A DNA stretch of 64,000 nt, from contig NZ_CP048103.1 in assembly GCF_013282215.1 (NCBI RefSeq), forward strand, positions 1,364,001-1,428,000, read 5' to 3'. Position numbers and translations under genes: made by a program. The notes under the pieces were generated by a model. The model was not told the origin of the DNA. It did no database searches and was given only the letters and a program-made list of their open reading frames with translations. Each line of letters starts with the position of its first letter. Position 1 is the first letter of the stretch. Positions 1-64,000 of this stretch are shown here, piece after piece. The DNA comes from Kroppenstedtia eburnea. GTDB taxonomy: Bacteria; Bacillota; Bacilli; Thermoactinomycetales; DSM-45169.

Positions 1-2
1 GG

Positions 3-326
3 CCGCCAAGCATGACACTCGATTCGATGCGCCGTAAAATCGATGTGCTAGTCGCATGTGGACAAGCGATGACCGATTATCGATACCATGGACCGATTCG
101 TTCGGATCTCCATCTGTTCCGGGTAAACCAAGTGTCCAAGCACGGTCATGAACTGATTGATCCGGCAGAGTGGAAACCCCGTACTGCCGGTCAGGTTCAC
201 GTTTTTGACGTGCCGGGTGATCACATCACGATGGCGGATCCACCGAATGTCAATGTTCTAGCCAAGGCGATGAAGAGTGCTTGGACCCAAGTGACCATCT
301 CACCGGCAACTGGAGGTGGGAGTTGA
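3..326 (+). CDS. C-terminal end of an NRPS-type thioesterase (partial, runs off the left edge)
   Basis: The frame is open to the window edge, so only the last 107 or so residues of a longer protein are visible. They resemble the C-terminal part of an alpha/beta-hydrolase thioesterase that ends an NRPS or is encoded beside one: a lid/strand region, then FDVPGDHITM, whose His fits the last member of the Ser-Asp-His triad, then a closing helix. The Ser and Asp would lie upstream of the window. Such domains release the finished peptide by hydrolysis or cyclisation. The stop codon at 324-326 overlaps the start of the next gene by one base, which indicates translational coupling. Whether it is an integrated TE domain or a stand-alone type II TE cannot be told from this fragment. 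Confidence 0.72.
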   Translation, partial: PPSMTLDSMRRKIDVLVACGQAMTDYRYHGPIRSDLHLFRVNQVSKHGHELIDPAEWKPRTAGQVHVFDVPGDHITMADPPNVNVLAKAMKSAWTQVTISPATGGGS

Positions 327-1219
327 TGCAGGAGGGATGGAAAACAGACAGCACGGCAGTCCGTGGAAGATTTGGAACGGGTACGGCGTTTGGAACCTTC
401 GGTGAACTGTTACAGGGTGTTCACGCCGATAACGACCTTGATTTTTTGGTTACCTTCCCAATCGACCGAGGCTCAAGGGCGATCCTTCGCCCCGACTCAT
501 CAAGCGAATTAACAGTAGTGCCCCCATTTAAACAGAAGTCAGTTCAATTGGCTGCACGATTGTTGGATCACTTTGGACTGCCGTGCAGAGGATCACTGAT
601 GATTGAGAGTGATCTGCCGATTGGAAAGGGGCTTGCCAGCTCTTCGGCGGATCTTTTGGCAACGGCAAGAGCGATCGAGTCTTGTTATGGAATCAACATC
701 CCGATTTCCTTGCTTCAAAGGTTCATGGCGGAGATCGAGCCGACCGACGGCGTGATGTACCCCGGGGTCGTCTCCTTCTTTCATCGAAAAGTGGAGCTGG
801 GTGAAATCTTCGGGCCGATGCCGCGTATGACAGTGGTTGCCGTCGACGAAGGGGGGGAAGTGGACACCATCGACTATAACCGGTTCCGCAAACCTTACAC
901 AGCAGAGGAGAAACTGGAATACACACAGCTGATGAGTCGCCTGAAAATCGCTTTTCAAGAGCAGGATGTCTACACAATCGGTCAAGTAGCCACCCGAAGT
1001 ACCATGATGAATCAATCAAGACAGGAAAAGCGTTCGTTGAAGCATTTGTTGCAGCTCTCCCACGAGCAAGCGGCACTCGGCATTGTGAATGCACACAGTG
1101 GCACCTTTATCGGTCTGCTATTCTGGAAAGAAGATCGTAACTATGAGCGCAAATTGGCAGAAACAATAAAACAAATGAAACAAACGTATGTCAATGTGTA
1201 TGTCTATCACTCTCTCTAA
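326..1219 (+). CDS. GHMP kinase resembling L-threonine kinase (PduX-like), inside NRPS cluster
   Basis: The product has 297 residues. It shows an N-terminal GTFGELLQG (about residues 23-31), the GHMP ATP-binding motif PIGKGLASSSADL (98-110), an EPTDG motif and a C-terminal AHSGT glycine loop, all typical of the PduX branch. PduX phosphorylates L-threonine to O-phospho-L-threonine, normally for the aminopropanol arm of cobamides. No cobalamin genes are nearby. The gene overlaps the thioesterase gene by 1 nt and precedes an NRPS by 36 nt, so a role in supplying or modifying a peptide building block is inferred. The start ATG at 326 follows the strong ribosome site GGAGGTGGGAG at 312-322; an earlier in-frame ATG at 281 lies inside the thioesterase gene and is rejected. 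A homoserine or other amino-acid substrate remains possible. Confidence 0.75.
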   Translation: MQEGWKTDSTAVRGRFGTGTAFGTFGELLQGVHADNDLDFLVTFPIDRGSRAILRPDSSSELTVVPPFKQKSVQLAARLLDHFGLPCRGSLMIESDLPIGKGLASSSADLLATARAIESCYGINIPISLLQRFMAEIEPTDGVMYPGVVSFFHRKVELGEIFGPMPRMTVVAVDEGGEVDTIDYNRFRKPYTAEEKLEYTQLMSRLKIAFQEQDVYTIGQVATRSTMMNQSRQEKRSLKHLLQLSHEQAALGIVNAHSGTFIGLLFWKEDRNYERKLAETIKQMKQTYVNVYVYHSL

Positions 1220-1255
1220 ACTTTTTGGAATTACATTCTTAAAGGGTGGTTATGG

Positions 1256-4200
1256 ATGGCCCAGTTTATAAATCAAGTGACTTCAACCGATCGAGAGATT
1301 CCGTTGATCGCTCTATCAATAGATCGAACGAGACAGAAAGTGACTTCGTTTTCACCCGAGGAGCAATCCATTTCGATCCCATGCTTTGAAGAATTGAACC
1401 AAATCGCCTGTCAAGCCGGAGTGGAACCAAGTACTGTTTTGTTGGCAGCTTATTCGGTGTTCATCCATCGATATTCTTCACAGGATGAACTGATCATCGG
1501 TCTGGTGGATACAGATACTTTTCGGATGATAAGTTTCAATTACCCAGAAGACATTTCATTTTGGCAAGTGCTTGAACAACTGAAATCCTGTCTGCAAAAA
1601 AAGGATTCTGGACAGGAGTGGTTGTGGGGAAAACCGGTGCAACTGTTATTTCACTGTAAAGACCATCAGAACAGGATGAATACAAAAAAATGGGATCGAT
1701 ATGATCTGTTTATGGTGTGCTGTTTTGAGAAGAAAGTGGCGGATGTAAGCTTCCGCTACAATGGTCAACTGTTCGATCATGCGACGATTGATCGTATGTT
1801 GATGAATTTTCAAGTCTTACTGCAAGGGGCCCTTTCCACTCCGGAGATGGCAATCGCACGCCTTCCGCTCTTGGAAGAAGCGGAACGGCAGAAATTGCTG
1901 TTGGAGTGGAACAACGCAGAGGTGGAGTTACCGCAAGAACTCATACATGAAAAGTTTGCTGCCATCGCCTGCCAAATGCCGGATCAAACAGCGGTGGAGG
2001 CGGATGGTGTGACATGGACCTATCGTGAGCTGAACGATCGTTCCGAACGTTTGGCAAACTTCCTGCGCAGGGAAGGGGTCGGACCGGATGTGTTGGTTGG
2101 GATCTGTATGGAGCGTTCGGTGGAAATGCTGATCGGACTGTTCGGCATCTTGAAGGCGGGTGGGGCCTATGTGCCGCTCGATCCTGCCAATCCGCAGGAA
2201 CGGTTGAGTTTTTTACTTGCTGATTCGGGAGTATCTGTGTTGCTGACACAGGAGAAATGGCTGTCTGACCTGCCACGATATGAAGGGCGGGTGATCTGTC
2301 TGGACCGCGACTGGCCCCGGATCGCTTCCTGCGCCGACGCTCCGCCGCCAAGCCGCGTCCACGCTGACAACCTGGCCTATATGATCTATACCTCCGGTTC
2401 AACGGGAACGCCTAAAGGCGTGTTAATCCCCCATCACGGCCTGAGCAACTACCTGGCATGGGCCCTGGACGCCTACGGGGTGGAACAGGGGATCGGATCC
2501 ATCGTATCCACCTCACTGGCCTTTGACGCGACTATCACCAGTTTGTTTCTGCCGTTGTTGACCGGTCGTCGGGTGATCTTGCTTCGTGACGGGGAGGAGG
2601 TTGAGCAACTGAGTCAACAGTTGCGCAAACACCAAAATCTCAGCCTGCTTAAGATCACTCCGGCGCATCTGCCCCTTCTTAACCAGCAACTTTCTCCGGA
2701 GGAACTGGCCGGCCGCGTGCGTACCGTGGTGATCGGCGGGGCGGCACTGCGGGGGGAGGACATCGCTTTCTGGCAACAGGCAGACCCCGAGACGAGGTTC
2801 ATTAACGAATATGGTCCGACGGAGACCGTGGTGGGTTGTAGTGTTTATGAAGCAAAGGAGATGGGGGGAGCTGTACCGATCGGACGGCCCATCGCCAATA
2901 TGAAGCTGTATGTACTGGATGACTGGATGCAACCGGTTCCGATCGGGGTGCCGGGGGAGCTGTATATCGGTGGGGTGGCGTTGGCGCGTGGATATCACAA
3001 CCGCCCGGAACTGACTGCTGAGCGGTTTGTGCCGAATCCATTTTCGGATGAGCCAGGTTCCCGATTGTATAAAACCGGGGACAGGGCCCGCTATCTTTCA
3101 GATGGGAACCTGGAATACCTGGGACGGGTCGATGATCAGGTCAAGTTGCGGGGCTACCGGATTGAGCCCGGTGAAATCCAAGGGGTGTTGCTCCAACACC
3201 CGGCTGTTGCAGAGGCGATTGTGATCCTGCGTGAAGATACACCGGGGGATCAACGCTTGGTCGCCTATGTGACGGTTTCCGAAGGGCATGAATGGAACCT
3301 TCGCGATGTGAAACAGCACCTTGTCGAGTTGCTACCCTCCTACATGGTGCCGTCTGCTTATGTGGCGTTGGATGAAATTCCGTTAACGCTTAATGGGAAG
3401 GTGGACCATCGTGCCTTGCCTGCACCCGATCCGACTTACATGAAGCGAAAAGATGATGACCTCACCCTACCACGTACTCCTGTGGAAGAGAAGCTGGCTG
3501 CTATCTTTGAGGATCTGCTTCATGTGGAATCGGTTGATATTCATGACAGTTTTTTTGAGATCGGCGGGCATTCTTTACTCGCCACCCAATTGATTTCACG
3601 GGTATACGATGAATTTCAGGTGAAACTACCCATCCAGTCGCTGTTTCAATTGAAATCGGTCGAAAAATTATCCCGGCGGATTGAGCAAGCATGGATGGAT
3701 GAGAATGAGGCAGAGGGTTTTTTATTGCGCCGGATCCCGCGGGACGGGAATTTGCGTTTATCATTCGCCCAACATCGGATGTGGTTTCTACATCGTCTGA
3801 ATCCGGAAAGCACTGCCTACCATATCCCGACCGTGATACATCTGGAAGGATCCCTCGATACAGAAGCGTTATTGCACAGTATCCGTGAAATCGTTAACCG
3901 CCAGGAGTCCTTCCGCACCCGATTTTATGAGGTTGAGGGAGAGCCCGTACAAGAAATACGGGAACAGACGGAGTTTGAGGTACCGCTGATTCAATTGAAG
4001 CAAGCGGACCGGGATCAGGTTCGCCTCTTGATGAAGAAACTGGTAGATGAGCCCTTTGATCTGTCCGAAGGTCCATTGTTTCGTGGTGCACTGGTGCAGA
4101 CCGGTGAACATGAGCACTATCTGATCTGGGTGGTGCATCACATCATCTCAGACGGATGGTCAGAGGAGCTGTTCAGGAAGGAACTGGCTATCTGGTATCG

Positions 4201-7200
4201 TGCCTTCCTGACCGGAGAGTCTTCGCCGTTGCCTGAGCTTCCGATTCAATATGCCGACTATGCTCATTGGCAACAAGAATGGATGAAAGGGAGTGTGATA
4301 AGGCAACAGTTGCAGTATTGGACACAACAACTCAGCGGCACCCCGCCTTTATTGCAAATGCCGACCGACAGGCCACGCCCGGCGGTACAGTCGTTCCGTG
4401 GTGCAACTCATCGATTTGCTATTGCCAAGGGGTTGTACGAGCAGATTAAACAGTTGTCCCATGAGGCAGACATGACGCTGTTTATGACACTGTTCGCCTC
4501 ATTTAACACATGGCTCCACCGGTACAGTGGGCAGGAAGATCTCTGGGTCGGATCGGCGATTGCGAACCGCAACCGCACGGAGATTGAAGAATTGATGGGT
4601 TTCTTTGTGAATACGCTGGTACTGCGGACCGACTTTTCCGATAACCCAACCTTTCAAGAATTGTTGAAACAAGTGCGGGATGTCGCTTTGCAGGCGTATG
4701 AAAATCAGGATGTTCCCTTTGAACGATTGGTGGAGGAATTGCAACCGGAGCGGGACCTCAGTTATTCACCGCTATTCCAAGTGATGTTCGTGATGCAAAA
4801 CACCCCGGTTCAAGAGGTGGACGCGCCTGGCTTGAAGATACGCCGGACTGAATTTGATTCCGAAACGGCTAAATTTGACCTCACGATGTTTGTGACAGAA
4901 ATGGAAGAAGAATTGCTGGTGAGTTTGGAATATAACGCGGATCTGTTTGACGCTGCCACCATCGAGCGAATGGCAAGTCATTTTGGTTGTCTGCTCCACA
5001 GCATCGTCGCCAATCCACAACAGCGGGTGGGTGAATTGCCGCTGTTGACCTGGGAGGAGCGCGAATGGATGCTGTCGGAGTGGAACGACACAGAGGTGGA
5101 GTTACCGCAAGAACTCATACATGAAAAGTTTGCTGCCATCGCCCGCCAAATGCCGGATCAAACAGCGGTGGAGGCGGATGGTGTGACATGGACCTATCGT
5201 GAGCTGAACGATCGTTCCGAACGTTTGGCAAACTTCCTGCGCAGGGAAGGGGTCGGACCGGATGTGTTGGTTGGGATCTGTATGGAGCGTTCGGTGGAAA
5301 TGCTGATCGGACTGTTCGGCATCCTGAAGGCGGGTGGGGCCTATGTGCCGCTCGATCCTGCCAATCCACAGGAACGGTTGAGTTTTTTACTTGCTGATTC
5401 GGGAGTATCTGTGTTGCTGACACAGGAGAAATGGTTATCCTACCTCCCGCAGTACGAGGGACGGGTGGTCTGTCTGAACCGCGACTGGCCCCGGATCGAT
5501 TCCTGCGCCGACGCTCCGCCGTCAAGCAGGGTCCACGCTGACAACCTGGCCTATATGATCTATACCTCCGGTTCAACTGGAACGCCTAAGGGTGTGATCA
5601 TCCCGCATCGCGGCTTGACCAACTACCTGGCGTGGGCCCTGGACGCCTACGGGGTGGAACAGGGGATCGGATCCATCGTATCCACCTCACTGGCCTTTGA
5701 CGCGACTATCACCAGTTTGTTTCTGCCGTTGTTGACCGGTCGTCGGGTGATCTTGCTTCGTGACGGGGAGGAGGTTGAGCAACTGAGTCAGCTGTTGCGG
5801 AAACATCGACCCAGCTTGCTCAAGATCACTCCGGCGCACCTGCCCCTGCTCAAGCAACAACTTTCTCCGCAGGAACTGGCCGGCCGCGTGGGGACAGTGG
5901 TGATCGGCGGGGCGGCGCTGCGGGGGGAGGACATCGCTTTCTGGCAACAGGCAGACCCCGAGACGAGGTTCATTAACGAATATGGTCCCACGGAGACCGT
6001 GGTGGGTTGTGGTATTTATGAAGCAAAGGAGATGGGGGAAGGACCTGTACCGATCGGACGACCCATCGCCAATATGAAGCTGTATGTACTGGATGACTGG
6101 ATGCAACCGGTTCCGATCGGGGTGCCGGGGGAGCTGTATATCGGTGGGGTGGCGCTGGCGCGTGGATATCACAACCGCCCGGAACTGACTGCTGAGCGGT
6201 TTGTGCCGAATCCATTTTCGGATGAGACAGGTTCCCGATTGTATAAAACAGGGGACAGGGCCCGCTATCTTTCCGATGGGAACCTGGAATACCTGGGACG
6301 GGTCGACGATCAGGTCAAGTTGCGGGGCTACCGGATTGAGCCCGGTGAAATCCAAGGGGTGTTGCTCCAACACCCGGCTGTTGCAGAGGCGATTGTGATC
6401 CTGCGTGAAGATTCACCGGGGGATCAACGCTTGGTCGCCTATGTGACGGTTTCCGAAGGGCATGAATGGAACCTTCGCGATGTGAAACAGCACCTTGCCG
6501 AGTTGCTACCCTCCTACATGGTGCCATCCGCCATCGTGGTGCTGGATGCACTCCCGTTGACCCTAAACGGCAAAGTGAACCGTCAATTGCTCCCACCTCC
6601 CAGTCATGATCCGAGGGAAGGGGGGGATATGGCTCCTCGTACGCCGACAGAAGAACGGCTGGCAACGATTTTTGCGGATGTGCTTAGTGTGGAACAAGTG
6701 GGTGTACATGACCATTTCTTCGAGAGAGGCGGCCACTCACTGTTGGTGATTCAGGTGCTCTCCCGCATCCGTAGCACTTGGAATATTGAACTGTCGGTAG
6801 GTGCACTGTTCGAAGCCCCTTCCGTCGCCGAGTTGGCTGAACAGGTGGACAGAGCTGTATCGGAATCGACACAGAGGGTGTCGTTGGCATCTGTCGAGCG
6901 TACAGAGACGATGCCTGTATCCTTTGCTCAGCAACGCCTGTGGTTTTTAGAGCAGTTGGAAGGAGAGAGTGCCTTATATAATGTTCCCCTGCCGTTACAC
7001 ATCGAGGGGAATTTGAACGAACAAGCCCTCACATCTGCCATCCGGGAGATTGTCCGTCGCCATGAAGTACTGCGTACGACCTTTACAGAGGTGGAAGGTA
7101 ACGTTGTGCAGGTAATTGCGTCAGCGCCCTCAGAACTGCAAATTCCTGTGATTGATCTGAGTGAAGAGGGAGTGGAGTTCCGGAGCATGCAGGTCCAGAG

Positions 7201-8269
7201 GTTGATAGGTCAATTGGCAGAACAGACGTTTAATCTGACCCAAGGTCCTCTGTTTCGCAGTCATCTGCTCAAGCTGAAGAAAGATGAACATGTGTTGGTG
7301 CTGACCCTGCATCACATCGTTACAGATGGTTGGTCGAACGACGTGCTGATCCAGGAGCTGGGTCAACTGTATAAGGCCTTCGTGAAGGGACAACCGTTGC
7401 CATTGCCGGAGCTTCCAGTTCAATATGCGGATTATGCGACGTGGCAGCGGCAGTGGTTACAGGGGGACAGATTGGATCGACAACTCAAATATTGGACCCA
7501 CCGCCTCGCGGACGCACCATCGCCCCTCGCATTACAGACGGACTACCCACGCCCTCCGGTTCTGTCCTATCGAGGCGCAGTGCGATTCTTCGAACTGCCG
7601 ACAGGAGTAAGCGCCGCACTGAAAAAGCTGTCCAGCCATGCAGGAGTGACCCTGTTCATGACCCTGTTGGCTGCCTACAAGACCTTGTTGTTCCGTGAGT
7701 CCGGAGAAGAGGACCTTGTGATTGGTTTTCCGGTTGCGAATCGTAATCGCAGTGAGATTGAAGGGCTGATTGGTTTTTTCGTCAACACGTTGGTACTGCG
7801 TACCGACCTGTCAGGAAATCCGACCTTTCAAGAGCTGCTGCAACAAGTGAAGGAAGTGGCTTTGGAAGCGTATGCCAACCAGGATGTTCCCTTCGAGAAA
7901 TTGGTTGAGGAATTGCAACCCGAGCGCAATCGCAGTTACTCGCCGTTGTGTCAAGTGGTGTTTGCCTTTCAACAGGAGAGGCCGACAAGTATTTTCTGCC
8001 AAGATGTGACAATGACTTTTTGCGAAGTGGAACTTAAGTCATCGAAATTCGATCTGACGTTTTTCATGGAAGAACGAGGGGAGCAACTGGTTGGCAGCGT
8101 GGAGTATAGTACCGATTTGTTTGCAGAGAAGACGATTGAACGAATGATTGAACAATACAGAGCGATCCTCGAAAGTGTGGTCGAAGATCCACAACAGCGT
8201 TTGCGTGAGATTCAATTACGTTCCGATGCAGGGTTGGTTGAAGAGGAACTTGATGAGTTATTTAAATGA
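1256..8269 (+). CDS. Two-module nonribosomal peptide synthetase, (C-truncated)-A-PCP-C-A-PCP-C
   Basis: The product has 2337 residues. Domain order by eye: a condensation C-lobe without the HHxxxDG half (about 1-215); A1 (228-723; core YTSGSTGTPKG near 377); PCP1 (740-810; IGGHSL); C (831-1262; HHIISDGWS near 961); A2 (1286-1781); PCP2 (1795-1865; ERGGHSL); and a terminal C (1885-2337; HHIVTDGWS near 2019). Aligning by eye to GrsA, both A domains give the pocket D-A-T-K-V-G-E-V-G-(K), closest to published asparagine codes of the DLTKxGEVGK type; this is an inference. No epimerase or thioesterase is present. A terminal C domain implies hand-over to another subunit, possibly the one whose end is at the left edge. 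The ATG at 1256 follows GGGTGG at 1242-1247. Confidence 0.93.
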   Translation: MAQFINQVTSTDREIPLIALSIDRTRQKVTSFSPEEQSISIPCFEELNQIACQAGVEPSTVLLAAYSVFIHRYSSQDELIIGLVDTDTFRMISFNYPEDISFWQVLEQLKSCLQKKDSGQEWLWGKPVQLLFHCKDHQNRMNTKKWDRYDLFMVCCFEKKVADVSFRYNGQLFDHATIDRMLMNFQVLLQGALSTPEMAIARLPLLEEAERQKLLLEWNNAEVELPQELIHEKFAAIACQMPDQTAVEADGVTWTYRELNDRSERLANFLRREGVGPDVLVGICMERSVEMLIGLFGILKAGGAYVPLDPANPQERLSFLLADSGVSVLLTQEKWLSDLPRYEGRVICLDRDWPRIASCADAPPPSRVHADNLAYMIYTSGSTGTPKGVLIPHHGLSNYLAWALDAYGVEQGIGSIVSTSLAFDATITSLFLPLLTGRRVILLRDGEEVEQLSQQLRKHQNLSLLKITPAHLPLLNQQLSPEELAGRVRTVVIGGAALRGEDIAFWQQADPETRFINEYGPTETVVGCSVYEAKEMGGAVPIGRPIANMKLYVLDDWMQPVPIGVPGELYIGGVALARGYHNRPELTAERFVPNPFSDEPGSRLYKTGDRARYLSDGNLEYLGRVDDQVKLRGYRIEPGEIQGVLLQHPAVAEAIVILREDTPGDQRLVAYVTVSEGHEWNLRDVKQHLVELLPSYMVPSAYVALDEIPLTLNGKVDHRALPAPDPTYMKRKDDDLTLPRTPVEEKLAAIFEDLLHVESVDIHDSFFEIGGHSLLATQLISRVYDEFQVKLPIQSLFQLKSVEKLSRRIEQAWMDENEAEGFLLRRIPRDGNLRLSFAQHRMWFLHRLNPESTAYHIPTVIHLEGSLDTEALLHSIREIVNRQESFRTRFYEVEGEPVQEIREQTEFEVPLIQLKQADRDQVRLLMKKLVDEPFDLSEGPLFRGALVQTGEHEHYLIWVVHHIISDGWSEELFRKELAIWYRAFLTGESSPLPELPIQYADYAHWQQEWMKGSVIRQQLQYWTQQLSGTPPLLQMPTDRPRPAVQSFRGATHRFAIAKGLYEQIKQLSHEADMTLFMTLFASFNTWLHRYSGQEDLWVGSAIANRNRTEIEELMGFFVNTLVLRTDFSDNPTFQELLKQVRDVALQAYENQDVPFERLVEELQPERDLSYSPLFQVMFVMQNTPVQEVDAPGLKIRRTEFDSETAKFDLTMFVTEMEEELLVSLEYNADLFDAATIERMASHFGCLLHSIVANPQQRVGELPLLTWEEREWMLSEWNDTEVELPQELIHEKFAAIARQMPDQTAVEADGVTWTYRELNDRSERLANFLRREGVGPDVLVGICMERSVEMLIGLFGILKAGGAYVPLDPANPQERLSFLLADSGVSVLLTQEKWLSYLPQYEGRVVCLNRDWPRIDSCADAPPSSRVHADNLAYMIYTSGSTGTPKGVIIPHRGLTNYLAWALDAYGVEQGIGSIVSTSLAFDATITSLFLPLLTGRRVILLRDGEEVEQLSQLLRKHRPSLLKITPAHLPLLKQQLSPQELAGRVGTVVIGGAALRGEDIAFWQQADPETRFINEYGPTETVVGCGIYEAKEMGEGPVPIGRPIANMKLYVLDDWMQPVPIGVPGELYIGGVALARGYHNRPELTAERFVPNPFSDETGSRLYKTGDRARYLSDGNLEYLGRVDDQVKLRGYRIEPGEIQGVLLQHPAVAEAIVILREDSPGDQRLVAYVTVSEGHEWNLRDVKQHLAELLPSYMVPSAIVVLDALPLTLNGKVNRQLLPPPSHDPREGGDMAPRTPTEERLATIFADVLSVEQVGVHDHFFERGGHSLLVIQVLSRIRSTWNIELSVGALFEAPSVAELAEQVDRAVSESTQRVSLASVERTETMPVSFAQQRLWFLEQLEGESALYNVPLPLHIEGNLNEQALTSAIREIVRRHEVLRTTFTEVEGNVVQVIASAPSELQIPVIDLSEEGVEFRSMQVQRLIGQLAEQTFNLTQGPLFRSHLLKLKKDEHVLVLTLHHIVTDGWSNDVLIQELGQLYKAFVKGQPLPLPELPVQYADYATWQRQWLQGDRLDRQLKYWTHRLADAPSPLALQTDYPRPPVLSYRGAVRFFELPTGVSAALKKLSSHAGVTLFMTLLAAYKTLLFRESGEEDLVIGFPVANRNRSEIEGLIGFFVNTLVLRTDLSGNPTFQELLQQVKEVALEAYANQDVPFEKLVEELQPERNRSYSPLCQVVFAFQQERPTSIFCQDVTMTFCEVELKSSKFDLTFFMEERGEQLVGSVEYSTDLFAEKTIERMIEQYRAILESVVEDPQQRLREIQLRSDAGLVEEELDELFK
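1926..3350 (+). repeat. Copy 1 of a long internal direct repeat (A1 domain of the NRPS)
   Basis: This segment matches 5100-6524 at a constant offset of 3174 bases with long stretches of identical nucleotides, including synonymous positions. Divergence is concentrated in short patches (about 2255-2330, 2405-2440 and 2610-2720). It encodes adenylation domain 1. The pattern suggests recent duplication or gene conversion between the two A domains. Confidence 0.85.
5100..6524 (+). repeat. Copy 2 of the long internal direct repeat (A2 domain of the NRPS)
   Basis: This is the partner of 1926-3350, encoding adenylation domain 2. The specificity-pocket residues read by eye are the same as in copy 1. 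The flanking PCP and C domains are clearly more diverged than the A domains, so the homogenised unit is the A domain, not the whole module. Confidence 0.85.
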
Positions 8270-8366
8270 CGTTTTGGTTGACTACATGGATGGAGTCCTG
8301 CCACAGTTCTCGGGGAGCTTGACAAAGGATCTGAAGAAGTTTGGCATGAAAGCAATCGCTTCCTGA
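8253..8366 (+). CDS. Small 37-residue ORF overlapping the NRPS stop
   Basis: The ATG at 8253 lies 17 nt before the end of the NRPS reading frame, in another frame, with AGAGGA at 8242-8247 as a possible ribosome site. The product begins MSYLNDVLVDYMDG and ends KKFGMKAIAS. I recognise no family. It may be a small coupled protein, or the remaining N-terminus of a decayed next cluster gene, since a stop-rich stretch follows. Confidence 0.3.
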   Translation: MSYLNDVLVDYMDGVLPQFSGSLTKDLKKFGMKAIAS

Positions 8367-8390
8367 TAGAGTACAGAGACACAAGATCGG

Positions 8391-8431
8391 CTCTTTTGGT
8401 AGAATGCGCCTGGTGATTCTATCCAAAAGAG
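8391..8431 (+). other. Long imperfect hairpin after the NRPS
   Basis: Arms CTCTTTTGGTAGAAT (8391-8405) and ATTCTATCCAAAAGAG (8416-8431) pair over 15 positions with one bulge. No T-run follows, so it is not a classic intrinsic terminator. It could act as a 3' stabilising structure or be a leftover of an element. The rest of 8370-8636 shows nothing recognisable. Confidence 0.5.
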
Positions 8432-8636
8432 TCGTTCATGCCTCTACATTTGGTTCTTCGCTCCACGCTTTCAGTATGAACTACACATCAATACATAAAT
8501 ATTCTTATTAATCGCTTTAAGCATGGATACTCCGTTCTACTTGAGGTTGATCATCCCGTCAGATTGTTCCCAATGGGCCCAGAGATAACAGCAAAACAGG
8601 TAATGAAGATGGAGAGGAAGGGTTGGCGATCAAAGG

Positions 8637-9908
8637 ATGAAAAAAACGATGTTTGCCCCTTTGCGACAACGTAATTATGGAAAGATCTTTCTTGCACAAG
8701 TGCTTTCGGACCTAGGGAACTGGCTTGACTTTATTGCGTTGAACACATTGATTGTTTATGTTTGGGATCTGGGGCCGGAAGCGGTAGCGGCTCTTGTGAT
8801 CACCTTTGCACTTCCATGGGTGCTGGTGGGTCCGATTGCCAGTGTTTGGATCGAACGGGTGCCGAAACGGATGGTGATGATTTCGAGTGATCTGATACGT
8901 ATTGCGATTGTTCTCGGGCTGTATTGGGCACCCAATCTGTACGTATTGTTACCTTTGGTTTTTTTGAAAGGAAGTTGCGGGGCGATCTTCGACCCGGCAA
9001 GACACAGCGCAATTCGGATGATTGTTCCCAAAGAAAGCCTTCCGCAAGCGGTCTCCCTCAGTCAATTTTCAGTACAGTCCACCAAAGTGATTGCACCGAT
9101 TCTAGGCGCTGTTTTTGTTAGTATGGCAGGGGCGCGAAGTGCTTTTCTGGTGGAAAGCGTGTTGTTCCTGTTGTCCGCATTACTTCTTATGACGCTTCCG
9201 GTGTTAAAGCCGCAACCTTCCGACGGTGAGCCGACACAAGAGAAAGAAAGTTTTTGGGTACAGTTTCGGCAAGGGTGGGCGCATGTGATTACCAATCGTT
9301 TGCTTTTTGTCGCGACGCTCTCCATCATGGTTGGATTATTTATCAATTTTATGTATGATGGCTTATTCCCGCTATGGACGAAACACTTGCATATGGATGA
9401 GAAGGTTTTTGGTATGGTGTTAAGCGCGATTGGCTTGGGAAGTGTGCTCGGCGCGGTCGTGATCGGACAGTTCGCTGCATGGCAAAAGCGTCCGCTGGCG
9501 ATAATGTCCATCGGTGCTGCCATAGGCGGTTCGCAATTATTGTTGATGGGGCTTGGCGGATTGGAAGCCATTGGTGGTGGGGTTTACCTCTGGTTCATCG
9601 TTTTTCTCGTGTTGGGTATGTCCTCGTCTGCGGTGTTCATCCCTTTCGGCTACATTATGCAAATGGAAACACCACAAAACCTGATTGGTCGTGTTTCTGC
9701 CACTACCAATGCCGTTCAAAATACCACCATGTTGGTCTCCCCTTCCATCGGTGCGTTCCTAGCAAAGATCTTTGGGGTGGGATATGTGTTTTTCGGTTCG
9801 GGTTTGGCTATGACGTTGTTTGGTGTGAGTGTGCTTATGGTCTCTTTCAGGATCAGCGGGGGTAAATCGGTGAAATCGTCGGATAAAGAAGGTTCAGTAA
9901 GTGCTTAA
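8637..9908 (+). CDS. MFS transporter (DHA3/EntS-like), probable peptide exporter
   Basis: The 423-residue integral membrane protein has about 12 predicted helices. It starts with FAPLRQRNYGKIFLAQVLSDLGNWLD, typical of the MFS_3 drug/siderophore exporter branch, and has the loop 2-3 basic signature IERVPKRMVM. It lies 270 bases after the NRPS on the same strand, so export of the peptide product or self-resistance is a reasonable inference, though it may equally have its own promoter. A weak AAAGG directly precedes the ATG, and GGAGAGGAAG at 8611-8620 is rather far away, so the start could be slightly different. Typical family length is 400-430 residues. Confidence 0.82.
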   Translation: MKKTMFAPLRQRNYGKIFLAQVLSDLGNWLDFIALNTLIVYVWDLGPEAVAALVITFALPWVLVGPIASVWIERVPKRMVMISSDLIRIAIVLGLYWAPNLYVLLPLVFLKGSCGAIFDPARHSAIRMIVPKESLPQAVSLSQFSVQSTKVIAPILGAVFVSMAGARSAFLVESVLFLLSALLLMTLPVLKPQPSDGEPTQEKESFWVQFRQGWAHVITNRLLFVATLSIMVGLFINFMYDGLFPLWTKHLHMDEKVFGMVLSAIGLGSVLGAVVIGQFAAWQKRPLAIMSIGAAIGGSQLLLMGLGGLEAIGGGVYLWFIVFLVLGMSSSAVFIPFGYIMQMETPQNLIGRVSATTNAVQNTTMLVSPSIGAFLAKIFGVGYVFFGSGLAMTLFGVSVLMVSFRISGGKSVKSSDKEGSVSA

Positions 9909-10028
9909 GTGAGTTTAAAAAAGAGTTGTAGCAAACTCCGTCCCTCGGGGACATCTAAAAAATTAGTTTTGTTTTTCCGTGGGAAGGATATAAATATGAT
10001 TGGACCATATGAAGGGGAGGTTTTCCGA

Positions 10029-10580
10029 TTGGCAAAAGTGTTGATCCTGACCGGTGATGCGGTGGAAGCTCTGGAAGTCTTCTATCCCTACTATCGGCTG
10101 TTGGAAGAAGGACACGAGGTTACCATCGCGGCACCCAAGAAGAAAAAATTGCAGACCGTGGTGCATGATTTCGAACCTCACATGGAGACCTTTACAGAAA
10201 AGTTCGCTTATGGCCTGGACGCCGATGCATCTTTTGCGGAGGTGAATCCGGCCGAGTTTGACGGTCTGATCATTCCCGGAGGGCGTGCACCGGAACATAT
10301 CCGGATGCATGAGAAGGTGCCGGAGATCGTCACCCATTTCTTCACGGCAAACAAGCCTGTGGGTGCGATCTGCCACGCCGCTTTGGTATTTGATGTGGTT
10401 CCGGAGGCGGTCCAGGGGAGGGAGATGACCGCATTCACCACCTGCCGCCCTGAGGTGGAACGGGCCGGCGCCACATACATCGACAAAAATCTGCACGTGG
10501 AAGGAAATTTGGTATCTGGTCACGCCTGGCCGGATCTGCCCGGGTTCATGAAAGAGTTTCTGAAACTGTTGAGCAAGTGA
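10029..10580 (+). CDS. DJ-1/PfpI family protein (ThiJ/PfpI, class I glutamine amidotransferase-like)
   Basis: The 183-residue protein carries IPGGRAPEHIR (about 82-92) and the nucleophile elbow GAICHAAL with Cys115-His116, characteristic of PfpI/YhbO-like enzymes linked to protease, deglycase or stress functions; the real reaction is uncertain. The frame is open upstream to 9909, but the TTG at 10029 has an excellent ribosome site AAGGGGAGG at 10012-10020 with 8 nt spacing, and family similarity begins exactly there (KVLILTGDAVE). Two small hairpins at about 9923-9951 separate it from the MFS gene. Confidence 0.85.
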   Translation: MAKVLILTGDAVEALEVFYPYYRLLEEGHEVTIAAPKKKKLQTVVHDFEPHMETFTEKFAYGLDADASFAEVNPAEFDGLIIPGGRAPEHIRMHEKVPEIVTHFFTANKPVGAICHAALVFDVVPEAVQGREMTAFTTCRPEVERAGATYIDKNLHVEGNLVSGHAWPDLPGFMKEFLKLLSK

Positions 10581-10641
10581 AAACATGGGGAAACAACCCC
10601 CTGCCCCGGGCTGATCTTAGCCCTGTCACGTAGACAACACA

Positions 10642-10745
10642 TTAAAACAAGCCACAAATATTAAGCTGCCTGAGCCCGGTACTCACCGGGTTCAGGTATT
10701 TTAACCGGTTTTGAAAGCGTTCATGGTTGTAGAAATGATCATACC
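10642..10745 (-). pseudogene. IS3-family transposase remnant (C-terminal tail only)
   Basis: Read on the minus strand, the segment gives YDHFYNHERFQNRLKYLNPV followed by a short divergent tail and TAA at 10644-10642. This matches the usual C-terminal signature of IS3/IS150 OrfB transposases (YIxFYNxxRxQxxLxxLSPxEYR). Only about 33 codons remain and no catalytic DDE segment is present upstream, so this is a decayed fragment. Confidence 0.65.
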
Positions 10746-10925
10746 AGAGACGGTGGCTTTTTTATGCCTTCGGGAACCCCACGGGGCTACCGGGAAATGT
10801 TTTCGGGAGAGGACTTGTTCGAAATATTTACACATAGGGAGGTGAACAAAAACTAAGCTTAGTGTAACAACAGAACGCATGTTTGTGAATGACTTTTCAG
10901 AAGTTGTCGTTCTAAGTATCCCCAC

Positions 10926-11116
10926 AAGAAGCATTGTGAAAAAGCCATTCATACCCATAGGGTACAAGTCTCGCCAAGGTCACTCCGTTCTCGGCCTCGC
11001 TATGTAGGGAGGGTTGGGTTTCGCATGGAGTGATTTTGGATCGTAAGAACAACGAAAACGACATGTGAAACCCAATCCCGACCGCCTTCAAACCGCAGTA
11101 AATCACAACGCTTCAA
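10926..11116 (+). repeat. Dispersed palindromic repeat, copy R1 (type A ends)
   Basis: Outer inverted ends AAGAAGCATTGTGA and TCACAACGCTTCAA flank an inner palindrome with arms close to GGGTTTCACATG and CATGTGAAACCC (about 11014-11074). The left half carries an extra segment of about 56 bases (starting near CCCATAGGGTACAAGTC) shared with R3. It is non-coding and lies in the gene-free stretch after the DJ-1 gene. Confidence 0.85.
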
Positions 11117-11141
11117 GGGGGACACCGAACGACGCTCGCTT

Positions 11142-11246
11142 TCATCCCAACCCTAAAGGGCTGGGTTTTCTCGGTCGCCTTTTATAATCAAGAGCCACAG
11201 TCATTCCGTTGAGTGACTGCGTCTCTTCAGGCAGATCGCCTGCCAT
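11142..11246 (-). pseudogene. IS200/IS605-type element tail with right-end hairpin (remnant)
   Basis: On the minus strand a 34-codon frame ends ALDYKRRPRKPSPLGLG and stops within the hairpin CCCAGCCCTTTAGGGTTGGG (11165-11146). TnpB/OrfB genes of IS200/IS605 elements commonly end with basic, proline-rich residues inside just such a subterminal hairpin followed by GATGAAAGC, as here. No complete transposase or TnpB is present. The family assignment rests on this end structure only. Confidence 0.45.
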
Positions 11247-11301
11247 CAGGGTATTTCTTGATCCATTTTTGCAAAGAGTGGCATGATTTTTGTATTATGG
11301 A

Positions 11302-11438
11302 CTAGAAGCATTGTGAAAAAGTCCTTCAAAGGGAGGGGTGGGTTTCACATGGAGTGATTTTGGATCGTAAGAACAACGAAAACGAGATGTGAAACCCAAT
11401 CCCACCGGCCATGAACGCATAAATCACAATGCTTCTAG
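11302..11438 (+). repeat. Dispersed palindromic repeat, copy R2 (type A ends, minimal form)
   Basis: This is the cleanest copy, 137 bases. Perfect 15-base outer inverted ends CTAGAAGCATTGTGA (11302-11316) and TCACAATGCTTCTAG (11424-11438) enclose the inner palindrome GGGTTTCACATG ... GATGTGAAACCC with the asymmetric centre GAGTGATTTTGGATCGT. It lacks the extra left segment of R1 and R3. The palindrome-in-palindrome layout and absence of coding capacity fit a MITE-like element. Confidence 0.9.
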
Positions 11439-11513
11439 AGTGGAACCGCAAGAGAGTTCCATCTCCGCCGATGAACAGGTGTCACTGATTAAATCACAGA
11501 AAGGGTGCAGCAA

Positions 11514-12296
11514 ATGTTTGAAACCATCTTGTATGAAACCCAGGGCGGAGTGGCAACCGTCACTTTTAACCGGCCAAAGGCGTTTAATGCCTTTAATATG
11601 AAGATGCATGAGGAAGCGATTCAGGCCATGGACCAGGCCGTCTCAGACCGGGAGGTGCGTTGCATCGTCCTGAAGGGAAGCGGCAAGGGCTTCAGCTCCG
11701 GTGCCGATCTCAGTGTCAGCCGGGAATTCGGGGCGGAGGCGGACTACGGAAAGATTTTGCAGGAGACTTACAACCCACTCCTGATGCGGATGGTGGAGGC
11801 GGATAAACCGATCGTGGCCGCTCTGCACGGTCCGGCTTTCGGTGCCGGCTTGAGTGTGGCCCTGGCCTGCGATTTCCGGATTGCCTCTGATAACGCTTCT
11901 CTCAGTATGGCTTTCGTCAACATCGGTTTGGTGCCGGATGCAGGGGCCACCTTCTTTCTGCCGCGCATCGTGGGCTACAGTCGGGCACTGGAACTGGCGA
12001 TGACGGGGAGGAAATTGGATGCGGAGGAAGCTTACACGATGGGGTTGGTGAACCGGGTGGTGCCGGCGGAGGAATTGGATGCGGCGGTGGAGGAATATGC
12101 CCGGCGGCTGGCGCAGGCGCCCACAGGTGCACTCGCGGGAATGAAGCGCAATTTCTTGAAGAGTTTCGAAAATGATCTTCCCACCCTGTTGGAGGCGGAA
12201 GCGAGGGAGCAGACTGTCTGCGGCAGAAGCGGTGATCATCGCGAGGGAGTGGCCGCCTTCTTTGAAAAACGGCTGCCGACATTCAAGGGACGGTAA
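11514..12296 (+). CDS. Enoyl-CoA hydratase/isomerase family protein (PaaG-like)
   Basis: The 260-residue crotonase-fold protein shows the oxyanion-hole segments SSGADLS (about 61-67) and HGPAFGAG (105-112). At the second catalytic position it has NIGLVPDAGATFFLPR (about 136-151), where the Asp after VP is typical of PaaG-type epoxyacyl-CoA isomerases, while the first hydratase Glu is not conserved. It therefore probably isomerises or hydrates an acyl-CoA, with substrate unknown. The ATG at 11514 follows AGAAAGGG (11499-11504); a GTG at 11505 is too close to that site. It appears monocistronic, flanked by repeat R2 and pyc. Confidence 0.85.
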   Translation: MFETILYETQGGVATVTFNRPKAFNAFNMKMHEEAIQAMDQAVSDREVRCIVLKGSGKGFSSGADLSVSREFGAEADYGKILQETYNPLLMRMVEADKPIVAALHGPAFGAGLSVALACDFRIASDNASLSMAFVNIGLVPDAGATFFLPRIVGYSRALELAMTGRKLDAEEAYTMGLVNRVVPAEELDAAVEEYARRLAQAPTGALAGMKRNFLKSFENDLPTLLEAEAREQTVCGRSGDHREGVAAFFEKRLPTFKGR

Positions 12297-12520
12297 CCGG
12301 GAACCGAGAGAGGCGGAATGATCCACATTCTTCAATGCGGCTTTCCCACACTCCGGAAAAAAAGAATCGTTTTTTAATAGATTGCATCTTTATCCAGGGA
12401 ACGATTGATTTCTGTTGAGGATCCGGCGGGGACAGGGATGGATGATCTTATCTCCCCCACCCCGCCGGATGGATTTCGGGGAAGCAGTTCAGCGATCAGG
12501 GCAAGGGAGGGAAACGATTG

Positions 12521-15500
12521 ATGAGGAAGTTCAACAAAGTACTGGTTGCCAATCGCGGTGAAATCGCAATCCGTATTTTTCGGGCCTGTACCGAACTGGG
12601 CATCCGGACGGTCGCACTCTATTCCGCCGAGGATATGACGGCCTTCCACCGTTTCAAGGCGGATGAAGCTTATCTGATCGGGGAAGGGAAGGGCCCGATC
12701 GAAGCTTATCTCGATATCGAAGGGATCATCGATGTCGCCAAGCGGCATGATGTGGATGCGATTCATCCCGGATATGGATTTTTGTCCGAAAATGCGGAGT
12801 TTGCCAACCGATGCCGGGAAGAAGGGATCGTTTTTATCGGGCCGTCACCGGAACAGATCCAGATGTTCGGGGATAAAGTGGATGCGAGGGAGATGGCGGT
12901 AAAAGCAGGGATCCCGGTGATCCCGGGCACTCCGGAGCCGATCGATTCATTGGCGGAAGCCATCCGGTTCGGAGAGACTCACGGCTACCCGATGATCATC
13001 AAGGCCGCTTCCGGCGGAGGCGGGCGGGGGATGCGCATCGTCCGCAGTCCGGAGGAACTGGAGGAAGCGGTGGACCGGGCCCGTTCCGAAGCGAAGTCCG
13101 CCTTTGGGAATGCGGAGGTTTACATCGAAAAATATCTGGAGAATCCCCGGCATATTGAAGTGCAGATCCTGGCGGACGAACAGGGGAATATGGTTCATCT
13201 CTTTGAACGGGACTGTTCAATTCAGCGCAGACATCAGAAAGTGGTGGAAGTGGCCCCCAGTGTCTCTCTGCCGGAGGAGTTGCGGAACCGGATCTGTGAA
13301 GCGGCATTGCAACTGATGACAACCGCCGGATACATCAATGCGGGAACGGTGGAATTCCTGGTGACGCCGGATCACCGCTTCTACTTTATCGAGGTCAACC
13401 CCCGGGTTCAGGTGGAGCATACAATCACCGAGATGATCACCGGGATCGACATCGTCCAATCGCAAATCCGCATTGCCGAGGGATACACCCTGGACTCGCC
13501 GGAGGTGGGCATTCCGCCGCAGAGGGAGATCACCACCCACGGTTATGCGATCCAGTGCCGGGTCACCACCGAGGATCCCGCGCAAAACTTCTTGCCGGAC
13601 ACCGGTCGCTTGCTCGCCTATCGTTCCGGCGGCGGCTTCGGGATTCGGCTCGATGTGGGAAACGCTTATCTGGGGGCCAACATCACCCCCCATTATGATT
13701 CACTCCTGGTCAAGGTATCCTCCTGGGCCCTCACCTTTCAACAGGCTGCCAACAAGATGTTGCGCACCTTGCGGGAGTTTCGCATCCGGGGTGTGAAAAC
13801 CAATATTCCCTTTTTGGAGAATGTCGTCCAACATCCCGATTTCCTCTCCGGCAACTACGACACCACGTTTATCGACAGCAGGCAGGAACTATTTGCCTAT
13901 CCGTCCATGCGGGATCGGGGGACCAAACTGTTGAACTACATCGGGGAGACGGTGGTGAACGGCCATCCCGGACTGCCCAAGGGAGAAAAACCTTCCTTCG
14001 CACCTCCCCGGATTCCTGAACTTTCCCGACAGCCGTCGCCTCTTGAGGGGACCAAGCAGATCCTGGAGGCTCAGGGACCTGAGGGCTTGGTGGAATGGAT
14101 CCGGGGGCAGCGGCGGTTGTTGCTCACGGACACCACCTTCCGGGATGCGCACCAATCTCTGTTCGCCACCCGGGTGCGCACCTACGATCTGTTGCGCATC
14201 TCCGAGGCGACCAGTCAACTGGCTTCCGATCTCTTCTCTCTGGAGATGTGGGGCGGCGCCACCTTTGACACCAGTATGCGCTTTCTCAACGAGGATCCCT
14301 GGGAGAGATTGACCAGTCTCAGGGAACGGATTCCCAATCTCCTGTTTCAGATGTTGCTGCGTGGGGCCAATGCTGTCGGTTATACCAACTACCCGGATAA
14401 TGTGATTCAAGAGTTCGTCCGACTCTCCGCTGATGCCGGGATCGATGTTTTCCGCATTTTCGACAGCTTGAACTGGACCCCGGGGATGCAGGTGGCCATC
14501 GATGCTGTCCGTGAATCCGGCAAGGTGGCCGAAGCGGCCATCTGTTACACCGGGGATATCCTGGACCCGAAACGGGACAAGTACAACCTGCAATACTATG
14601 TAAACCTGGCCAAAGAGTTGGAGCGGATGGGAGCCCATATCCTGGCCATCAAGGATATGGCGGGACTGCTGAAACCTTATGCCGCCTATAAGTTGATCCG
14701 GACTCTCAAACAGGAAGTGGGGCTTCCGATCCATCTTCACACCCACGATACCAGCGGCAACCAAATGGCCACCCTGCTGAAAGCCTATGAGGCGGGTGTG
14801 GACATTGTGGATGCCGCACTGAGTCCCATGTCCGGGTTGACTTCCCAGCCCAGCCTGGACGGCCTGGTGGCCTCCCTGGAAGGCAGGGAGAGGGAGACGG
14901 GATTGGATCTGGATCACCTGCAACAATTGGCTCATTACTGGGAAGATGTCCGTCCCTTTTATGCCGGCTTTGAGAGCGGGATGAAATCGACGACCTCGGA
15001 AATCTACAAGCATGAGATGCCCGGCGGGCAGTACACCAACCTCCACCAGCAGGCGAAAGCGGTCGGCCTCGGCGATCGGTGGGATGAGGTGAAAGAGGCT
15101 TACCATATCGTCAATCACATGTTCGGGGATATCGTCAAAGTGACGCCTTCCTCCAAAGTGGTTGGGGATCTGGCCTTGTTCATGGTTCAGAACAACCTGA
15201 CGGAAGCGGATGTCTATGAAAGGGGAGAGCGACTCGATTTTCCCGAATCCGTCGTCCGCTTTTTCCAGGGATATCTCGGACAGCCTCCCGGGGGTTTCCC
15301 CGAAAAACTGCAGCGGATCATTCTGAAGGGGCGGGAAAGCTTCACCCATCGTCCCGGGGAAAAGTTGCCGGCGGTGGACTTTAAAACAGTGGAAAAGGAA
15401 CTGGAGGATAAAATCGGCCGTCCGGTGACGCAGACCGATGTGATGTCCTACATCATGTATCCCCAGGTGTTCTTGGAGAAAGAGAAAATATCCAATGAAT

Positions 15501-15967
15501 ACGGCCGGATCTCCGCTTTGGACACCCCCACTTTTTTCTACGGGCTGCGGCCGGGAGAAGAGGTGGCGGTGGAGATCGAACAGGGGAAGACCTTGATTGT
15601 GAAATTGATGTCCATCGGCTCCCTCAGTCCGGAGGGAAATCGCATCGTCTACTTTGAATTGAACGGACAGCCGCGGCAAGTCACACTCTTTGACCGATCC
15701 GCCGAAGTCTCCGTGGAAGCGCGCCGTAAGGCGGATGCTTCCGATGAGGGACAGATCGGTGCCTCCATGCCGGGGAAAGTGTTGAAAGTGATGGTGGAGC
15801 CCGGGGATGAAGTGGAGAAAGGGGAGGACTTGATCGTCACCGAAGCGATGAAGATGGAGACGACGGTACAATCTCCATTCCCGGGAAGGGTGAAAGCAGT
15901 TCACGCAAAGGCCGGGGATGGAATTGAAAGCGGGGATCTGCTGCTGGAGCTGGAAAAGAGATCTTAA
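12521..15967 (+). CDS. pyc: Pyruvate carboxylase
   Basis: The 1148-residue single-chain biotin enzyme makes oxaloacetate from pyruvate, bicarbonate and ATP. Biotin carboxylase domain about 1-450 (KVLVANRGEIAIRIFRAC; ATP grasp SGGGGRGMR; EVNPRVQVEHT). Carboxyltransferase TIM barrel about 530-800 (DTTFRDAHQSL; the metal-binding HLHTHDTSGN). Allosteric/PYC-type domain after that, and a biotinyl domain at the C-terminus with the lysine in TEAMKMET. Length and order match Firmicutes Pyc. The ATG at 12521 follows GGGAGG at 12505-12510; the adjacent TTG at 12518 is less likely. It is followed by a strong hairpin at 15993-16038. Confidence 0.97.
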   Translation: MRKFNKVLVANRGEIAIRIFRACTELGIRTVALYSAEDMTAFHRFKADEAYLIGEGKGPIEAYLDIEGIIDVAKRHDVDAIHPGYGFLSENAEFANRCREEGIVFIGPSPEQIQMFGDKVDAREMAVKAGIPVIPGTPEPIDSLAEAIRFGETHGYPMIIKAASGGGGRGMRIVRSPEELEEAVDRARSEAKSAFGNAEVYIEKYLENPRHIEVQILADEQGNMVHLFERDCSIQRRHQKVVEVAPSVSLPEELRNRICEAALQLMTTAGYINAGTVEFLVTPDHRFYFIEVNPRVQVEHTITEMITGIDIVQSQIRIAEGYTLDSPEVGIPPQREITTHGYAIQCRVTTEDPAQNFLPDTGRLLAYRSGGGFGIRLDVGNAYLGANITPHYDSLLVKVSSWALTFQQAANKMLRTLREFRIRGVKTNIPFLENVVQHPDFLSGNYDTTFIDSRQELFAYPSMRDRGTKLLNYIGETVVNGHPGLPKGEKPSFAPPRIPELSRQPSPLEGTKQILEAQGPEGLVEWIRGQRRLLLTDTTFRDAHQSLFATRVRTYDLLRISEATSQLASDLFSLEMWGGATFDTSMRFLNEDPWERLTSLRERIPNLLFQMLLRGANAVGYTNYPDNVIQEFVRLSADAGIDVFRIFDSLNWTPGMQVAIDAVRESGKVAEAAICYTGDILDPKRDKYNLQYYVNLAKELERMGAHILAIKDMAGLLKPYAAYKLIRTLKQEVGLPIHLHTHDTSGNQMATLLKAYEAGVDIVDAALSPMSGLTSQPSLDGLVASLEGRERETGLDLDHLQQLAHYWEDVRPFYAGFESGMKSTTSEIYKHEMPGGQYTNLHQQAKAVGLGDRWDEVKEAYHIVNHMFGDIVKVTPSSKVVGDLALFMVQNNLTEADVYERGERLDFPESVVRFFQGYLGQPPGGFPEKLQRIILKGRESFTHRPGEKLPAVDFKTVEKELEDKIGRPVTQTDVMSYIMYPQVFLEKEKISNEYGRISALDTPTFFYGLRPGEEVAVEIEQGKTLIVKLMSIGSLSPEGNRIVYFELNGQPRQVTLFDRSAEVSVEARRKADASDEGQIGASMPGKVLKVMVEPGDEVEKGEDLIVTEAMKMETTVQSPFPGRVKAVHAKAGDGIESGDLLLELEKRS

Positions 15968-15992
15968 CCATTCGCAGCGCCCAAACAAACAG

Positions 15993-16038
15993 AGCAGAAG
16001 CAAAGGCCGGGAGTCCATTCCTGGCCTTTGCTTCTGCT
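15993..16038. terminator. Strong hairpin between convergent pyc and thiE
   Basis: The 16-bp perfect arms AGCAGAAGCAAAGGCC and GGCCTTTGCTTCTGCT are separated by 14 bases. It lies downstream of pyc and also downstream of thiE on the other strand, so it may serve both. T-runs are weak. Confidence 0.75.
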
Positions 16039-16141
16039 TTGGAAACGTTGTGAAAAAAGTCGTCACTCCGAAGCGATCAGTGGATCCGCGCCTCTCCGGT
16101 GACTGTTTTCCCATGCTTCTGACCGGGGAGGGGAGCATTTC

Positions 16142-16810
16142 TCAGATGGCCTGTTGTTCCATAAGAGTCCGCTCCACTGTTTCTCTCAGTTCCGCTGCTG
16201 CCTGACGGGGGGAAGAGGCTCCGGCGATTGCGGAGATGACGGCGATCCCCTCCGCTCCGGCCTGGATCACGGCTTTGGCATTGTGGTGATGAATGCCGCC
16301 GATTCCGACGATGGGAAGAGAGGAGTTGTCCATTCGGGCAATTTGACGGATGGCGGAGGGTCCGATCGGTTCACCGGCATCCGGTTTGGAACGGGTGGCA
16401 TACATGGAACCGACTCCAATATAATCGGCACCGGCCTGGGTTGCCTTGTCCGCTTCTTCCGGATTGCCGCAGGAAACCCCGAGCATCGGCTTGGGTCCCA
16501 ACAGGCGGCGTACTTGAACGGCAGGCAGATCCTCCTGGCCCACATGAACACCGTCGGCGTTCAGTACCATGGCCAAGTCGGTACGGTCATTGACGATGAA
16601 GGGAATTCCCTGGCGGGCACAGAGATCCCGCAATTTTTTACCGAGGAACACCCTTTGCGAAAGGGTGAGGGATGACTTTTTTTCCCGGAATTGAAACATG
16701 GTTATACCACCATGAATCGCTTCCCGCAATACCCAAACCGGATCCCGCCCCTTGCAGTCCTGGCTCCCCATCACAAAATAGAGCCGGAGGCTTGCAGGTG
16801 AAACCGGCAT
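16142..16810 (-). CDS. thiE: Thiamine-phosphate synthase
   Basis: The 222-residue TIM-barrel enzyme joins HMP-PP and hydroxyethylthiazole phosphate to make thiamine phosphate in the cytoplasm. Recognisable segments are FQFREK, IVNDRTDLAMVLNADGVHVGQEDLP (pyrophosphate and Mg binding), GVSCGNPEEA and YIGVGSMYATRSKPDA, near the C-terminus GIGGI. The start ATG at 16810 has AAGGGGAG 7 nt upstream; the frame extends 15 codons further but without a ribosome site. It is downstream of thiD in the same TPP-controlled transcript. Confidence 0.95.
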   Translation of the reverse strand: MPVSPASLRLYFVMGSQDCKGRDPVWVLREAIHGGITMFQFREKKSSLTLSQRVFLGKKLRDLCARQGIPFIVNDRTDLAMVLNADGVHVGQEDLPAVQVRRLLGPKPMLGVSCGNPEEADKATQAGADYIGVGSMYATRSKPDAGEPIGPSAIRQIARMDNSSLPIVGIGGIHHHNAKAVIQAGAEGIAVISAIAGASSPRQAAAELRETVERTLMEQQAI

Positions 16811-16863
16811 ATGATCACTCCCCTTGTATTTGATGATCGTCGATTGAAGCACCAATGATCATT

Positions 16864-17712
16864 CTATGTCCGGGGAGAGTCGGAAATGACAGTTTGGGTC
16901 CGATGTTGGCGGAATGCCCAGTGATTGGTGGGACCATGTCCTCCACCCAGCTCCAGGGGATGAGCGATTGCCCGGGTGACAAACTCTTTGGCGATGGAAA
17001 CCGCCTCCGATAACGGGCGCCCTTTGGCCAATTCCGCCGTGACCGCGGCGGAAAAAGTACAGCCGGTTCCATGGGTGTGACGGGTTGAGATTCGGGGGGA
17101 AGTAAAGGTGTGGAAGGATTCTCCGTCAAACAGGAGATCTGTGGAGAATTCCCCTTCCAGATGCCCCCCTTTGATCACCACAGCTTCGGCCCCCATGTCG
17201 TGGATCTGCCGGGCGGCTTCCTTGCGGTCTTCATCGGTGTTCAAACTCATTCCGGTGAGGACTTCGGCCTCCGGCAGGTTGGGTGTCACCAACCGGGCCA
17301 GTGGAATGAGGGTGTTCACCAGTGTGGTTTGGGCGGACTTTTCCAACAGGAGGGCCCCCCCTTTGGCCACCATCACCGGATCGACTACCAAGGGAGCCAA
17401 CCGGTGATGCTTCACCCTGTCAGCGATGACTTCCATGATGGAGATGTTGGCGATCATCCCGGTTTTCAAAGCATCCACACCCAGATCTTCCACCACGGCA
17501 TCGATTTGATCTGCAACGGCTTTTGCTTCCAGCTCATGGTACCCGTGCACACCCAAGGTGTTTTGGATTGTGACTGCGGTAATCGCGGACATTCCAAAGA
17601 CATCCAATTCCTGAAATGTTTTGAGATCCGCCTGGATTCCCGCCCCTCCACCGCTGTCGGAGCCGGCGATGGTCAATGCCCGTGGAATCCTGCTCGATGT
17701 TGTGATCAACAT
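16864..17712 (-). CDS. thiD: Hydroxymethylpyrimidine/phosphomethylpyrimidine kinase
   Basis: The 282-residue ribokinase-fold kinase phosphorylates HMP and HMP-P to HMP-PP. It has the family start [42 protein letters not shown] and the anion hole [10 protein letters not shown]. The start was set to ATG 17712, 5 nt after AAGGAG (17723-17718); the GTG at 17718 overlaps that site. It is the first gene after a TPP riboswitch and terminator, followed 53 nt later by thiE. No thiM or thiazole-synthesis gene is nearby, so the pair supplies the pyrimidine branch and the coupling step. Confidence 0.95.
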
Positions 17713-17720
17713 ACTCACTC

Positions 17721-17757
17721 CTTAAAAAAATAATACCGCCGGGATGCCGGCGGCGGT
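17721..17757 (-). terminator. Riboswitch-controlled terminator before thiD
   Basis: On the minus strand CCGCCGGCATCCCGGCGG is followed by TATTATTTTTTT, just upstream of the thiD ribosome site. It sits directly after the TPP aptamer and is the expected expression platform. Confidence 0.85.
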
Positions 17758-17790
17758 GGTCAGGAGTCCTGGGGTATAAAAAAACCTTTC

Positions 17791-17890
17791 CCCGTCTCTG
17801 TACCTCCGCTGGCATGATCCAGATCAGGTATACGGTCGGCAACGGACTACTCAGTTGCCCTCTCAGCCCGGTTCCCCGGACTCCCGTCAT
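17791..17890 (-). promoter_or_regulatory. TPP riboswitch (THI box)
   Basis: The minus-strand sequence contains GGGCTGAGAGGG (pyrimidine-sensing helix) and ACCTGATCTGGATCATGCC followed by AGCGGAGG (pyrophosphate arm), the two hallmark cores of the thi-box aptamer. It is followed by a terminator and thiD-thiE, so high TPP should stop transcription. A possible extended -10 TGATACAAT lies upstream at about 17983-17991 (minus). Confidence 0.95.
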
Positions 17891-18084
17891 ACAGGGGTTG
17901 CACTCACTTCATATTTGTCTTTTGAAATCTTGGCCCGCCGGATGTCCTGCTTGGACAGCCGGGGGGTGTCACCGTTTCCCCCATTGTATCAAAGGATCCC
18001 TCCCTTCGCGAGAGGAATTGCCTGAAAAGTATCAGGAAGGGGACAGGGCTGTTGATTAACTGGAAAATGGGGCGTGGAAGGGAG

Positions 18085-18190
18085 TCGTAGGTTGTCGTAG
18101 CGAGACTGGGAGCAAAGCGACCTTGGGCACAACTTGTGCCCTATGGGTGCAACGGTTGCGTGGTAATTCACGATCACCCCAACCGATATA
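18085..18190 (-). repeat. Degenerate half copy of the dispersed repeat (extra left segment only)
   Basis: On the minus strand this reads CACCCATAGGGCACAAGTTG then CCAAGGTCGC and TCTCGCTACGAC, matching in order the extra left segment of R1 and R3. The inner GGGTTTCACATG palindrome is missing. The remainder of 17890-18297 shows no convincing gene. Confidence 0.5.
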
Positions 18191-18297
18191 TGGCTGATCC
18201 ATTCGCCTGGGAGGGGAACTTGGGCCCTTGTCTATACAGATGAAATAGTTTGGGAATATCCTGTATGGAGTCATTGTGAAGGAAGGAGGTCTGACAG

Positions 18298-18453
18298 TTG
18301 AGCAAACTGAAGACCAGTGATTACGGATGGTTTGGATGGGGATGGAGATGGGGTTGGTGGATCGCGGTCGCGATCGCAGTGATCGTCATTCTGTTCCTGT
18401 TTTTCGCCTTTTTCTGGTGGTGGGGCTTCGGACATTTCGGACCCTACTATTGA
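18298..18453 (+). CDS. Small Trp-rich single-pass membrane peptide (51 aa)
   Basis: The TTG start at 18298 is preceded by a near-perfect ribosome site GGAAGGAGGT (18280-18289). The product begins MSKLKTSDYGWFGWGWRWGW, then a hydrophobic segment (about 22-42, VAIAVIVILFLFFAFFW), then WWGFGHFGPYY. It has nine tryptophans in 51 residues, mostly at the two membrane-interface positions. I recognise no named family. Short Gly/aromatic-rich membrane peptides are common in sporulating Bacillales, so a sporulation or envelope role is possible but unproven. It is followed by an Hsp20 gene. Confidence 0.6.
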   Translation: MSKLKTSDYGWFGWGWRWGWWIAVAIAVIVILFLFFAFFWWWGFGHFGPYY

Positions 18454-18558
18454 TCCGTCTTCCCACGATCCTCTCCCCCCGAAAACTCTGTGGCAGATGT
18501 CACTTGTATCGGATCACTTTCATAGTCTGACAAGGAGTAATGAAGCCCCCGGGAGGTG

Positions 18559-18948
18559 ATGCGGTTGGGGTGGCTTCGACCGTGGTTTGAGTCCATGTTG
18601 TACGAAGAGATGGGAGAGATGTGGCTGGAGATGGAAAGGCTCACCCACGACTTGGATCAAAACCGGACTTCGGTTCGATGTGAGCAAACACCGACTGAAG
18701 TGGTGGTCCGGGTCGATATCCCTTCCCTGAATCCCCGTCACGAAATGGACGTCCGGGTGGAGGACAACGTTCTGTTCATTTCGGGCTCCACGGGCAGGGA
18801 TGAAGAGAGGGAACGGATGCAATGCCGGTTCACTCTCAATGTGTATCTGCCGGCACCGGTGGAACCCTCCGGTATGGTCACCGAGATGGATCCGGAAGCG
18901 AAACGCCTGATTGTCCGTCTGCCCAAACGAATGATCGGAAATAAATAA
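18559..18948 (+). CDS. Small heat-shock protein, Hsp20/alpha-crystallin family
   Basis: A protein of about 129 residues: a short amphipathic N-terminal region with Trp/Met (LRPWFESMLYEEMGEMWLEMERL), then a compact alpha-crystallin domain (TPTEVVVRVDIPSLNPRHEMDVRVEDNVLFISG and a closing MDPEAKRLIVRLPK). It would act as an ATP-independent holdase, although the short form resembles the Hsp20-like proteins found with spores in Bacillales. The start is uncertain: GGGAGG (18551-18556) is too close to ATG 18559 and would fit TTG 18565 better. A C-terminal I-x-I motif is not evident. Confidence 0.8.
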   Translation: MRLGWLRPWFESMLYEEMGEMWLEMERLTHDLDQNRTSVRCEQTPTEVVVRVDIPSLNPRHEMDVRVEDNVLFISGSTGRDEERERMQCRFTLNVYLPAPVEPSGMVTEMDPEAKRLIVRLPKRMIGNK

Positions 18949-19073
18949 GGGGGTCTCGCGGGCTGCCATCTGTGTCCGCGGGACTGTTTTTTCCGGGTCC
19001 CGCCGGGAAGAAGCCAACGAGTTGTGATAAAATAAACAGGTCTTCATATATGAAAGAGGTGCTACTACATACG

Positions 19074-20162
19074 ATGTCAGACGTAAAACGTGGGGATTTC
19101 AAACAATTGCTCAAGGAGCTGACGGAAGTGCCAGGTCCCCCGGGACATGAAGGTCCTGTCCGGAAGCTGATGGCCCGATGGACGGCCCCCGTGGCGGATG
19201 AGGTGACTTCAGATCATCTGGGAGCCTTGATCGCACGAAAAGGGGCGGACGGACCCCGGATCATGGTGGCGGGCCACCTGGATGAGATCGGTTTTATGGT
19301 GACCCGAATCACGGAGGAAGGGTTTTTGCGTTTTCAGCCTCTCGGGGGCTGGTGGAGTCAAGTGGTTTCCGCCCAACGGGTGGAAGTGATGACGGATCAG
19401 GGAAGCGTGTTGGGGGTGGTCGGTTCCAAACCGCCGCATCTCCTTCCCCCTGATCAACGGAGAAAGGCGGTTTCCCTGGAGGAGCTCTTCATCGATGTGG
19501 GTGCGTCTGACAAAGAAGAAGTCGAAGCGATGGGGATCCGCCCCGGTGATGTGGCGGTTCCCTGGTCTCCCTTTACAGTGATGGGGAATTCCAAACATTG
19601 GTTGGGCAAGGCGATGGACAACCGGATGGGATGCGCCGTCGCCGTTGAGGTGTTGAGACGGCTGAGTCAGACCGATCATCCCAACACGGTTTACGGTGTG
19701 GGCACCGTGATGGAGGAAGTGGGACGACGGGGAGCCCATACCGCCACCGCCGCCGTCCGACCGGATATCGGGATTGCGGTGGATGTGGGGATTGCCGGGG
19801 ATACACCGGGGATCAACAAGGATCAGGCCCCCTGCCGGCTGGGAGACGGGCCCCAGCTGGTACTTTACGATGCGGGTCATCTTCCCCATCGCGGTCTGGT
19901 CCGGCTGGTGCAGGATGTGGCGAAGAAAGAAGGGATTCCCCTCCAGTATGAATGGATTGCCCGGGGAGCAACCGATGCCAGCCATATCCATCTGTTTGAT
20001 AAAGGAGTTCCCGCCATCAGTCTGGGAGTGCCTGCCCGGTATATCCACAGCCATACTTCCATCATCCATCAGGATGACGTGGAACGCCTGATCCATCTGT
20101 TGGTGGCGGTGATTCACCGGCTGGATCGCGAGACGGTGGATCGGCTTTGTCAGGGTTTGTGA
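19074..20162 (+). CDS. M42 family metallopeptidase (glutamyl/leucyl aminopeptidase-like)
   Basis: The 362-residue cytosolic co-catalytic Zn/Co aminopeptidase of the FrvX/YsdC/PepA type. Metal and catalytic residues visible are AGHLDEIG (His68, Asp70), KAMDNRMG (bridging Asp), VMEEVGRRGAHTA (catalytic and metal Glu), VDVGIAGD and IHSHTS near the C-terminus. The start chosen is ATG 19074, after AAAGAGGT; an upstream ATG at 19050 is possible. A -10-like GATAAAAT lies at 19026-19033. Repeat R3 and a terminator follow. Confidence 0.92.
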   Translation: MSDVKRGDFKQLLKELTEVPGPPGHEGPVRKLMARWTAPVADEVTSDHLGALIARKGADGPRIMVAGHLDEIGFMVTRITEEGFLRFQPLGGWWSQVVSAQRVEVMTDQGSVLGVVGSKPPHLLPPDQRRKAVSLEELFIDVGASDKEEVEAMGIRPGDVAVPWSPFTVMGNSKHWLGKAMDNRMGCAVAVEVLRRLSQTDHPNTVYGVGTVMEEVGRRGAHTATAAVRPDIGIAVDVGIAGDTPGINKDQAPCRLGDGPQLVLYDAGHLPHRGLVRLVQDVAKKEGIPLQYEWIARGATDASHIHLFDKGVPAISLGVPARYIHSHTSIIHQDDVERLIHLLVAVIHRLDRETVDRLCQGL

Positions 20163-20192
20163 ACGGATCAAAGTATATGTGACCAACAGACC

Positions 20193-20381
20193 AAGAAGCA
20201 TTGTGAAAAAGCCGCTCATACCCATAGGGCACAAGTCTCGCCAAGGTCACTCCGTTCCCGGTCTCGCTATGCAGGGAGGGTTGGGTTTCACATGGAATGA
20301 CTTTGGCTCGGAAGAACAACGGAATGGAATGTGAAACCCAATCCCGACCGTCCAAGAATGCACTAAATCACAATACTTCAA
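20193..20381 (+). repeat. Dispersed palindromic repeat, copy R3 (type A ends)
   Basis: Ends AAGAAGCATTGTGA and TCACAATACTTCAA; inner arms GGGTTTCACATG and AATGTGAAACCC; the extra left segment with CCCATAGGGCACAAGTCTCG is present. The right end abuts the terminator hairpin of the M42 peptidase gene. Confidence 0.88.
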
Positions 20382-20415
20382 GGCTGATGACGGGATCCGG
20401 TCATCAGCCTTTTTT
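20381..20415 (+). terminator. Intrinsic terminator after M42 peptidase/R3
   Basis: AGGCTGATGAC and GTCATCAGCCT form an 11-bp stem with an 8-nt loop followed by six Ts. It terminates plus-strand transcription before the opposing sspI. Confidence 0.92.
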
Positions 20416-20456
20416 CTACGGAAAGAAACCGGGGATGAGAGAGGAACCGGAACCGA

Positions 20457-20693
20457 TCAGGACGGGGCGACGGGCGGCTGCGCCTGTTCCCTGGGCATAT
20501 GATCGTGCAATGTTTCGATCATGTGTTCCTGATCCTGGGGCGTGCTGTTTTTCCAGATCACTTCAAAGAGAACCCCCAATCCGGGAAGCAGTTTTTCCTC
20601 ACCCTGAATCGAATCTTCCACCATCGATTTCAGCTGTTGGGGACCCATCTCCTTGATGTTGTAATAGACGGCCCCGCGAATGGGAAAGCTCAC
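20457..20693 (-). CDS. sspI: Small acid-soluble spore protein I
   Basis: The 78-residue product contains the SspI core EDSIQGEEKLLPGLGVLFEVIW and an upstream SFPIRGAVYYNIKEM segment, then an extended acidic/Pro tail. SspI is a minor spore-core protein made in the forespore. The GTG start at 20693 has AAAGGAGGGAG 6 nt upstream. A sigma-G-like promoter may lie at 20745-20717 (GGATA, 17 nt, CAAACTA on the minus strand), which would give a very short leader. The gene stands between two plus-strand units and supports a spore-forming host. It is slightly longer than the B. subtilis protein at its C-terminus. Confidence 0.88.
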   Translation of the reverse strand: MSFPIRGAVYYNIKEMGPQQLKSMVEDSIQGEEKLLPGLGVLFEVIWKNSTPQDQEHMIETLHDHMPREQAQPPVAPS

Positions 20694-20809
20694 TTCGCGC
20701 TCCCTCCTTTCAGATGTAGTTTGACCCGGAAGGGACAGCTTATCCGTCGGGCCGGAACATTGTGATATAATACTCACCATGCATGGGCAATCGAAAAGGG
20801 AGGATCTCT

Positions 20810-21463
20810 ATGAGTAAAGAGTTTGCAGTCATCGGCTTGGGCCGCTTCGGCGGAAGTGTGGCCAAAACCCTGCACGATATGGGGTATGAGGTGCTGGCCA
20901 TCGATCGCGATCCGCAGCGGGTTCAGGATTTTGCCCAGATCGTCACCCATGCTGTGGAGGCGGATTCCACCGATGAAAATGCCCTCAAGGCACTGGGGAT
21001 TCGGAACTTTGATGTAGTGGTTGTCTCCATCGGGGAAGATATTCAGTCCAGCATTATGACCACGCTGATTCTGCAGGAGATGGGTGTGGAAAAAGTGGTG
21101 GTCAAGGCGCGGAACGACCTTCACGGCAAGGTTTTGTACAAGATCGGAGCCTACAAGGTGATTTATCCCGAACGGGATATGGGGGTGCGGGTGGTCCATA
21201 ACCTGATCTCTCCCAATATCCTGGATTATATCGAGCTGGCGGATGAATACAGTATCATTGAAGTGAGTGCGGGGGAATTCTTTGCCGGAAAAACACTGGA
21301 GGAGTTGAATATCCGCGCCAAGTTCGGTTGTAACGTGATGGCCATCAAGAGTAAAAACAAGATCAACATCGCTCCCCTGGCCGGGGACCGGATCCACCGG
21401 GGGGATGTATTGGTCGTGATCGGTCACAACAATGATTTGAAGAAACTGGAGGAACGTGCATAA
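20810..21463 (+). CDS. Ktr/Trk potassium uptake regulatory subunit (RCK domain protein)
   Basis: The 217-residue cytosolic protein has an N-terminal Rossmann RCK-N domain (FAVIGLGRFGGSVAKTL, NAD/ATP-type binding; acidic D at IDRD) and a C-terminal RCK-C domain from about residue 135. This is the KtrA/KtrC architecture; it gates a membrane KtrB/D-type potassium pore in response to nucleotides. No pore gene is adjacent, like the orphan ktrC of Bacillus. The ATG at 20810 follows AAAGGGAGG. An extended -10 TGTGATATAAT (20761-20771) lies upstream. The next gene starts 4 nt after its stop. Confidence 0.92.
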   Translation: MSKEFAVIGLGRFGGSVAKTLHDMGYEVLAIDRDPQRVQDFAQIVTHAVEADSTDENALKALGIRNFDVVVVSIGEDIQSSIMTTLILQEMGVEKVVVKARNDLHGKVLYKIGAYKVIYPERDMGVRVVHNLISPNILDYIELADEYSIIEVSAGEFFAGKTLEELNIRAKFGCNVMAIKSKNKINIAPLAGDRIHRGDVLVVIGHNNDLKKLEERA

Positions 21464-21466
21464 ACC

Positions 21467-22258
21467 ATGGAGATCCATCAAATCACGTCCGCCCGTAACG
21501 AGAAGGTGAAACGCTGGCGGAAACTGAGTACCCGAAAGGGACGGGAGGAATTCGGCAGCATCCTGATCGAAGGGGAGAAACTGCTGAAGGAAGCCGCCCG
21601 TGCCGGATGGCAGGTGCGTTCAGTGATTGTGTCCGATGAGGGGATCCGGGGATTGGAGGACCTTTCCTATCTGGATGGAGTTTCGGTTTATGCCTTGTAT
21701 CCATCCACCTTTGCTCAATTGGTGGATACCCAGACCCCCCAGGGGATCGCCGCCGAGGTGGTGGTCCCGGAAAACAAGGAAGGCTATCGGATCCGTGGCG
21801 AAGAGCCGGTTTTGTTACTGGATGCCATCCAGGACCCGGGCAATCTGGGGACGATCCTGCGGACGGCTGAAGCGGCGGGGGTTGGGGATGTCTGGTTGGG
21901 AGCGGGGACGGTGGATCCCTTCAACCCCAAGGTGGTCCGTTCCGCGATGGGATCTCTGTTTCGCACCCGCATCCGCCGTGTGGATCTGAGAGAGGCGATT
22001 CCGGAATTGAAAAAGCAGGGTTATTGGGTGGTGGGGACGAGTCCCCGGGCGGAGAGGGCCCATTTTGATTGTCATTATCCGAAACAGACGGCGATTTTGC
22101 TTGGAAATGAAGGCAAGGGCATTTCTGCCGAGATCGATTCCCTGGTGGATGACCGGGTGAAAATTCCGATGCCCGGACAAGTGGAATCCCTCAATGTGTC
22201 AGTGACGGCAGGGATTCTTCTCTTTGAACTCCTCCGCCAACAGTGGACGGAAATTTGA
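21467..22258 (+). CDS. SpoU/TrmH-family RNA 2'-O-ribose methyltransferase (YsgA-like)
   Basis: The 263-residue protein has an N-terminal substrate-binding domain (ITSARNEKVKRWRKL) and a SPOUT knot domain with the three motifs: LDAIQDPGNLGTILRTAEAAG, LLGNEGKGI and IPMPGQVESLNVSVTAGILLFE. It is expected to methylate a ribose in rRNA or tRNA using SAM. The target is unknown. It is encoded right after the Ktr subunit and upstream of the pheST T-box, matching the ysgA-pheS order in Bacillus. Confidence 0.92.
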   Translation: MEIHQITSARNEKVKRWRKLSTRKGREEFGSILIEGEKLLKEAARAGWQVRSVIVSDEGIRGLEDLSYLDGVSVYALYPSTFAQLVDTQTPQGIAAEVVVPENKEGYRIRGEEPVLLLDAIQDPGNLGTILRTAEAAGVGDVWLGAGTVDPFNPKVVRSAMGSLFRTRIRRVDLREAIPELKKQGYWVVGTSPRAERAHFDCHYPKQTAILLGNEGKGISAEIDSLVDDRVKIPMPGQVESLNVSVTAGILLFELLRQQWTEI

Positions 22259-22305
22259 CGATTTACAATTCGACTTTACTCAGAGACATGTTTTTCTGTG
22301 CGGCA

Positions 22306-22334
22306 TTGCATCGCGTCAAGTTTTTGGCTATACT
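22306..22334 (+). promoter_or_regulatory. Sigma-A-type promoter of pheST
   Basis: TTGCAT (22306-22311), 17-nt spacer, TATACT (22329-22334). It lies immediately upstream of the T-box leader. Confidence 0.75.
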
Positions 22335-22349
22335 GGAGAACAAAATCGA

Positions 22350-22612
22350 TTGCCATCATCGGCTGTGACGGAGAAGAGTACCGATGTACGACCTGACCAG
22401 GGAGGGGATGTCGTGACTGGAAGCACCCCCCGGGATCCGGCATCGGGAAGTTCGCTCCTGAGCCGTCCCCCGAACCTCCTTCAGGGGCAGTAAGGGGTAC
22501 CGGATCAAACCGTTATCTTTGTTCGAGTGGAGCAGTGTCCGCAGTCTGGCGGGGACTGCTCAACCAAGGGTGGTACCACGAATCTCTCGTCCCTCGGACG
22601 CGGGATTTTTTT
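22350..22612 (+). promoter_or_regulatory. T-box leader (tRNA-Phe sensing) of pheST
   Basis: The universal T-box AAGGGTGGTACCACG is at 22566-22580, followed by the terminator arm TCTCGTCCCTCGGACGCGGGATTTTTTT (ending about 22612). Upstream is a long stem-I region; a TTC at 22451-22453 in a GAAGTTCGC context is a candidate Phe specifier codon. Uncharged tRNA-Phe should stabilise the antiterminator and switch on pheS-pheT. Confidence 0.95.
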
Positions 22613-22640
22613 ATTTCATGGGAATCGGGAGGGAATCCAT

Positions 22641-23675
22641 GTGCGTGAACAGCTGGAATCCATGAAAAAGGATGCGGAGGCGGCGATCCGATCCGCGTCG
22701 GACCTGGATGCTTTGAAGGAGATTCGCGTGAAGTACCTGGGGAAGAAGGGGGAGATCACCTCCGTCCTTCGGGGAATGAAAGATCTCCCGCCTGCCGAGC
22801 GGCCGGTGATCGGCGGCTTGGCCAACGAGATTCGCGCTTCGTTGGAAGAGTGGATCGGGGACAAGGAGCAGGAGCTGGATCAGGAGAGGTTGAAACACCG
22901 GCTGGCATCGGAGACGATCGACGTGACCCTGCCGGGAAAACCGAAGCCCTTGGGGGGGCTGCATCCGCTGAACGCGGTGATTGAGCGCATCGAAGATATC
23001 TTTATCGGAATGGGCTTTGAAGTGGCGGAGGGTCCGGAAGTGGAGACAGATTATTATAATTTTGAGGCCCTCAACCTTCCCAAAGACCATCCGGCCAGGG
23101 ATATGCAGGATTCCTTTTACATCACACCGGAGATCCTGCTGCGGACCCAGACCTCCCCGGTTCAGGTACGCTCCATGGAAGCCAGGGAGGGAAGGGTTCC
23201 GGTCAAGATCATCTGTCCCGGAAAAGTATACCGACGGGATGATGATGATGCCACCCACTCCCATCAGTTCACCCAGGTGGAAGGGCTGGTGGTGGACCGT
23301 GGTATCGCCATGAGTGAGCTCCATGGCACTTTGCTCTCCTTTGCTGAGCAGATGTTTGGAAGGAAATTGGAAAGCCGTCTGCGCCCCAGCTATTTTCCCT
23401 TTACCGAACCCAGTGTCGAAATGGACATTTCCTGTGTGCAATGCGGCGGAAAAGGATGCCGGATGTGCAAACAGACCGGATGGATCGAAATCCTGGGTGC
23501 GGGGATGGTTCATCCACGGGTGTTGGAGCGTGGGGGATACGATTCGGAGCGATATACCGGATTTGCCTTCGGGATGGGGCCGGAGCGGATCGCCCTCCTG
23601 AAATACGGAATCGATGATATTCGCCACTTTTACACCAATGATCTTCGGTTCCTGCGCCAATTTCAAAGTGTATAA
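22641..23675 (+). CDS. pheS: Phenylalanyl-tRNA synthetase alpha subunit
   Basis: The 344-residue catalytic subunit of the alpha2-beta2 class II enzyme charges tRNA-Phe. An N-terminal coiled coil ([34 protein letters not shown]) is followed by the catalytic core: motif 1 around [21 protein letters not shown], motif 2 [22 protein letters not shown], and motif 3 [18 protein letters not shown]. The GTG start at 22641 follows GGGAGG (22628-22633) and gives the standard family length; an upstream-open frame into the T-box is not used. Confidence 0.97.
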
Positions 23676-23696
23676 CAGGAAAGGAGAGGACAGCCG

Positions 23697-26123
23697 ATGC
23701 GCGTTTCCTATCAGTGGTTGAATGAATATGTGAATCTGGAGGGTGTCTCTCCGGAGGAGTTGGCGGAACAGTTAACCCGTGGCGGGATTGAAGTGGATCT
23801 GGTGGAACTTCGCGATCGCGGGGTGAATAAGGTGGTGGTCGGCCACGTGAAAAGCGTCGAACCCCACCCTGATGCGGACCGGTTGCGTGTTTGTACTGTC
23901 GATGCCGGACAGGGGGAGCTTCTGAACATCGTTTGCGGTGCTCCCAACGTGGCTGCGGGGCAAAAGGTGCCCGTCGCCCTGCCCGGAGCCAGACTGCCCG
24001 GTGGAATCAAGATCAAAAGATCCAAGCTGCGGGGGGTCCCTTCGGAAGGAATGATTTGTTCCGCCCAGGAGTTGGGTCTGCCGGAAAAACTTCTGCCCAA
24101 GGAGCAGCAGGATGGAATTTTGGTTCTCTCCCAAGGGACAGAGGTTGGGGAAGATGCGAAAAAACTCCTCGGTTTGGATGATGTGGTGCTGGAGCTGGAT
24201 CTGACACCCAATCGCTCGGATTGCCTCAGCATGTGGGGAATCGCTTATGAAGTGGGGGCGTTGTTGGACCGGGAAGTGCGTCTTCCCCAACCGGCTGAAC
24301 GCCGATTGGAAGGGAAAGGGAAATCCGTTGCCATCGTACTGGATGCTGAGGAAGACTGTCCTTTATACGCCGCCCAAGTGGTGGATGGAATCCGGCTGGG
24401 TCCCTCTCCCCAATGGATGCAGAACCGGCTGCTGGCGGCGGGAGTGCGTCCCATCAACAACGTGGTGGACATCACCAACTATGTGATGCTGGAATACGGA
24501 CAACCCTTGCATGCCTTCGACTACCACCAGGTGGAAAACGGGGAAATCGTGGTTCGCCGTGCGACCGCCGGTGAGACTGTGACCACCCTGGACGGGGTAA
24601 CCCGGGCATGTGATCATGAGACCTTGTTGATCACTGACGGGACCAAACCCATCGGCATCGCTGGCGTGATGGGCGGCGAAAACTCCGAGGTCACGGAAGA
24701 GACGACCACGCTTCTGATTGAATCCGCTTATTTCGCCCCGGAATCAGTGCGTCGGACCACCCGCAGACTGGGACTCCGCTCGGAAGCGAGTGCACGTTTT
24801 GAAAAGGGTGTCGACCCGGAACGGATCTTGCCTGCCCTGCAACGGGCGGTGGAGTTGATGGAAGAACTGGCCTCCGGAAAGGTGGCTTCCGCCGTCACTG
24901 GGGAACAGATGGGGGAAATTGACGATGTGACCGTCGATTTACGCCACAGCCGCCTGATCGGAGTATTAGGAGTTCAGGTGGATGAACAGGCGGTCACAGA
25001 TATTTTCCGGCGCCTTCGTTTCCCCACGGAAGTGAAAGAGGGCATCTACCGGGTTCAGGTTCCATCCCGCCGTCCGGATATCTCCATCGAAGTGGACCTG
25101 ATCGAAGAAGTGGCCCGCCTGTACGGCTATGACCGGATCCCCACGACACTCCCCTGGGGCCAGCAGTCCCCCGGATCCCTGACTCCGGAACAGCGGCTGC
25201 GCCGGACGATCCGCCATACGTTGCGGGATGTCGGCTTCCATGAGGTGGTCAATTACAGCTTGACATCGCCGGATGCTCTCCGTTCATTGGAACAGGTGAT
25301 CCATCCGAAGGCCCGGCCGGTCCGGATCAGCATGCCGATGAGTGATGAACGGAAACTGCTCAGGACCTCCCTGGTGCCGCAACTGCTGGAGACGGCGGAA
25401 TACAATATTCATCGCCGGGAAGAAGGAGTGTCTCTCTTTGAGATGGGGCGGGTCTATCTCACGGAAGAAAAAAAGCTGACTCAGCAGCCGGAGGAGCGGT
25501 GGATGTTGGCCGGGTTGACCACGGGTGCCCTCACCTCCAAACACTGGCAGGGGAAGGCGGAAGTTCCCGATTTCTTCTCCCTTAAGGGAGAGCTGGAGCT
25601 GTTGTTCCAACGCCTGGGCTTGACGGGCATCCGCTATGAGGCAGTCCAACCGGAAGGGTATCATCCGGGGCGAACCGCCCGGATGAAACTGGAAGACCGG
25701 GTGATCGGGCTGATCGGCCAGATCCATCCCCAAACAGCTGAAGCCCATGATTTGGAGGATGTGTTCGTCTTTGAACTGGACCTGCTCCCGGTGATGGAAG
25801 CAGTTCTCGGGGAGATGTTGCAGTATCGCCCTTTGCCCAAATATCCGGCCACCACCCGGGATCTGGCTCTGGTGGTGGATGCGGATGTACCGGCGGACCG
25901 CTTACAAGACTTGATCCATGCAACCGGAGGGGAATGGTTGCGGTCGGTGACGCTGTTTGATGTGTTTACGGGTGGGAGAATCGGGAATGGAAAGAAGAGT
26001 GTCGCTTATTCCCTCAGTTATCAAGCGGAGGACCGGACCTTGACCGATGAAGAAGTGAATGAGGTGCACCAGGCGGTGATTTCGACATTGGAGAAGGAAC
26101 TGGGAGCGACATTGCGCCAATAA
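23697..26123 (+). CDS. pheT: Phenylalanyl-tRNA synthetase beta subunit
   Basis: The 808-residue partner of PheS, 21 nt downstream in the same operon. Visible parts are an N-terminal tRNA-binding EMAP-like domain (VVVGHVKSVEPHPDADRLRVCTVD), the B3/B4 editing region (QVVDGIRLGPSPQWMQNRLLAAGVRPINNVVDITNYVMLE), a B5 domain, a catalytic-like pseudo-aaRS core, and a C-terminal FDX-ACB anticodon-binding domain (YPATTRDLALVVD). Length is normal for Firmicutes. Confidence 0.97.
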   Translation: MRVSYQWLNEYVNLEGVSPEELAEQLTRGGIEVDLVELRDRGVNKVVVGHVKSVEPHPDADRLRVCTVDAGQGELLNIVCGAPNVAAGQKVPVALPGARLPGGIKIKRSKLRGVPSEGMICSAQELGLPEKLLPKEQQDGILVLSQGTEVGEDAKKLLGLDDVVLELDLTPNRSDCLSMWGIAYEVGALLDREVRLPQPAERRLEGKGKSVAIVLDAEEDCPLYAAQVVDGIRLGPSPQWMQNRLLAAGVRPINNVVDITNYVMLEYGQPLHAFDYHQVENGEIVVRRATAGETVTTLDGVTRACDHETLLITDGTKPIGIAGVMGGENSEVTEETTTLLIESAYFAPESVRRTTRRLGLRSEASARFEKGVDPERILPALQRAVELMEELASGKVASAVTGEQMGEIDDVTVDLRHSRLIGVLGVQVDEQAVTDIFRRLRFPTEVKEGIYRVQVPSRRPDISIEVDLIEEVARLYGYDRIPTTLPWGQQSPGSLTPEQRLRRTIRHTLRDVGFHEVVNYSLTSPDALRSLEQVIHPKARPVRISMPMSDERKLLRTSLVPQLLETAEYNIHRREEGVSLFEMGRVYLTEEKKLTQQPEERWMLAGLTTGALTSKHWQGKAEVPDFFSLKGELELLFQRLGLTGIRYEAVQPEGYHPGRTARMKLEDRVIGLIGQIHPQTAEAHDLEDVFVFELDLLPVMEAVLGEMLQYRPLPKYPATTRDLALVVDADVPADRLQDLIHATGGEWLRSVTLFDVFTGGRIGNGKKSVAYSLSYQAEDRTLTDEEVNEVHQAVISTLEKELGATLRQ

Positions 26124-26202
26124 CGGGACGATGCAGGATTCCGAAATTTGCAAGACGAAATAAAGGAGAAACGATGGGAGGCTGAACGGGGAGGGGTAAG
26201 GG

Positions 26203-26454
26203 ATGAGCAAGCACAGACACAGTGTCGAGATTTACGGTCAGATGTACCATATCGTGGGCAAGGCCAGTTCGGGATACGTACGGGAAGTGGCCCGACATGT
26301 GGATGAGAAGATGAGGAACATCGCCGACAGCAATCCCCGTCTGGACACCACCAGACTGGCGGTGCTGTCGGCCGTGAATATCACCGATACCTACATGAAA
26401 CTGAAACAGGAGCATGAAGAGATCCTGCATTTAATCGAAGATGATCAACCCTAA
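26203..26454 (+). CDS. zapA: Cell division protein ZapA
   Basis: The 83-residue FtsZ-ring-associated protein: an N-terminal beta-rich head (VEIYGQMYHIVGKASSGYVREVARHVDEKM) and a C-terminal coiled-coil helix (LAVLSAVNITDTYMKLKQEHEEIL). It bundles FtsZ protofilaments at mid-cell. GGGGAGGGG precedes the ATG. The gene sits between pheT and cvpA, the usual pheT-zapA-cvpA-mutS2 neighbourhood of Bacillales. Confidence 0.93.
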   Translation: MSKHRHSVEIYGQMYHIVGKASSGYVREVARHVDEKMRNIADSNPRLDTTRLAVLSAVNITDTYMKLKQEHEEILHLIEDDQP

Positions 26455-26500
26455 GGGTTTTTCTGCATCAAGTGATTCCCACCATGGAGGGAAATTCTGC

Positions 26501-27025
26501 ATGAATTTGTTGGATGGGCTGATCCTCTTGTTGTTGATCGGAGGACTTTTTTCCGGGTACAAGAAGGGATTGATCAAGGGGACGGTGTCCCTGATCGGGA
26601 TGCTGGCCGCCGTGGTTGTCGCTTGGAAGTTCAGCCCGGACCTGGGTCCGGCGCTTATGGAAATCATCCCTTTGCCGGAGACGGTGAGCGACAGCAGTCT
26701 GCCCCTGTTTTTTCTGGAAAAACCGATCTATACGGCTTTGGCGTTTGTGTTATTGTTTCTGGTCACCAGACTGCTCTTCTCCATTGTGGCCAACATCCTG
26801 ACTGCAGTGGCGGATTTGCCCGTGTTGGCGCAGATCAATGGATTGGGTGGTGCTTTGGTGGGTTTTCTCAAGGCCCTGTTGCTTATTTTTGTGGTAGTCA
26901 ATCTGCTTCACATTCTTCCTTGGGACACGGGTCAGGAAGCGGTGACCGGATCTTCTATCAGTCGGGGGATATTACAGTTAACCCCCGACTTCTCCGGGGA
27001 ATCCGTCCATACCACCCGGTCATGA
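26501..27025 (+). CDS. CvpA family membrane protein
   Basis: The 174-residue protein has four hydrophobic segments, starting MNLLDGLILLLLIGGLFSGYKKGLIKG, the N-terminal signature of the CvpA/YshB family. In other bacteria CvpA is linked to colicin V export, envelope homeostasis and purine-related phenotypes; its exact job here is unknown. The start at 26501 follows GGAGGG at 26486-26491. It is followed by a terminator at 27064-27086. Confidence 0.85.
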   Translation: MNLLDGLILLLLIGGLFSGYKKGLIKGTVSLIGMLAAVVVAWKFSPDLGPALMEIIPLPETVSDSSLPLFFLEKPIYTALAFVLLFLVTRLLFSIVANILTAVADLPVLAQINGLGGALVGFLKALLLIFVVVNLLHILPWDTGQEAVTGSSISRGILQLTPDFSGESVHTTRS

Positions 27026-27063
27026 AAGCTGAAAACATCGGATGGTCGCATCCGTCCTTTCAC

Positions 27064-27086
27064 CGCCCCCTTGACGGGGGCTTTTT
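27064..27086 (+). terminator. Intrinsic terminator after cvpA
   Basis: GCCCCCTTGACGGGGGC followed by TTTTT. Confidence 0.88.
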
Positions 27087-27109
27087 CACAGCCTCGTGAT
27101 CTCCGGTAA

Positions 27110-27138
27110 GTATAGCGAAGGTAAATGTCGGGATACTA
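27110..27138 (+). promoter_or_regulatory. Sigma-G-like promoter before the SleB gene
   Basis: GTATA (27110-27114), a 17-nt spacer and GATACTA (27132-27138) match the forespore sigma-G consensus gHATR-N17/18-CATWHTA except for one base. sleB is a known sigma-G gene in B. subtilis, which supports the call. Confidence 0.55.
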
Positions 27139-27172
27139 ACAGCAGAACCAACCTAAGAAAGGTTGACTGGCC

Positions 27173-28165
27173 ATGAAAAAAACAATGCTGTTACTATGTG
27201 CCTGTATGCTCATCTTTGTGGCCGGTTCGGTCGCCACTGTCACCAAGGCGGAAGCTGCCTTTGGCAAGAGCGAGTTGAAGGTGGGGGCGGCCGGCGGCGA
27301 CGTGTATGAGTTACAGGGTCGGTTGAAGTATCTCGGCTTTTATACCGGAAAGATCGATGGACGCCTGGGTTGGCGAACCTATCGCGCCGTCCGTCTGTTT
27401 CAGTACCAATTTGGACTGGAAGTGGATGGGTTGGTCGGTTCCCGCACCAAAAGGAAACTGGTGGAAGCTTCAAAGGAATGGGCACCTGGTGTTTCCAACC
27501 GGATCTTCAAGAAAGGGGATCGCGGAGGCTATGTGTGGGAATTGCAGCGGAGACTCCAGTTTATCGGGTATTATTCGGGAAAGATCGACGGGAAGTTCGG
27601 ATGGCAAACCGACCGGGCCGTTCGGGATTTCCAGTATCGATTTGGCTTGAGAGTGGATGGACGGGTGGGCTCCAAAACAAAGCTGAAACTGTGGAAGGCC
27701 ACCCGCCGGTGGAGTCCCCAGGCAGGCAAGGCCCCGCAAAGGAAAGCCAAAGTCACGGGGTTGACCCGGATGAAACCCATGACCCAGGTGCCGAAATATA
27801 CGTCAGGGCTGTCCAAATATGATATCGACGTCATCGCAAAAGCGGTTCACGCAGAAGCCAGGGGGGAAAGCTATACCGGCAAAGTGGCGGTGGCGTCAGT
27901 CATTCTGAATCGCTTGGAAAGCGAGCAGTTTCCCGACTCTCCTTCGGCAATTGTATATCAACCCCTCGCCTTTGAAGCGGTGGCAGATGGTCAGATCAAT
28001 ATGCGGCCGGATATGGGGGCGAGAAAGGCGGTATACGATGCGATCAACGGTTGGGATCCCAGCGGGGGCGCCCTCTACTATTTCAACCCCGTCAAAGCCA
28101 CCTCCAGATGGATCTGGGGAAGACCTCAGATCAAACGGATCGGTCAGCATATCTTCACCAGATAA
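27173..28165 (+). CDS. sleB: Spore cortex-lytic enzyme, SleB/CwlJ-type with two PG-binding domains
   Basis: The 330-residue secreted protein has a signal peptide (MKKTMLLLCACMLIFVAGSVATVTKAEA), two PG_binding_1 repeats (about 36-95 and 112-172; each with Y-ELQ-RL-GYYxGKIDGxFGxxT-AVR-FQ) and a C-terminal Hydrolase_2 domain (about 215-330) with the catalytic Glu in AVHAEARGE and the GALYYFNP segment. SleB is a lytic transglycosylase that opens cortex peptidoglycan during germination; usual SleB has one binding domain, so the duplicated repeat makes this resemble the two-repeat SleB-like paralogs. No ypeB partner is adjacent. It is transcribed alone and followed by a terminator. Confidence 0.88.
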   Translation: MKKTMLLLCACMLIFVAGSVATVTKAEAAFGKSELKVGAAGGDVYELQGRLKYLGFYTGKIDGRLGWRTYRAVRLFQYQFGLEVDGLVGSRTKRKLVEASKEWAPGVSNRIFKKGDRGGYVWELQRRLQFIGYYSGKIDGKFGWQTDRAVRDFQYRFGLRVDGRVGSKTKLKLWKATRRWSPQAGKAPQRKAKVTGLTRMKPMTQVPKYTSGLSKYDIDVIAKAVHAEARGESYTGKVAVASVILNRLESEQFPDSPSAIVYQPLAFEAVADGQINMRPDMGARKAVYDAINGWDPSGGALYYFNPVKATSRWIWGRPQIKRIGQHIFTR

Positions 28166-28171
28166 TACTCT

Positions 28172-28208
28172 TCGGCATCTCCCAACAGGGAGGATGCCGA
28201 CTTTTTTT
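28172..28208 (+). terminator. Intrinsic terminator after sleB
   Basis: CGGCATCTCCC and GGGAGGATGCCG pair around AACA and are followed by ACTTTTTTT. Confidence 0.9.
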
Positions 28209-28228
28209 GCCGGTGTGGAAAGCCTTTC

Positions 28229-28238
28229 ATGCTATAAT
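28229..28238 (+). promoter_or_regulatory. Extended -10 promoter element of mutS2
   Basis: ATGCTATAAT with TATAAT at 28233-28238 and a TG extension lies 35 bases before the mutS2 ATG. No good -35 is evident at 17 nt. Confidence 0.55.
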
Positions 28239-28272
28239 ATTGAATGATTGTTGTCGGAACAGGAGGGTGCAA

Positions 28273-30627
28273 ATGGACCCGCAAATGCTTCGTACCTTGG
28301 AATATGATCGGATCATCGATCAATTGATTCAACAAGCCACATCGGAAACGGGAAAAAAAGCTGCTGCCGGTCTGCAACCATCCCCCCGGGGGGATGAAGT
28401 GCAGCGGATGCTGCAGTCGACAGCCGAAGCGATCGACTTGCTCCGGTTGAAGGGGAACCTGTCCTTGGAGGCCGTCTCCGACATCCATCCCGCACTGCAA
28501 AGAGCACGGATCGGCGGTTTATTGACATCAGTGGAGCTCCTTCGGGTGGCGGGGACTGCCGGAGCGGAAGAGACGGTTTGTTCGGTGTTGGAAGGGATGG
28601 ATCCGGACGAAACCCCCTTGCCGCTTCTGCGGGAATTATCCGGACAATTGAAGGAAACCCGGATTCTGGCCCGGACCATTCGGGGTGCCATCGATGAAGA
28701 CGGGGCAGTCACCGACGATGCCAGTCCGGAACTGGGTCGGATCCGCCGCAACATCCGGCAGCTTCAGGGGGCGATCCGGACCACTCTGGATGAATTTTTG
28801 CGTCACTCTCAATATCAAAAAATGCTGCAGGACCCGATTATCACCCAGCGGAACGACCGCTATGTGATTCCGGTCAAACAGGAGTACCGGGGAGCCGTCC
28901 GGGGCATCGTTCACGATCAGTCGGCATCGGGACAAACCTTGTTTATTGAGCCCCAGGCAGTGGTCAATCAGAACAACCGGTTAAGGGAATTGGAACTGGA
29001 AGAAGAGCGGGAAGTGGAGCGGATTCTCGGAGAGTTGACTGCGGAAGTTGCGGACAAGGCGGATGACCTGGAAAGCAACCTCTCCGTTCTCACCCAATTG
29101 GATTTGATCTTGGCCAAGGCCCGTCTCGGAAAAAGGATGAAAGGGATCGTCCCCGGGGTGAACATGGACGGCTTCATCCGTCTGAAGAGAGCCAGACATC
29201 CTCTGATTCCCATGAAGGAGGCGGTTCCCAACGATGTGGAATTGGGCCGGGAACAGCGGGCGATTGTGATCACCGGGCCCAATACAGGGGGAAAGACCGT
29301 CACCTTGAAAACGGTGGGTCTGCTCGCATTGATGGCTCAGTCGGGCTTGCCGATCCCGGCGGAAGAAGAAAGTGATCTGGCCATCTTCACCGGAGTCTAT
29401 GCCGATATCGGGGATGAGCAGAGCATCGAGCAAAACCTGAGCACCTTCTCCTCCCACATGACCAACATCGTCCACATCTTGGATTCGATGGACGAAAACA
29501 GTCTGGTGTTGCTGGATGAATTGGGCGCAGGGACGGACCCCACTGAAGGAGCGGCACTGGCCATCTCCGTCCTGGAACGGGTTTTGGAGCAAGGATGTCG
29601 CGTGGTGGCAACCACCCACTATAATGAATTGAAGCTGTATGCCCATGCCCGCGAAGGTGTGATCAATGCCAGTGTGGAATTTGACGTGGAAAGCTTAAGT
29701 CCCACCTACCGATTGTTGACGGGAGTTCCGGGGCGGAGCAACGCCTTTGAGATCTCCCGGCGGCTGGGTCTGCCGGAGGAGGTCATCCAAGCGGCGAAAT
29801 CGCAACTCTCCTCCGAGGAAAACCGTTTGGAAGAGATGATCGGGGCTCTCTCGGAAGACCGCCGCCGAGCGGAAAAAGAGCGGAGAGAGGCGGAGGCTCT
29901 GCGACAGCAGGCAGAGGCGCTGCTGCAGGATCTGAAACTGAAAATGGAATCCTGGGATCGGGAAAAAGAGCGAATCCGGGAATCCGCCCGCCGGGAGGCC
30001 AAGACCATTGTCTCCCGGGCCAAGCGGGAAGCGGATGCGGTGCTGGAGCAACTTCGCCGCTGGGCCCGGGAACGGCCCGGGGAACTGAAGGAACACCGGT
30101 TGATTGAAGCCAAAAAGCGACTGGAGGATGCTGAACCCGAGACCCCGACAGCCCAGAGCGTCGACAGGGAGTCCACGCGGCAGATCCGGGTCGGTGATGA
30201 GGTGCTGGTCCGAACACTCGGCCAAAAAGGACAGGTGATCGATCAGCTTGGGGAGCGGGAGTTTCAGGTACAGGTGGGAATCATGAAGATGAAGGTGGGC
30301 CGGGAGCAACTGGAATGGAAAGGATCCCCCCCACAAGAATCTCCCGACAAGGGAGGCACCTCCTATCGCAGACGATCCGACCAAGTTCGACCGGAACTGG
30401 ATCTGCGGGGGCGGATGGTGGAGGAAGCGATTCCGGAGATCGACAAGTATCTGGATGATGCCCTGTTGACCGGTTTTGACCATGTCTCCCTGATTCACGG
30501 GAAAGGGACGGGTGCACTGCGGACCGGAGTTCGCAAGTTTCTGGATCAACATCCCCGCGTGAAATCCTATCGTTCCGGGGGTCAAGGGGAAGGCGGCCTC
30601 GGGGTGACGGTGGTTGAGCTCTCTTGA
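28273..30627 (+). CDS. mutS2: MutS2 family endonuclease/ATPase with Smr domain
   Basis: The 784-residue protein has MutS-type lever/core helices, an ABC ATPase (Walker A ITGPNTGGKTVTLKT; Walker B SLVLLDELGAGTDPTEG; TTHYNELK), a long charged coiled coil (about 515-630), a KOW-like patch and a C-terminal Smr nuclease domain (LDLRGRMVEEA ... HGKGTGALR). MutS2 suppresses recombination and in B. subtilis acts on collided ribosomes; it does not do mismatch repair. The ATG at 28273 follows AGGAGGGTG; an upstream-open frame into the sleB terminator is not used. Confidence 0.96.
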   Translation: MDPQMLRTLEYDRIIDQLIQQATSETGKKAAAGLQPSPRGDEVQRMLQSTAEAIDLLRLKGNLSLEAVSDIHPALQRARIGGLLTSVELLRVAGTAGAEETVCSVLEGMDPDETPLPLLRELSGQLKETRILARTIRGAIDEDGAVTDDASPELGRIRRNIRQLQGAIRTTLDEFLRHSQYQKMLQDPIITQRNDRYVIPVKQEYRGAVRGIVHDQSASGQTLFIEPQAVVNQNNRLRELELEEEREVERILGELTAEVADKADDLESNLSVLTQLDLILAKARLGKRMKGIVPGVNMDGFIRLKRARHPLIPMKEAVPNDVELGREQRAIVITGPNTGGKTVTLKTVGLLALMAQSGLPIPAEEESDLAIFTGVYADIGDEQSIEQNLSTFSSHMTNIVHILDSMDENSLVLLDELGAGTDPTEGAALAISVLERVLEQGCRVVATTHYNELKLYAHAREGVINASVEFDVESLSPTYRLLTGVPGRSNAFEISRRLGLPEEVIQAAKSQLSSEENRLEEMIGALSEDRRRAEKERREAEALRQQAEALLQDLKLKMESWDREKERIRESARREAKTIVSRAKREADAVLEQLRRWARERPGELKEHRLIEAKKRLEDAEPETPTAQSVDRESTRQIRVGDEVLVRTLGQKGQVIDQLGEREFQVQVGIMKMKVGREQLEWKGSPPQESPDKGGTSYRRRSDQVRPELDLRGRMVEEAIPEIDKYLDDALLTGFDHVSLIHGKGTGALRTGVRKFLDQHPRVKSYRSGGQGEGGLGVTVVELS

Positions 30628-30693
30628 ACTTTCACGGATCTGCAGGTGAGGTTTTTGTAAAAACCGGGATGCCGGTGGTTGGAGGCGATGAGG

Positions 30694-30783
30694 ATGTTGG
30701 CCCGTTTGGCCATGATCTTGGGATCGATCGCACTGATCTTTTTAATCGTGGGTATGGTTTGGTTTTTTTTGAATGCCATGTAA
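30694..30783 (+). CDS. Tiny hydrophobic membrane peptide (29 aa)
   Basis: The frame begins MLARLAMILGSIALIFLIVG and ends with a Phe-rich segment and Met, a single predicted membrane helix. The ATG at 30694 has GGAGG (30681-30685) 8 nt upstream. It lies between mutS2 and the NfeD gene. No family is recognised and its size makes chance possible. Confidence 0.4.
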   Translation: MLARLAMILGSIALIFLIVGMVWFFLNAM

Positions 30784-30841
30784 ACTTGTGTTCCATTCCT
30801 GTATACAGGTGGAATGAAAGCCTGGGATGGAGGAGATCGGA

Positions 30842-31483
30842 ATGAATTGGATACAGGAGCCCTGGGTGGCTGCCCTGATGGTTTTTCTGGCGGGGATGTT
30901 GCTGGTGACGGAGTTCTTGGTGAAAGCACGGGGGTTGGCCGGGGTGGCCGGAGTCGCCTTGCTGTTCTTGTATGCTTGGGCTCAGGCCGCGTCGTTGCAT
31001 ACCTGGTCCTTGGGTCTGTTGTTGGTCGGACTGGCGTTGGTGATCCTGGACGGAAAATTGATTCAGGATGGCACCACCGCCGGGATCGGGGTGTTGATGA
31101 TGCTGGTCGGTTTGGTTCTCCCCACGGGAGATTTTTTGACCGGGAGCCTGGTGGGGATCATGTGGATTCTGGGTCTGATGGCCGGATTTCTCTCGCTGAA
31201 GGTGCTTCCCCGGCGGGAAGTGTGGGACAAGGTCGTACTGAAGGATTCCTTGACACGTGAACAGGGCTACAGTTCGGTCAATACCCGATTTCTGGAGCTG
31301 ATCGGCCGGGAAGGGGAGACGCTGACGGACCTCAGGCCTTCCGGCACCATCTCGGTGGACGGAGAGCGTTTCAGTTGCACCAGTGGCGGTGCATGGGTCA
31401 AAAAGGGAACGCCGGTGCGGGTCATTTCCGTGGACGGAACCCGGATTCTGGTGGAACCTTTGCAAGAGGATCACGCCGGCTGA
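30842..31483 (+). CDS. NfeD-like membrane protein
   Basis: The 213-residue protein has about four or five transmembrane helices (20-130) followed by a soluble C-terminal OB-fold domain (GREGETLTDLRPSGTISVDGERF ... VISVDGTRILVEPL), the standard short NfeD (NfeD1b/YuaF-like) layout. NfeD proteins partner with SPFH/flotillin proteins and affect membrane microdomains, but no SPFH gene is next door. The start was set at ATG 30842 behind GGAGGAG; an in-frame ATG at 30827 overlaps that site. It ends with a terminator at 31498-31528. Confidence 0.85.
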   Translation: MNWIQEPWVAALMVFLAGMLLVTEFLVKARGLAGVAGVALLFLYAWAQAASLHTWSLGLLLVGLALVILDGKLIQDGTTAGIGVLMMLVGLVLPTGDFLTGSLVGIMWILGLMAGFLSLKVLPRREVWDKVVLKDSLTREQGYSSVNTRFLELIGREGETLTDLRPSGTISVDGERFSCTSGGAWVKKGTPVRVISVDGTRILVEPLQEDHAG

Positions 31484-31497
31484 ATCATCCCGAGGCA

Positions 31498-31528
31498 AAG
31501 GCACCGCATGTGCGGTGCCTTGTTTTTT
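31498..31528 (+). terminator. Intrinsic terminator after NfeD gene
   Basis: AAGGCACCGCATGTGCGGTGCCTT is a perfect palindromic stem followed by GTTTTTT. Confidence 0.92.
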
Positions 31529-31531
31529 GCT

Positions 31532-31690
31532 TCAATATTGGACGGCGTTGTGGGCATTGATGCGACCGTTGGCAAAGTAGGTTCCGGTCCCCGGAATCGG
31601 GTCCGCCGTTTTTTCGATGGCTGTCCGGATCTCGCCGGCACTCCTCCCCTGGGAGGCAAGCAGACCGGCCAATCCCGCCACATGGGGTCC
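31532..31690 (-). pseudogene. Thermitase-like subtilase remnant (C-terminal fragment)
   Basis: The minus-strand frame reads GPHVAGLAGLLASQGRSAGE, then IRTAIEKTADPIPGTGTY and FANGRINAHNAVQY, ending in TGA at 31534-31532. This closely follows the C-terminus of thermitase-type S8 proteases (GTSMA-x-PHVAGVAGLLASQGRS ... NAYKAVQY). The GTSMA part with the catalytic Ser and everything before it is missing, so it is a truncated relic of a secreted protease gene. Confidence 0.8.
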
Positions 31691-31810
31691 CACCAGCAAT
31701 TTGACAAAATCCTACGGTAAGCAATTGACGACCATAAAAAACCGGATCCTGTACGGAAAGGGCCTAAAAAACAGTGAATCGTTGTCGTACCTTTAATCCC
31801 AGGTGATTTT

Positions 31811-31867
31811 ATGACAAAGAAGGAAAACGACTTTCTAAATAGAAATATTGGATTAAAAGGAAATTAA
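31811..31867 (+). CDS. Possible 18-codon leader peptide before the island MFS gene
   Basis: The ATG at 31811 is preceded by AGGTGAT. The product MTKKENDFLNRNIGLKGN ends 19 nt before the MFS gene. It lies at the AT-rich island's left border and might be a translated leader, but it could be chance. Confidence 0.25.
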   Translation: MTKKENDFLNRNIGLKGN

Positions 31868-31886
31868 AAATCATAGGAGGGTTCAG

Positions 31887-33137
31887 ATGTCCTCATACCA
31901 GTTGATTCGATCCAATCCCAACTTCCGATTGGCTTGGTTTGGTATGTTCATTTCGAGACTAGGAGATGGACTGTATTCGGTTGCAATTATATGGATGACA
32001 TACCAGATAGCAAAATCGGGTTTGGCTTTGGGAATTGTGTTAGGGGCCTTTACCTTTTCAACTTTCATCTCTGGCATCCTAGCTGGAGTTGTGGCGGATC
32101 GAATGAATCGACGAACACTAATGATGGGTTCAAGTTTGTTGTGTGGAGTCACTGTGATCCTTATTCCTTTGGCATTTTATTGGGAAATTCTCAATCTACC
32201 TTTGTTAGCCTTCCTCTCCTTTGTTCTCGGAGCTTTTACCCAGTTCTTTGAACCCGTGGTGAAGGCATCTGTGTTCAATCTCGTCTCAAAAGAAGAATTG
32301 ACTCAGGGAAATGCAGCGTTAGGAACTACTGAAAGTATGGGATATTTGGTCGGACCTCCTCTGGGTGGAATCCTGATCACATGGTTCAGTACTGAAATGG
32401 TTCTTGTTTTAAATGGAATCACTTTTATCCTGGCGGCCCTGTTGATCTCTAGAATCAAAACCCCCTTGAGTAATATATCCAAATCAACTACCCCAAACAA
32501 ATGGACTTTGGATTTAAAAGAAGGATTACAGTTTATCAAAGAAAACAAATCCGTAAGGCGTCTATTCCTAATCTCAATCCTAGCTACAATCGCTTATTCA
32601 CCTTTTTTCGTCAACCTTCCCATTTTTCTTGATCAAGGATTAACGTTATCTTCTGAAGAACAACCTACTTTTCTCGGAATCCTTTACTCGGTCCTAGCGT
32701 TAGGTCAATTCATTGGGTTTTGGGTTGTTGGATATTTACCGGATAATATCCGAGTGAATTTAACCGTTGGATATCTGTTACAAACCATTGGTTTTGGGTT
32801 GCTTTCTGTTCTAAGTAATCCCTTTACCATTGTGGTTTCGGTGACCATCGCCGGTATTTCCTTCGGTTTGGCAGCTGCTCCCTTCTACACTGCCATTCAA
32901 CGTTTAGTTCCGAATCGATTGCATGGAAGAGTGTTTGGAGTTCAATCTACGTTGGACGGATTTTTATTACCGGCAGGACGAACCATAACCGGTGGTGCTC
33001 TAGAATATTTTAGTGCGCGATCTATTTTTCTCTTTATGGGAGTCCTGTATTTTATAAATGCGTTTTTACCAAACCTAATATCCAACAGCCGATCAATAAG
33101 CCATTCAACGGAAAGATTGGAAAAAATTAGAAAATAA
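31887..33137 (+). CDS. MFS transporter of the AT-rich island
   Basis: The 416-residue protein has about 12 predicted helices and the MFS_3/DHA3 start SNPNFRLAWFGMFISRLGDGLYSVAIIWM plus the loop signature VADRMNRRTLMM, as in macrolide/peptide efflux pumps. It has a strong ribosome site (AGGAGGG). Codon and base use are clearly more AT-rich than the surrounding genes, suggesting acquisition. It is not closely similar to the MFS protein at 8637-9908. The tail is Ser/Arg/Lys-rich. Together with 33225-33290 and 33380-34855 it may form a small export/modification unit. Confidence 0.85.
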   Translation: MSSYQLIRSNPNFRLAWFGMFISRLGDGLYSVAIIWMTYQIAKSGLALGIVLGAFTFSTFISGILAGVVADRMNRRTLMMGSSLLCGVTVILIPLAFYWEILNLPLLAFLSFVLGAFTQFFEPVVKASVFNLVSKEELTQGNAALGTTESMGYLVGPPLGGILITWFSTEMVLVLNGITFILAALLISRIKTPLSNISKSTTPNKWTLDLKEGLQFIKENKSVRRLFLISILATIAYSPFFVNLPIFLDQGLTLSSEEQPTFLGILYSVLALGQFIGFWVVGYLPDNIRVNLTVGYLLQTIGFGLLSVLSNPFTIVVSVTIAGISFGLAAAPFYTAIQRLVPNRLHGRVFGVQSTLDGFLLPAGRTITGGALEYFSARSIFLFMGVLYFINAFLPNLISNSRSISHSTERLEKIRK

Positions 33138-33224
33138 GAAGGGGATTGTTAGTGGTTTGTTGAAGTAAGTCAGTGATAGGGTACCTTATCAAAAATATGG
33201 CAATGGTCAGGGGGTGTTTTATCC

Positions 33225-33290
33225 ATGAAACGAAACTGGCGTAAAGGAATCACCAAGCCGGTGGCTTTCTCCGGAGCGAAATGGGGTTAA
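33225..33290 (+). CDS. 21-codon basic/aromatic peptide ORF, candidate precursor peptide
   Basis: The frame starts at 33225 with AGGGGGTG (33209-33216) 8 nt upstream. The peptide begins MKRNWRKGIT and ends VAFSGAKWG; it has five Lys/Arg before residue 12, no acidic residue and no Cys. It lies between an MFS pump and an FGE-like protein and is followed by a hairpin, an arrangement often seen for small secreted or modified peptides. No database family is known to me; chance or a leader peptide remain alternatives. Confidence 0.4.
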   Translation: MKRNWRKGITKPVAFSGAKWG

Positions 33291-33307
33291 TTCATTCAGT
33301 CTTTGTT

Positions 33308-33337
33308 GGAAGACGACGGTTTATGCCGTTGTCTTCC
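33308..33337 (+). other. Hairpin between the peptide ORF and FGE-like gene
   Basis: GGAAGACGACGG and CCGTTGTCTTCC pair over 12 positions (one wobble) around a 6-nt loop. No T-run follows, so partial attenuation or mRNA end protection of the upstream peptide message is more likely than full termination. Confidence 0.6.
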
Positions 33338-33379
33338 TCCATCATCTGTTACCATCTTTCCTTAATGAGGTGAAGGGTA

Positions 33380-34855
33380 TTGACTATACTGTCGAAAGAG
33401 TCCCATATAGATCTGTACAACCAGGAAATTGAAGCGTTGTCCTTGATTGAGGAGAAACTCGAGCCCCAACATCTCGAAAAAATCAACGTAGAAGAACTCA
33501 AGCACCTTCTTCATGTTGAAATCTTACCGATTTTAACCGAAATTCGTCATCCTGTTGTTGCGGAATATATTTTTGGGATGGCCATTGCTCACCCGCATGC
33601 CTATGTTCGTCATGTACTCGTGAATGTCGTCAAAGAGTGGCTGCCTTACCATTCGGCTGTTGAATCCATCATCAAACTAACCCAAGATCCGGATGATATC
33701 GTTTCGTTTAAGGCGATGGATATTGTAGCGGAGGAGAAGATCGAACAAGCACTCCAGTTCGTACCTCGGATGATTGGCAAGATTTCGGAGCGAATTCATT
33801 TTCCTAATAAGCCCGTTGGTCTTGGTGCGGCCAAAGTACTAAAAACTTCAATTGAGTTGTTTGGAACTGACGACCCAGAAGAACTGCGGACGATTGAAAT
33901 GTACTTTAACCAAAATGAAAAGTTAGTTGATAGGTTGGATGTTGAAGTAGAATTGCCTTCGGAACTAATTGAAGAATTCCAAAGGAATCAGGAAGAGGGC
34001 ATGGTATTAATTCCAGGTGGTTTTTTTACGTTCGGACTTAATGCTGATGAGGTTCCAGATAAAACCTTTGGTTGGACAGATGCTTGTCCTGCACGAAAAG
34101 TTTGGCTTCCCCCGTTCTTCATCGACAAATATCCAGTAACTAACGAAAAATATGATGAATTCGTCGAAGATGTGAAGAAAAATGGGCACCGTTTTTGTCA
34201 CCCTAATGAACCAGAGGAGAAAGATCATACCCGAAACACCTATTGGGATTCGCGTTTTAAACTCCATCATCCAGCAACAGGAATTGATTTTTACGATGCG
34301 TATGCCTATGCCCGCTGGGCTGGAAAAGAACTCCCGACCGAATATCAGTGGGAAAAAGCCGCGAGAGGAACCGACGGACGTATCTGGCCTTGGGGGAATG
34401 AATTTAAGAAAGACGCATGTAACTGGTCCTATCAGTGGTCAGGTAAAGAACCCGAAAACTTAGGAGAATGGCGAAAAGAAATCTTGCGGATTAATGAAGA
34501 GTATCCCCAAACATTAACGCGGGACACAAAACAATATGACAAGGAAGATTACGTAAGTCCCTACGGTGTAGTTGGTATGGTTGGAAACACGTGGGAATGG
34601 ACACGGAGTGACTTTTCGACCGGACGAGCGTTTTTACCCTCTCTAGCAAATAACGAGAACCAAAGGAACAAATTTGCGACCTTAAAAGGGGGTTCCTTTA
34701 TCTCTGCCCCAGGTCTAATGTTTCCCTCTTTTAAAACAAAGGATATTCCGTTCTGTAGGCATAATGAAATGGGAATCCGTTGTGTAAAAAATATCCCGAT
34801 ACACCTTTTACGAAAAGCCCTCGGGAAACCCATTACCAATACAGCGATATATTAA
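33380..34855 (+). CDS. HEAT-like helical domain fused to a formylglycine-generating-enzyme (SUMF1) domain
   Basis: The 491-residue cytosolic protein: helical, HEAT-like repeats (about 1-195), then a FGE/SUMF1 fold (about 210-475) with [62 protein letters not shown]-like and [15 protein letters not shown] motifs (first His in place varies) and LKGGSFIS. True FGEs place two catalytic copper-binding cysteines shortly after GGSW; here that segment lacks the CxxxxC pair, and the nearest Cys are in [12 protein letters not shown]. So it is an FGE-fold protein of different chemistry. TTG 33380 is the start, after GAGGTGAAGGG. Composition is AT-rich like the MFS gene. Confidence 0.8.
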   Translation: [491 protein letters not shown]

Positions 34856-34890
34856 TTTTATCATGATCAAAAATCACTTCTAGTGATAAA

Positions 34891-34918
34891 AGACTCGTTT
34901 AGACGGGTCTATTTTTTT
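34891..34918 (+). terminator. Intrinsic terminator closing the AT-rich island operon
   Basis: AGACTCGTTTAGACGGGTCT stem followed by ATTTTTTT. Confidence 0.85.
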
Positions 34919-34992
34919 GGAATAATTCGGCCACTTCGACATAGCCTAGATTATTTATCTCTTTTTAAAGAGAGGGAAATGTCATCTTAATA

Positions 34993-35071
34993 ATCGCAGA
35001 AAGTCCATTCTGCGATATAATCGGGGGTGATTCCGTCGGAGAACGCCCGCCTCGGAATTTTCATCGCAGAA
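34993..35071 (+). other. Inverted-repeat site upstream of recombinase pseudogene (possible core recombination site)
   Basis: ATCGCAGAA (34993-35001), 6-bp spacer AGTCCA and TTCTGCGAT (35008-35016) form a perfect 9-bp inverted pair; a third direct copy ATCGCAGAA lies at 35063-35071. Two 9-bp arms around a 6-bp centre resemble tyrosine-recombinase core sites, here directly before a recombinase gene. A -10-like ATATAAT overlaps the right arm, so it could also be an operator. Confidence 0.5.
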
Positions 35072-35094
35072 TGATTTTCAAAGGAGGTCGGTCT

Positions 35095-35886
35095 ATGCAT
35101 TCCACCATCCCCGATTTTCTATCCGAACTTCAGTCGGATGGACGAAGCCCGAAAACGGTAGAGACGTATGAAGGAGTGATCCGTCAATTCAACCGATGGT
35201 TTGAAGACACGACGGGAGAGCGGTTCGATCCTGAAAGCGTCCCCGATCGACGCTCGACTATAAACGCTATCTGCTGGATCGATCCAAACCGGCCACCGTC
35301 AACAAGGCCCGAATCGCGCTAAAACGGTACTTTGATTGGCTGGTTAAACAAGGTGTATGCAAGGAGTCCCCATGGAAATCGGTCCAGCCGGTCAAACAGG
35401 GGCGGCGGGCGCCCCGTTGGCTAGACCGCAAAGAACAGCGGGCCTTGATCCGCCAAGTGCAGAAAGAACGGAATCAGCGGGACATCGCGATCGTCTCTTT
35501 ACTCTTGCACGGGGGCCTTCGGGTCGAGGAGATATGCCACCTACGACTGGAGGACGTGGAATTGTCGGAACGGAAAGGAAAAGCGATCGTCCGCCAGGGC
35601 AAAGGAGGAAAATGGCGTGTCGGTGCGATCCTCCTCGGGCCCCTGGCTATTTGTTTCCACCCTAAAGGAGCAGATGACCACTCGCGCCGTTCAGTTCGTT
35701 GTGCGAAAATACGGGCAACGGGCGGGACTGGAACAATGCACTCCTTACACCCTCCGGCACACGTTTTGCCATGAGTTGGCAGTCAAGGGGGTGTCCCTCG
35801 ACGTGATCGCTGCCCTGGCGGGACACATGACCGCCGACGGGCGCCCGAACATCGCCACGACGGCGATCAATTTATTCGGATCATAA
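35095..35886 (+). pseudogene. Tyrosine recombinase/integrase pseudogene
   Basis: It starts with a good AAGGAGGT and ATG 35095. The N-terminal SAM-like domain (FLSELQSDGRSPKTVETYEGVIRQFNRWF) breaks near 35250; coding resumes in another frame (YKRYLLDRSKPATVNKARIALKRYFDWLV ... LLLHGGLRVEEICHLRLEDV with the first catalytic Arg). A second break with apparent loss of some 25 codons occurs near 35630, followed by a third-frame segment (TPYTLRHTFCHELAVKGVSLDVIAALAGHMT with the H-x-x-R box and second His). The end diverges at ATTAINLFGS, removing the catalytic Tyr. At least two frameshifts plus truncation make it inactive. Confidence 0.9.
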
Positions 35887-35899
35887 AATTATCAAATGC

Positions 35900-35927
35900 A
35901 AAAAAGTCCGGCAACGAAGTGCCGGAC
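35900..35927 (-). terminator. Minus-strand intrinsic terminator
   Basis: On the minus strand GTCCGGCACTTCGTTGCCGGAC is followed by TTTTTT. It lies 28 bases after the stop of the minus-strand ORF at 35955-36191 and supports that ORF being transcribed. Confidence 0.8.
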
Positions 35928-35954
35928 CGGTGCGGTCCCGGGTGAAGCGGGGAA

Positions 35955-36191
35955 TCATCCCCGGCGCGGTCGAATATTGATCCGGATTTTGTGAACAGAC
36001 GGAGTCGGGAGCGGGGATGAGGCTTTCTCTTTCTCCAATGCCTTTTCCCTTTCTTCGTGATGATAATGATACATATACAACCATTCCGGCTGAATCATGC
36101 CTGTGGCCAGGGCCGGGTAAATGGAGAATCGGGTCGAATGATCTCTCAGTCCGAAAAACATCGGATGCACCCCCGAGGGATCGGTTTGCAA
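35955..36191 (-). CDS. Hypothetical small protein, His/Tyr- and charge-rich
   Basis: A 78-codon frame with TTG start (MQTDPSGVHPMFFGLRDHS) and a strand-helix pattern; the middle reads YMYHYHHEEREKALEKEK, likely a helix, and it ends VHKIRINIRPRRG. No good ribosome site precedes the TTG. A strong site (AGAAGGGGGG) lies about 45 bases upstream in another frame, so a frameshift or different start is possible. A minus-strand terminator follows. No family is recognised. Confidence 0.35.
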   Translation of the reverse strand: MQTDPSGVHPMFFGLRDHSTRFSIYPALATGMIQPEWLYMYHYHHEEREKALEKEKASSPLPTPSVHKIRINIRPRRG

Positions 36192-36245
36192 CAGTATATG
36201 GGGTTGGAGGGTTGGCCCATGCCCGTCATCCCCCCTTCTCCATAC

Positions 36246-36276
36246 AAAGGATCCGCCCTTCAGACGGATCCTTTTT
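36246..36276 (+). terminator. Bidirectional hairpin with plus-strand T-run
   Basis: AAAGGATCCG and CGGATCCTTT with a 9-nt loop and TTTTT. No convincing plus-strand gene precedes it, so it may insulate the minus-strand ORF. The following 36277-36560 holds a GC-rich segment and a short hairpin (CTGCAGGAGGCCGAGTGCAG, about 36520-36539), with no recognisable gene. Confidence 0.6.
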
Positions 36277-36576
36277 CACAGTGTTGCAGAAATGTCCTGA
36301 TCGAGCAACATGATGTAACACCGGCCTGCATCAAAATACATTATCAACCGGTTCCGGAGGAGGGTTGGGAGCCGGTGGTTACGACTGGGCTTTCCCTGTC
36401 CCGTCGGGAAATCGACCGGCCAAGGAGGGCGGAGGGAGGGAAAATGGAGCTGCTGACCCGGATTCAATGACGGGATACAAACTGGAACCATGATCTCAAC
36501 AAGTCCATAGGATAGAGTAGCTGCAGGAGGCCGAGTGCAGTAAAAAAATTGAACGGACCAGAGGAGATGTTTATTC

Positions 36577-37212
36577 ATGGCTTGGCTGCTCATCTTGGGA
36601 TTTGCCCTTTCATCCAGTATTGATAACTTGGGAGTGGGTATGTCTTACGGCCTTCGCAAGATCCGGATCGGGATCCTCTCCAATCTCTTTATTGCCGTGA
36701 TCTGTTTTCTGTTCAGCATGGGAGGGATTTTATCCGGACAATGGATCGCCAACCTCCTTCCGGGGATTCTCCCCACTTTGCTGGCGACCTTTGTCCTGTT
36801 CTTCATCGGCATCCGCATCATTTTGTTGACCAGACCCCGAAAAAACGAGGGTGAAAATTCCCGGGAAGGAAAAGAAGAGACCGGAAGGATTGAAGGGATT
36901 CTCAAACATCCGGAACGGGCCGATCGGGACCGATCAGGGGAAATCGGTCTGGGCGAGGCGGCGCTTTTGGGCATGGCCCTCTCGGCCAACGCCCTTACCA
37001 ACGGTTTGAGTGCCGGACTGATCGGTCTGTCTCCTGTGGTCATTTCACTCACTGCAGCCATCGGCAGTTTCCTCACGCTTTGGTTGGGGGTGGCGATCGG
37101 GCGCAAGGTGACCGAGATTCGCATCGGCTCTTTCACCATCGGTCAATTCAGCACCGTATTGAGTGGTGTCATCATCATATTGATCGCGATCAATGCTCTG
37201 CTGGAGATGTGA
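36577..37212 (+). CDS. ytaF: Sporulation membrane protein YtaF (MntP-like fold)
   Basis: The 211-residue integral membrane protein has six hydrophobic helices in two halves (about 1-85 and 125-210) joined by a charged loop (RPRKNEGENSREGKEETGRIEG). Family motifs are GFALSSSIDNLGVGMSYGLR and, in the second half, GMALSANALTNGLSAGLIG, similar to the DNxxVG and DA elements of MntP/cadmium-resistance transporters. YtaF homologues occur in endospore formers and are annotated as sporulation proteins; transport of a divalent cation is inferred. GAGGAGATG precedes the start. Confidence 0.88.
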   Translation: MAWLLILGFALSSSIDNLGVGMSYGLRKIRIGILSNLFIAVICFLFSMGGILSGQWIANLLPGILPTLLATFVLFFIGIRIILLTRPRKNEGENSREGKEETGRIEGILKHPERADRDRSGEIGLGEAALLGMALSANALTNGLSAGLIGLSPVVISLTAAIGSFLTLWLGVAIGRKVTEIRIGSFTIGQFSTVLSGVIIILIAINALLEM

Positions 37213-37247
37213 AGGTTTCCCCGAAATGCCTTTTCCGGGAAACCTTC
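37211..37247. terminator. Hairpin between convergent ytaF and rRNA methyltransferase gene
   Basis: GAAGGTTTCCC and GGGAAACCTTC form an 11-bp stem around a 15-nt loop; T-run is lacking on the plus strand. Confidence 0.65.
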
Positions 37248-37251
37248 ACTG

Positions 37252-38631
37252 TCAGATGAGATCCCGGCGCAGCCACTTGGGGTAGTGGTTTTTCAGCAGA
37301 CCGCTGGAGACTTTGCCCCAACCGAGAGGAAATCCGTCCACTGTGACCAGGGTCCATCCCTGATCCCCGTCGGTGGGGATGGTTTCCCCGCGCAGATATT
37401 GGTTCAACTGATCCTCCTCCGACGTGAAAGAGATGCTCCGTCGCACAGAACCGGAGGTGAGGGACAAGGCGAGGGCATGAGAAGGGGCGAAGTGTTTTCG
37501 CTTGGCCTGCCCCAGATGAAGTCCCGGCCGCTCCACGATCAGGCCCTTGAGAGAAGGCAGATCGGCGGGGACTTGGTAAAGATGGTCACCGAACAAAGTG
37601 AACGGACCGGGGAATCTGTCTTCGAGCAGCGTCTCCCGCAGGAATTCACTGAAAACCCTTTTGGCATCGCCGTGTACAGGAGGAAGTTTTCCCGGTTTGT
37701 GGCGGGCTCCTTCTTCCCCGTCCCTTTTCTCCAGCACCGCCACAAAGTGACCCTCCCCTTTCAAGTGGTGGGGCCAGAGACGGGCCCCTTTGGCCAGAGT
37801 GGGGGAAGCATCGATCCAATCGGGCCGGGCAGGCCGGTAGTGGGCGGCCTGGGGAACCTGCCCCGGGGTGAAGTGGGGGTGTTGATGGAGAAAGCGTTGG
37901 AGTACCCCCTCGTTTTCCCGTGGGTTGAAGGTGCAAGTGGAATAGACCAGTCGGCCGCCGGGACGGAGCATCGGTGCCGCCGCCTCCAGGATGGAGAGTT
38001 GCAGTTCGGCGGCCGCTTCTGTGGAACGGTGGCTCCAGCGCTCCCGTGTGTCCGGATCCTTTCGGAACATGCCTTCCCCGGAGCAGGGGGCATCGATCAA
38101 AATCCGGTCAAACCAGCCGGTGAAGCGGGTGGAGAGGTGACGGGGGTCCTCCCCCAAGATGAGGGCGTTGGGTACTCCACACCGTTCCAGATTTTCCACC
38201 AGGGTTTTACGTCGTTCTTTGCTGATCTCGTTGGCGACCAAAATGCCTTTTCCCTTCATGTGGGCGGCAATCTGGGTCGTCTTGCCCCCGGGGGCGGCAC
38301 AGAGGTCGAGAATTTTCTCCCCCGGCCGGGGTTGGAGTGCCTCCACCGGGGCCATGGCACTGGGGTCCTGGATATAGTAGAGCCCGGCGGCATGATAGAC
38401 ATGCTTGCCGGGACGGTCCCGGTCATGATCATAGAAAAAACCGGTATCGCACCAGGGGACAGGCTCCAGCCGGAAGGGAAGGCGCTGTCTTCCTTCCGCC
38501 ACGGACAGTTTCAATGTGTTGATCCGAAGCCCCCGGTGAGGCGGGTCGTCATAGGTCCGGATGAAGACCGGGTACTCCTCTTCCAGCAGCTCCCGCATCT
38601 GTTTCTGATAATCTTCGGGAAGTCGGTTCAC
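37252..38631 (-). CDS. RsmF/NSUN-type rRNA (cytosine-C5) methyltransferase
   Basis: The 459-residue protein has an N-terminal substrate domain, a Rossmann SAM domain (VLDLCAAPGGKTTQIA-like ILDLCAAPGGKTTQIAAHM; GILVANEIS), the catalytic motifs IDAPCSGEGMFRKD and VYSTCTFNPRENE (two Cys) and a C-terminal RNA-binding extension ending in a PUA-like/FAE part (GWTLVTVDGFPLGWGKVSSGLLKNHYPKWLRRDL). It should make m5C in 16S rRNA. Length and C-terminal domain fit the RsmF/YebU branch rather than RsmB. A long antisense frame on the plus strand is a shadow. Confidence 0.9.
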   Translation of the reverse strand: MNRLPEDYQKQMRELLEEEYPVFIRTYDDPPHRGLRINTLKLSVAEGRQRLPFRLEPVPWCDTGFFYDHDRDRPGKHVYHAAGLYYIQDPSAMAPVEALQPRPGEKILDLCAAPGGKTTQIAAHMKGKGILVANEISKERRKTLVENLERCGVPNALILGEDPRHLSTRFTGWFDRILIDAPCSGEGMFRKDPDTRERWSHRSTEAAAELQLSILEAAAPMLRPGGRLVYSTCTFNPRENEGVLQRFLHQHPHFTPGQVPQAAHYRPARPDWIDASPTLAKGARLWPHHLKGEGHFVAVLEKRDGEEGARHKPGKLPPVHGDAKRVFSEFLRETLLEDRFPGPFTLFGDHLYQVPADLPSLKGLIVERPGLHLGQAKRKHFAPSHALALSLTSGSVRRSISFTSEEDQLNQYLRGETIPTDGDQGWTLVTVDGFPLGWGKVSSGLLKNHYPKWLRRDLI

Positions 38632-38676
38632 AGGATCTTTTCCTCCTCAAGTTCACAAAATCAGAATCACATCCAG

Positions 38677-38834
38677 GGTGTGTCTGATAAATCTCCGAGC
38701 CGGTCGGGATTGGGTTTCACATGTCGTTTTCGTTGTTCTGACGATCCAAAATCACTCCATGTGAAACCCAACCCTCCCTCTGTTACTCTCACAACGTCTC
38801 ACGTTCCACGGAAAATTGAATTACCGGACATACC
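38677..38834 (-). repeat. Dispersed palindromic repeat, copy R4 (type B ends, inverted)
   Basis: Outer ends GGTGTGTCTGATAAAT and AATTACCGGACATACC are an imperfect inverted pair different from type A. The inner palindrome GGGTTTCACATG ... CATGTGAAACCC (38712-38770) and centre match the other copies on the opposite strand. It lies between the rRNA methyltransferase and SelW-like genes. Confidence 0.88.
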
Positions 38835-38960
38835 CTAATCATTGTAGCAGAAGAAGTGACTCATTAAGGAAAGTCGTTCTCCTTCCGACACGCGCCCCGT
38901 TTCCTGGCAACTGTTTCAGGGATATAATGGGAAGGGACGAATACTGTGGGAGGGATGATT

Positions 38961-39209
38961 TTGGACAGGAATCACCATGTCTCCATCCAATTTTGTATGG
39001 CTTGAAATTATGCCCCTTATGCTGCCCGTGTGGCAGAAGAACTGTTCACCGAGTTTCGTCACCGGATCGCCGACATGACCTTAATCCCATCCAGCGGCGG
39101 GATTTTTGAGGTGACCGTCGATGGAGAGAAGATCTATTCCAAAAAAGAGACGGGACGGCACGCGGAAGAAGGGGAGGTCGTCCGGTTGCTGAGAGAAAAG
39201 ATCGACTGA
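38961..39209 (+). CDS. SelW/SelT/SelH-family (Rdx) protein with in-frame TGA at the CxxU position
   Basis: One frame from TTG 38961 (GGAGGG 6 nt upstream; ATG 38955 is too close to it) to TGA 39207-39209 encodes 82 residues if TGA 39003-39005 is read. Before it: VSIQFCMA; after it: NYAPYAARVAEELF, PSSGGIFEVTVDGEKIYSKKETGRHAEEGEVVRLL, the Rdx thioredoxin-like fold. The TGA falls exactly where this family has Cys or selenocysteine in CxxC/CxxU. Sixteen bases after it CTGCC-CGTGT-GGCAG can form a small hairpin with G in the loop, compatible with a bacterial SECIS. TATAAT is at 38923-38928. Either a selenoprotein or a single-base nonsense mutation of the Cys form. Confidence 0.75.
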
Positions 39210-39219
39210 GAATGGACGG

Positions 39220-39237
39220 CCGGGAATTTGTTCCCGG
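39220..39237. terminator. Short hairpin between convergent genes
   Basis: CCGGGAATTTGTTCCCGG stem after the SelW-like gene and before the end of the flavoprotein gene; T-run is weak. Confidence 0.5.
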
Positions 39238-39246
39238 TCCTTTGAA

Positions 39247-40521
39247 TTACCTGACACGCTCCAGACTTTGCAGGGCAGCATGCTTTCCCGCGGTAAAGCC
39301 CGTGCTGAAAGCGGCGGTGATGTTGTATCCCCCGGTATAGCCGTGGATATCCAGAATTTCACCGGCAAAATAGAGCCCTTGTTTCAATTTGGATTCCATC
39401 GTTTTCGGATGGATCTCTTTCAGGTGAACTCCTCCGCCGGTGACAAAAGCTTTCTCCATGGGAAGGGTTCCGTTGACCTGAAGGGGAAAAGCTTTCAGCA
39501 ATTGAAATAGTTTTTCCCATCCGGTTTTGGAGACATGGTTCCAAGTGACTTCCGGATCAAGTCCGGACCGGTGAAGAAGCAAGGGGATCGTCCGGTCGGG
39601 GAGGTGGGGTTTCAGGATGGTTTTAACCGATTTTTTCGGATGGTTTTTCCACTCCTCCCGGATGCGTGTCCGCAGTTTTTCACCTTGTTCCCCGGGAAAC
39701 CAGTCCAGCTCCAATCTGACGTGGTCCACTGCGAATTGTTGCAACGTTTTCACCACAAATTGACTGCAACGAAGGACGATCGGCCCGGAGAGACCGAAGT
39801 GGGTGAAGAGCAGATCGCCGGTGTGTTCCGTCAATTTTTTTCCCTTCGGATTGAATACAGACAGTCGGACCCCCCGCAGGGAGAGGCCCTGCCATGTCCG
39901 TTCCCGGATGAAAGGTTCATCGGAAGTGAGGGGAACTTCCGTGGGGAACAACTCCGTGATGTGATGTCCCGCCGCTTTTGCCCAGGGGTAACCGTCTCCG
40001 GTGGAGCCGGTGTGGGGGACGGATTTTCCGCCGACGGCGACCACCAGGTTGGAGGTCCGTAAAGTTTCACCACTTTGCAGCCGGAGGCCCGTCACCCGAT
40101 CAGGTGCAAACAGAAGTTCCGACACCGGGGTGTGAACGCGGATCTTCACCCCCAGTTCCCGGATTCGGCGCAACAGAGCCTCCACCACACTTTGCGCACT
40201 GTCGGAGACGGGAAACATGCGCCCGTGATCCTCCTCCTTCAGTTTCACCCCCAAATCCTCAAAAAAACGGATGATATCCCGGTTGTTAAAGGTGGCGAAG
40301 GGACTGTGTAAAAACCTGCCGTTCCCGGGAATATGACGAATGATTTCTCCGATCTCCTTGTTGTTGGTCACATTGCATCGTCCACCGCCGGATATGGCCA
40401 GCTTGCGGCCCAGCTTGTCTCCTTTGTCCAGCAAGAGTACCCGTACACCTTGTTCCGCCGCAGCCACTGAGGCCATCAAACCTGCAGGGCCGCCTCCGAT
40501 CACGATCACATCCCAAGTCAA
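39247..40521 (-). CDS. HI0933/YhiN-family flavoprotein (NAD(P)/FAD-dependent oxidoreductase)
   Basis: The 424-residue FAD protein: dinucleotide-binding VIVIGGGPAGLMASVAAAEQG, LLLDKGDKLGRKLAISGGGRCNVTN (a family hallmark), VVAVGGKSVPHTGSTGDGYPWA and the C-terminal GLYFAGEILDIHGYTGGYNITAAFSTG. The reaction of this family is not established. Start reassigned to TTG 40521, 8 nt after AGAAGGGGAG, which begins the protein at TWDVIVIGGG; the 42 upstream codons are not protein-like. It is convergent with the SelW-like gene and divergent from lcfA. Confidence 0.9.
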   Translation of the reverse strand: MTWDVIVIGGGPAGLMASVAAAEQGVRVLLLDKGDKLGRKLAISGGGRCNVTNNKEIGEIIRHIPGNGRFLHSPFATFNNRDIIRFFEDLGVKLKEEDHGRMFPVSDSAQSVVEALLRRIRELGVKIRVHTPVSELLFAPDRVTGLRLQSGETLRTSNLVVAVGGKSVPHTGSTGDGYPWAKAAGHHITELFPTEVPLTSDEPFIRERTWQGLSLRGVRLSVFNPKGKKLTEHTGDLLFTHFGLSGPIVLRCSQFVVKTLQQFAVDHVRLELDWFPGEQGEKLRTRIREEWKNHPKKSVKTILKPHLPDRTIPLLLHRSGLDPEVTWNHVSKTGWEKLFQLLKAFPLQVNGTLPMEKAFVTGGGVHLKEIHPKTMESKLKQGLYFAGEILDIHGYTGGYNITAAFSTGFTAGKHAALQSLERVR

Positions 40522-40744
40522 TGCTCTGACTCCCCTTCTGTAAATAAGAAATGAAACCCATGCGAACTTCCCGTTAAAAGAGATCCTCTCCAACGGGAAA
40601 GATCCACATTCTCGATTGTACATGAATCCATATGGACACAAAAACAAGTGTCATTTTTCAATACATGCTTTCAAAGACGGGGAAAGTTCGTTAAAATGAG
40701 AAAAAGAGATACAGGTAGGTATTCATTTTTCTTTGGCCCGGTTA

Positions 40745-40762
40745 TGAATGATTGCTCATTCA
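40745..40762 (+). promoter_or_regulatory. FadR (YsiA)-type operator upstream of acyl-CoA synthetase
   Basis: TGAATGATTGCTCATTCA is a perfect 7-bp inverted repeat with 4-bp spacer, matching the Bacillus FadR box (TGAATGA-N4-TCATTCA). It lies 24 bases before the lcfA start and close to its ribosome site. Confidence 0.9.
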
Positions 40763-40785
40763 GAGATGGAGGAGGAGATGGACCC

Positions 40786-42492
40786 ATGACAGTCAAGGAA
40801 AGGCTCTGGTTCAAATATTATCCGGAGGAAGTACCGAAGTCACTGGAGTATCCGGATCAACCCTTGCCCGATCTTCTGAAGAAATCCGCCAAAGACTACC
40901 CGGAACGGGAAGCGATCTATTTTATGGGAAAACGGATCACATACCGGGAACTGATGGATGATGTTCACCGGATGGCCCGGGCCCTGAAAGAGTTGGGTGT
41001 GAAAAAAGGGGAGCGGGTCTCCATCATGCTGGCCAACTCCCCCCAAGCGGTGATCGCCTATTATGCGGTGCTGACGATCGGCGGTGTGGTGGTTCAGACC
41101 AATCCGATGTACAAAGAGCGGGAATTGGAGCATATGTTGACCGATTCCGGGGCAGAGACGATCATCTGTCTGGACCTGGTTTATCAACAGGTGGAAAAAG
41201 TGAAACCGCGGACACCGTTGAAAAGGGTGATCGTCACCGGCATCAAAGATTACCTCCCTTTTCCCAAGAATTGGCTGTATTCTCTGAAGTTGAAAATGGA
41301 CGGGACCCAGCCTCAGATTCCGTATGGGGACGGGGTTTTTGCCTTTTCGGAAATCATGAAAAAAGCGATGCCGGAACCGGTCGAAATTGAAATCGCTTCC
41401 ATGGATGAGGTGGCCCTGCTTCAATACACCGGTGGTACCACAGGACTGGCCAAAGGCGCCATGCTGACCCATCGCAACATTGTGGTCAACGTGGTTCAAT
41501 GCCATCACTGGATGTACAAGGGAGAGCGGGGAAAGGAGAAAGTCCTGGGACTGGTTCCCTTCTTTCATGTTTACGGGATGACTGTTGTGATGAATTTTTC
41601 CGTCTACATGGCGGCCACCATGGTGTTGGTGCCCCGTTTTGATGTGAAGGATGTACTGAAGGTGATCGACAAAGAGCGCCCTTCTCTCTTCCCGGGTGCC
41701 CCGACGATGTATGTGGGCCTGATCAATCATCCTGAGATCGCCAAATACGATCTCTCCTCCATCAAGGCTTGTATCAGCGGATCGGCTCCCTTACCCGTGG
41801 CGGTGCAGGAAAGGTTTGAAAAGTTAACCGGAGGACGGTTGGTGGAAGGGTACGGATTGACAGAGTGTTCCCCGGTGACTCATGCCAACCCGATCTGGGA
41901 GAAGCGAAAAAACGGAAGTATCGGCCTTCCCTGGCCGGATACGGAGTGCCGTGTGGTTGACCCGGATACCGGCGAAGAGATGGAGGCCGGGGTGGCGGGA
42001 TTGCTTCAGGTGAAAGGTCCCCAAGTGATGAAAGGATATTGGAACCGGAAAGAGGAGACGGAAAAAGTATTGCGTGATGGTTGGCTCAACACGGGAGATA
42101 TCGCCATGATGGACGAAGATGGCTATTTTTACATCATGGACCGGCAGAAGGATATGATTATCGCCGGCGGTTTCAATATTTACCCGCGGGAAGTGGAAGA
42201 GGTGCTCTATGATCATCCGGCAGTGCAAGAAGTCGCCGTCATCGGGGTTCCGGATCCCTATCGGGGGGAGACGGTCAAGGCATTTCTCGTGTTGAAGCCG
42301 GATGCAAAGGTGACCGAACAGGAATTGAATACTTACTGCAGGAGCAAACTGGCCAACTATAAGGTGCCCCGTCTGTATGAGTTTCGCGATCAATTGCCGA
42401 AAACCACCGTGGGCAAAGTGTTGCGCCGGGAATTGGCGGAAGAGGAGAGAAGAAAAGCGGCGGCGGAGGAGCAGGGGAAGACTGAAAGATGA
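40786..42492 (+). CDS. lcfA: Long-chain acyl-CoA synthetase (LcfA/FadD)
   Basis: The 568-residue adenylate-forming enzyme activates fatty acids to acyl-CoA with ATP. Visible motifs: P-loop LLQYTGGTTGLAKGAMLTH, linker region, GYGLTECSPV, the FACS segment DGWLNTGDIAMMDEDGYFYIMDRQKDMIIAGGFNIYP and the final LPKTTVGKVLRREL. The ATG at 40786 follows GGAGGAG (40771-40777); an in-frame extension to 40648 crosses the operator and is rejected. Under a FadR box, so repressed unless long acyl-CoA is present. fadR and etfBA lie downstream beyond repeats. Confidence 0.96.
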   Translation: MTVKERLWFKYYPEEVPKSLEYPDQPLPDLLKKSAKDYPEREAIYFMGKRITYRELMDDVHRMARALKELGVKKGERVSIMLANSPQAVIAYYAVLTIGGVVVQTNPMYKERELEHMLTDSGAETIICLDLVYQQVEKVKPRTPLKRVIVTGIKDYLPFPKNWLYSLKLKMDGTQPQIPYGDGVFAFSEIMKKAMPEPVEIEIASMDEVALLQYTGGTTGLAKGAMLTHRNIVVNVVQCHHWMYKGERGKEKVLGLVPFFHVYGMTVVMNFSVYMAATMVLVPRFDVKDVLKVIDKERPSLFPGAPTMYVGLINHPEIAKYDLSSIKACISGSAPLPVAVQERFEKLTGGRLVEGYGLTECSPVTHANPIWEKRKNGSIGLPWPDTECRVVDPDTGEEMEAGVAGLLQVKGPQVMKGYWNRKEETEKVLRDGWLNTGDIAMMDEDGYFYIMDRQKDMIIAGGFNIYPREVEEVLYDHPAVQEVAVIGVPDPYRGETVKAFLVLKPDAKVTEQELNTYCRSKLANYKVPRLYEFRDQLPKTTVGKVLRRELAEEERRKAAAEEQGKTER

Positions 42493-42499
42493 TCCCCCT

Positions 42500-42537
42500 C
42501 CGGAGAGGCGGCAGCTGCCACATCTCCGGTAATTTTC
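42500..42537 (+). terminator. Terminator-like hairpin after lcfA
   Basis: CCGGAGA and TCTCCGG flank an inner palindrome GGCAGCTGCC, followed by TAATTTTCC. Confidence 0.6.
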
Positions 42538-42544
42538 CGGGTGT

Positions 42545-42881
42545 TAGAAGGATTGTGAAAAAGCCGTCGCTCCCCGGTCTCGCTATGCACTCACCAGTAC
42601 AAGTCTCGCCAAGGTCACTCCGTTCCCGGTCTCGCTATGGCAAGACAAGAGATCGGAGCCGCCCCACCACCTCCCCCCTTGCTTAAAAACAAGATCAAAG
42701 TTGCCTGAAGGGGCACAAGGCGTGGCAGGTCCATTCAATTTTCCGTGGAATGTGAGACGTTGTGAGAGTAACAGAGGGAGGGTTGGTTTCACATGGAGTG
42801 ACTTTGGCTCGTCAGAACAACGGAACGCAATGTGAAACCCCATCCCGATCGGCCCGGCCCAGAGATTTATCAGACACACCC
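42545..42881 (+). repeat. Composite dispersed repeat R5 (type A left half joined to a full type B copy)
   Basis: The left part (from AGAAGGATTGTGAAAAAGCC) has a type A left end and the extra segment, including TCTCGCCAAGGTCACTCCG, but ends abruptly near 42650. A complete type B copy follows (about 42722-42881) with inner arms GGTTTCACATG and AATGTGAAACC and right end ATTTATCAGACACACC. This looks like insertion or recombination between two elements. The remaining 42882-43009 holds an extended -10 TGGTATAAT (42954-42961). Confidence 0.8.
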
Positions 42882-43009
42882 TGGTACCCGCCTCCCTTAC
42901 TGCCACCAGGCCCGTGTCTGTACTTTTTCTTTTGTCGAATCTTCGGGAGAACTGGTATAATATCATTGGTTGCGCTTTCACCCTTGGGCGGCCATTCGGG
43001 ATGGGGAAG

Positions 43010-43039
43010 TTGACAGAGCCGGGGAAGTTGGCATATACT
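43010..43039 (+). promoter_or_regulatory. Sigma-A promoter of fadR-etfBA
   Basis: TTGACA (43010-43015), an 18-nt spacer and TATACT (43034-43039). The FadR box starts 7 bases after the -10, over the transcription start. Confidence 0.85.
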
Positions 43040-43045
43040 CAATAT

Positions 43046-43063
43046 TGAATGAATGGTCATTCA
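43046..43063 (+). promoter_or_regulatory. FadR-type operator, autoregulatory
   Basis: TGAATGAATGGTCATTCA, 7-bp perfect inverted repeat with 4-bp spacer, at the expected transcription start of the fadR gene. Confidence 0.92.
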
Positions 43064-43093
43064 TTGGCGGAAATCAGGGAAAGGAAAGCACAG

Positions 43094-43678
43094 ATGGCTA
43101 AGCGTACCGGAGAGAAGTATGAAGCGATTATCGATGCCGCCGTGCGTGTGATCGCCGAATTCGGCTATCATCAGGCACAGGTGTCCAAAATTGCCCGTGA
43201 GGCCAAGGTGGCAGACGGGACCATCTATCTGTATTTTGATAATAAGGACGATGTCCTCATCTCCCTTTTCAATGAGAAAATGGGGGCATTTATCTCGGAT
43301 ATGGAGCAAGCTCTGTCAGAAGTTCCATCTCCGGTGGACCAATTGCGGCAGTTGATCTACCTCCATTTTGCATATCTCGGGAGTGACAAGCAGCTCGCCA
43401 TCGTCACCCAGATCGAACTGCGTCAATCCAATCCGGTGGTCCGCAAAGAGATCGGATTGATTCTCAAGCGATATCTGGCAGTGATCGACCGGGTGCTACA
43501 ATCCGGAGTGGAACATGGGCTGTTTCGGGAAGACTTCGATATCCGGATCGCCCGCAAGATGATTTTCGGAACCATTGATGAAACGGTTTCTTCTTGGATC
43601 ATGGATGACTTTAAATACGATTTGATGGACCAGGTGGATCCGCTTCATCAATTATTTTTGCAAGGGATCGGCTCCTGA
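43094..43678 (+). CDS. fadR: TetR-family transcriptional regulator, FadR (YsiA) type
   Basis: The 194-residue repressor matches B. subtilis FadR in length. N-terminal helix-turn-helix IIDAAVRVIAEFGYHQAQVSKIAREAKVADGTIYLYFDNKDDVL, then a helical acyl-CoA sensing domain (IELRQSNPVVRKEI). It should repress beta-oxidation genes and release DNA when bound to long-chain acyl-CoA. The ATG at 43094 follows GGGAAAGGAAAG; an in-frame ATG at 43049 lies inside the operator and is rejected. Gene order fadR-etfB-etfA is as in Bacillus, though no acyl-CoA dehydrogenase or enoyl-CoA hydratase (fadB) separates them. Confidence 0.95.
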   Translation: MAKRTGEKYEAIIDAAVRVIAEFGYHQAQVSKIAREAKVADGTIYLYFDNKDDVLISLFNEKMGAFISDMEQALSEVPSPVDQLRQLIYLHFAYLGSDKQLAIVTQIELRQSNPVVRKEIGLILKRYLAVIDRVLQSGVEHGLFREDFDIRIARKMIFGTIDETVSSWIMDDFKYDLMDQVDPLHQLFLQGIGS

Positions 43679-43751
43679 AGACGGCGGGCACCTGCGTCAG
43701 GGGGTACGATTCCTCTGCATAGAGACTGGAATGGCGAAGGAGGAACAGAGA

Positions 43752-44522
43752 ATGAACATTCTGGTGTGCTTGAAGCAAACCTTCGACACCGAAGAGCGAA
43801 TTGTAATCGAAGACGGACAAATCAGTGAAGATGGTGTGGAGTTTGTTATCAACCCCTACGATGAGTATGCCGTGGAAGAAGCGATCCGTCTCCGTGATGA
43901 ACACGGCGGGGAAGTGACTGTGATCACTGTCGGACCGGAGCGGGCGGAACAAGCCCTGCGCACGGCCATGGCCATGGGTGCGGACAAGGGCATCATCGTG
44001 GACGATGAAGATCTGGAATCCGCCGACGAATACTCCATCGCCCGGGTGCTGGCAACTGTGATCGAAGATCTCGATTATGATATCATCCTGGGCGGCTACA
44101 TGGCAGTGGATGACGGATCCGCCCAAGTGGGCCCCCGGTTGGCCGAATTGCTGGGGATCCCCCATATCTCCACCATCACCAAGCTGACTGTGGACGGGGA
44201 GACGGTGGAAGTGGAGAAGGATGTGGAAGGGGACACGGAGTACATTCAGTCCAAGCTCCCGATTCTGGTCACGGCCCAGCAAGGGTTGAATGATCCCCGT
44301 TATCCCTCTCTGCCCGGAATTATGAAAGCGAAGAAAAAACCGCTGGAACGCATGGATCTCGATGATCTGGATGTAGATGAGGACGAGCTGGAAGGTAAAA
44401 CGGAGACTCTGGAAATCTTCCTGCCTCCGGAAAAGGAAGCGGGCAAAATCCTGGATGGGGAACTGGAAGACCAGGTGAAGGAACTGGTCCATCTGTTGCG
44501 TAACGAAGCCAAGGTCATCTGA
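43752..44522 (+). CDS. etfB: Electron transfer flavoprotein beta subunit
   Basis: The 256-residue AMP-binding subunit of ETF, which carries electrons from acyl-CoA dehydrogenases to the quinone pool. It begins [19 protein letters not shown] and has the ETF-beta signature region [48 protein letters not shown]-like segment (actual: [13 protein letters not shown] then [20 protein letters not shown]). ATG 43752 follows AAGGAGGA. It is 14 nt upstream of etfA and cotranscribed with fadR. Confidence 0.96.
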   Translation: [256 protein letters not shown]

Positions 44523-44536
44523 GGGAAGAGGGGGAA

Positions 44537-45529
44537 ATGGAACCGATGAGCAAAAACGTACTTGTACTGGCGGATGTTCGCGAGGGTGAACTGAGAAATG
44601 TTTCTCTGGAAAGCCTGGCCGCGGCGGCGGCAGTGGCGGAAGGCGGGACGGTGACCGCCGCCGTTTTCGGAAGCAAGGGAAAAGAGCTGGTGGAGAAGCT
44701 GGCCCACCACGGTGCGGACCGTGTGATCTTGGTTCCGAATGAACAGCTGGACACATATACCACCGACGCTTATTTCCAGGCGTTTAAGCAAGTGATCGAA
44801 AAAGTGGAGCCCGATGTGATTTTCACCGGTCACACCGCGGTCGGTCGGGACGTGAGCCCGCGAATCGCCGCCCGCCTCGACATGGGGTTGGTGTCGGACT
44901 GCACCAATGTGGAACTTAAGGACGGAAAGATCGTTCTCACCCGCCCCATCTATGCGGGAAAAGCTTTTGTCAAAAAAGCATTCCGTGACGGGGTCGTCTT
45001 TGCCACGCTGCGTCCCAACAATATTCCTGCATTGGAGGCGGACACAGGTCGTTCTGCAGAAACGGAAGAGCTGGATGTCCAATTTGCTCCGGATTCCCTG
45101 CGGACACTGATCAAAGATGTGGTCCGAAAAGCTTCTGAAGGTGTCGACCTGTCCGAAGCCCGCGTCGTGGTCTCCGGAGGTCGGGGTGTCAAGAGCGCGG
45201 AAGGCTTCAAACCCCTGCAAGAACTGGCGGATTTGTTGGGAGGTGCCGTCGGTGCTTCCCGGGGAGCCTGTGATGCCGATTACTGTGATTATGCCCTTCA
45301 GATCGGCCAGACAGGGAAAGTGGTCACCCCGGACCTGTACATCGCCTGCGGAATTTCCGGCGCCATCCAACACTTGGCGGGGATGTCCAATTCCAAAGTG
45401 ATTGTAGCCATCAACAAAGATCCGGAGGCCAACATCTTCAGTGTGGCGGATTACGGGATCGTCGGTGATCTTTTCGAAGTGGTGCCGATGTTGACGGAAG
45501 AGTTCAAGAAGGTTTTGGCCGAGGGTTGA
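44537..45529 (+). CDS. etfA: Electron transfer flavoprotein alpha subunit
   Basis: The 330-residue FAD-binding partner of EtfB. The C-terminal FAD domain shows [84 protein letters not shown] and [15 protein letters not shown], all diagnostic. Start ATG 44537 fits AAGAGG upstream; ATG 44546 is an alternative. Closed by the terminator at 45539-45569. Confidence 0.97.
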
Positions 45530-45538
45530 AGTGAGTTC

Positions 45539-45569
45539 GGGTGGCGGAAATTCTTCGCCGCCCGTTTTC
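45539..45569 (+). terminator. Terminator after etfA
   Basis: GGTGGCGGAAATTCTTCGCCGCC stem (GGCGG/CCGCC core) followed by CGTTTTC. Confidence 0.7.
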
Positions 45570-45681
45570 AGGTTTGGAAGATACTTATACGGGGTATCCC
45601 ATATAAGGCATGGAACTTTCTTGATCTCAGTGGTATACTGTGTGGAGTGAAGCAGAAGGATCTTGTGAAGGAGGAAGTATG

Positions 45682-45996
45682 ATGGCGATTAAACAGGTAA
45701 CTGATCAAACCTTTAACGACGATGTGGCGTCGGGAACCGTTCTGGTGGACTTCTGGGCTCCCTGGTGCGGTCCTTGTAAAATGATTGCGCCGGAGCTTGA
45801 GGGATTGGATCAGGAAATTGGTGACAAGCTCACCATCGCGAAGCTCAACGTGGATGAAAATCCGGATACCGCCGGTAAATTCGGCGTGATGAGCATCCCG
45901 ACTCTGATGGTTTTCAAAGATGGTCAAATGGTGGATAAACTGACCGGTTTTCAACCGAAAGCACAATTGTTGGAATGGGTCACCCCCCATCTCTGA
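45682..45996 (+). CDS. trxA: Thioredoxin
   Basis: The 104-residue thioredoxin has the active-site motif [11 protein letters not shown] and the cis-proline segment [11 protein letters not shown]. It reduces protein disulfides in the cytoplasm. ATG 45682 is chosen over ATG 45679 by spacing to AAGGAGG. A promoter with TGGAAC, 17 nt and TATACT (45611-45639) and an extended TG precedes it. Monocistronic, with a terminator at 46014-46047. Confidence 0.97.
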
Positions 45997-46013
45997 TGTA
46001 AATCAATCAAGAA

Positions 46014-46047
46014 AAAGCCTGCATCCCTGGCCGGGTGCAGGCTTTTG
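46014..46047 (+). terminator. Intrinsic terminator after trxA
   Basis: AAAGCCTGCATCC and GGGTGCAGGCTTTT around a 6-nt loop, ending in a T-run. Confidence 0.9.
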
Positions 46048-46062
46048 TGCATTCAGCTCCAC

Positions 46063-47148
46063 TCAGCGATGGTAAGGATCGCCGGGATCCTCCGGATCGG
46101 TGGAATTGCGGGAGTGATCAAGGTCTTGCCGGTTCTCCTCAGGCGGCAAGAAGGGATCCGGCCCATGAATCGGTTGGGAGAGCGGCTCCCGATAGCTGTA
46201 CGGGTCTGGGTCCGGGATCTCTTGACTGTGGGGATCTGTCGGTGCAGGTTCCGGGTCTTCCGGGACCACCCACTGGCGCATGTGTTGTTTGTAGCGCAGG
46301 GAGATGATCAGATTGATGATCACCTGAATCAGCGGGAAGGTCAGGAGAAATACCAGGATTAACAGCGACAGACCTAAAAAAGTGCCAACTCCCACATTGT
46401 CCGGATCCAGGAACAGGGGGTAGAAAGTAACCCCTGCAAGCACTGCGTAAACGATGATAAAAGGGGTGACTGCGGCGATCAGCAGCAGCAGGGTCACGAA
46501 AGCTTTTCCATAGGACTTGCGGGCGGCCCGGATCGAATGGCGAATCGATTGCCAGGGCCCCATATTTTCGGCGATCATGATATACGGAGCGTAAAGGAGC
46601 AAGCTGCCGAAGAGGATCATGGCCACCAACAGGAGGAGCCAAAGGGCAGCACACAGGAAGAAGAGAAGAGTGTTGTCCAACTCACTGGCAAAAGCCATTC
46701 CGAAATCGACGACACCCCAGGGGATCAGAATCGGCAGACTGACAACAGCTGCCAAAATACTCAGCAAAAACATCTTCCACAGATAGCGTGTGGCAGAGCG
46801 GAAATAGCTGTTCAGGGAGGTGCTGTCATCCAACACCGCCTCGGTGGCCAACCCGATGCTCCCGGCGGTATGAAAAGATTGAATCAGGAAAGAGACCAGA
46901 TAGATGAATATAACGAACAGGGCCACCAGCAAGATCATTCCCACCGTGGCGGAAGTGAAGGCCTGGTCCAGGTTGTCCGCACTGACGACGGAAACGCCGA
47001 TCCCCATGGCCAGAAAAGCGACCAATCCTACAAAATAAAAGATGATTTCCATCACAAATAGGGCGGCCATCATGATCAGGAAGCCGAGCAAGTGGATTCC
47101 CCACATTTTCAGCCCGTGTTTTCTGAGTAAGCTAAAAAACGTTCCCAT
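46063..47148 (-). CDS. Multi-pass membrane protein, unknown function (copy 1 of a pair)
   Basis: The 361-residue protein starts MGTFFSLLRKHGLKMWGIHLLGF and has about six to eight hydrophobic helices, with a central IRHSIRAARKSYGKAFVTLLLLI segment, then a long hydrophilic C-terminal tail (about 285-361) rich in Pro, Asp, Ser and His. The pattern of amphipathic loop followed by helix pairs resembles DUF975/glycerophosphodiester-phosphodiesterase-membrane-type proteins, but no function is claimed. It appears to be a diverged paralogue of the next gene upstream on the same strand (47280-48230), 132 bases away, separated by a terminator. Confidence 0.75.
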   Translation of the reverse strand: MGTFFSLLRKHGLKMWGIHLLGFLIMMAALFVMEIIFYFVGLVAFLAMGIGVSVVSADNLDQAFTSATVGMILLVALFVIFIYLVSFLIQSFHTAGSIGLATEAVLDDSTSLNSYFRSATRYLWKMFLLSILAAVVSLPILIPWGVVDFGMAFASELDNTLLFFLCAALWLLLLVAMILFGSLLLYAPYIMIAENMGPWQSIRHSIRAARKSYGKAFVTLLLLIAAVTPFIIVYAVLAGVTFYPLFLDPDNVGVGTFLGLSLLILVFLLTFPLIQVIINLIISLRYKQHMRQWVVPEDPEPAPTDPHSQEIPDPDPYSYREPLSQPIHGPDPFLPPEENRQDLDHSRNSTDPEDPGDPYHR

Positions 47149-47240
47149 CTACAATCTCTCCTATATCTCCAAGTATCTCCTCTCTATGATATACGATCGG
47201 GGAGGCCCAAGGTTTCAGAAAACTCTTCGGAATGGTGAGG

Positions 47241-47273
47241 AAATCAAAACAGCACAGGGTTTCCCCTGTGCTG
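47241..47273 (-). terminator. Minus-strand intrinsic terminator between the two membrane-protein genes
   Basis: On the minus strand CAGCACAGGGGAAACCCTGTGCTG is followed by TTTTGATTT. Confidence 0.88.
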
Positions 47274-47279
47274 TGCATC

Positions 47280-48230
47280 TTATCCGGTGGGCAACTGATT
47301 CTGTTTTTCTTCCTGATCGAATGATTTCATCCTGACCGGTTCCAGGCGGTCTTCCGGAAAGAGTCTGTCCTGGATGTACAGAAGGTAGCGACGGAAAAAG
47401 ACACCCAGGGAAAGGATGGTTGGAAAGACACCCAAGAGTGCGATCGCGACAGGAGCTAAAGCGATTCCGACGATGTCGGCGACGGTGCTGTCCTCGAAGA
47501 ATTGGAGGACCAGCCAGGGAAAGGCGGCCACCAGTAAGATGACACTCCAGGACAGAGCGCCGACAACGATCGACTCGAGCAGGGAGACGAGGGAGGTGCC
47601 TGCCTGAAACAGACTGACACGAAATCCGTACCCGATAGAACGAAAAATCCCCGTTCCTTCCGAGAACAGGACCACCACGGAGTGGATCGCTGATGAGATC
47701 AACAGCAACCCCAACAGGAGTCCCACGATCGCCCAGACGATCAGCAACGGGGTCTGATCACGGAGCAAGAGGTAGAGTGCTCCCCATCCGGCGGAAACGA
47801 CGAAAAAGATAAGTGCCAACAGGATCTCCAGGCCGATGATGCGAAACAGATAACGAAAACCGTAGGAGAAAAAACAGCTCAGGGGTACCCGGTCTTCCAG
47901 CGCGGCCTCCCGGACCGCGCCGGTGAGGGCGGCGGTGTAAAATGCCGAAGCCAGCCATGTCAACAGGATGCTCCCCACTGCGTAACCGAGGATCCAACCT
48001 CCATATTTCAACAGTCCCACGCCGAGGTGGGCTGCTGCCTCCCCGACAGACCCGGGGGAAGCGATCATATTTTTAAGAAGATCCTGCAGGGAGACGAGCT
48101 CAGAGCTGAGCATGATTCCCAGGAAAAATTGGGGCACTGCCAGCAACACGAATACAGTGATCGCCGTCAGCAGAGACCCGAGCCAGAGTTTCGCACCGTG
48201 TTGATTCAGCAACCGGAACGACTCAATCAA
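47280..48230 (-). CDS. Multi-pass membrane protein, unknown function (copy 2 of a pair)
   Basis: The 316-residue protein begins at TTG 48230 (MIESFRLLNQHGAKLWLGSLL), with GGGGAGGG 6 nt upstream. About seven hydrophobic helices follow, with AFYTAALTGAVREAALEDRVPLSCFFSYGFRYLFRI and IGYGFRVSLFQAG motifs, ending QEEKQNQLPTG. The frame is open 86 codons further upstream, but that stretch is the translation of repeat R6 and must not be counted. Start region and helix pattern parallel the 46063-47148 protein. Role unknown. Confidence 0.75.
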   Translation of the reverse strand: MIESFRLLNQHGAKLWLGSLLTAITVFVLLAVPQFFLGIMLSSELVSLQDLLKNMIASPGSVGEAAAHLGVGLLKYGGWILGYAVGSILLTWLASAFYTAALTGAVREAALEDRVPLSCFFSYGFRYLFRIIGLEILLALIFFVVSAGWGALYLLLRDQTPLLIVWAIVGLLLGLLLISSAIHSVVVLFSEGTGIFRSIGYGFRVSLFQAGTSLVSLLESIVVGALSWSVILLVAAFPWLVLQFFEDSTVADIVGIALAPVAIALLGVFPTILSLGVFFRRYLLYIQDRLFPEDRLEPVRMKSFDQEEKQNQLPTG

Positions 48231-48294
48231 ACCAATCCCTCCCCAGACAATGTGGCATAAAACCATCTTATCTTCACCGCAACCTTCGGACAAG

Positions 48295-48457
48295 GGCATG
48301 TCTGGTAATTTAAATTTCCGTGGAATGTGAGATATTGTAGGAGTAACAGAGGGAGGGTGGGGTTTCACATGGAGTGATTTTGGATCGTCAGAACAACGGA
48401 AGGACATGTGAAACCCCATCCCGACCGGCTCGGCCCAGAGATTTATCAGACACACCC
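48295..48457 (+). repeat. Dispersed palindromic repeat, copy R6 (type B ends)
   Basis: Left end GGCATGTCTGGTAATT, inner arms GGGTTTCACATG and CATGTGAAACCC (48361-48416), right end ATTTATCAGACACACC. It immediately precedes R7 in tandem orientation and lies upstream of a minus-strand membrane gene. Confidence 0.9.
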
Positions 48458-48546
48458 AAGAAGCAGCTGATCCAAAATGGGCTTTCACACCTGGTAAACG
48501 GGATTCGCCCTGCGGGTGGTTCCATCCTTTCAGCCATCGGTTTTAG

Positions 48547-48703
48547 GGTGTGGCAGGTCAATTCAAGTTTCCGAAGGAATGTGAGAACAACAGAGGGAGG
48601 GTGGGGTTTCACATGGAGTGACTTTGGCTCGTCAGAACAACGGAAGGACATGTGAAACCCCACCCCGACCGACCCGGCCAGCACTAATTCACAGCGCTTC
48701 TAG
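48547..48703 (+). repeat. Dispersed palindromic repeat, copy R7 (hybrid: type B left, type A right)
   Basis: Left end GTGTGGCAGGTCAATTCAAG is type B; inner palindrome GGGTTTCACATG ... CATGTGAAACCC (48604-48660); right end AATTCACAGCGCTTCTAG is type A. It ends 40 bases before uvrC and so may carry or separate the uvrC promoter. Confidence 0.85.
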
Positions 48704-48743
48704 ATGGAGGGTGTGGTAAGATGAGCGTTGGGAGGTAAGCACG

Positions 48744-50546
48744 ATGAAGGAAAAAATCCGCGAAAAGCTCTCTCTCCTTCCGGAGAAACCCGGCTGTTAT
48801 CTGATGAAAAATCTTCGTGACGAGATTATTTACATCGGGAAGGCGAAAAGCCTTAAAAATCGGGTTCGTTCTTATTTCACGGGAAGCCATGACGGAAAGA
48901 CCCAACTTCTGGTTTCGGAAATTGAGGACTTTGAATATATCGTGACGGAGAGTGCCACCGAGGCACTGATCCTGGAAGCAGTCCTGATCAAGCGGCACCG
49001 TCCCCATTACAATGTGTTGATGAAGGATGACAAGTCCTATCCCTACATCCGCCTGACCCGGGAAACCCATCCCCGGTTGGAAGTGACCCGGAAGGTGAAA
49101 AAGGACGGATCCCGTTATTTCGGTCCCTACCCCAATGCCCAGGCGGCCCAGCAAACCAAGAAACTGTTGGACAAACTTTACCCATTGCGAAAATGCCGGA
49201 CCCTTCCCAAACGGGTCTGTCTCTACTACCACCTGGGACAATGCCTGGCTCCCTGCGAGTTTGACGTGGATCCCTCCCAATATGAGGAGATGGTCCGGGA
49301 GATCAGCCGCTTTCTCAACGGCGGCTTTCAGGAGGTTCAGAAGGATCTGGAACGGAAGATGCATCTGGCGGCGGAGGAGCTGAACTTTGAACGGGCCCGG
49401 GAACTGCGGGACCTGATCCAACATATCGAGGCGGTGATGGTGAAACAGAACATCATCATGAAAGACAACCTCGACCGGGATGTGTTTGGCTATGCGGCGG
49501 ACAAGGGAATGATGTGCGTTCAGATCTTCTTTGTCCGCCAGGGAAAGCTGATTGAGCGGGATGTTTCCATCTTCCCTCATTACGGGGAGGAGAGGGAGGA
49601 TTTTCTCTCCTATGTCACCCAGTTTTATCATGAAAAACCGGTGTTGCCCAAAGAGATCAATCTCCCGGAGGCGGTGGATGCCGGGTTGTTGGGAGATTGG
49701 TTGACCGGGGTTCATGTTCACATTCCTCAGCGGGGGATGAAAAAGCGCTTGGTGGAAATGGCCAATGAAAACGCGCGGATTGCACTGGAAGAACGCTTTA
49801 AACTTCTTGAACGGGATCAAGGCCGGACCGTGGAAGCGATTCACAGGCTGGGAGAAGCGATGGGGATCGGCTCTCCCCGACGAATCGAGGCTTTTGACAA
49901 CTCCAATATCCAGGGGACCGATCCCGTCTCGGCCATGGTGGTGTTCACCGATGGGGTCCCCGATAAGAAGGAGTACCGGAAATTCAAGATCCGTTCCGTT
50001 CAGGGTCCGGATGATTACGAAACCATGCGGGAAGTGATCCGCAGGCGCTACACCCGGGTTCTCAAAGAGAACCTTCCCTTGCCGGATCTGGTGCTGGTGG
50101 ACGGAGGGCGCGGCCAGATGTCGGCGGCGATCGATGTTCTGGAGAATGAGCTGGGCTTGTTTATTCCCGTCGCCGGTTTGGTCAAGAATGAACGTCATAA
50201 AACCGCCGGCCTTCTTTTTGGTGATCCCCCGTCAGAGGTGGAGCTTCGCCGTGGAAGCCGGGAGTTTTATCTGTTACAGCGGATCCAGGAGGAAGTGCAC
50301 CGGTTTGCGATCACTTTCCATCGCCAGACCCGGGGGAAAACCATGACCCGGTCCCTCCTGGACGAGATCCCCGGGGTGGGTAAGAAGCGAAAGCAGATCC
50401 TTTACAAACACTTCGGTTCCCTGGAGCGAATGCGACAAGGGAGTGTGGAGGAATACCGGGAGGCGGGGATCGGCGATCAATTGGCCCGGAAAATCCTGGA
50501 CCACCTCCGGCGGAAGGATGCAGACTCCGGGGAGCAAAATGGCTGA
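48744..50546 (+). CDS. uvrC: Excinuclease ABC subunit C
   Basis: The 600-residue nucleotide-excision-repair nuclease makes the two incisions around UvrB-bound lesions. GIY-YIG domain at the N-terminus ([34 protein letters not shown], 12-45), Cys-rich stretch, UVR motif for UvrB contact ([24 protein letters not shown]), RNase H-like nuclease ([14 protein letters not shown]) and C-terminal helix-hairpin-helix ([21 protein letters not shown]). GGGAGGT precedes ATG 48744. Its stop overlaps the mobA start by 8 nt. Confidence 0.97.
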
Positions 50547-51147
50547 TGGGATACAGACTGCGGGATTGATTATCCTGGCAGGGGGGCGATCCCGCAGAAT
50601 GGGCCGGGATAAGGCTCTCCTCCCACTGGCGGGGGAGATGATGGTGATGCGGATGATCCGGCGCCTGTCTCTTCAGGGGGAGTGGGTCGTCATGGTCAGC
50701 AGCAACCAACCGGAAAAATTTGCGGAACTGGGGGTCCCGGTGGTTCCGGATCAATTTTTGGGAGGGGGGCCTCTGGCGGGGATTCACGCCTGTCTGCAAA
50801 GGTCTCCCTGTGAGTTGAATCTGGTGACGGCCTGTGACCTTCCCTTCGTCTCCGGGGAGGTGGCCCGACAACTTCTGGCCCTGGCGGGCACCGGCACCTG
50901 GGATGTGGTCGTTCCAGCAGACGGAAAGCGGGTGCATCCTTTGTTCGGAGTCTACCATCGCCGATGCCGCCGGCGGTTGGAGTCGTTTTTAGAGGGGGGT
51001 GGCCGCCGGGTGGGCGATTTCCTGAAGGAAGTGAATACCCGTTATGTATCCGGCCCATTTCCCGATGGGGTCTTTTTCAATATGAACCGGCCTGAAGACT
51101 ATTGCCGGGCCACCGCCATGGAGGAGGGGGAGCCGGAGGGCGGTTGA
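50539..51147 (+). CDS. mobA: Molybdenum cofactor guanylyltransferase
   Basis: The 202-residue nucleotidyltransferase transfers GMP to molybdopterin to make the MGD cofactor. Signature [22 protein letters not shown]-type N-terminus (actual [20 protein letters not shown]), [12 protein letters not shown] and TACDLPFVS (metal-binding Asp). Start ATG 50539 with GGGGAG at 50529-50534, overlapping the end of uvrC. No other Mo-cofactor gene is in the window; MGD is used by enzymes such as formate dehydrogenase, some of which are selenoproteins, which is of interest given the SelW-like gene. Confidence 0.9.
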
Positions 51148-51162
51148 TGGAAAGCGGGCGAT

Positions 51163-51191
51163 GAAAAAACAACCCCCGGCTGTGGCCGGAG
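51163..51191 (-). terminator. Minus-strand intrinsic terminator of tatA
   Basis: On the minus strand CCTCCGGCCACAGCCGGGGG is followed by TTGTTTTTTC. Confidence 0.85.
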
Positions 51192-51199
51192 GCTGCTGG

Positions 51200-51394
51200 T
51201 CATGATTTTCGCTCGGTTTCCCGGGACGGATCCGAAGCTTCTTTTTTCTCCTCAGTAATTCCGGAGACGCTGTCCTTGAATTCCTTCAGGGTGCGCCCGG
51301 CGGCCCGCCCCAATTCAGGCAGTTTGCTGGGGCCGAACAGAATGAGGGCAGCCAGGACGATCAGGATCAATCCGGGAACTCCAATGTTGCTCAT
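51200..51394 (-). CDS. tatA: Twin-arginine translocase subunit TatA
   Basis: The 64-residue protein has one N-terminal membrane helix ([28 protein letters not shown], with the FGP motif and hinge) followed by an amphipathic helix ([20 protein letters not shown]). It multimerises to pass folded twin-arginine substrates through the membrane. No tatC is adjacent. AAAGGAGTGAGTCCTC precedes the start. Transcribed alone, convergent with mobA. Confidence 0.95.
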
Positions 51395-51545
51395 GAGGAC
51401 TCACTCCTTTGACTCCGGTCCGGGGACCGGCGATTATCGGATCACCGTAGAGGGGTGGAAGTGTACGTTTTTTCCTATCTGGTATTATACTGCCCGGCTG
51501 AAGGAAAGCCAAGTTAACGTTTTATGTATATTTGGCGCAGCGTCA

Positions 51546-51575
51546 TTGACAAAGGGTTGTTCCCCGTAATAAAAT
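51546..51575 (+). promoter_or_regulatory. Sigma-A promoter of the SCP2 gene
   Basis: TTGACA (51546-51551), 18-nt spacer, TAAAAT (51570-51575). Confidence 0.8.
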
Positions 51576-51590
51576 AATTCCAATTCATTA

Positions 51591-51608
51591 TGAATGACTA
51601 TTCATTCC
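51591..51608 (+). promoter_or_regulatory. FadR-type operator before the SCP2 gene
   Basis: TGAATGACTATTCATTCC matches the FadR box with a 4-bp spacer and one mismatch at the last base. It lies 15 bases after the -10, over the expected transcript start. Confidence 0.85.
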
Positions 51609-51622
51609 CAGGAGGTTCCAGC

Positions 51623-51946
51623 ATGGCCATCCAAGAGACCATCACAAAACTGACAGACAAGATGAACCAGGATCCGGAGGGAATCCAGGGGATCGACGCC
51701 GTCTACCAATTTGACATCGAAGGCTCTGAAACTCACCAGGTCCGACTGGCGGGGGGATCCGCGGAATACCGGCAAGGGGAAGAGTTCGATGCCGACTGCA
51801 TTTTGACCATGACGGAGGCGAACTTTGCAAAATTGACTGCAGGCCAATTGAATCCCACCACGGCGTTCATGACGGGAAAGCTGAAGGTGAAAGGGGATTT
51901 GTCCCTCGCTGTCCGATTGCAATCCCTGTTGAAAAAATACAGCTGA
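51623..51946 (+). CDS. SCP2 sterol-binding/lipid-transfer domain protein
   Basis: The 107-residue protein is a stand-alone SCP-2 domain: VYQFDIEG, HQVRLAGGSAEYRQGEEFDADCILTMTEANFAKLTAGQLNPTTAFMTGKLKVKGDLSLAVRLQSLL, with the conserved FMTGKLKVKGD segment forming part of the lipid tunnel. SCP2 domains bind fatty acids or acyl-CoAs. ATG 51623 follows AGGAGGT. The FadR operator ahead of it places it in the fatty-acid degradation regulon. It is monocistronic with a terminator at 51986-52009. Confidence 0.92.
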   Translation: MAIQETITKLTDKMNQDPEGIQGIDAVYQFDIEGSETHQVRLAGGSAEYRQGEEFDADCILTMTEANFAKLTAGQLNPTTAFMTGKLKVKGDLSLAVRLQSLLKKYS

Positions 51947-51985
51947 ATTTATCGGTTCGGGTAAATCATCGCAAATCATCGATTT

Positions 51986-52009
51986 CGGGCCCTCTCAGGC
52001 CCTTTTTTT
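51986..52009 (+). terminator. Intrinsic terminator after SCP2 gene
   Basis: GGGCCCTCTCAGGCCC stem followed by TTTTTTT. The region 52010-52195 contains no clear gene. Confidence 0.88.
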
Positions 52010-52194
52010 CCTTCAGGGGCATGGAGCACTTCCATCCTTCCACAGTCACGGGGTACAGGTGGGAAGATGCTGTAATCTCCGCTTGTGGAGAAGAAGTCCT
52101 TGTGATAGGATCGAATACAATCAGATGACAGGCGGGGTGACCCGGACTTCAGGGGCTCCCCCCACCGAAAAATGAATAGATGGAATCCTCACGT

Positions 52195-52450
52195 TCGGTG
52201 TGAACTAGAGGAGCGGATCGTCATCAGTACCCGTTGGGAGGTTGCGGTAGCCGTGGACCGGCGGGGAAAGGGACATCCGCCGAAGTTTCCGGCCCGCCGC
52301 AGGGCTGGGGAACTGGGCCCGTTCTTGAACAAAGGCGGGACTGTCACGACTCCTGTCCGGGGAGACGTGGAGCACTGTGTATCACTGGGAGCGGTCGAGG
52401 CTGTTTTCGTCGGTTGAGGCGACAGCTGGATCTTCCTGCTGTCGCCTTTT
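52195..52450 (+). promoter_or_regulatory. Lysine riboswitch (L box) with terminator
   Basis: Conserved L-box blocks appear in order: AGAGGAGCGGATCGTCATCAG, GGAAAGGGACATCCGCCGAAG, a CTGGG block and GGGACTGTCACGACTCCTGTC ... GGGGAGACGTGGAG (about 52206-52365; written pieces are shortened). The terminator GGCGACAG ... CTGTCGCC with TTTT lies at 52418-52450. High lysine should terminate transcription before the aspartokinase gene. Confidence 0.93.
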
Positions 52451-52502
52451 CAGTTTCGGCGGGGCCCTATATGAATCGAGAGAGAGGAGAGGGCGAACCC
52501 AC

Positions 52503-53747
52503 ATGGGACTTGTGGTTCAAAAATTTGGCGGGACGTCCGTCGGAAGTGTGGAACGGATCAAGAAGGTGGCGGAACGGATCGCCCGCACCCGGGAGGAGGG
52601 CGATCAGGTGGTGGTGACGGTCTCTGCCATGGGCAAGACCACCGACCGGTTGGTCGCCCTGGCGGAAGAGATCAGTGACGACCCGCCGCGGCGGGAGATG
52701 GATGTTCTGTTGACGACCGGGGAGCAGGTGAGTATCGCTCTCTTGTCCATGGCTCTGTTGGAGGCAGGGGTGGAAGCCTGCCCGATGACCGGTTGGCAAG
52801 CGGGGATTCGTACCAACGAAGTTCACGGGAGCGCGAGAATTGAACAGATTGACCCGACCCCTATCCTGAAATGTCTGGATCGGGGGGAAATCGTGATCGT
52901 GGCCGGTTTCCAGGGTGTCTCGGAGGAAGGGGAGATCACCACCTTGGGCAGGGGCGGCTCCGATACCACGGCAGTCGCATTGGCGGCGGCACTGAAGGCG
53001 GACCGATGTGAGATCTACACAGATGTGACGGGGGTGTTCACGGCGGATCCGCGGATCGCACCGAAGGCGGGAAAGCTTTCCGAGATCAGTTTTGAAGAAA
53101 TGTTGGAAATGGCCAATCTGGGGGCGGGGGTGCTGCATCCCCGATCCGTCGAATGTGCGATGACCCACCAGGTGCCGCTGGTGGTTCGGTCCAGTTTTGT
53201 GGAGGAGGAAGGAACCTGGGTGAAGGAGGCGGACAGCATGGAAGAAGAATTGAATGTGAGGGGAGTGGCCCACGATCTGGATGTGGCCCGCATCAAAGTG
53301 CTGGGACTTCCCAACCGCACGGAAACTTTGACACGGCTGTTTCAGAAGCTGGCGGATGCCCGGATCAATGTGGATATGATCGTCACCAGTGAACATGACG
53401 ATGAGCGGATCGACGTCGCTTTCAGCGTTCATGAGCAGGAGTGGGAGCCGGCGGGTCAAGTGATTGAAAACCATCAGCAAGAGTTGGGTCACCTGAAGAT
53501 TTTATCGGAAACGGGCCTTGCCAAAGTGTCCGCGGTAGGTGCCGGAATGGTCACCCATCCGGGGGTGGCGGCCAAGATGTTCACCTCCCTGTCGGATGCG
53601 GGCATCCGGATCAAGATGGTGTCCACCTCGGAAATCAAAATCTCCTGTGTCATCCCCAGGGAACAGGCCGGCAAGGCTGTACGGGAACTTCATACCGTCT
53701 TCGGGCTGGATGTAAAGGAATCGGCACTGGCAACAGCAGGTTCATGA
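52503..53747 (+). CDS. lysC: Aspartokinase (lysine-regulated, LysC type)
   Basis: The 414-residue enzyme phosphorylates aspartate, the first step to lysine, threonine and methionine. Kinase domain: [12 protein letters not shown] start, [30 protein letters not shown] and [14 protein letters not shown]-terminal two ACT domains (about 260-414) for allosteric control, with an internal Met/Val start possible for a beta subunit around 250. ATG 52503 follows AGAGAGGAGAGGG. Under a lysine riboswitch. Closed by a terminator at 53779-53822. Confidence 0.96.
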
Positions 53748-53778
53748 AGGTTCCGGAACAGCATCCGCCTGATCTGCA

Positions 53779-53822
53779 ACCGCCCGGAAGGGAAGCATTC
53801 TCTTCCGGGCGGTTTTTATTTA
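53779..53822 (+). terminator. Intrinsic terminator after lysC
   Basis: ACCGCCCGGAAG and CTTCCGGGCGGT around a short loop, then TTTTATTT. Confidence 0.92.
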
Positions 53823-54009
53823 AACAATAATATGGAATTGAGGAAAGATTGGATTATTGGGGAAGGATTTTTCCGGTGAACTGAGAATATAGTTATATGG
53901 GTTCGGGTGGAGTCGTCCGATGGAAGGGGTCATCATCGTTAAGTCCTATCGGATGGAGACCGGGACGATCTCAAATCCGGACACTGACCTCAAGGGGGTT
54001 GAATGAGTC

Positions 54010-55656
54010 ATGGGCAAAGGGATTTCCAGGGGAATCGCGCTGTTGTCCGTCCTCAGCATGGTCTTTCTGGCCGCTTGCGGGGGAGGGAACAGCGCGGACA
54101 AAGGCGGAAAAGGAGAGCTGGCGGAGAAGCAGGAGATCACATTGGGAAATATCCCGAGTGAACCGCCGGGGTTGGATCCTTTGGATGCGAAAGACAGTGT
54201 TTCAGGGGATATTTTATCCCAGACCATGGTCGGTCTCACCAAAATGGATAAAAAAGGGGAGCCGATTCCCGGAATCGCGGAGAAGTGGGATGCCAACGAA
54301 GATATGACCCAGATCACCTTCCATCTCCGTGATGCCCAATGGTCCAACGGGGATCCCGTCACCGCGGAGGATTTTGAATATGCATGGAAGCGGATGCTGG
54401 ACCCGAAAAACGGTGCGGTCTACGCATATCAGCTTTTCTACTTGAAAAATGGCGAAAAGTATAACAAAGGCAAGGCGAAAGCAGATGAAGTGGGAGTCAA
54501 AGCGGTGGACGAGAAGACGCTGGAGGTTACTCTGGAACAACCGACTCCCTACTTTCTCAGCCTGACCACTTTCTATTCTTTGAAACCGGTGCCGAAGAAG
54601 GTGGTCGAGGCAAACAAGGATTGGGCCAGTGAAGCCGACAGTTATGTATGTAACGGTCCCTTCAAGGTGAAGAGTTGGAAACATGATGCCAAGATCGTGC
54701 TGGAGAAGAATGACAAGTATTATGATGCCGACAAGGTGAAACTGACCCAGATCAACCTGCCCTTTATCGCGGATCAGAAAACCGGCTACCAGATGTTTCA
54801 GACGGGGGATGTGGATTCCTCCAACAGCAATATCGTGCCGACGGATCTGACCAAGAAACTGCTGGACAGCGGGGAAGCCAAAGGGGTTCCGCAGATCGCC
54901 ACTTATACGGTTGAATTCAACACCAAAAAGAAACCCTTCAACAACAAAAAAGTGCGTAAAGCCTTCTCCATGGCGATCGACCGAAAGCAGATTGTGGAGA
55001 ACGTGCTGGAGGGCGGACAAGAGCCTGCCAACGGTTGGGTGCCCTGGGGGATGCCGGACTTCGCCGCAGGTAAAGATTTTGCCGAAGTGCACGGCAAATA
55101 TATCGAGCCAACTCCTCAGCCCGACGAAGCGAAGAAACTGCTGGCAGAAGGGTTGAAAGAGGAAGGGCTGAAAAAGATGCCCGAGATGACCTATCTTTAC
55201 AACACTGATGACGGTCACAAGAAGATCGCGGAAGCCTTGCAGCAGATGTGGAAGGAAAACCTGGGTGTGGATATCAAGCTCGGCAATGTGGAGTGGAAGG
55301 TCTTCCTGGAGCGGAAGACAGCCGGCGATTTTGATTTGGTCCGCTTTGGATGGTTGCCCGATTACATCGATCCGATGACCTTCATGGATGTCTATATGAC
55401 CGATTCCGGAAACAACGATCCCAAATTCAGCAACAAGAAATATGATGAGCTGATCAAGAAAGCGAAATCGACAGCGGATCAGAAGGTGCGGATGCAGGCG
55501 CTGCACGAGGCAGAGGATCTCTTGATGGATGAGATGCCGACGGCACCTTTGTACTGGTACACCCGGGTTTACATGGATAAAGATTATGTGAAAAATGTGT
55601 ACCGGGCGATCGACGGCAGTGTTTTTTACGAAGAGGCCTATCTGACTGAGAAGTAA
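54010..55656 (+). CDS. oppA: Oligopeptide ABC transporter substrate-binding lipoprotein
   Basis: The 548-residue SBP_bac_5 protein has a lipoprotein signal (GIALLSVLSMVFLAACGGG, lipobox LAAC) and the family blocks EPPGLDPLDAKDS, WSNGDPVTAEDFEYAWKRMLDP, FNNKKVRKAFSMAIDR and DFDLVRFGWLPDYIDPMTF. It binds oligopeptides outside the membrane. The ATG at 54010 is the only start after an in-frame stop; AAGGGGG is 16 nt upstream, an unusually long distance. It heads oppABCD; a stem-loop at 55676-55709 separates it from oppB. Confidence 0.95.
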   Translation: MGKGISRGIALLSVLSMVFLAACGGGNSADKGGKGELAEKQEITLGNIPSEPPGLDPLDAKDSVSGDILSQTMVGLTKMDKKGEPIPGIAEKWDANEDMTQITFHLRDAQWSNGDPVTAEDFEYAWKRMLDPKNGAVYAYQLFYLKNGEKYNKGKAKADEVGVKAVDEKTLEVTLEQPTPYFLSLTTFYSLKPVPKKVVEANKDWASEADSYVCNGPFKVKSWKHDAKIVLEKNDKYYDADKVKLTQINLPFIADQKTGYQMFQTGDVDSSNSNIVPTDLTKKLLDSGEAKGVPQIATYTVEFNTKKKPFNNKKVRKAFSMAIDRKQIVENVLEGGQEPANGWVPWGMPDFAAGKDFAEVHGKYIEPTPQPDEAKKLLAEGLKEEGLKKMPEMTYLYNTDDGHKKIAEALQQMWKENLGVDIKLGNVEWKVFLERKTAGDFDLVRFGWLPDYIDPMTFMDVYMTDSGNNDPKFSNKKYDELIKKAKSTADQKVRMQALHEAEDLLMDEMPTAPLYWYTRVYMDKDYVKNVYRAIDGSVFYEEAYLTEK

Positions 55657-55675
55657 ATCGGACTTTGTTGGGGAG

Positions 55676-55709
55676 CCAAGTCACCCACCTCGGGCGGGTG
55701 ACTTGGTTT
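55676..55709 (+). terminator. Intercistronic hairpin between oppA and oppB
   Basis: CCAAGTCACCCACC and GGGTGACTTGG pair around CTCGGGC and are followed by TTTGT. Likely partial terminator that gives more OppA than membrane components. Confidence 0.8.
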
Positions 55710-55737
55710 GTCCCATGGATGGTGGGAGGTGGAAAGG

Positions 55738-56670
55738 TTGCTCCGTTATGTGGGAAAACGTCTGGTATTGATGCTTGTCTCCTTATGGTTGATCGCTTCC
55801 CTCACCTTTGTCCTGATGCATTCGATTCCGGGGGATCCGTTCACTTCAGAGAAAAAGTTGCCCAAGCAGACATTGGAGAACCTGAAGGCGAAATATGGCT
55901 TGGACAAGCCGCTGCCGGCACAGTATGTCCAATATATGGGCAATCTTGTCAAATTTGATCTGGGAATCTCCATCAAAAGCACGACGCGAACCGTGAACGA
56001 CATTTTGGAAGAGGGGTTTCCCGTCTCCGCCCATTTGGGGATTCAATCGATCCTGGTCGCATTGGCGGCGGGGATTGTGATGGGGATGATCGCGGCATCC
56101 CGCCAAAACCAGTTGTCCGACTACTTTCTGATGGTGTTGGCGGTGATCGGATTATCGGTGCCCGCTTTTGTGCTGGCTCCCCTGTTTCAGAAGTACTTCG
56201 GAATGAAATGGAATCTGTTGCCTGTCTGGGGGTGGGGGGAATTCGATAAAACCATCCTGCCTTCGATCGTCCTGGCCTTTTCACCCCTGGCCCTGGTCAC
56301 CCGGTTGACACGGTCCAGCATGCTGGAGGTGATCGGTCAGGATTACATCCGGACGGCCCGGGCAAAAGGCCTCCCGCCGATCAGGGTGATGAGTCGCCAC
56401 ACTTTGCGCAATGCGATCATTCCGGTGGTCACCATCATGGGCCCGCTGACGGCGGCCATCCTGACCGGAAGCTTTGTGGTGGAGCAGATTTTTGCCATCC
56501 CGGGGCTGGGCAAGTATTTTGTGGAGAGCATTACGAACCGGGATTATCCGGTCATCATGGGGGTCACCATTTTTTACTCGGCATTTTTGATTGTGATGAA
56601 CTTCTTGGTGGATCTGTTGTACGGCTGGATTGATCCCCGCATCAAACTGGGCGGGAAGGAGGCCGGTTAA
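55738..56670 (+). CDS. oppB: Oligopeptide ABC transporter permease OppB
   Basis: The 310-residue inner-membrane permease has six helices; the cytoplasmic EAA loop reads YIRTARAKGLPPIRVMSRHTLRNAIIPVVT. N-terminus MLRYVGKRLVLMLVSLWLIASLTFVLMHSIPGDPF is typical. TTG 55738 is chosen with GGGAGGT 7 nt upstream; the upstream 10 codons overlap the hairpin. Cotranscribed with oppC and oppD. Confidence 0.95.
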   Translation: MLRYVGKRLVLMLVSLWLIASLTFVLMHSIPGDPFTSEKKLPKQTLENLKAKYGLDKPLPAQYVQYMGNLVKFDLGISIKSTTRTVNDILEEGFPVSAHLGIQSILVALAAGIVMGMIAASRQNQLSDYFLMVLAVIGLSVPAFVLAPLFQKYFGMKWNLLPVWGWGEFDKTILPSIVLAFSPLALVTRLTRSSMLEVIGQDYIRTARAKGLPPIRVMSRHTLRNAIIPVVTIMGPLTAAILTGSFVVEQIFAIPGLGKYFVESITNRDYPVIMGVTIFYSAFLIVMNFLVDLLYGWIDPRIKLGGKEAG

Positions 56671-56673
56671 TCC

Positions 56674-57594
56674 GTGGCGATTCCAGTGGAAAAATTTCAA
56701 CGTGTGGAGAGAAGGCAAAAAGAAGCGGAGGCGATCCGGCGGCCCAGGGTCTCTTACTGGAAGGATGCCTGGATCCGTTTAAAGAAAAACCGGCTGGCCA
56801 TGGGTGGCCTCGTCGTCATTCTGTTGCTCGTGGTGATGGCGGTGGCGGGGCCGTACATGCTTCCCTATGAATACTATGAAATCGATCTCAAGGAAGGGAA
56901 AAACCTGGAGCCCTCCGGTAATCATTGGTTTGGAACCGATGACCTGGGGCGGGATATGTTTGTCCGCACTTGGTACGGAGCGAGGATCTCACTGACGATC
57001 GGGATCGTGGCCGCCCTGATCGACCTGTTGGTCGGTGTGTTGTACGGAGGCATTTCCGGCTACAAAGGGGGGCGCACCGACGAGATCATGATGCGGATCG
57101 TCGATGTGTTGTGGGGCCTTCCTTATCTGCTGGTGGTCATCTTGCTGCTGGTGGTGATGGGGCCGGGCTTATTGACGATTATCATCGCCTTGACCGTCAC
57201 CGGCTGGTTGAATATGGCCCGCCTGGTCCGTGGACAGATCCTGCAATTGAAAGAGCAGGAATTCGTGCTGGCTTCCAAAGCACTGGGGGCTTCCACCAAA
57301 CGGCTGATGTTGAAGCATCTGATCCCCAACACGATGGGACCGATCCTGGTGATGCTCACCTTCACCGTTCCCAATGCCATCTTTGCTGAGGCTTTTCTCA
57401 GCTTTCTGGGACTCGGCGTGCAAGCTCCCATCGCCAGCTGGGGAACGATGATCAACGATGCCCTGGTGGTGGTTTTATCCGATGAGTGGTGGCGGCTCTT
57501 TTTTCCGGCCTTATTCCTCAGTCTGACCCTGTTGGCCTTCAATGCCTTCGGTGACGGGTTGCGGGATGCCCTCGATCCAAAAATGCGGAAGTGA
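56674..57594 (+). CDS. oppC: Oligopeptide ABC transporter permease OppC
   Basis: The 306-residue second permease: N-terminal cytosolic region, OppC_N helix, GTDDLGRDMFVRTWYGARISL, and the EAA loop EFVLASKALGASTKRLMLKHLIPNTMGPILV. GTG start at 56674, 3 nt after the oppB stop; the ribosome site is GGGAAGGAGGCCGG inside oppB. Confidence 0.95.
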   Translation: MAIPVEKFQRVERRQKEAEAIRRPRVSYWKDAWIRLKKNRLAMGGLVVILLLVVMAVAGPYMLPYEYYEIDLKEGKNLEPSGNHWFGTDDLGRDMFVRTWYGARISLTIGIVAALIDLLVGVLYGGISGYKGGRTDEIMMRIVDVLWGLPYLLVVILLLVVMGPGLLTIIIALTVTGWLNMARLVRGQILQLKEQEFVLASKALGASTKRLMLKHLIPNTMGPILVMLTFTVPNAIFAEAFLSFLGLGVQAPIASWGTMINDALVVVLSDEWWRLFFPALFLSLTLLAFNAFGDGLRDALDPKMRK

Positions 57595-57605
57595 GGTGGG
57601 ATCAG

Positions 57606-58631
57606 ATGAAAACCATACTGGAAATCAACGATCTTCATGTATCTTTCAGTACCTACAACGGGGAAGTTCAGGCGGTGCGGGGGGTGAATCTTTCGCTGGC
57701 GAAAGGAGAGACCCTGGCCATCGTGGGCGAATCGGGCAGCGGCAAGAGTGTGACGGCGCAGTCCATCGTTCGCTTGATCCCATCTCCTCCGGGAAGGATC
57801 AAACAGGGAGAGATCCTCTTTGAAGGAAGAGATCTGACCCAAATACCGAACCGGGAGATGTTCAAGGTCCGGGGGGCGGAGATCGGGATGATCTTTCAGG
57901 ACCCGATGACTTCTCTCAACCCGACCATGACTGTGGGTAAACAGATCATGGAGGGTTTGATGTGGCACCAGAACCACGGGAAGGACCAGGCCCGGGAAAA
58001 AGCGGTGGAGATGCTTCGCCTGGTGGGAATCCCCAACCCGGAAAGTCGGGTGAATCAATACCCCCACCAATTCAGCGGGGGGATGCGCCAACGGGCGATG
58101 ATCGCCATCGCTCTTGCCTGCAACCCCAAGATTCTGATCGCCGACGAGCCGACCACCGCCCTGGATGTCACCATTCAGGCGCAGATTCTGGAGTTGATGA
58201 AAGAACTGCAATACAAGACGGAGACGGCGATCATTTTGATCACCCACGATCTGGGGGTGGTGGCGGAAATGGCCCGCCGGGTGGCGGTGATGTACGGAGG
58301 AATTCTGGTGGAGACCGGAACCGTGGAAGATATTTTTTACCGCTCCCGCCATCCCTACACCTGGGGTTTGATGGGCTCCATGCCCAGACTGGACCAGAAA
58401 CGGGAGGAGGATTTGATCCCCATCCCCGGATCACCGCCGGATCTGTTGGATCCGCCCAAGGGCTGCCCCTTTGCCGACCGCTGTCCCCACGCCATGCAGA
58501 TCTGTCACGAGGAGGTCCCGGAGCGGACAGAGATCTCCGGCTCCCATCAGGTTCACTGCTGGCTGGAGCATCCCGATGCTCCGGCAGTGGATCAGGAAGG
58601 CGGGTTGAAGGTGAATATCGGCTCCAGATAA
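57606..58631 (+). CDS. oppD: Oligopeptide ABC transporter ATPase OppD
   Basis: The 341-residue ATPase: Walker A GESGSGKS (41-48), Q-loop [16 protein letters not shown], signature QFSGGMRQR, Walker [15 protein letters not shown], His switch ITHDLG, and the C-terminal oligo_HPY Cys cluster ([14 protein letters not shown] ... HCW). ATG 57606 follows GAGGTGGG. No oppF (second ATPase) follows; the next element is a SAM riboswitch. OppD is normally paired with OppF, so either a partner lies elsewhere or a homodimer is used. Confidence 0.95.
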
Positions 58632-58705
58632 CCCTGCCCTGTTCCCTGTCTTGACAATCCGCCGGAATCATCATATGATGAACAAAATTCCATAGGTCGA
58701 TAAAT

Positions 58706-58875
58706 TCTTCTTATCCAGAGCGGTTGAGGGACTGGCCCGATGAAACCGCGGCAACCCCCCTTGAACAGGGAAAGGTGCCAACTCCTGTCGGGCGTTTGCC
58801 CGGAAGATGAGAAGAGGTGTGGAAGACCATGTCCGGCGAATTTACCCACCCTCTTCTTTGGAAGAGGGTGTTTTG
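58706..58875 (+). promoter_or_regulatory. SAM-I riboswitch (S box) with terminator
   Basis: Core TTCTTATCCAGAGCGGTTGAGGGACTGGCCCGATGAAACC is present (58707-58746; given here in overlapping short motifs CTTATCCAGAG, GAGGGACTGGCCC, GATGAAACC, GGCAACC), followed by GGTGCCAACTCC. The terminator ACCCTCTTC-TTTG-GAAGAGGGT-GTTTTG is at 58847-58875. High SAM should switch off metX. Confidence 0.95.
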
Positions 58876-58922
58876 CATGTGGCGAAATTCGGTCCATGAC
58901 CGGCGAGACAGGGGGATGGATG

Positions 58923-60053
58923 ATGCCGATCTCTACCCGGATTTTTGAACAGAAAAAAGTATCTGTCGGTTCTGTCCGACTGGAGAACGGGGAAATTCTT
59001 TCGCAAGTGGAAGTGGCTGTGGAAGCAGCCGGAAGGGAGCCGGAGGCGGATGGGAGCAACATCGTGCTGGTTTGCCATGCGCTGACCGGGGATGCCCACG
59101 CGGTGGGGGATGAAGAGCAACCCGGTTGGTGGGACGGCCTGATCGGTCCGGGGAAAAGTATCGATACCAACCGTTACCATGTGTTGACCCTCAACGTATT
59201 GGGTGGATGCGGGGGGACGACGGGGCCGGCCTCCATGGACCCCGCAACGGGCCAACCTTACGGTACCAGCTTCCCCATGATCAGTATCCGGGATATGGTG
59301 TCTGTTCAAAAGCGCTGCCTGGAGAAACTGGGAATCAGCCGTGTGGAGATGGTGATCGGGGGGTCCATGGGTGGCATGTTGGTGTTGGAATGGGGAATCC
59401 TCCACCCCACCTTCGCACGAAAGCTGGTACCCCTCGCCACTGCGGCCGCTCTCACTCCGACAGCCATCGCCTTCAATGATATCGGGCGGCAGGCGATTCT
59501 GGCCGATCCCGGTTACCGACAAGGCGATTATTATCCCGGCCCCGGACCGGTGCAAGGATTGGCGGTGGCCCGGATGATGGCCATGGTCACCTACCGGACT
59601 CCGCAATTGTTTGAAAAGCGGTTCAGCCGCAATCTGCAATCCGGAGGGTCTCCGATTCAACCCGACTCTCTGTTTCAGGTGGAAAGTTATCTTCGCCACC
59701 AGGGAAAAAAGTTGGTGCAACGCTTTGATGCGAACAGCTATCTCTATTTATTGAAGGCGATGGACACCCATGATCTGGGCCGGGACAGGGGAGGGGTCGA
59801 GAGGGCCCTTGCCGCCGTCGAGGCGGAAGTGCTGATCGTGGGAATCCGGGAAGATCAGCTGTTTCCCATCCGGCAGCAACGGGAATTGTTCACCCTGCTG
59901 AAAAGCCGGGGAGTCAAGTGCGAGTTGCTGGAGATCTCTTCGGAATACGGCCATGATGCCTTCCTGGTGGAATATGGGGAGACAGGCCCCCGGATCCGGA
60001 AATTCCTCGATCAGGGGCTGAATGGAGCGGTGACTGAACGGTGGATCAGTTGA
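58923..60053 (+). CDS. metX: Homoserine O-acetyltransferase
   Basis: The 376-residue alpha/beta-hydrolase-fold enzyme acylates homoserine for methionine synthesis. NIVLVCHALTGDAHA near the N-terminus, GGCGGTTGPASMDP, and the nucleophile elbow VIGGSMGGMLVLEW (Ser), later DTHDLGR and the catalytic His in SEYGHDAFLVE. ATG 58923 is 7 nt after AGGGGG (58910-58915); ATG 58920 and ATG 58896 are alternatives. Directly downstream of the SAM riboswitch. Terminator at 60069-60103. Succinyl- versus acetyl-specificity is not determinable here. Confidence 0.94.
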   Translation: MPISTRIFEQKKVSVGSVRLENGEILSQVEVAVEAAGREPEADGSNIVLVCHALTGDAHAVGDEEQPGWWDGLIGPGKSIDTNRYHVLTLNVLGGCGGTTGPASMDPATGQPYGTSFPMISIRDMVSVQKRCLEKLGISRVEMVIGGSMGGMLVLEWGILHPTFARKLVPLATAAALTPTAIAFNDIGRQAILADPGYRQGDYYPGPGPVQGLAVARMMAMVTYRTPQLFEKRFSRNLQSGGSPIQPDSLFQVESYLRHQGKKLVQRFDANSYLYLLKAMDTHDLGRDRGGVERALAAVEAEVLIVGIREDQLFPIRQQRELFTLLKSRGVKCELLEISSEYGHDAFLVEYGETGPRIRKFLDQGLNGAVTERWIS

Positions 60054-60068
60054 TACATCAAAGGTTGA

Positions 60069-60103
60069 GTACCTGCCCGGTTTCACCGGGCAGGTTTTTA
60101 TTT
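60069..60103 (+). terminator. Intrinsic terminator after metX
   Basis: ACCTGCCCGGTTTCACCGGGCAGGT stem followed by TTTTATTT. Confidence 0.93.
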
Positions 60104-60169
60104 CCGGAGGAGGTCAGGTTTATAAGCCATAAGGTTGGGGTAATTTACCACGTAAGCAGGAGAGCCAAC

Positions 60170-60199
60170 TTGACGCTATATCGAAAGTGGGAGTACAAT
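60170..60199 (+). promoter_or_regulatory. Sigma-A promoter of sdhCAB
   Basis: TTGACG (60170-60175), an 18-nt spacer, TACAAT (60194-60199). A 150-base leader with a small hairpin (CCGGCT ... AGCCGG, about 60258-60275) separates it from sdhC. Confidence 0.8.
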
Positions 60200-60347
60200 G
60201 AAATCGTCCAAGAAGTGAAACCTTTCTTTCCCTGAAGAGAAATGTGTTCCATGTTTCCGCCGGCTGCAGAAAGCCGGTCAAGTTTTGGAAAGAGGGTTCC
60301 TTGCAAACATACCGTGATACCATCAGGGGACTATTGGGGGGGCAAAA

Positions 60348-60998
60348 ATGAGCACGCACCGCAGTTTTTTCAGCAGACGGTTGCATTCCCTGCTGGGTGT
60401 CATCCCAGTCGGCTTTTTTTTGGTTGAACACCTGATTACAAACCATTATGCAACCGAAGGGGCGCAAGCCTTTACCGAACAGGTGGAATGGATCTGGGGC
60501 ATTCCGTTCCTGCCGATTCTGGAGATCTTTTTTATCTTTCTTCCTCTCCTGTACCACGGCGTTTACGGTCTGTACATCGCCTTTACGGCGAAGAACAATG
60601 TCGGCAGCTTCAGCCTGTTTCGCAATATCATGTTCATGCTCCAACGCTTGACCGGGGTGATCACCCTGATCTTTGTCACCATGCATGTGTGGGAGACCCG
60701 GTTGCAAGTGGCATTGAACGATTACAGTGCGGATCAACTGACCCATCTGACGGCGGACCTTCTGTCCAATCCGGTCAACCAGGTTTGGTACACGATCGGA
60801 ATCCTGGCGGCCGTGTTCCATTTTTCCAACGGCATGTGGTCTTTCCTGGTCACGTGGGGGATCACCGTGGGTCCCCGGGCACAACGGATCTCCTCCTATG
60901 TCTGGGCTGTTGTGTTCGTGTTGGTCAGCTATATTGGACTCAGCGCCCTGTATGCATTTGCGGATCCGGAATTTACTAACCAGCTGGCTCAATGGTAG
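60348..60998 (+). CDS. sdhC: Succinate dehydrogenase cytochrome b558 subunit
   Basis: The 216-residue five-helix diheme membrane anchor of the type B succinate:menaquinone reductase. RRLHSLLGVIPVGFFLVEHLITNHYAT (first helix with heme His), YHGVYGLYIAFTAKNN, TGVITLIFVTMHVWETR and HFSNGMWSFLVTWGI carry likely heme ligands. Its stop overlaps the frame upstream of sdhA; AGGGGGCA lies at the junction. First gene of sdhCAB. Confidence 0.95.
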   Translation: MSTHRSFFSRRLHSLLGVIPVGFFLVEHLITNHYATEGAQAFTEQVEWIWGIPFLPILEIFFIFLPLLYHGVYGLYIAFTAKNNVGSFSLFRNIMFMLQRLTGVITLIFVTMHVWETRLQVALNDYSADQLTHLTADLLSNPVNQVWYTIGILAAVFHFSNGMWSFLVTWGITVGPRAQRISSYVWAVVFVLVSYIGLSALYAFADPEFTNQLAQW

Positions 60999-61015
60999 AA
61001 GGGGGCACTGCCAAA

Positions 61016-62788
61016 ATGAAAAAAGATAAAATCATCGTCGTCGGCGGAGGCCTGGCCGGACTGATGGCCACCGTACAGGCGGCCGAAGCCGGAGCCGACA
61101 TCGACCTGTTTTCGATTGTACCGGTTCGCCGCTCCCACTCTGTCTGCGCCCAGGGGGGCATCAACGGAGCGGTGAACACCAAAGGGGAGGGGGACTCCCC
61201 GTGGGAACACTTTGACGACACCGTCTACGGCGGTGACTTTCTGGCCAACCAGCCGCCGGTGAAAGCCATGTGTGAGGCGGCTCCGGGAATCATCTATCTG
61301 ATGGATCGGATGGGGGTTCCGTTCAACCGGACCCCGGAAGGGCTGCTCGACTTCCGTCGCTTCGGGGGGACCAAACACCACCGGACCGCCTTCGCCGGAG
61401 CCACCACCGGCCAACAACTGTTGTATGCCCTGGATGAGCAGGTGCGTCGCTGGGAAGTGGCGGGAAATGTGACCAAGTATGAGCATTGGGAGTTCACTTC
61501 CCTGATCCTAGATGATGAGGGCCGTTGCCGGGGGATCGTGGCCCAGGACCGGCGGAGCATGGAGATCAAAGCTTTCCGTGCCGATGCGGTCATCCTGGCC
61601 ACCGGCGGTCCCGGGATCATCTTCGGTAAATCGACCAACTCCATGATCAACACCGGCACTGCTGCCAGTGCCGCTTACCAGCAAGGGGCCTATTATGCCA
61701 ACGGGGAATTTATCCAGGTGCACCCGACGGCCATCCCCGGAGACGATAAGCTGCGGCTGATGTCCGAGTCGGCCCGGGGGGAAGGGGGACGCGTCTGGAC
61801 CTATAAAGACGGAAAACCCTGGTACTTCCTCGAGGAATGGTATCCCGCCTATGGCAACCTGGTACCCCGGGATATTGCCACCCGGGCCATCTTCAAGGTA
61901 TGTGTCGACATGAAACTGGGAATCAACGGGGAGAACATGGTTTATCTCGATCTCTCCCACAAAGACCCGAAAGAGTTGGATGTCAAGCTGGGCGGGATCA
62001 TCGAGATCTATGAGAAATTCATGGGTGAAGATCCGCGCAAGGTTCCGATGAAGATCTTCCCGGCGGTCCACTACTCCATGGGCGGTCTGTGGGTGGATTA
62101 CAACGGGATGACCAACATCCCGGGGCTGTTTGCGGCCGGGGAAGCCAATTACCAATACCACGGTGCCAACCGCCTCGGTGCCAACTCCCTGGTCTCCTGC
62201 ATCTTTGACGGGATGGTCACCGGCCCCAGTGCGCTGGAATACATCCGTGGACTGGACCGATCCGCTGACGACCTGCCTTCCACCCTGTTTGAGGGGCATC
62301 AGAAGCAGGAGCAGGAGAAGTATGATAATATCCTCAAAATGGATGGGGACGAGAACCCCTACCAGCTGCACAAGGAACTGGGTCAGTGGATGACGGATAA
62401 CGTGACCGTGGTCCGTTACAACGATCGGTTGAAGAAAACCGATGAAAAGATCCAGGAGCTGATGGAGCGCTACAAGCGGATCAATGTGACCGACACCAGC
62501 ACCTGGAGCAACCAGGCGGCCTCCTTTGTCCGGCAGTTGTGGAACATGCTTCAGCTGGCCCGGGTGATGACCCTGGGTGCCTACAACCGGAATGAAAGCC
62601 GGGGAGCTCACTACAAACCGGATTTCCCGGACCGGAATGACGAAGACTGGCTGAAGACGACCAAGGCCAAGTACACGGAAAACGGCCCCGCCTTCGAGTA
62701 TGAAGATGTGGATGTCTCCCTCATCAAGCCACGGCCGCGACGCTATGATGTGGCCAAACAATCTGAGAAGGGGGCGGAAAGCAAATGA
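61016..62788 (+). CDS. sdhA: Succinate dehydrogenase flavoprotein subunit
   Basis: The 590-residue FAD subunit oxidises succinate to fumarate. FAD-binding IIVVGGGLAGLMATVQAAEAG, covalent-FAD His region SHSVCAQGGINGA, active site HPTAIPG and the HYSMGGLWVDYNG segment, catalytic Arg in ANRLGANSLVSCIFDG. Start ATG 61016 after AGAAGGGGGC; the upstream ATG at 60992 lies within sdhC. Overlaps sdhB by 4 nt (ATGA). Confidence 0.97.
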   Translation: MKKDKIIVVGGGLAGLMATVQAAEAGADIDLFSIVPVRRSHSVCAQGGINGAVNTKGEGDSPWEHFDDTVYGGDFLANQPPVKAMCEAAPGIIYLMDRMGVPFNRTPEGLLDFRRFGGTKHHRTAFAGATTGQQLLYALDEQVRRWEVAGNVTKYEHWEFTSLILDDEGRCRGIVAQDRRSMEIKAFRADAVILATGGPGIIFGKSTNSMINTGTAASAAYQQGAYYANGEFIQVHPTAIPGDDKLRLMSESARGEGGRVWTYKDGKPWYFLEEWYPAYGNLVPRDIATRAIFKVCVDMKLGINGENMVYLDLSHKDPKELDVKLGGIIEIYEKFMGEDPRKVPMKIFPAVHYSMGGLWVDYNGMTNIPGLFAAGEANYQYHGANRLGANSLVSCIFDGMVTGPSALEYIRGLDRSADDLPSTLFEGHQKQEQEKYDNILKMDGDENPYQLHKELGQWMTDNVTVVRYNDRLKKTDEKIQELMERYKRINVTDTSTWSNQAASFVRQLWNMLQLARVMTLGAYNRNESRGAHYKPDFPDRNDEDWLKTTKAKYTENGPAFEYEDVDVSLIKPRPRRYDVAKQSEKGAESK

Positions 62789-63558
62789 GCGAACAGACGG
62801 CGACAGCTGTGGAAAAAAAGACCGTTCGTTTTATCATCACACGTCAGGATTCCCCCGACAGCGAGCCCTATGAAGAGGAGTTTGAGCTGGAATATCGCCC
62901 CAATATGACGATCAACTCTTCCCTGATGGAGATTCAGCGCAATCCTTACAATGCCAAAGGGGAAAAGGTGTCACCGGTCACTTGGGAGTCCAACTGTTTG
63001 GAGGAGGTTTGCGGTGCCTGCTCCATGGTGATCAACGGAACCCCCCGCCAGGCCTGCTCCACGTTGGTGGATTCGCTGGAGCAACCGATCCGGATTCAGC
63101 CGATGGATACCTTCCCGGTCCTGCGGGATATGGTGATCGACCGGAACCGGATGTTTGATGCCCTGAAACGGGTGAAAGCCTGGATCCCGATTGACGGTAC
63201 TTATGATCTGGGACCGGGACCCCGCATGCCGGAAGTGGAACGCCAATGGCGTTATGAACTGTCCAAGTGCATGACCTGCGGGGTCTGTCTCCAGGCCTGC
63301 CCCAACGTCAGCCCCCGTTCCAATTTCATGGGGCCCTTTATCGTCGGTCAGGTGGACCTGTTCAACTCCCATCCCACGGGAGAGATGAACAAAGAAGAAC
63401 GGACGGACGCCCTCATCGGCGAAGGCGGATTGCAGGAGTGCGGGAACTCCCAAAACTGCGTCCAAGCTTGTCCGAAAGGTGTGCCGCTGACCACAGCCAT
63501 TGCCCGGATGAACCGGGAGGGAACCAAGCACATGTTCCGCAAATGGCTCTCCCTCTGA
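62785..63558 (+). CDS. sdhB: Succinate dehydrogenase iron-sulfur subunit
   Basis: The 257-residue electron-transfer subunit. 2Fe-2S motif SNCLEEVCGACSMVINGTPRQAC, 4Fe-4S CMTCGVCLQACP and 3Fe-4S CGNSQNCVQACPKGVP. Last gene of sdhCAB, with a terminator 10 nt after the stop. Confidence 0.97.
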   Translation: MSEQTATAVEKKTVRFIITRQDSPDSEPYEEEFELEYRPNMTINSSLMEIQRNPYNAKGEKVSPVTWESNCLEEVCGACSMVINGTPRQACSTLVDSLEQPIRIQPMDTFPVLRDMVIDRNRMFDALKRVKAWIPIDGTYDLGPGPRMPEVERQWRYELSKCMTCGVCLQACPNVSPRSNFMGPFIVGQVDLFNSHPTGEMNKEERTDALIGEGGLQECGNSQNCVQACPKGVPLTTAIARMNREGTKHMFRKWLSL

Positions 63559-63567
63559 TATGAATGG

Positions 63568-63603
63568 AAAAACACCCTCCGATTTGGCGGAGGGTGTTTT
63601 CTT
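63568..63603 (+). terminator. Intrinsic terminator after sdhB
   Basis: AAACACCCTCCG and CGGAGGGTGTTTT with a 6-nt loop and a T-run. Confidence 0.93.
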
Positions 63604-63608
63604 TGACT

Positions 63609-63731
63609 TCAGGCGTGTTGATTAGCCATATTTTGGGTGGGGAGATCGTGTTCTACCACGCTCCGGTTGCCATCCAGCAAGGAAGTAATGACTGGCCGCT
63701 CCAAATCTTCTGTTCGGGCAGGGGCAAAGCC
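63609..63731 (-). pseudogene. Possible degenerate coding fragment (tail only)
   Basis: A 40-codon minus-strand frame without a start reads ARTEDLERPVITSLLDGNRS and then VVEHDLPTQNMANQHA before TGA at 63611-63609. It looks protein-like but has no ATG and a stop just upstream. No family is recognised. The rest of 63604-63896 shows no gene. Confidence 0.25.
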
Positions 63732-63896
63732 TTACGGAAGCAACACAAGGAAGAATGTTGCCCCTAAACGCCCTCTCTCCAGATTCTCCGCTGGGTAGGA
63801 TGGCAAAGGTCGCTTTGGCAGCACACGACTCCCTTCCACCGCCCATTTTCTGGTTAATCAACAGCCCTGCTTTGACTTGTATTCTCTGTCTCCCGA

Positions 63897-63998
63897 TCAG
63901 GAGGAGAAGACACTTTTCAGGGAGTCAAACAGATCGGATAACCAGGCCCACAACTTGTCAAAAAAGCCCTGAGCTTCTTTGGAGTCGACGATTTGACC
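63897..63998 (-). CDS. C-terminal end of an unidentified protein (partial, runs off the right edge)
   Basis: The minus-strand frame open at the right edge ends GQIVDSKEAQGFFDKLWAWL and then SDLFDSLKSVFSS before TGA 63899-63897. The amphipathic Phe/Trp/Leu-rich C-terminal helix is coding-like. Only 33 residues are visible, so no family is assigned. Confidence 0.5.
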   Translation of the reverse strand, partial: GQIVDSKEAQGFFDKLWAWLSDLFDSLKSVFSS

Positions 63999-64000
63999 GA

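Follow-up and report, generated by a model that had tools for sequence, protein, structure and literature searches.

An in-frame UGA probably read as selenocysteine in a selW-like gene of Kroppenstedtia eburnea

The 64,000-nucleotide stretch of the Kroppenstedtia eburnea genome analysed here (the window) contains a short forward-strand reading frame interrupted by one TGA, which raises the question of whether this codon ends a damaged gene or is read as selenocysteine (Sec). Read from the TTG at 38961, the frame is LDRNHHVSIQFCMA-TGA-NYAPYAARVAEELFTEFRHRIADMTLIPSSGGIFEVTVDGEKIYSKKETGRHAEEGEVVRLLREKID and closes at a terminal TGA (39207-39209). The resulting selW-like gene (38961..39209, + strand) specifies 82 residues including Sec, and its single internal TGA (39003-39005, + strand) is codon 15. 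One continuous 82-codon frame with a single TGA had been described in the initial annotation of this DNA, and both the sequence and the translation agree with that description. On the strength of comparative sequence data, we consider it highly probable, close to certain, that this locus encodes a functional SelW-like selenoprotein, with UGA codon 15 decoded as Sec. The frame, the family assignment, the machinery and the conservation of both the UGA and a hairpin located 3' of it are strongly supported by these comparisons; the Sec insertion itself and the redox chemistry of the product are what we infer.

The TTG at 38961 is the likely start codon, because a Shine-Dalgarno-like GGGAGG (38948..38953, + strand) lies 7 bases 5' of it and because the orthologues start with TTG, ATG or GTG at the matching place, 5' of which similar Shine-Dalgarno-like stretches are found. 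The good ribosome site reported earlier was recovered. An alternative in-frame ATG at 38955 is possible, but its spacing from GGGAGG is only 1 base. With translation table 11, the ORF listing gives just one shortened ORF of 59 amino acids in this frame, from a GTG at 39030 (39030-39209), as expected from the previous remark that gene callers would miss or shorten the gene. Indeed, a real gene is shortened wherever TGA is taken only as a stop.

Translated through the TGA, the product matches the Pfam Rdx family (PF10262) with 77.8 bits for a cut-off of 22.6, over model positions 1-73 of 74. It also exceeds the cut-offs of the NCBIfam models TIGR02174 (CXXU_selWTH; 61.6 bits versus 34.2) and NF041051 ('SelT/SelW/SelH family (seleno)protein'; 91.2 bits versus 88). 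The active-site motif Cys-Met-Ala-Sec (TGT ATG GCT TGA; 38994..39005, + strand) is of the CxxU type, and its Cys, Met and TGA positions are invariant in nine orthologues. The earlier recognition of Rdx/SelW-family sequence with a CxxU active site is thus upheld by all three profiles and by the retention of C-M-A-TGA in orthologues.

Among proteins of solved structure, a sequence search retrieved Atu0228 (2fa8), the SelW-related 2p0g, 2obk and SelW itself (2npb, mammalian selenoprotein W, sequence match E 0.0035). All of them belong to the same family by sequence. The Kroppenstedtia gene has a TGA at the second redox position, and 2fa8, 2p0g and 2obk are presumably Cys-type Rdx proteins. Mammalian selenoprotein W is a distant relative: eukaryotic SECIS elements are located in the 3' UTR, whereas the Kroppenstedtia hairpin lies inside the coding region. 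SELENOW nevertheless carries a CXXU motif as well (PMC8508763). Closer in kind are the bacterial SelW-like selenoproteins, a known and common family (PMC1794560, PMC2398784, PMC9312934) that ranks among the commonest bacterial selenoproteins, with 427 sequences in ocean metagenomes (PMC2398784), and to which Kroppenstedtia selW belongs. It shares with them the Rdx domain (PF10262), the CxxU motif, the in-frame TGA, the hairpin directly 3' and the Sec machinery in the genome; the host group, Thermoactinomycetaceae, is the only difference, and nothing differs in kind. Campylobacterota also have SelW, and some of the SelW genes were overlooked in annotation there too (PMC4607533). The Kroppenstedtia protein is likened to the SelW of this distant phylum by its score over the cut-off of the NF041051 profile (SelTWH_Campy). 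In a literature search whose coverage was incomplete and which is no proof of priority, we found no report of selenoproteins together with Thermoactinomycetaceae, Kroppenstedtia or Alkalibacillus.

A Sec codon calls for the corresponding machinery, and the initial annotation had proposed a search for selA, selB, selD and tRNA-Sec; all four are present in the Kroppenstedtia genome (G000). SelB (at 2469402) scores over its curated cut-off and comprises the domains GTP_EFTU, SelB-wing_2 and SelB-wing_3. SelA (at 2434012) reaches 609.5 bits, and SelD (at 2431964; 395.7 bits) itself contains one in-frame TGA, in SAKAG-U-GCKIG. The tRNA-Sec (at 2463883; 66.1 bits) is called tRNA-SeC with anticodon tca by ARAGORN, that is, a tRNA-Sec(UCA). 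Among the 41 genomes of the order that were searched, 10 have SelA and Sec-containing SelD over the cut-offs together with a tRNA-Sec match above 63 bits. SelW occurs in 9 of these 10 and in none of the other genomes searched. An eleventh assembly (G021, 67% complete) shows SelB only. The tenth genome, G015, has SelA, SelB, tRNA-Sec and Sec-containing SelD, and SelW is absent from it; SelW is therefore not the sole reason for the Sec trait. In G015, no TGA form over the cut-off was found among the AhpC/TSA, HesB-like or Fdh-alpha genes.

The TGA itself is conserved. Each of the nine SelW genes of the order, including that of the same-genus genome G001 (386389-386628 of its contig), has exactly one in-frame TGA, and no Cys-type Rdx protein was found in the order sample. 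A scan of named genomes gave 24 homologous loci, all 24 with TGA at the Sec codon, from organisms that include Kroppenstedtia, Melghirimyces, Marinithermofilum, Paludifilum, Alkalibacillus, Piscibacillus, Filobacillus, Pontibacillus, Thalassobacillus and Bacillus timonensis; in total, 54 distinct homologous sequences retain it. A comparison of the homologous codons had also been suggested; all close homologues that were found have TGA at this position and none has Cys. Both conditions under which the initial annotation would have given up the Sec reading, a genome lacking selABCD/tRNA-Sec and relatives with a Cys codon, turned out otherwise. Between closely related pairs, the codons 3' of the TGA have dN of 0.02-0.06 and dS of 0.09-0.37; since dN is lower than dS, this part of selW is under purifying selection. 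Such selection, with the TGA kept in 54 distinct sequences, goes well beyond chance.

These data leave almost nothing of the view that a nonsense mutation, or an error in sequencing, put the TGA into a gene of the Cys type: a lone in-frame stop in a short gene does look like a pseudogene at first sight, but the recurrence of this TGA in all close homologues and across genera, in 54 distinct sequences, the purifying selection past it and the Sec machinery in the genome led us to reject this explanation, whose probability we regard as negligible, and uphold the earlier opinion that a random pseudogene is less likely.

The survey was widened to 399 genomes sampled across the class Bacilli, in which an Rdx protein was detected in 55 and selA in 85. 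TGA-type SelW occurs in 53 of the 399, and all 53 have selA (Fisher p = 6e-44, a value that is indicative only since the genomes are related). Three Rdx matches have no internal stop, in G158 (which has no selA), in G306 (a Cys form in a selA-bearing genome) and in G042 (one Cys and one TGA form). With this frequency of selA, and with three Firmicutes/Bacillales selenoproteins from three families already tabulated by 2006 (PMC1794560), the initial remark on the rarity of Sec in Bacillales is too strong. Sec decoding is well spread among the sampled species of Bacilli, and more than half of those that bear selA have a TGA-type SelW, often adjoining selA. The function of bacterial SelW thereby becomes testable in culturable spore-formers.

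Downstream of the TGA, a SECIS-type hairpin (39022..39036, + strand) consists of the stem CTGCC/GGCAG (39022-39026 with 39032-39036) and the loop CGTGT (39027-39031), with a G at 39028. The hairpin previously proposed, CTGCC-CGTGT-GGCAG starting 16 bases downstream, was found as described and on the + strand, except that its loop G is the 23rd base past the TGA rather than 'about 22'; the distance from the TGA to the loop is 21 bases. The bacterial SECIS model requires a loop of 3-9 nt, an upper stem of 4-16 bp, a UGA-loop distance of 16-37 nt and an energy <= -7.5 kcal/mol, with a G as first or second loop base, usually followed by G or U (PMC13188914 Fig. 2). The 5-nt loop, the 5-bp stem, the early G of CGUGU and the 21 nt spacing are all within these limits, and the energy is borderline relative to the -7.5 threshold (-7.3 when the 5-bp stem-loop is taken by itself and -7.6 for a 45-base stretch in a shifted register).

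Could this hairpin merely reflect the conserved residues A-A-x-x-A-E that it encodes, so that it has no SECIS function and the UGA is decoded differently? Three of the five pairs are invariant in the first 27 distinct sequences and involve first or second positions of conserved codons, as such an origin would have it. In the same 27 sequences, however, the five pairs are formed in 99.3% of cells versus 83.9% in shuffles, 25 cells are changed on both sides versus 8.4 in shuffles, and every slid version of the stem pairs much less. Over the 54 distinct TGA sequences, the stem is perfect in 53 and the loop reads N-G-[U/G]-N-N in all 54, whereas a redraw of synonymous codons would be expected to give a perfect stem in 13%. 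At pair 2 the bases are CG or UA (with one GG), at pair 4 CG or UA, and at pair 5 CG, GC, AU or UA. Pairs 2 and 5 link third codon positions, and the switch of pair 4 from CG to UA accompanies paired Ala-to-Val and Ala-to-Thr replacements; the protein was therefore changed while the RNA pairing was kept. Mapped on a protein tree, changes on one side of a pair are about as frequent as on the other (9 and 8, 4 and 4, 5 and 5). Independent contrasts computed on the tree for the pairs that covary all point in the expected direction, although they are too few for significance. The hairpin is thus kept by compensatory changes at three pairs. Moreover, the stem is absent from two Cys-coding homologues, with TGC (L112) and TGT (L126) at the Sec position. 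Together with the synonymous redraw, these two Cys forms led us to reject coding constraint as the origin of the hairpin, to which we assign a very small probability.

A slightly less probable explanation is that the UGA is misread by a non-Sec route (as Trp or Cys), or that translation terminates there and a second peptide begins at the GTG at 39030, which lies 25 bases past the TGA and opens the 59-amino-acid ORF. Nevertheless, selW itself ends at TGA, which must therefore still be a stop in this genome. Neither variant predicts that TGA-type SelW is restricted to selA-bearing genomes, and reinitiation would cut the Cys-x-x-U motif off from the rest of the fold.

Decoding of codon 15 as Sec is hence the reading that we retain, and the earlier proposal of a SelW with a selenocysteine in a CxxU motif is backed by the machinery, the TGA conservation, the co-distribution with selA and the covarying hairpin. 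In bacteria, Sec insertion relies on SelB, which binds the hairpin and brings Sec-tRNA to the UGA. At this locus, SelB carrying Sec-tRNA(UCA) would bind the hairpin, whose loop lies 21 bases past the UGA, and codon 15 would be decoded as Sec. The product would be a thioredoxin-like Rdx/SelW protein of 82 residues whose active site reads Cys-Met-Ala-Sec. A thioredoxin-like fold is known for the Rdx/SelW family and, given this fold and the CxxU motif, the protein is most likely a small selenol/thiol redox protein in which Sec and Cys would form the reacting pair.

In most Thermoactinomycetaceae examined, selW adjoins an rsmF-like gene near an AMP-ligase/tetR/etfB block, and in the Kroppenstedtia genome analysed here its locus is about 1 Mb away from selA, selB, selD and tRNA-Sec. 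Many Bacillaceae have selW upstream of selA (the matched stretches are roughly 50 to 690 bases apart); there selD is found on the opposite strand beside selW-selA, and selB is near. This selW-selA-selD-selB linkage was observed in Bacillaceae and other Bacilli (L090-L106 and L113-L137), for example in Alkalibacillus, Filobacillus, Pontibacillus and Thalassobacillus. Linkage to the sel genes gives independent support for the Sec assignment. An arrangement in which selW immediately precedes selA, and selD and selB are close by, also suggests that SelW and Sec synthesis are functionally connected. We did not find this linkage in Bacillaceae mentioned in the literature, in a search that covered it incompletely and is no proof of priority. 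A bolder and rather doubtful idea is that in Bacilli SelW would be a core part of the Sec system, beyond a mere client, and might serve selenium metabolism itself; it draws on the same adjacency in many Bacillaceae and on the occurrence of TGA-type SelW only where selA occurs. As an example of such a role, SelW may reduce or deliver selenium for selenophosphate synthesis.

Other Sec candidates were sought in the Kroppenstedtia genome. None of its Fdh-alpha-type genes contains an in-frame TGA, so formate dehydrogenase was ruled out as a Sec protein of this genome, and no Sec forms of peroxiredoxin-like (PF00578) or HesB-like (PF01521) proteins were found in it. Both are present in relatives. 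At L139 (G001:C19:1-900) and L138 (G006:C1:2840500-2841200), HesB-like proteins (PF01521) have an in-frame TGA within YFDGIG-U-GGPRYGM, and such a protein is likely to be a second selenoprotein in a Kroppenstedtia relative. Similarly, L140 (G006:C1:990900-991900) encodes an AhpC/TSA_2-type protein whose motif HYG-U-PLC (UxxC) contains an in-frame TGA; it is a likely peroxiredoxin-like selenoprotein. G180 (G180:C30:823-1038) and G199 (G199:C12:8288-8503) each have a second Rdx copy in which two TGA codons lie in frame; these are possibly double-Sec (UxxU) forms or decayed copies. With its in-frame TGA, the SelD of Kroppenstedtia (L047, G000:C1:2431964) is itself a selenoprotein. The selD gene has, 33 nt past this TGA, a GUU-loop hairpin that agrees with the SECIS model; a nearer, stronger-looking one has no G in its loop.

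Finally, the neighbours of selW lie outside the Sec system. An RsmF-like rRNA methyltransferase gene (37252..38631, - strand) is conserved next to selW in the family. A HI0933-like flavoprotein gene (39247..40647, - strand) was not found beside selW in three relatives (L058, L062, L063), including the same-genus genome, although other neighbours were. A terminator-like hairpin 3' of selW (39218..39239, + strand) comes from a consensus scan only and is no better than shuffles can yield. A dispersed repeat with inverted ends (TTTCACATGTCGTTTTCGTTGTTC...) has three copies in the window (11047-11070, 11371-11394 and 38715-38738) and recurs at several loci elsewhere in the genome (L007, L018, L056, L081, L141); one copy lies just 5' of selW.
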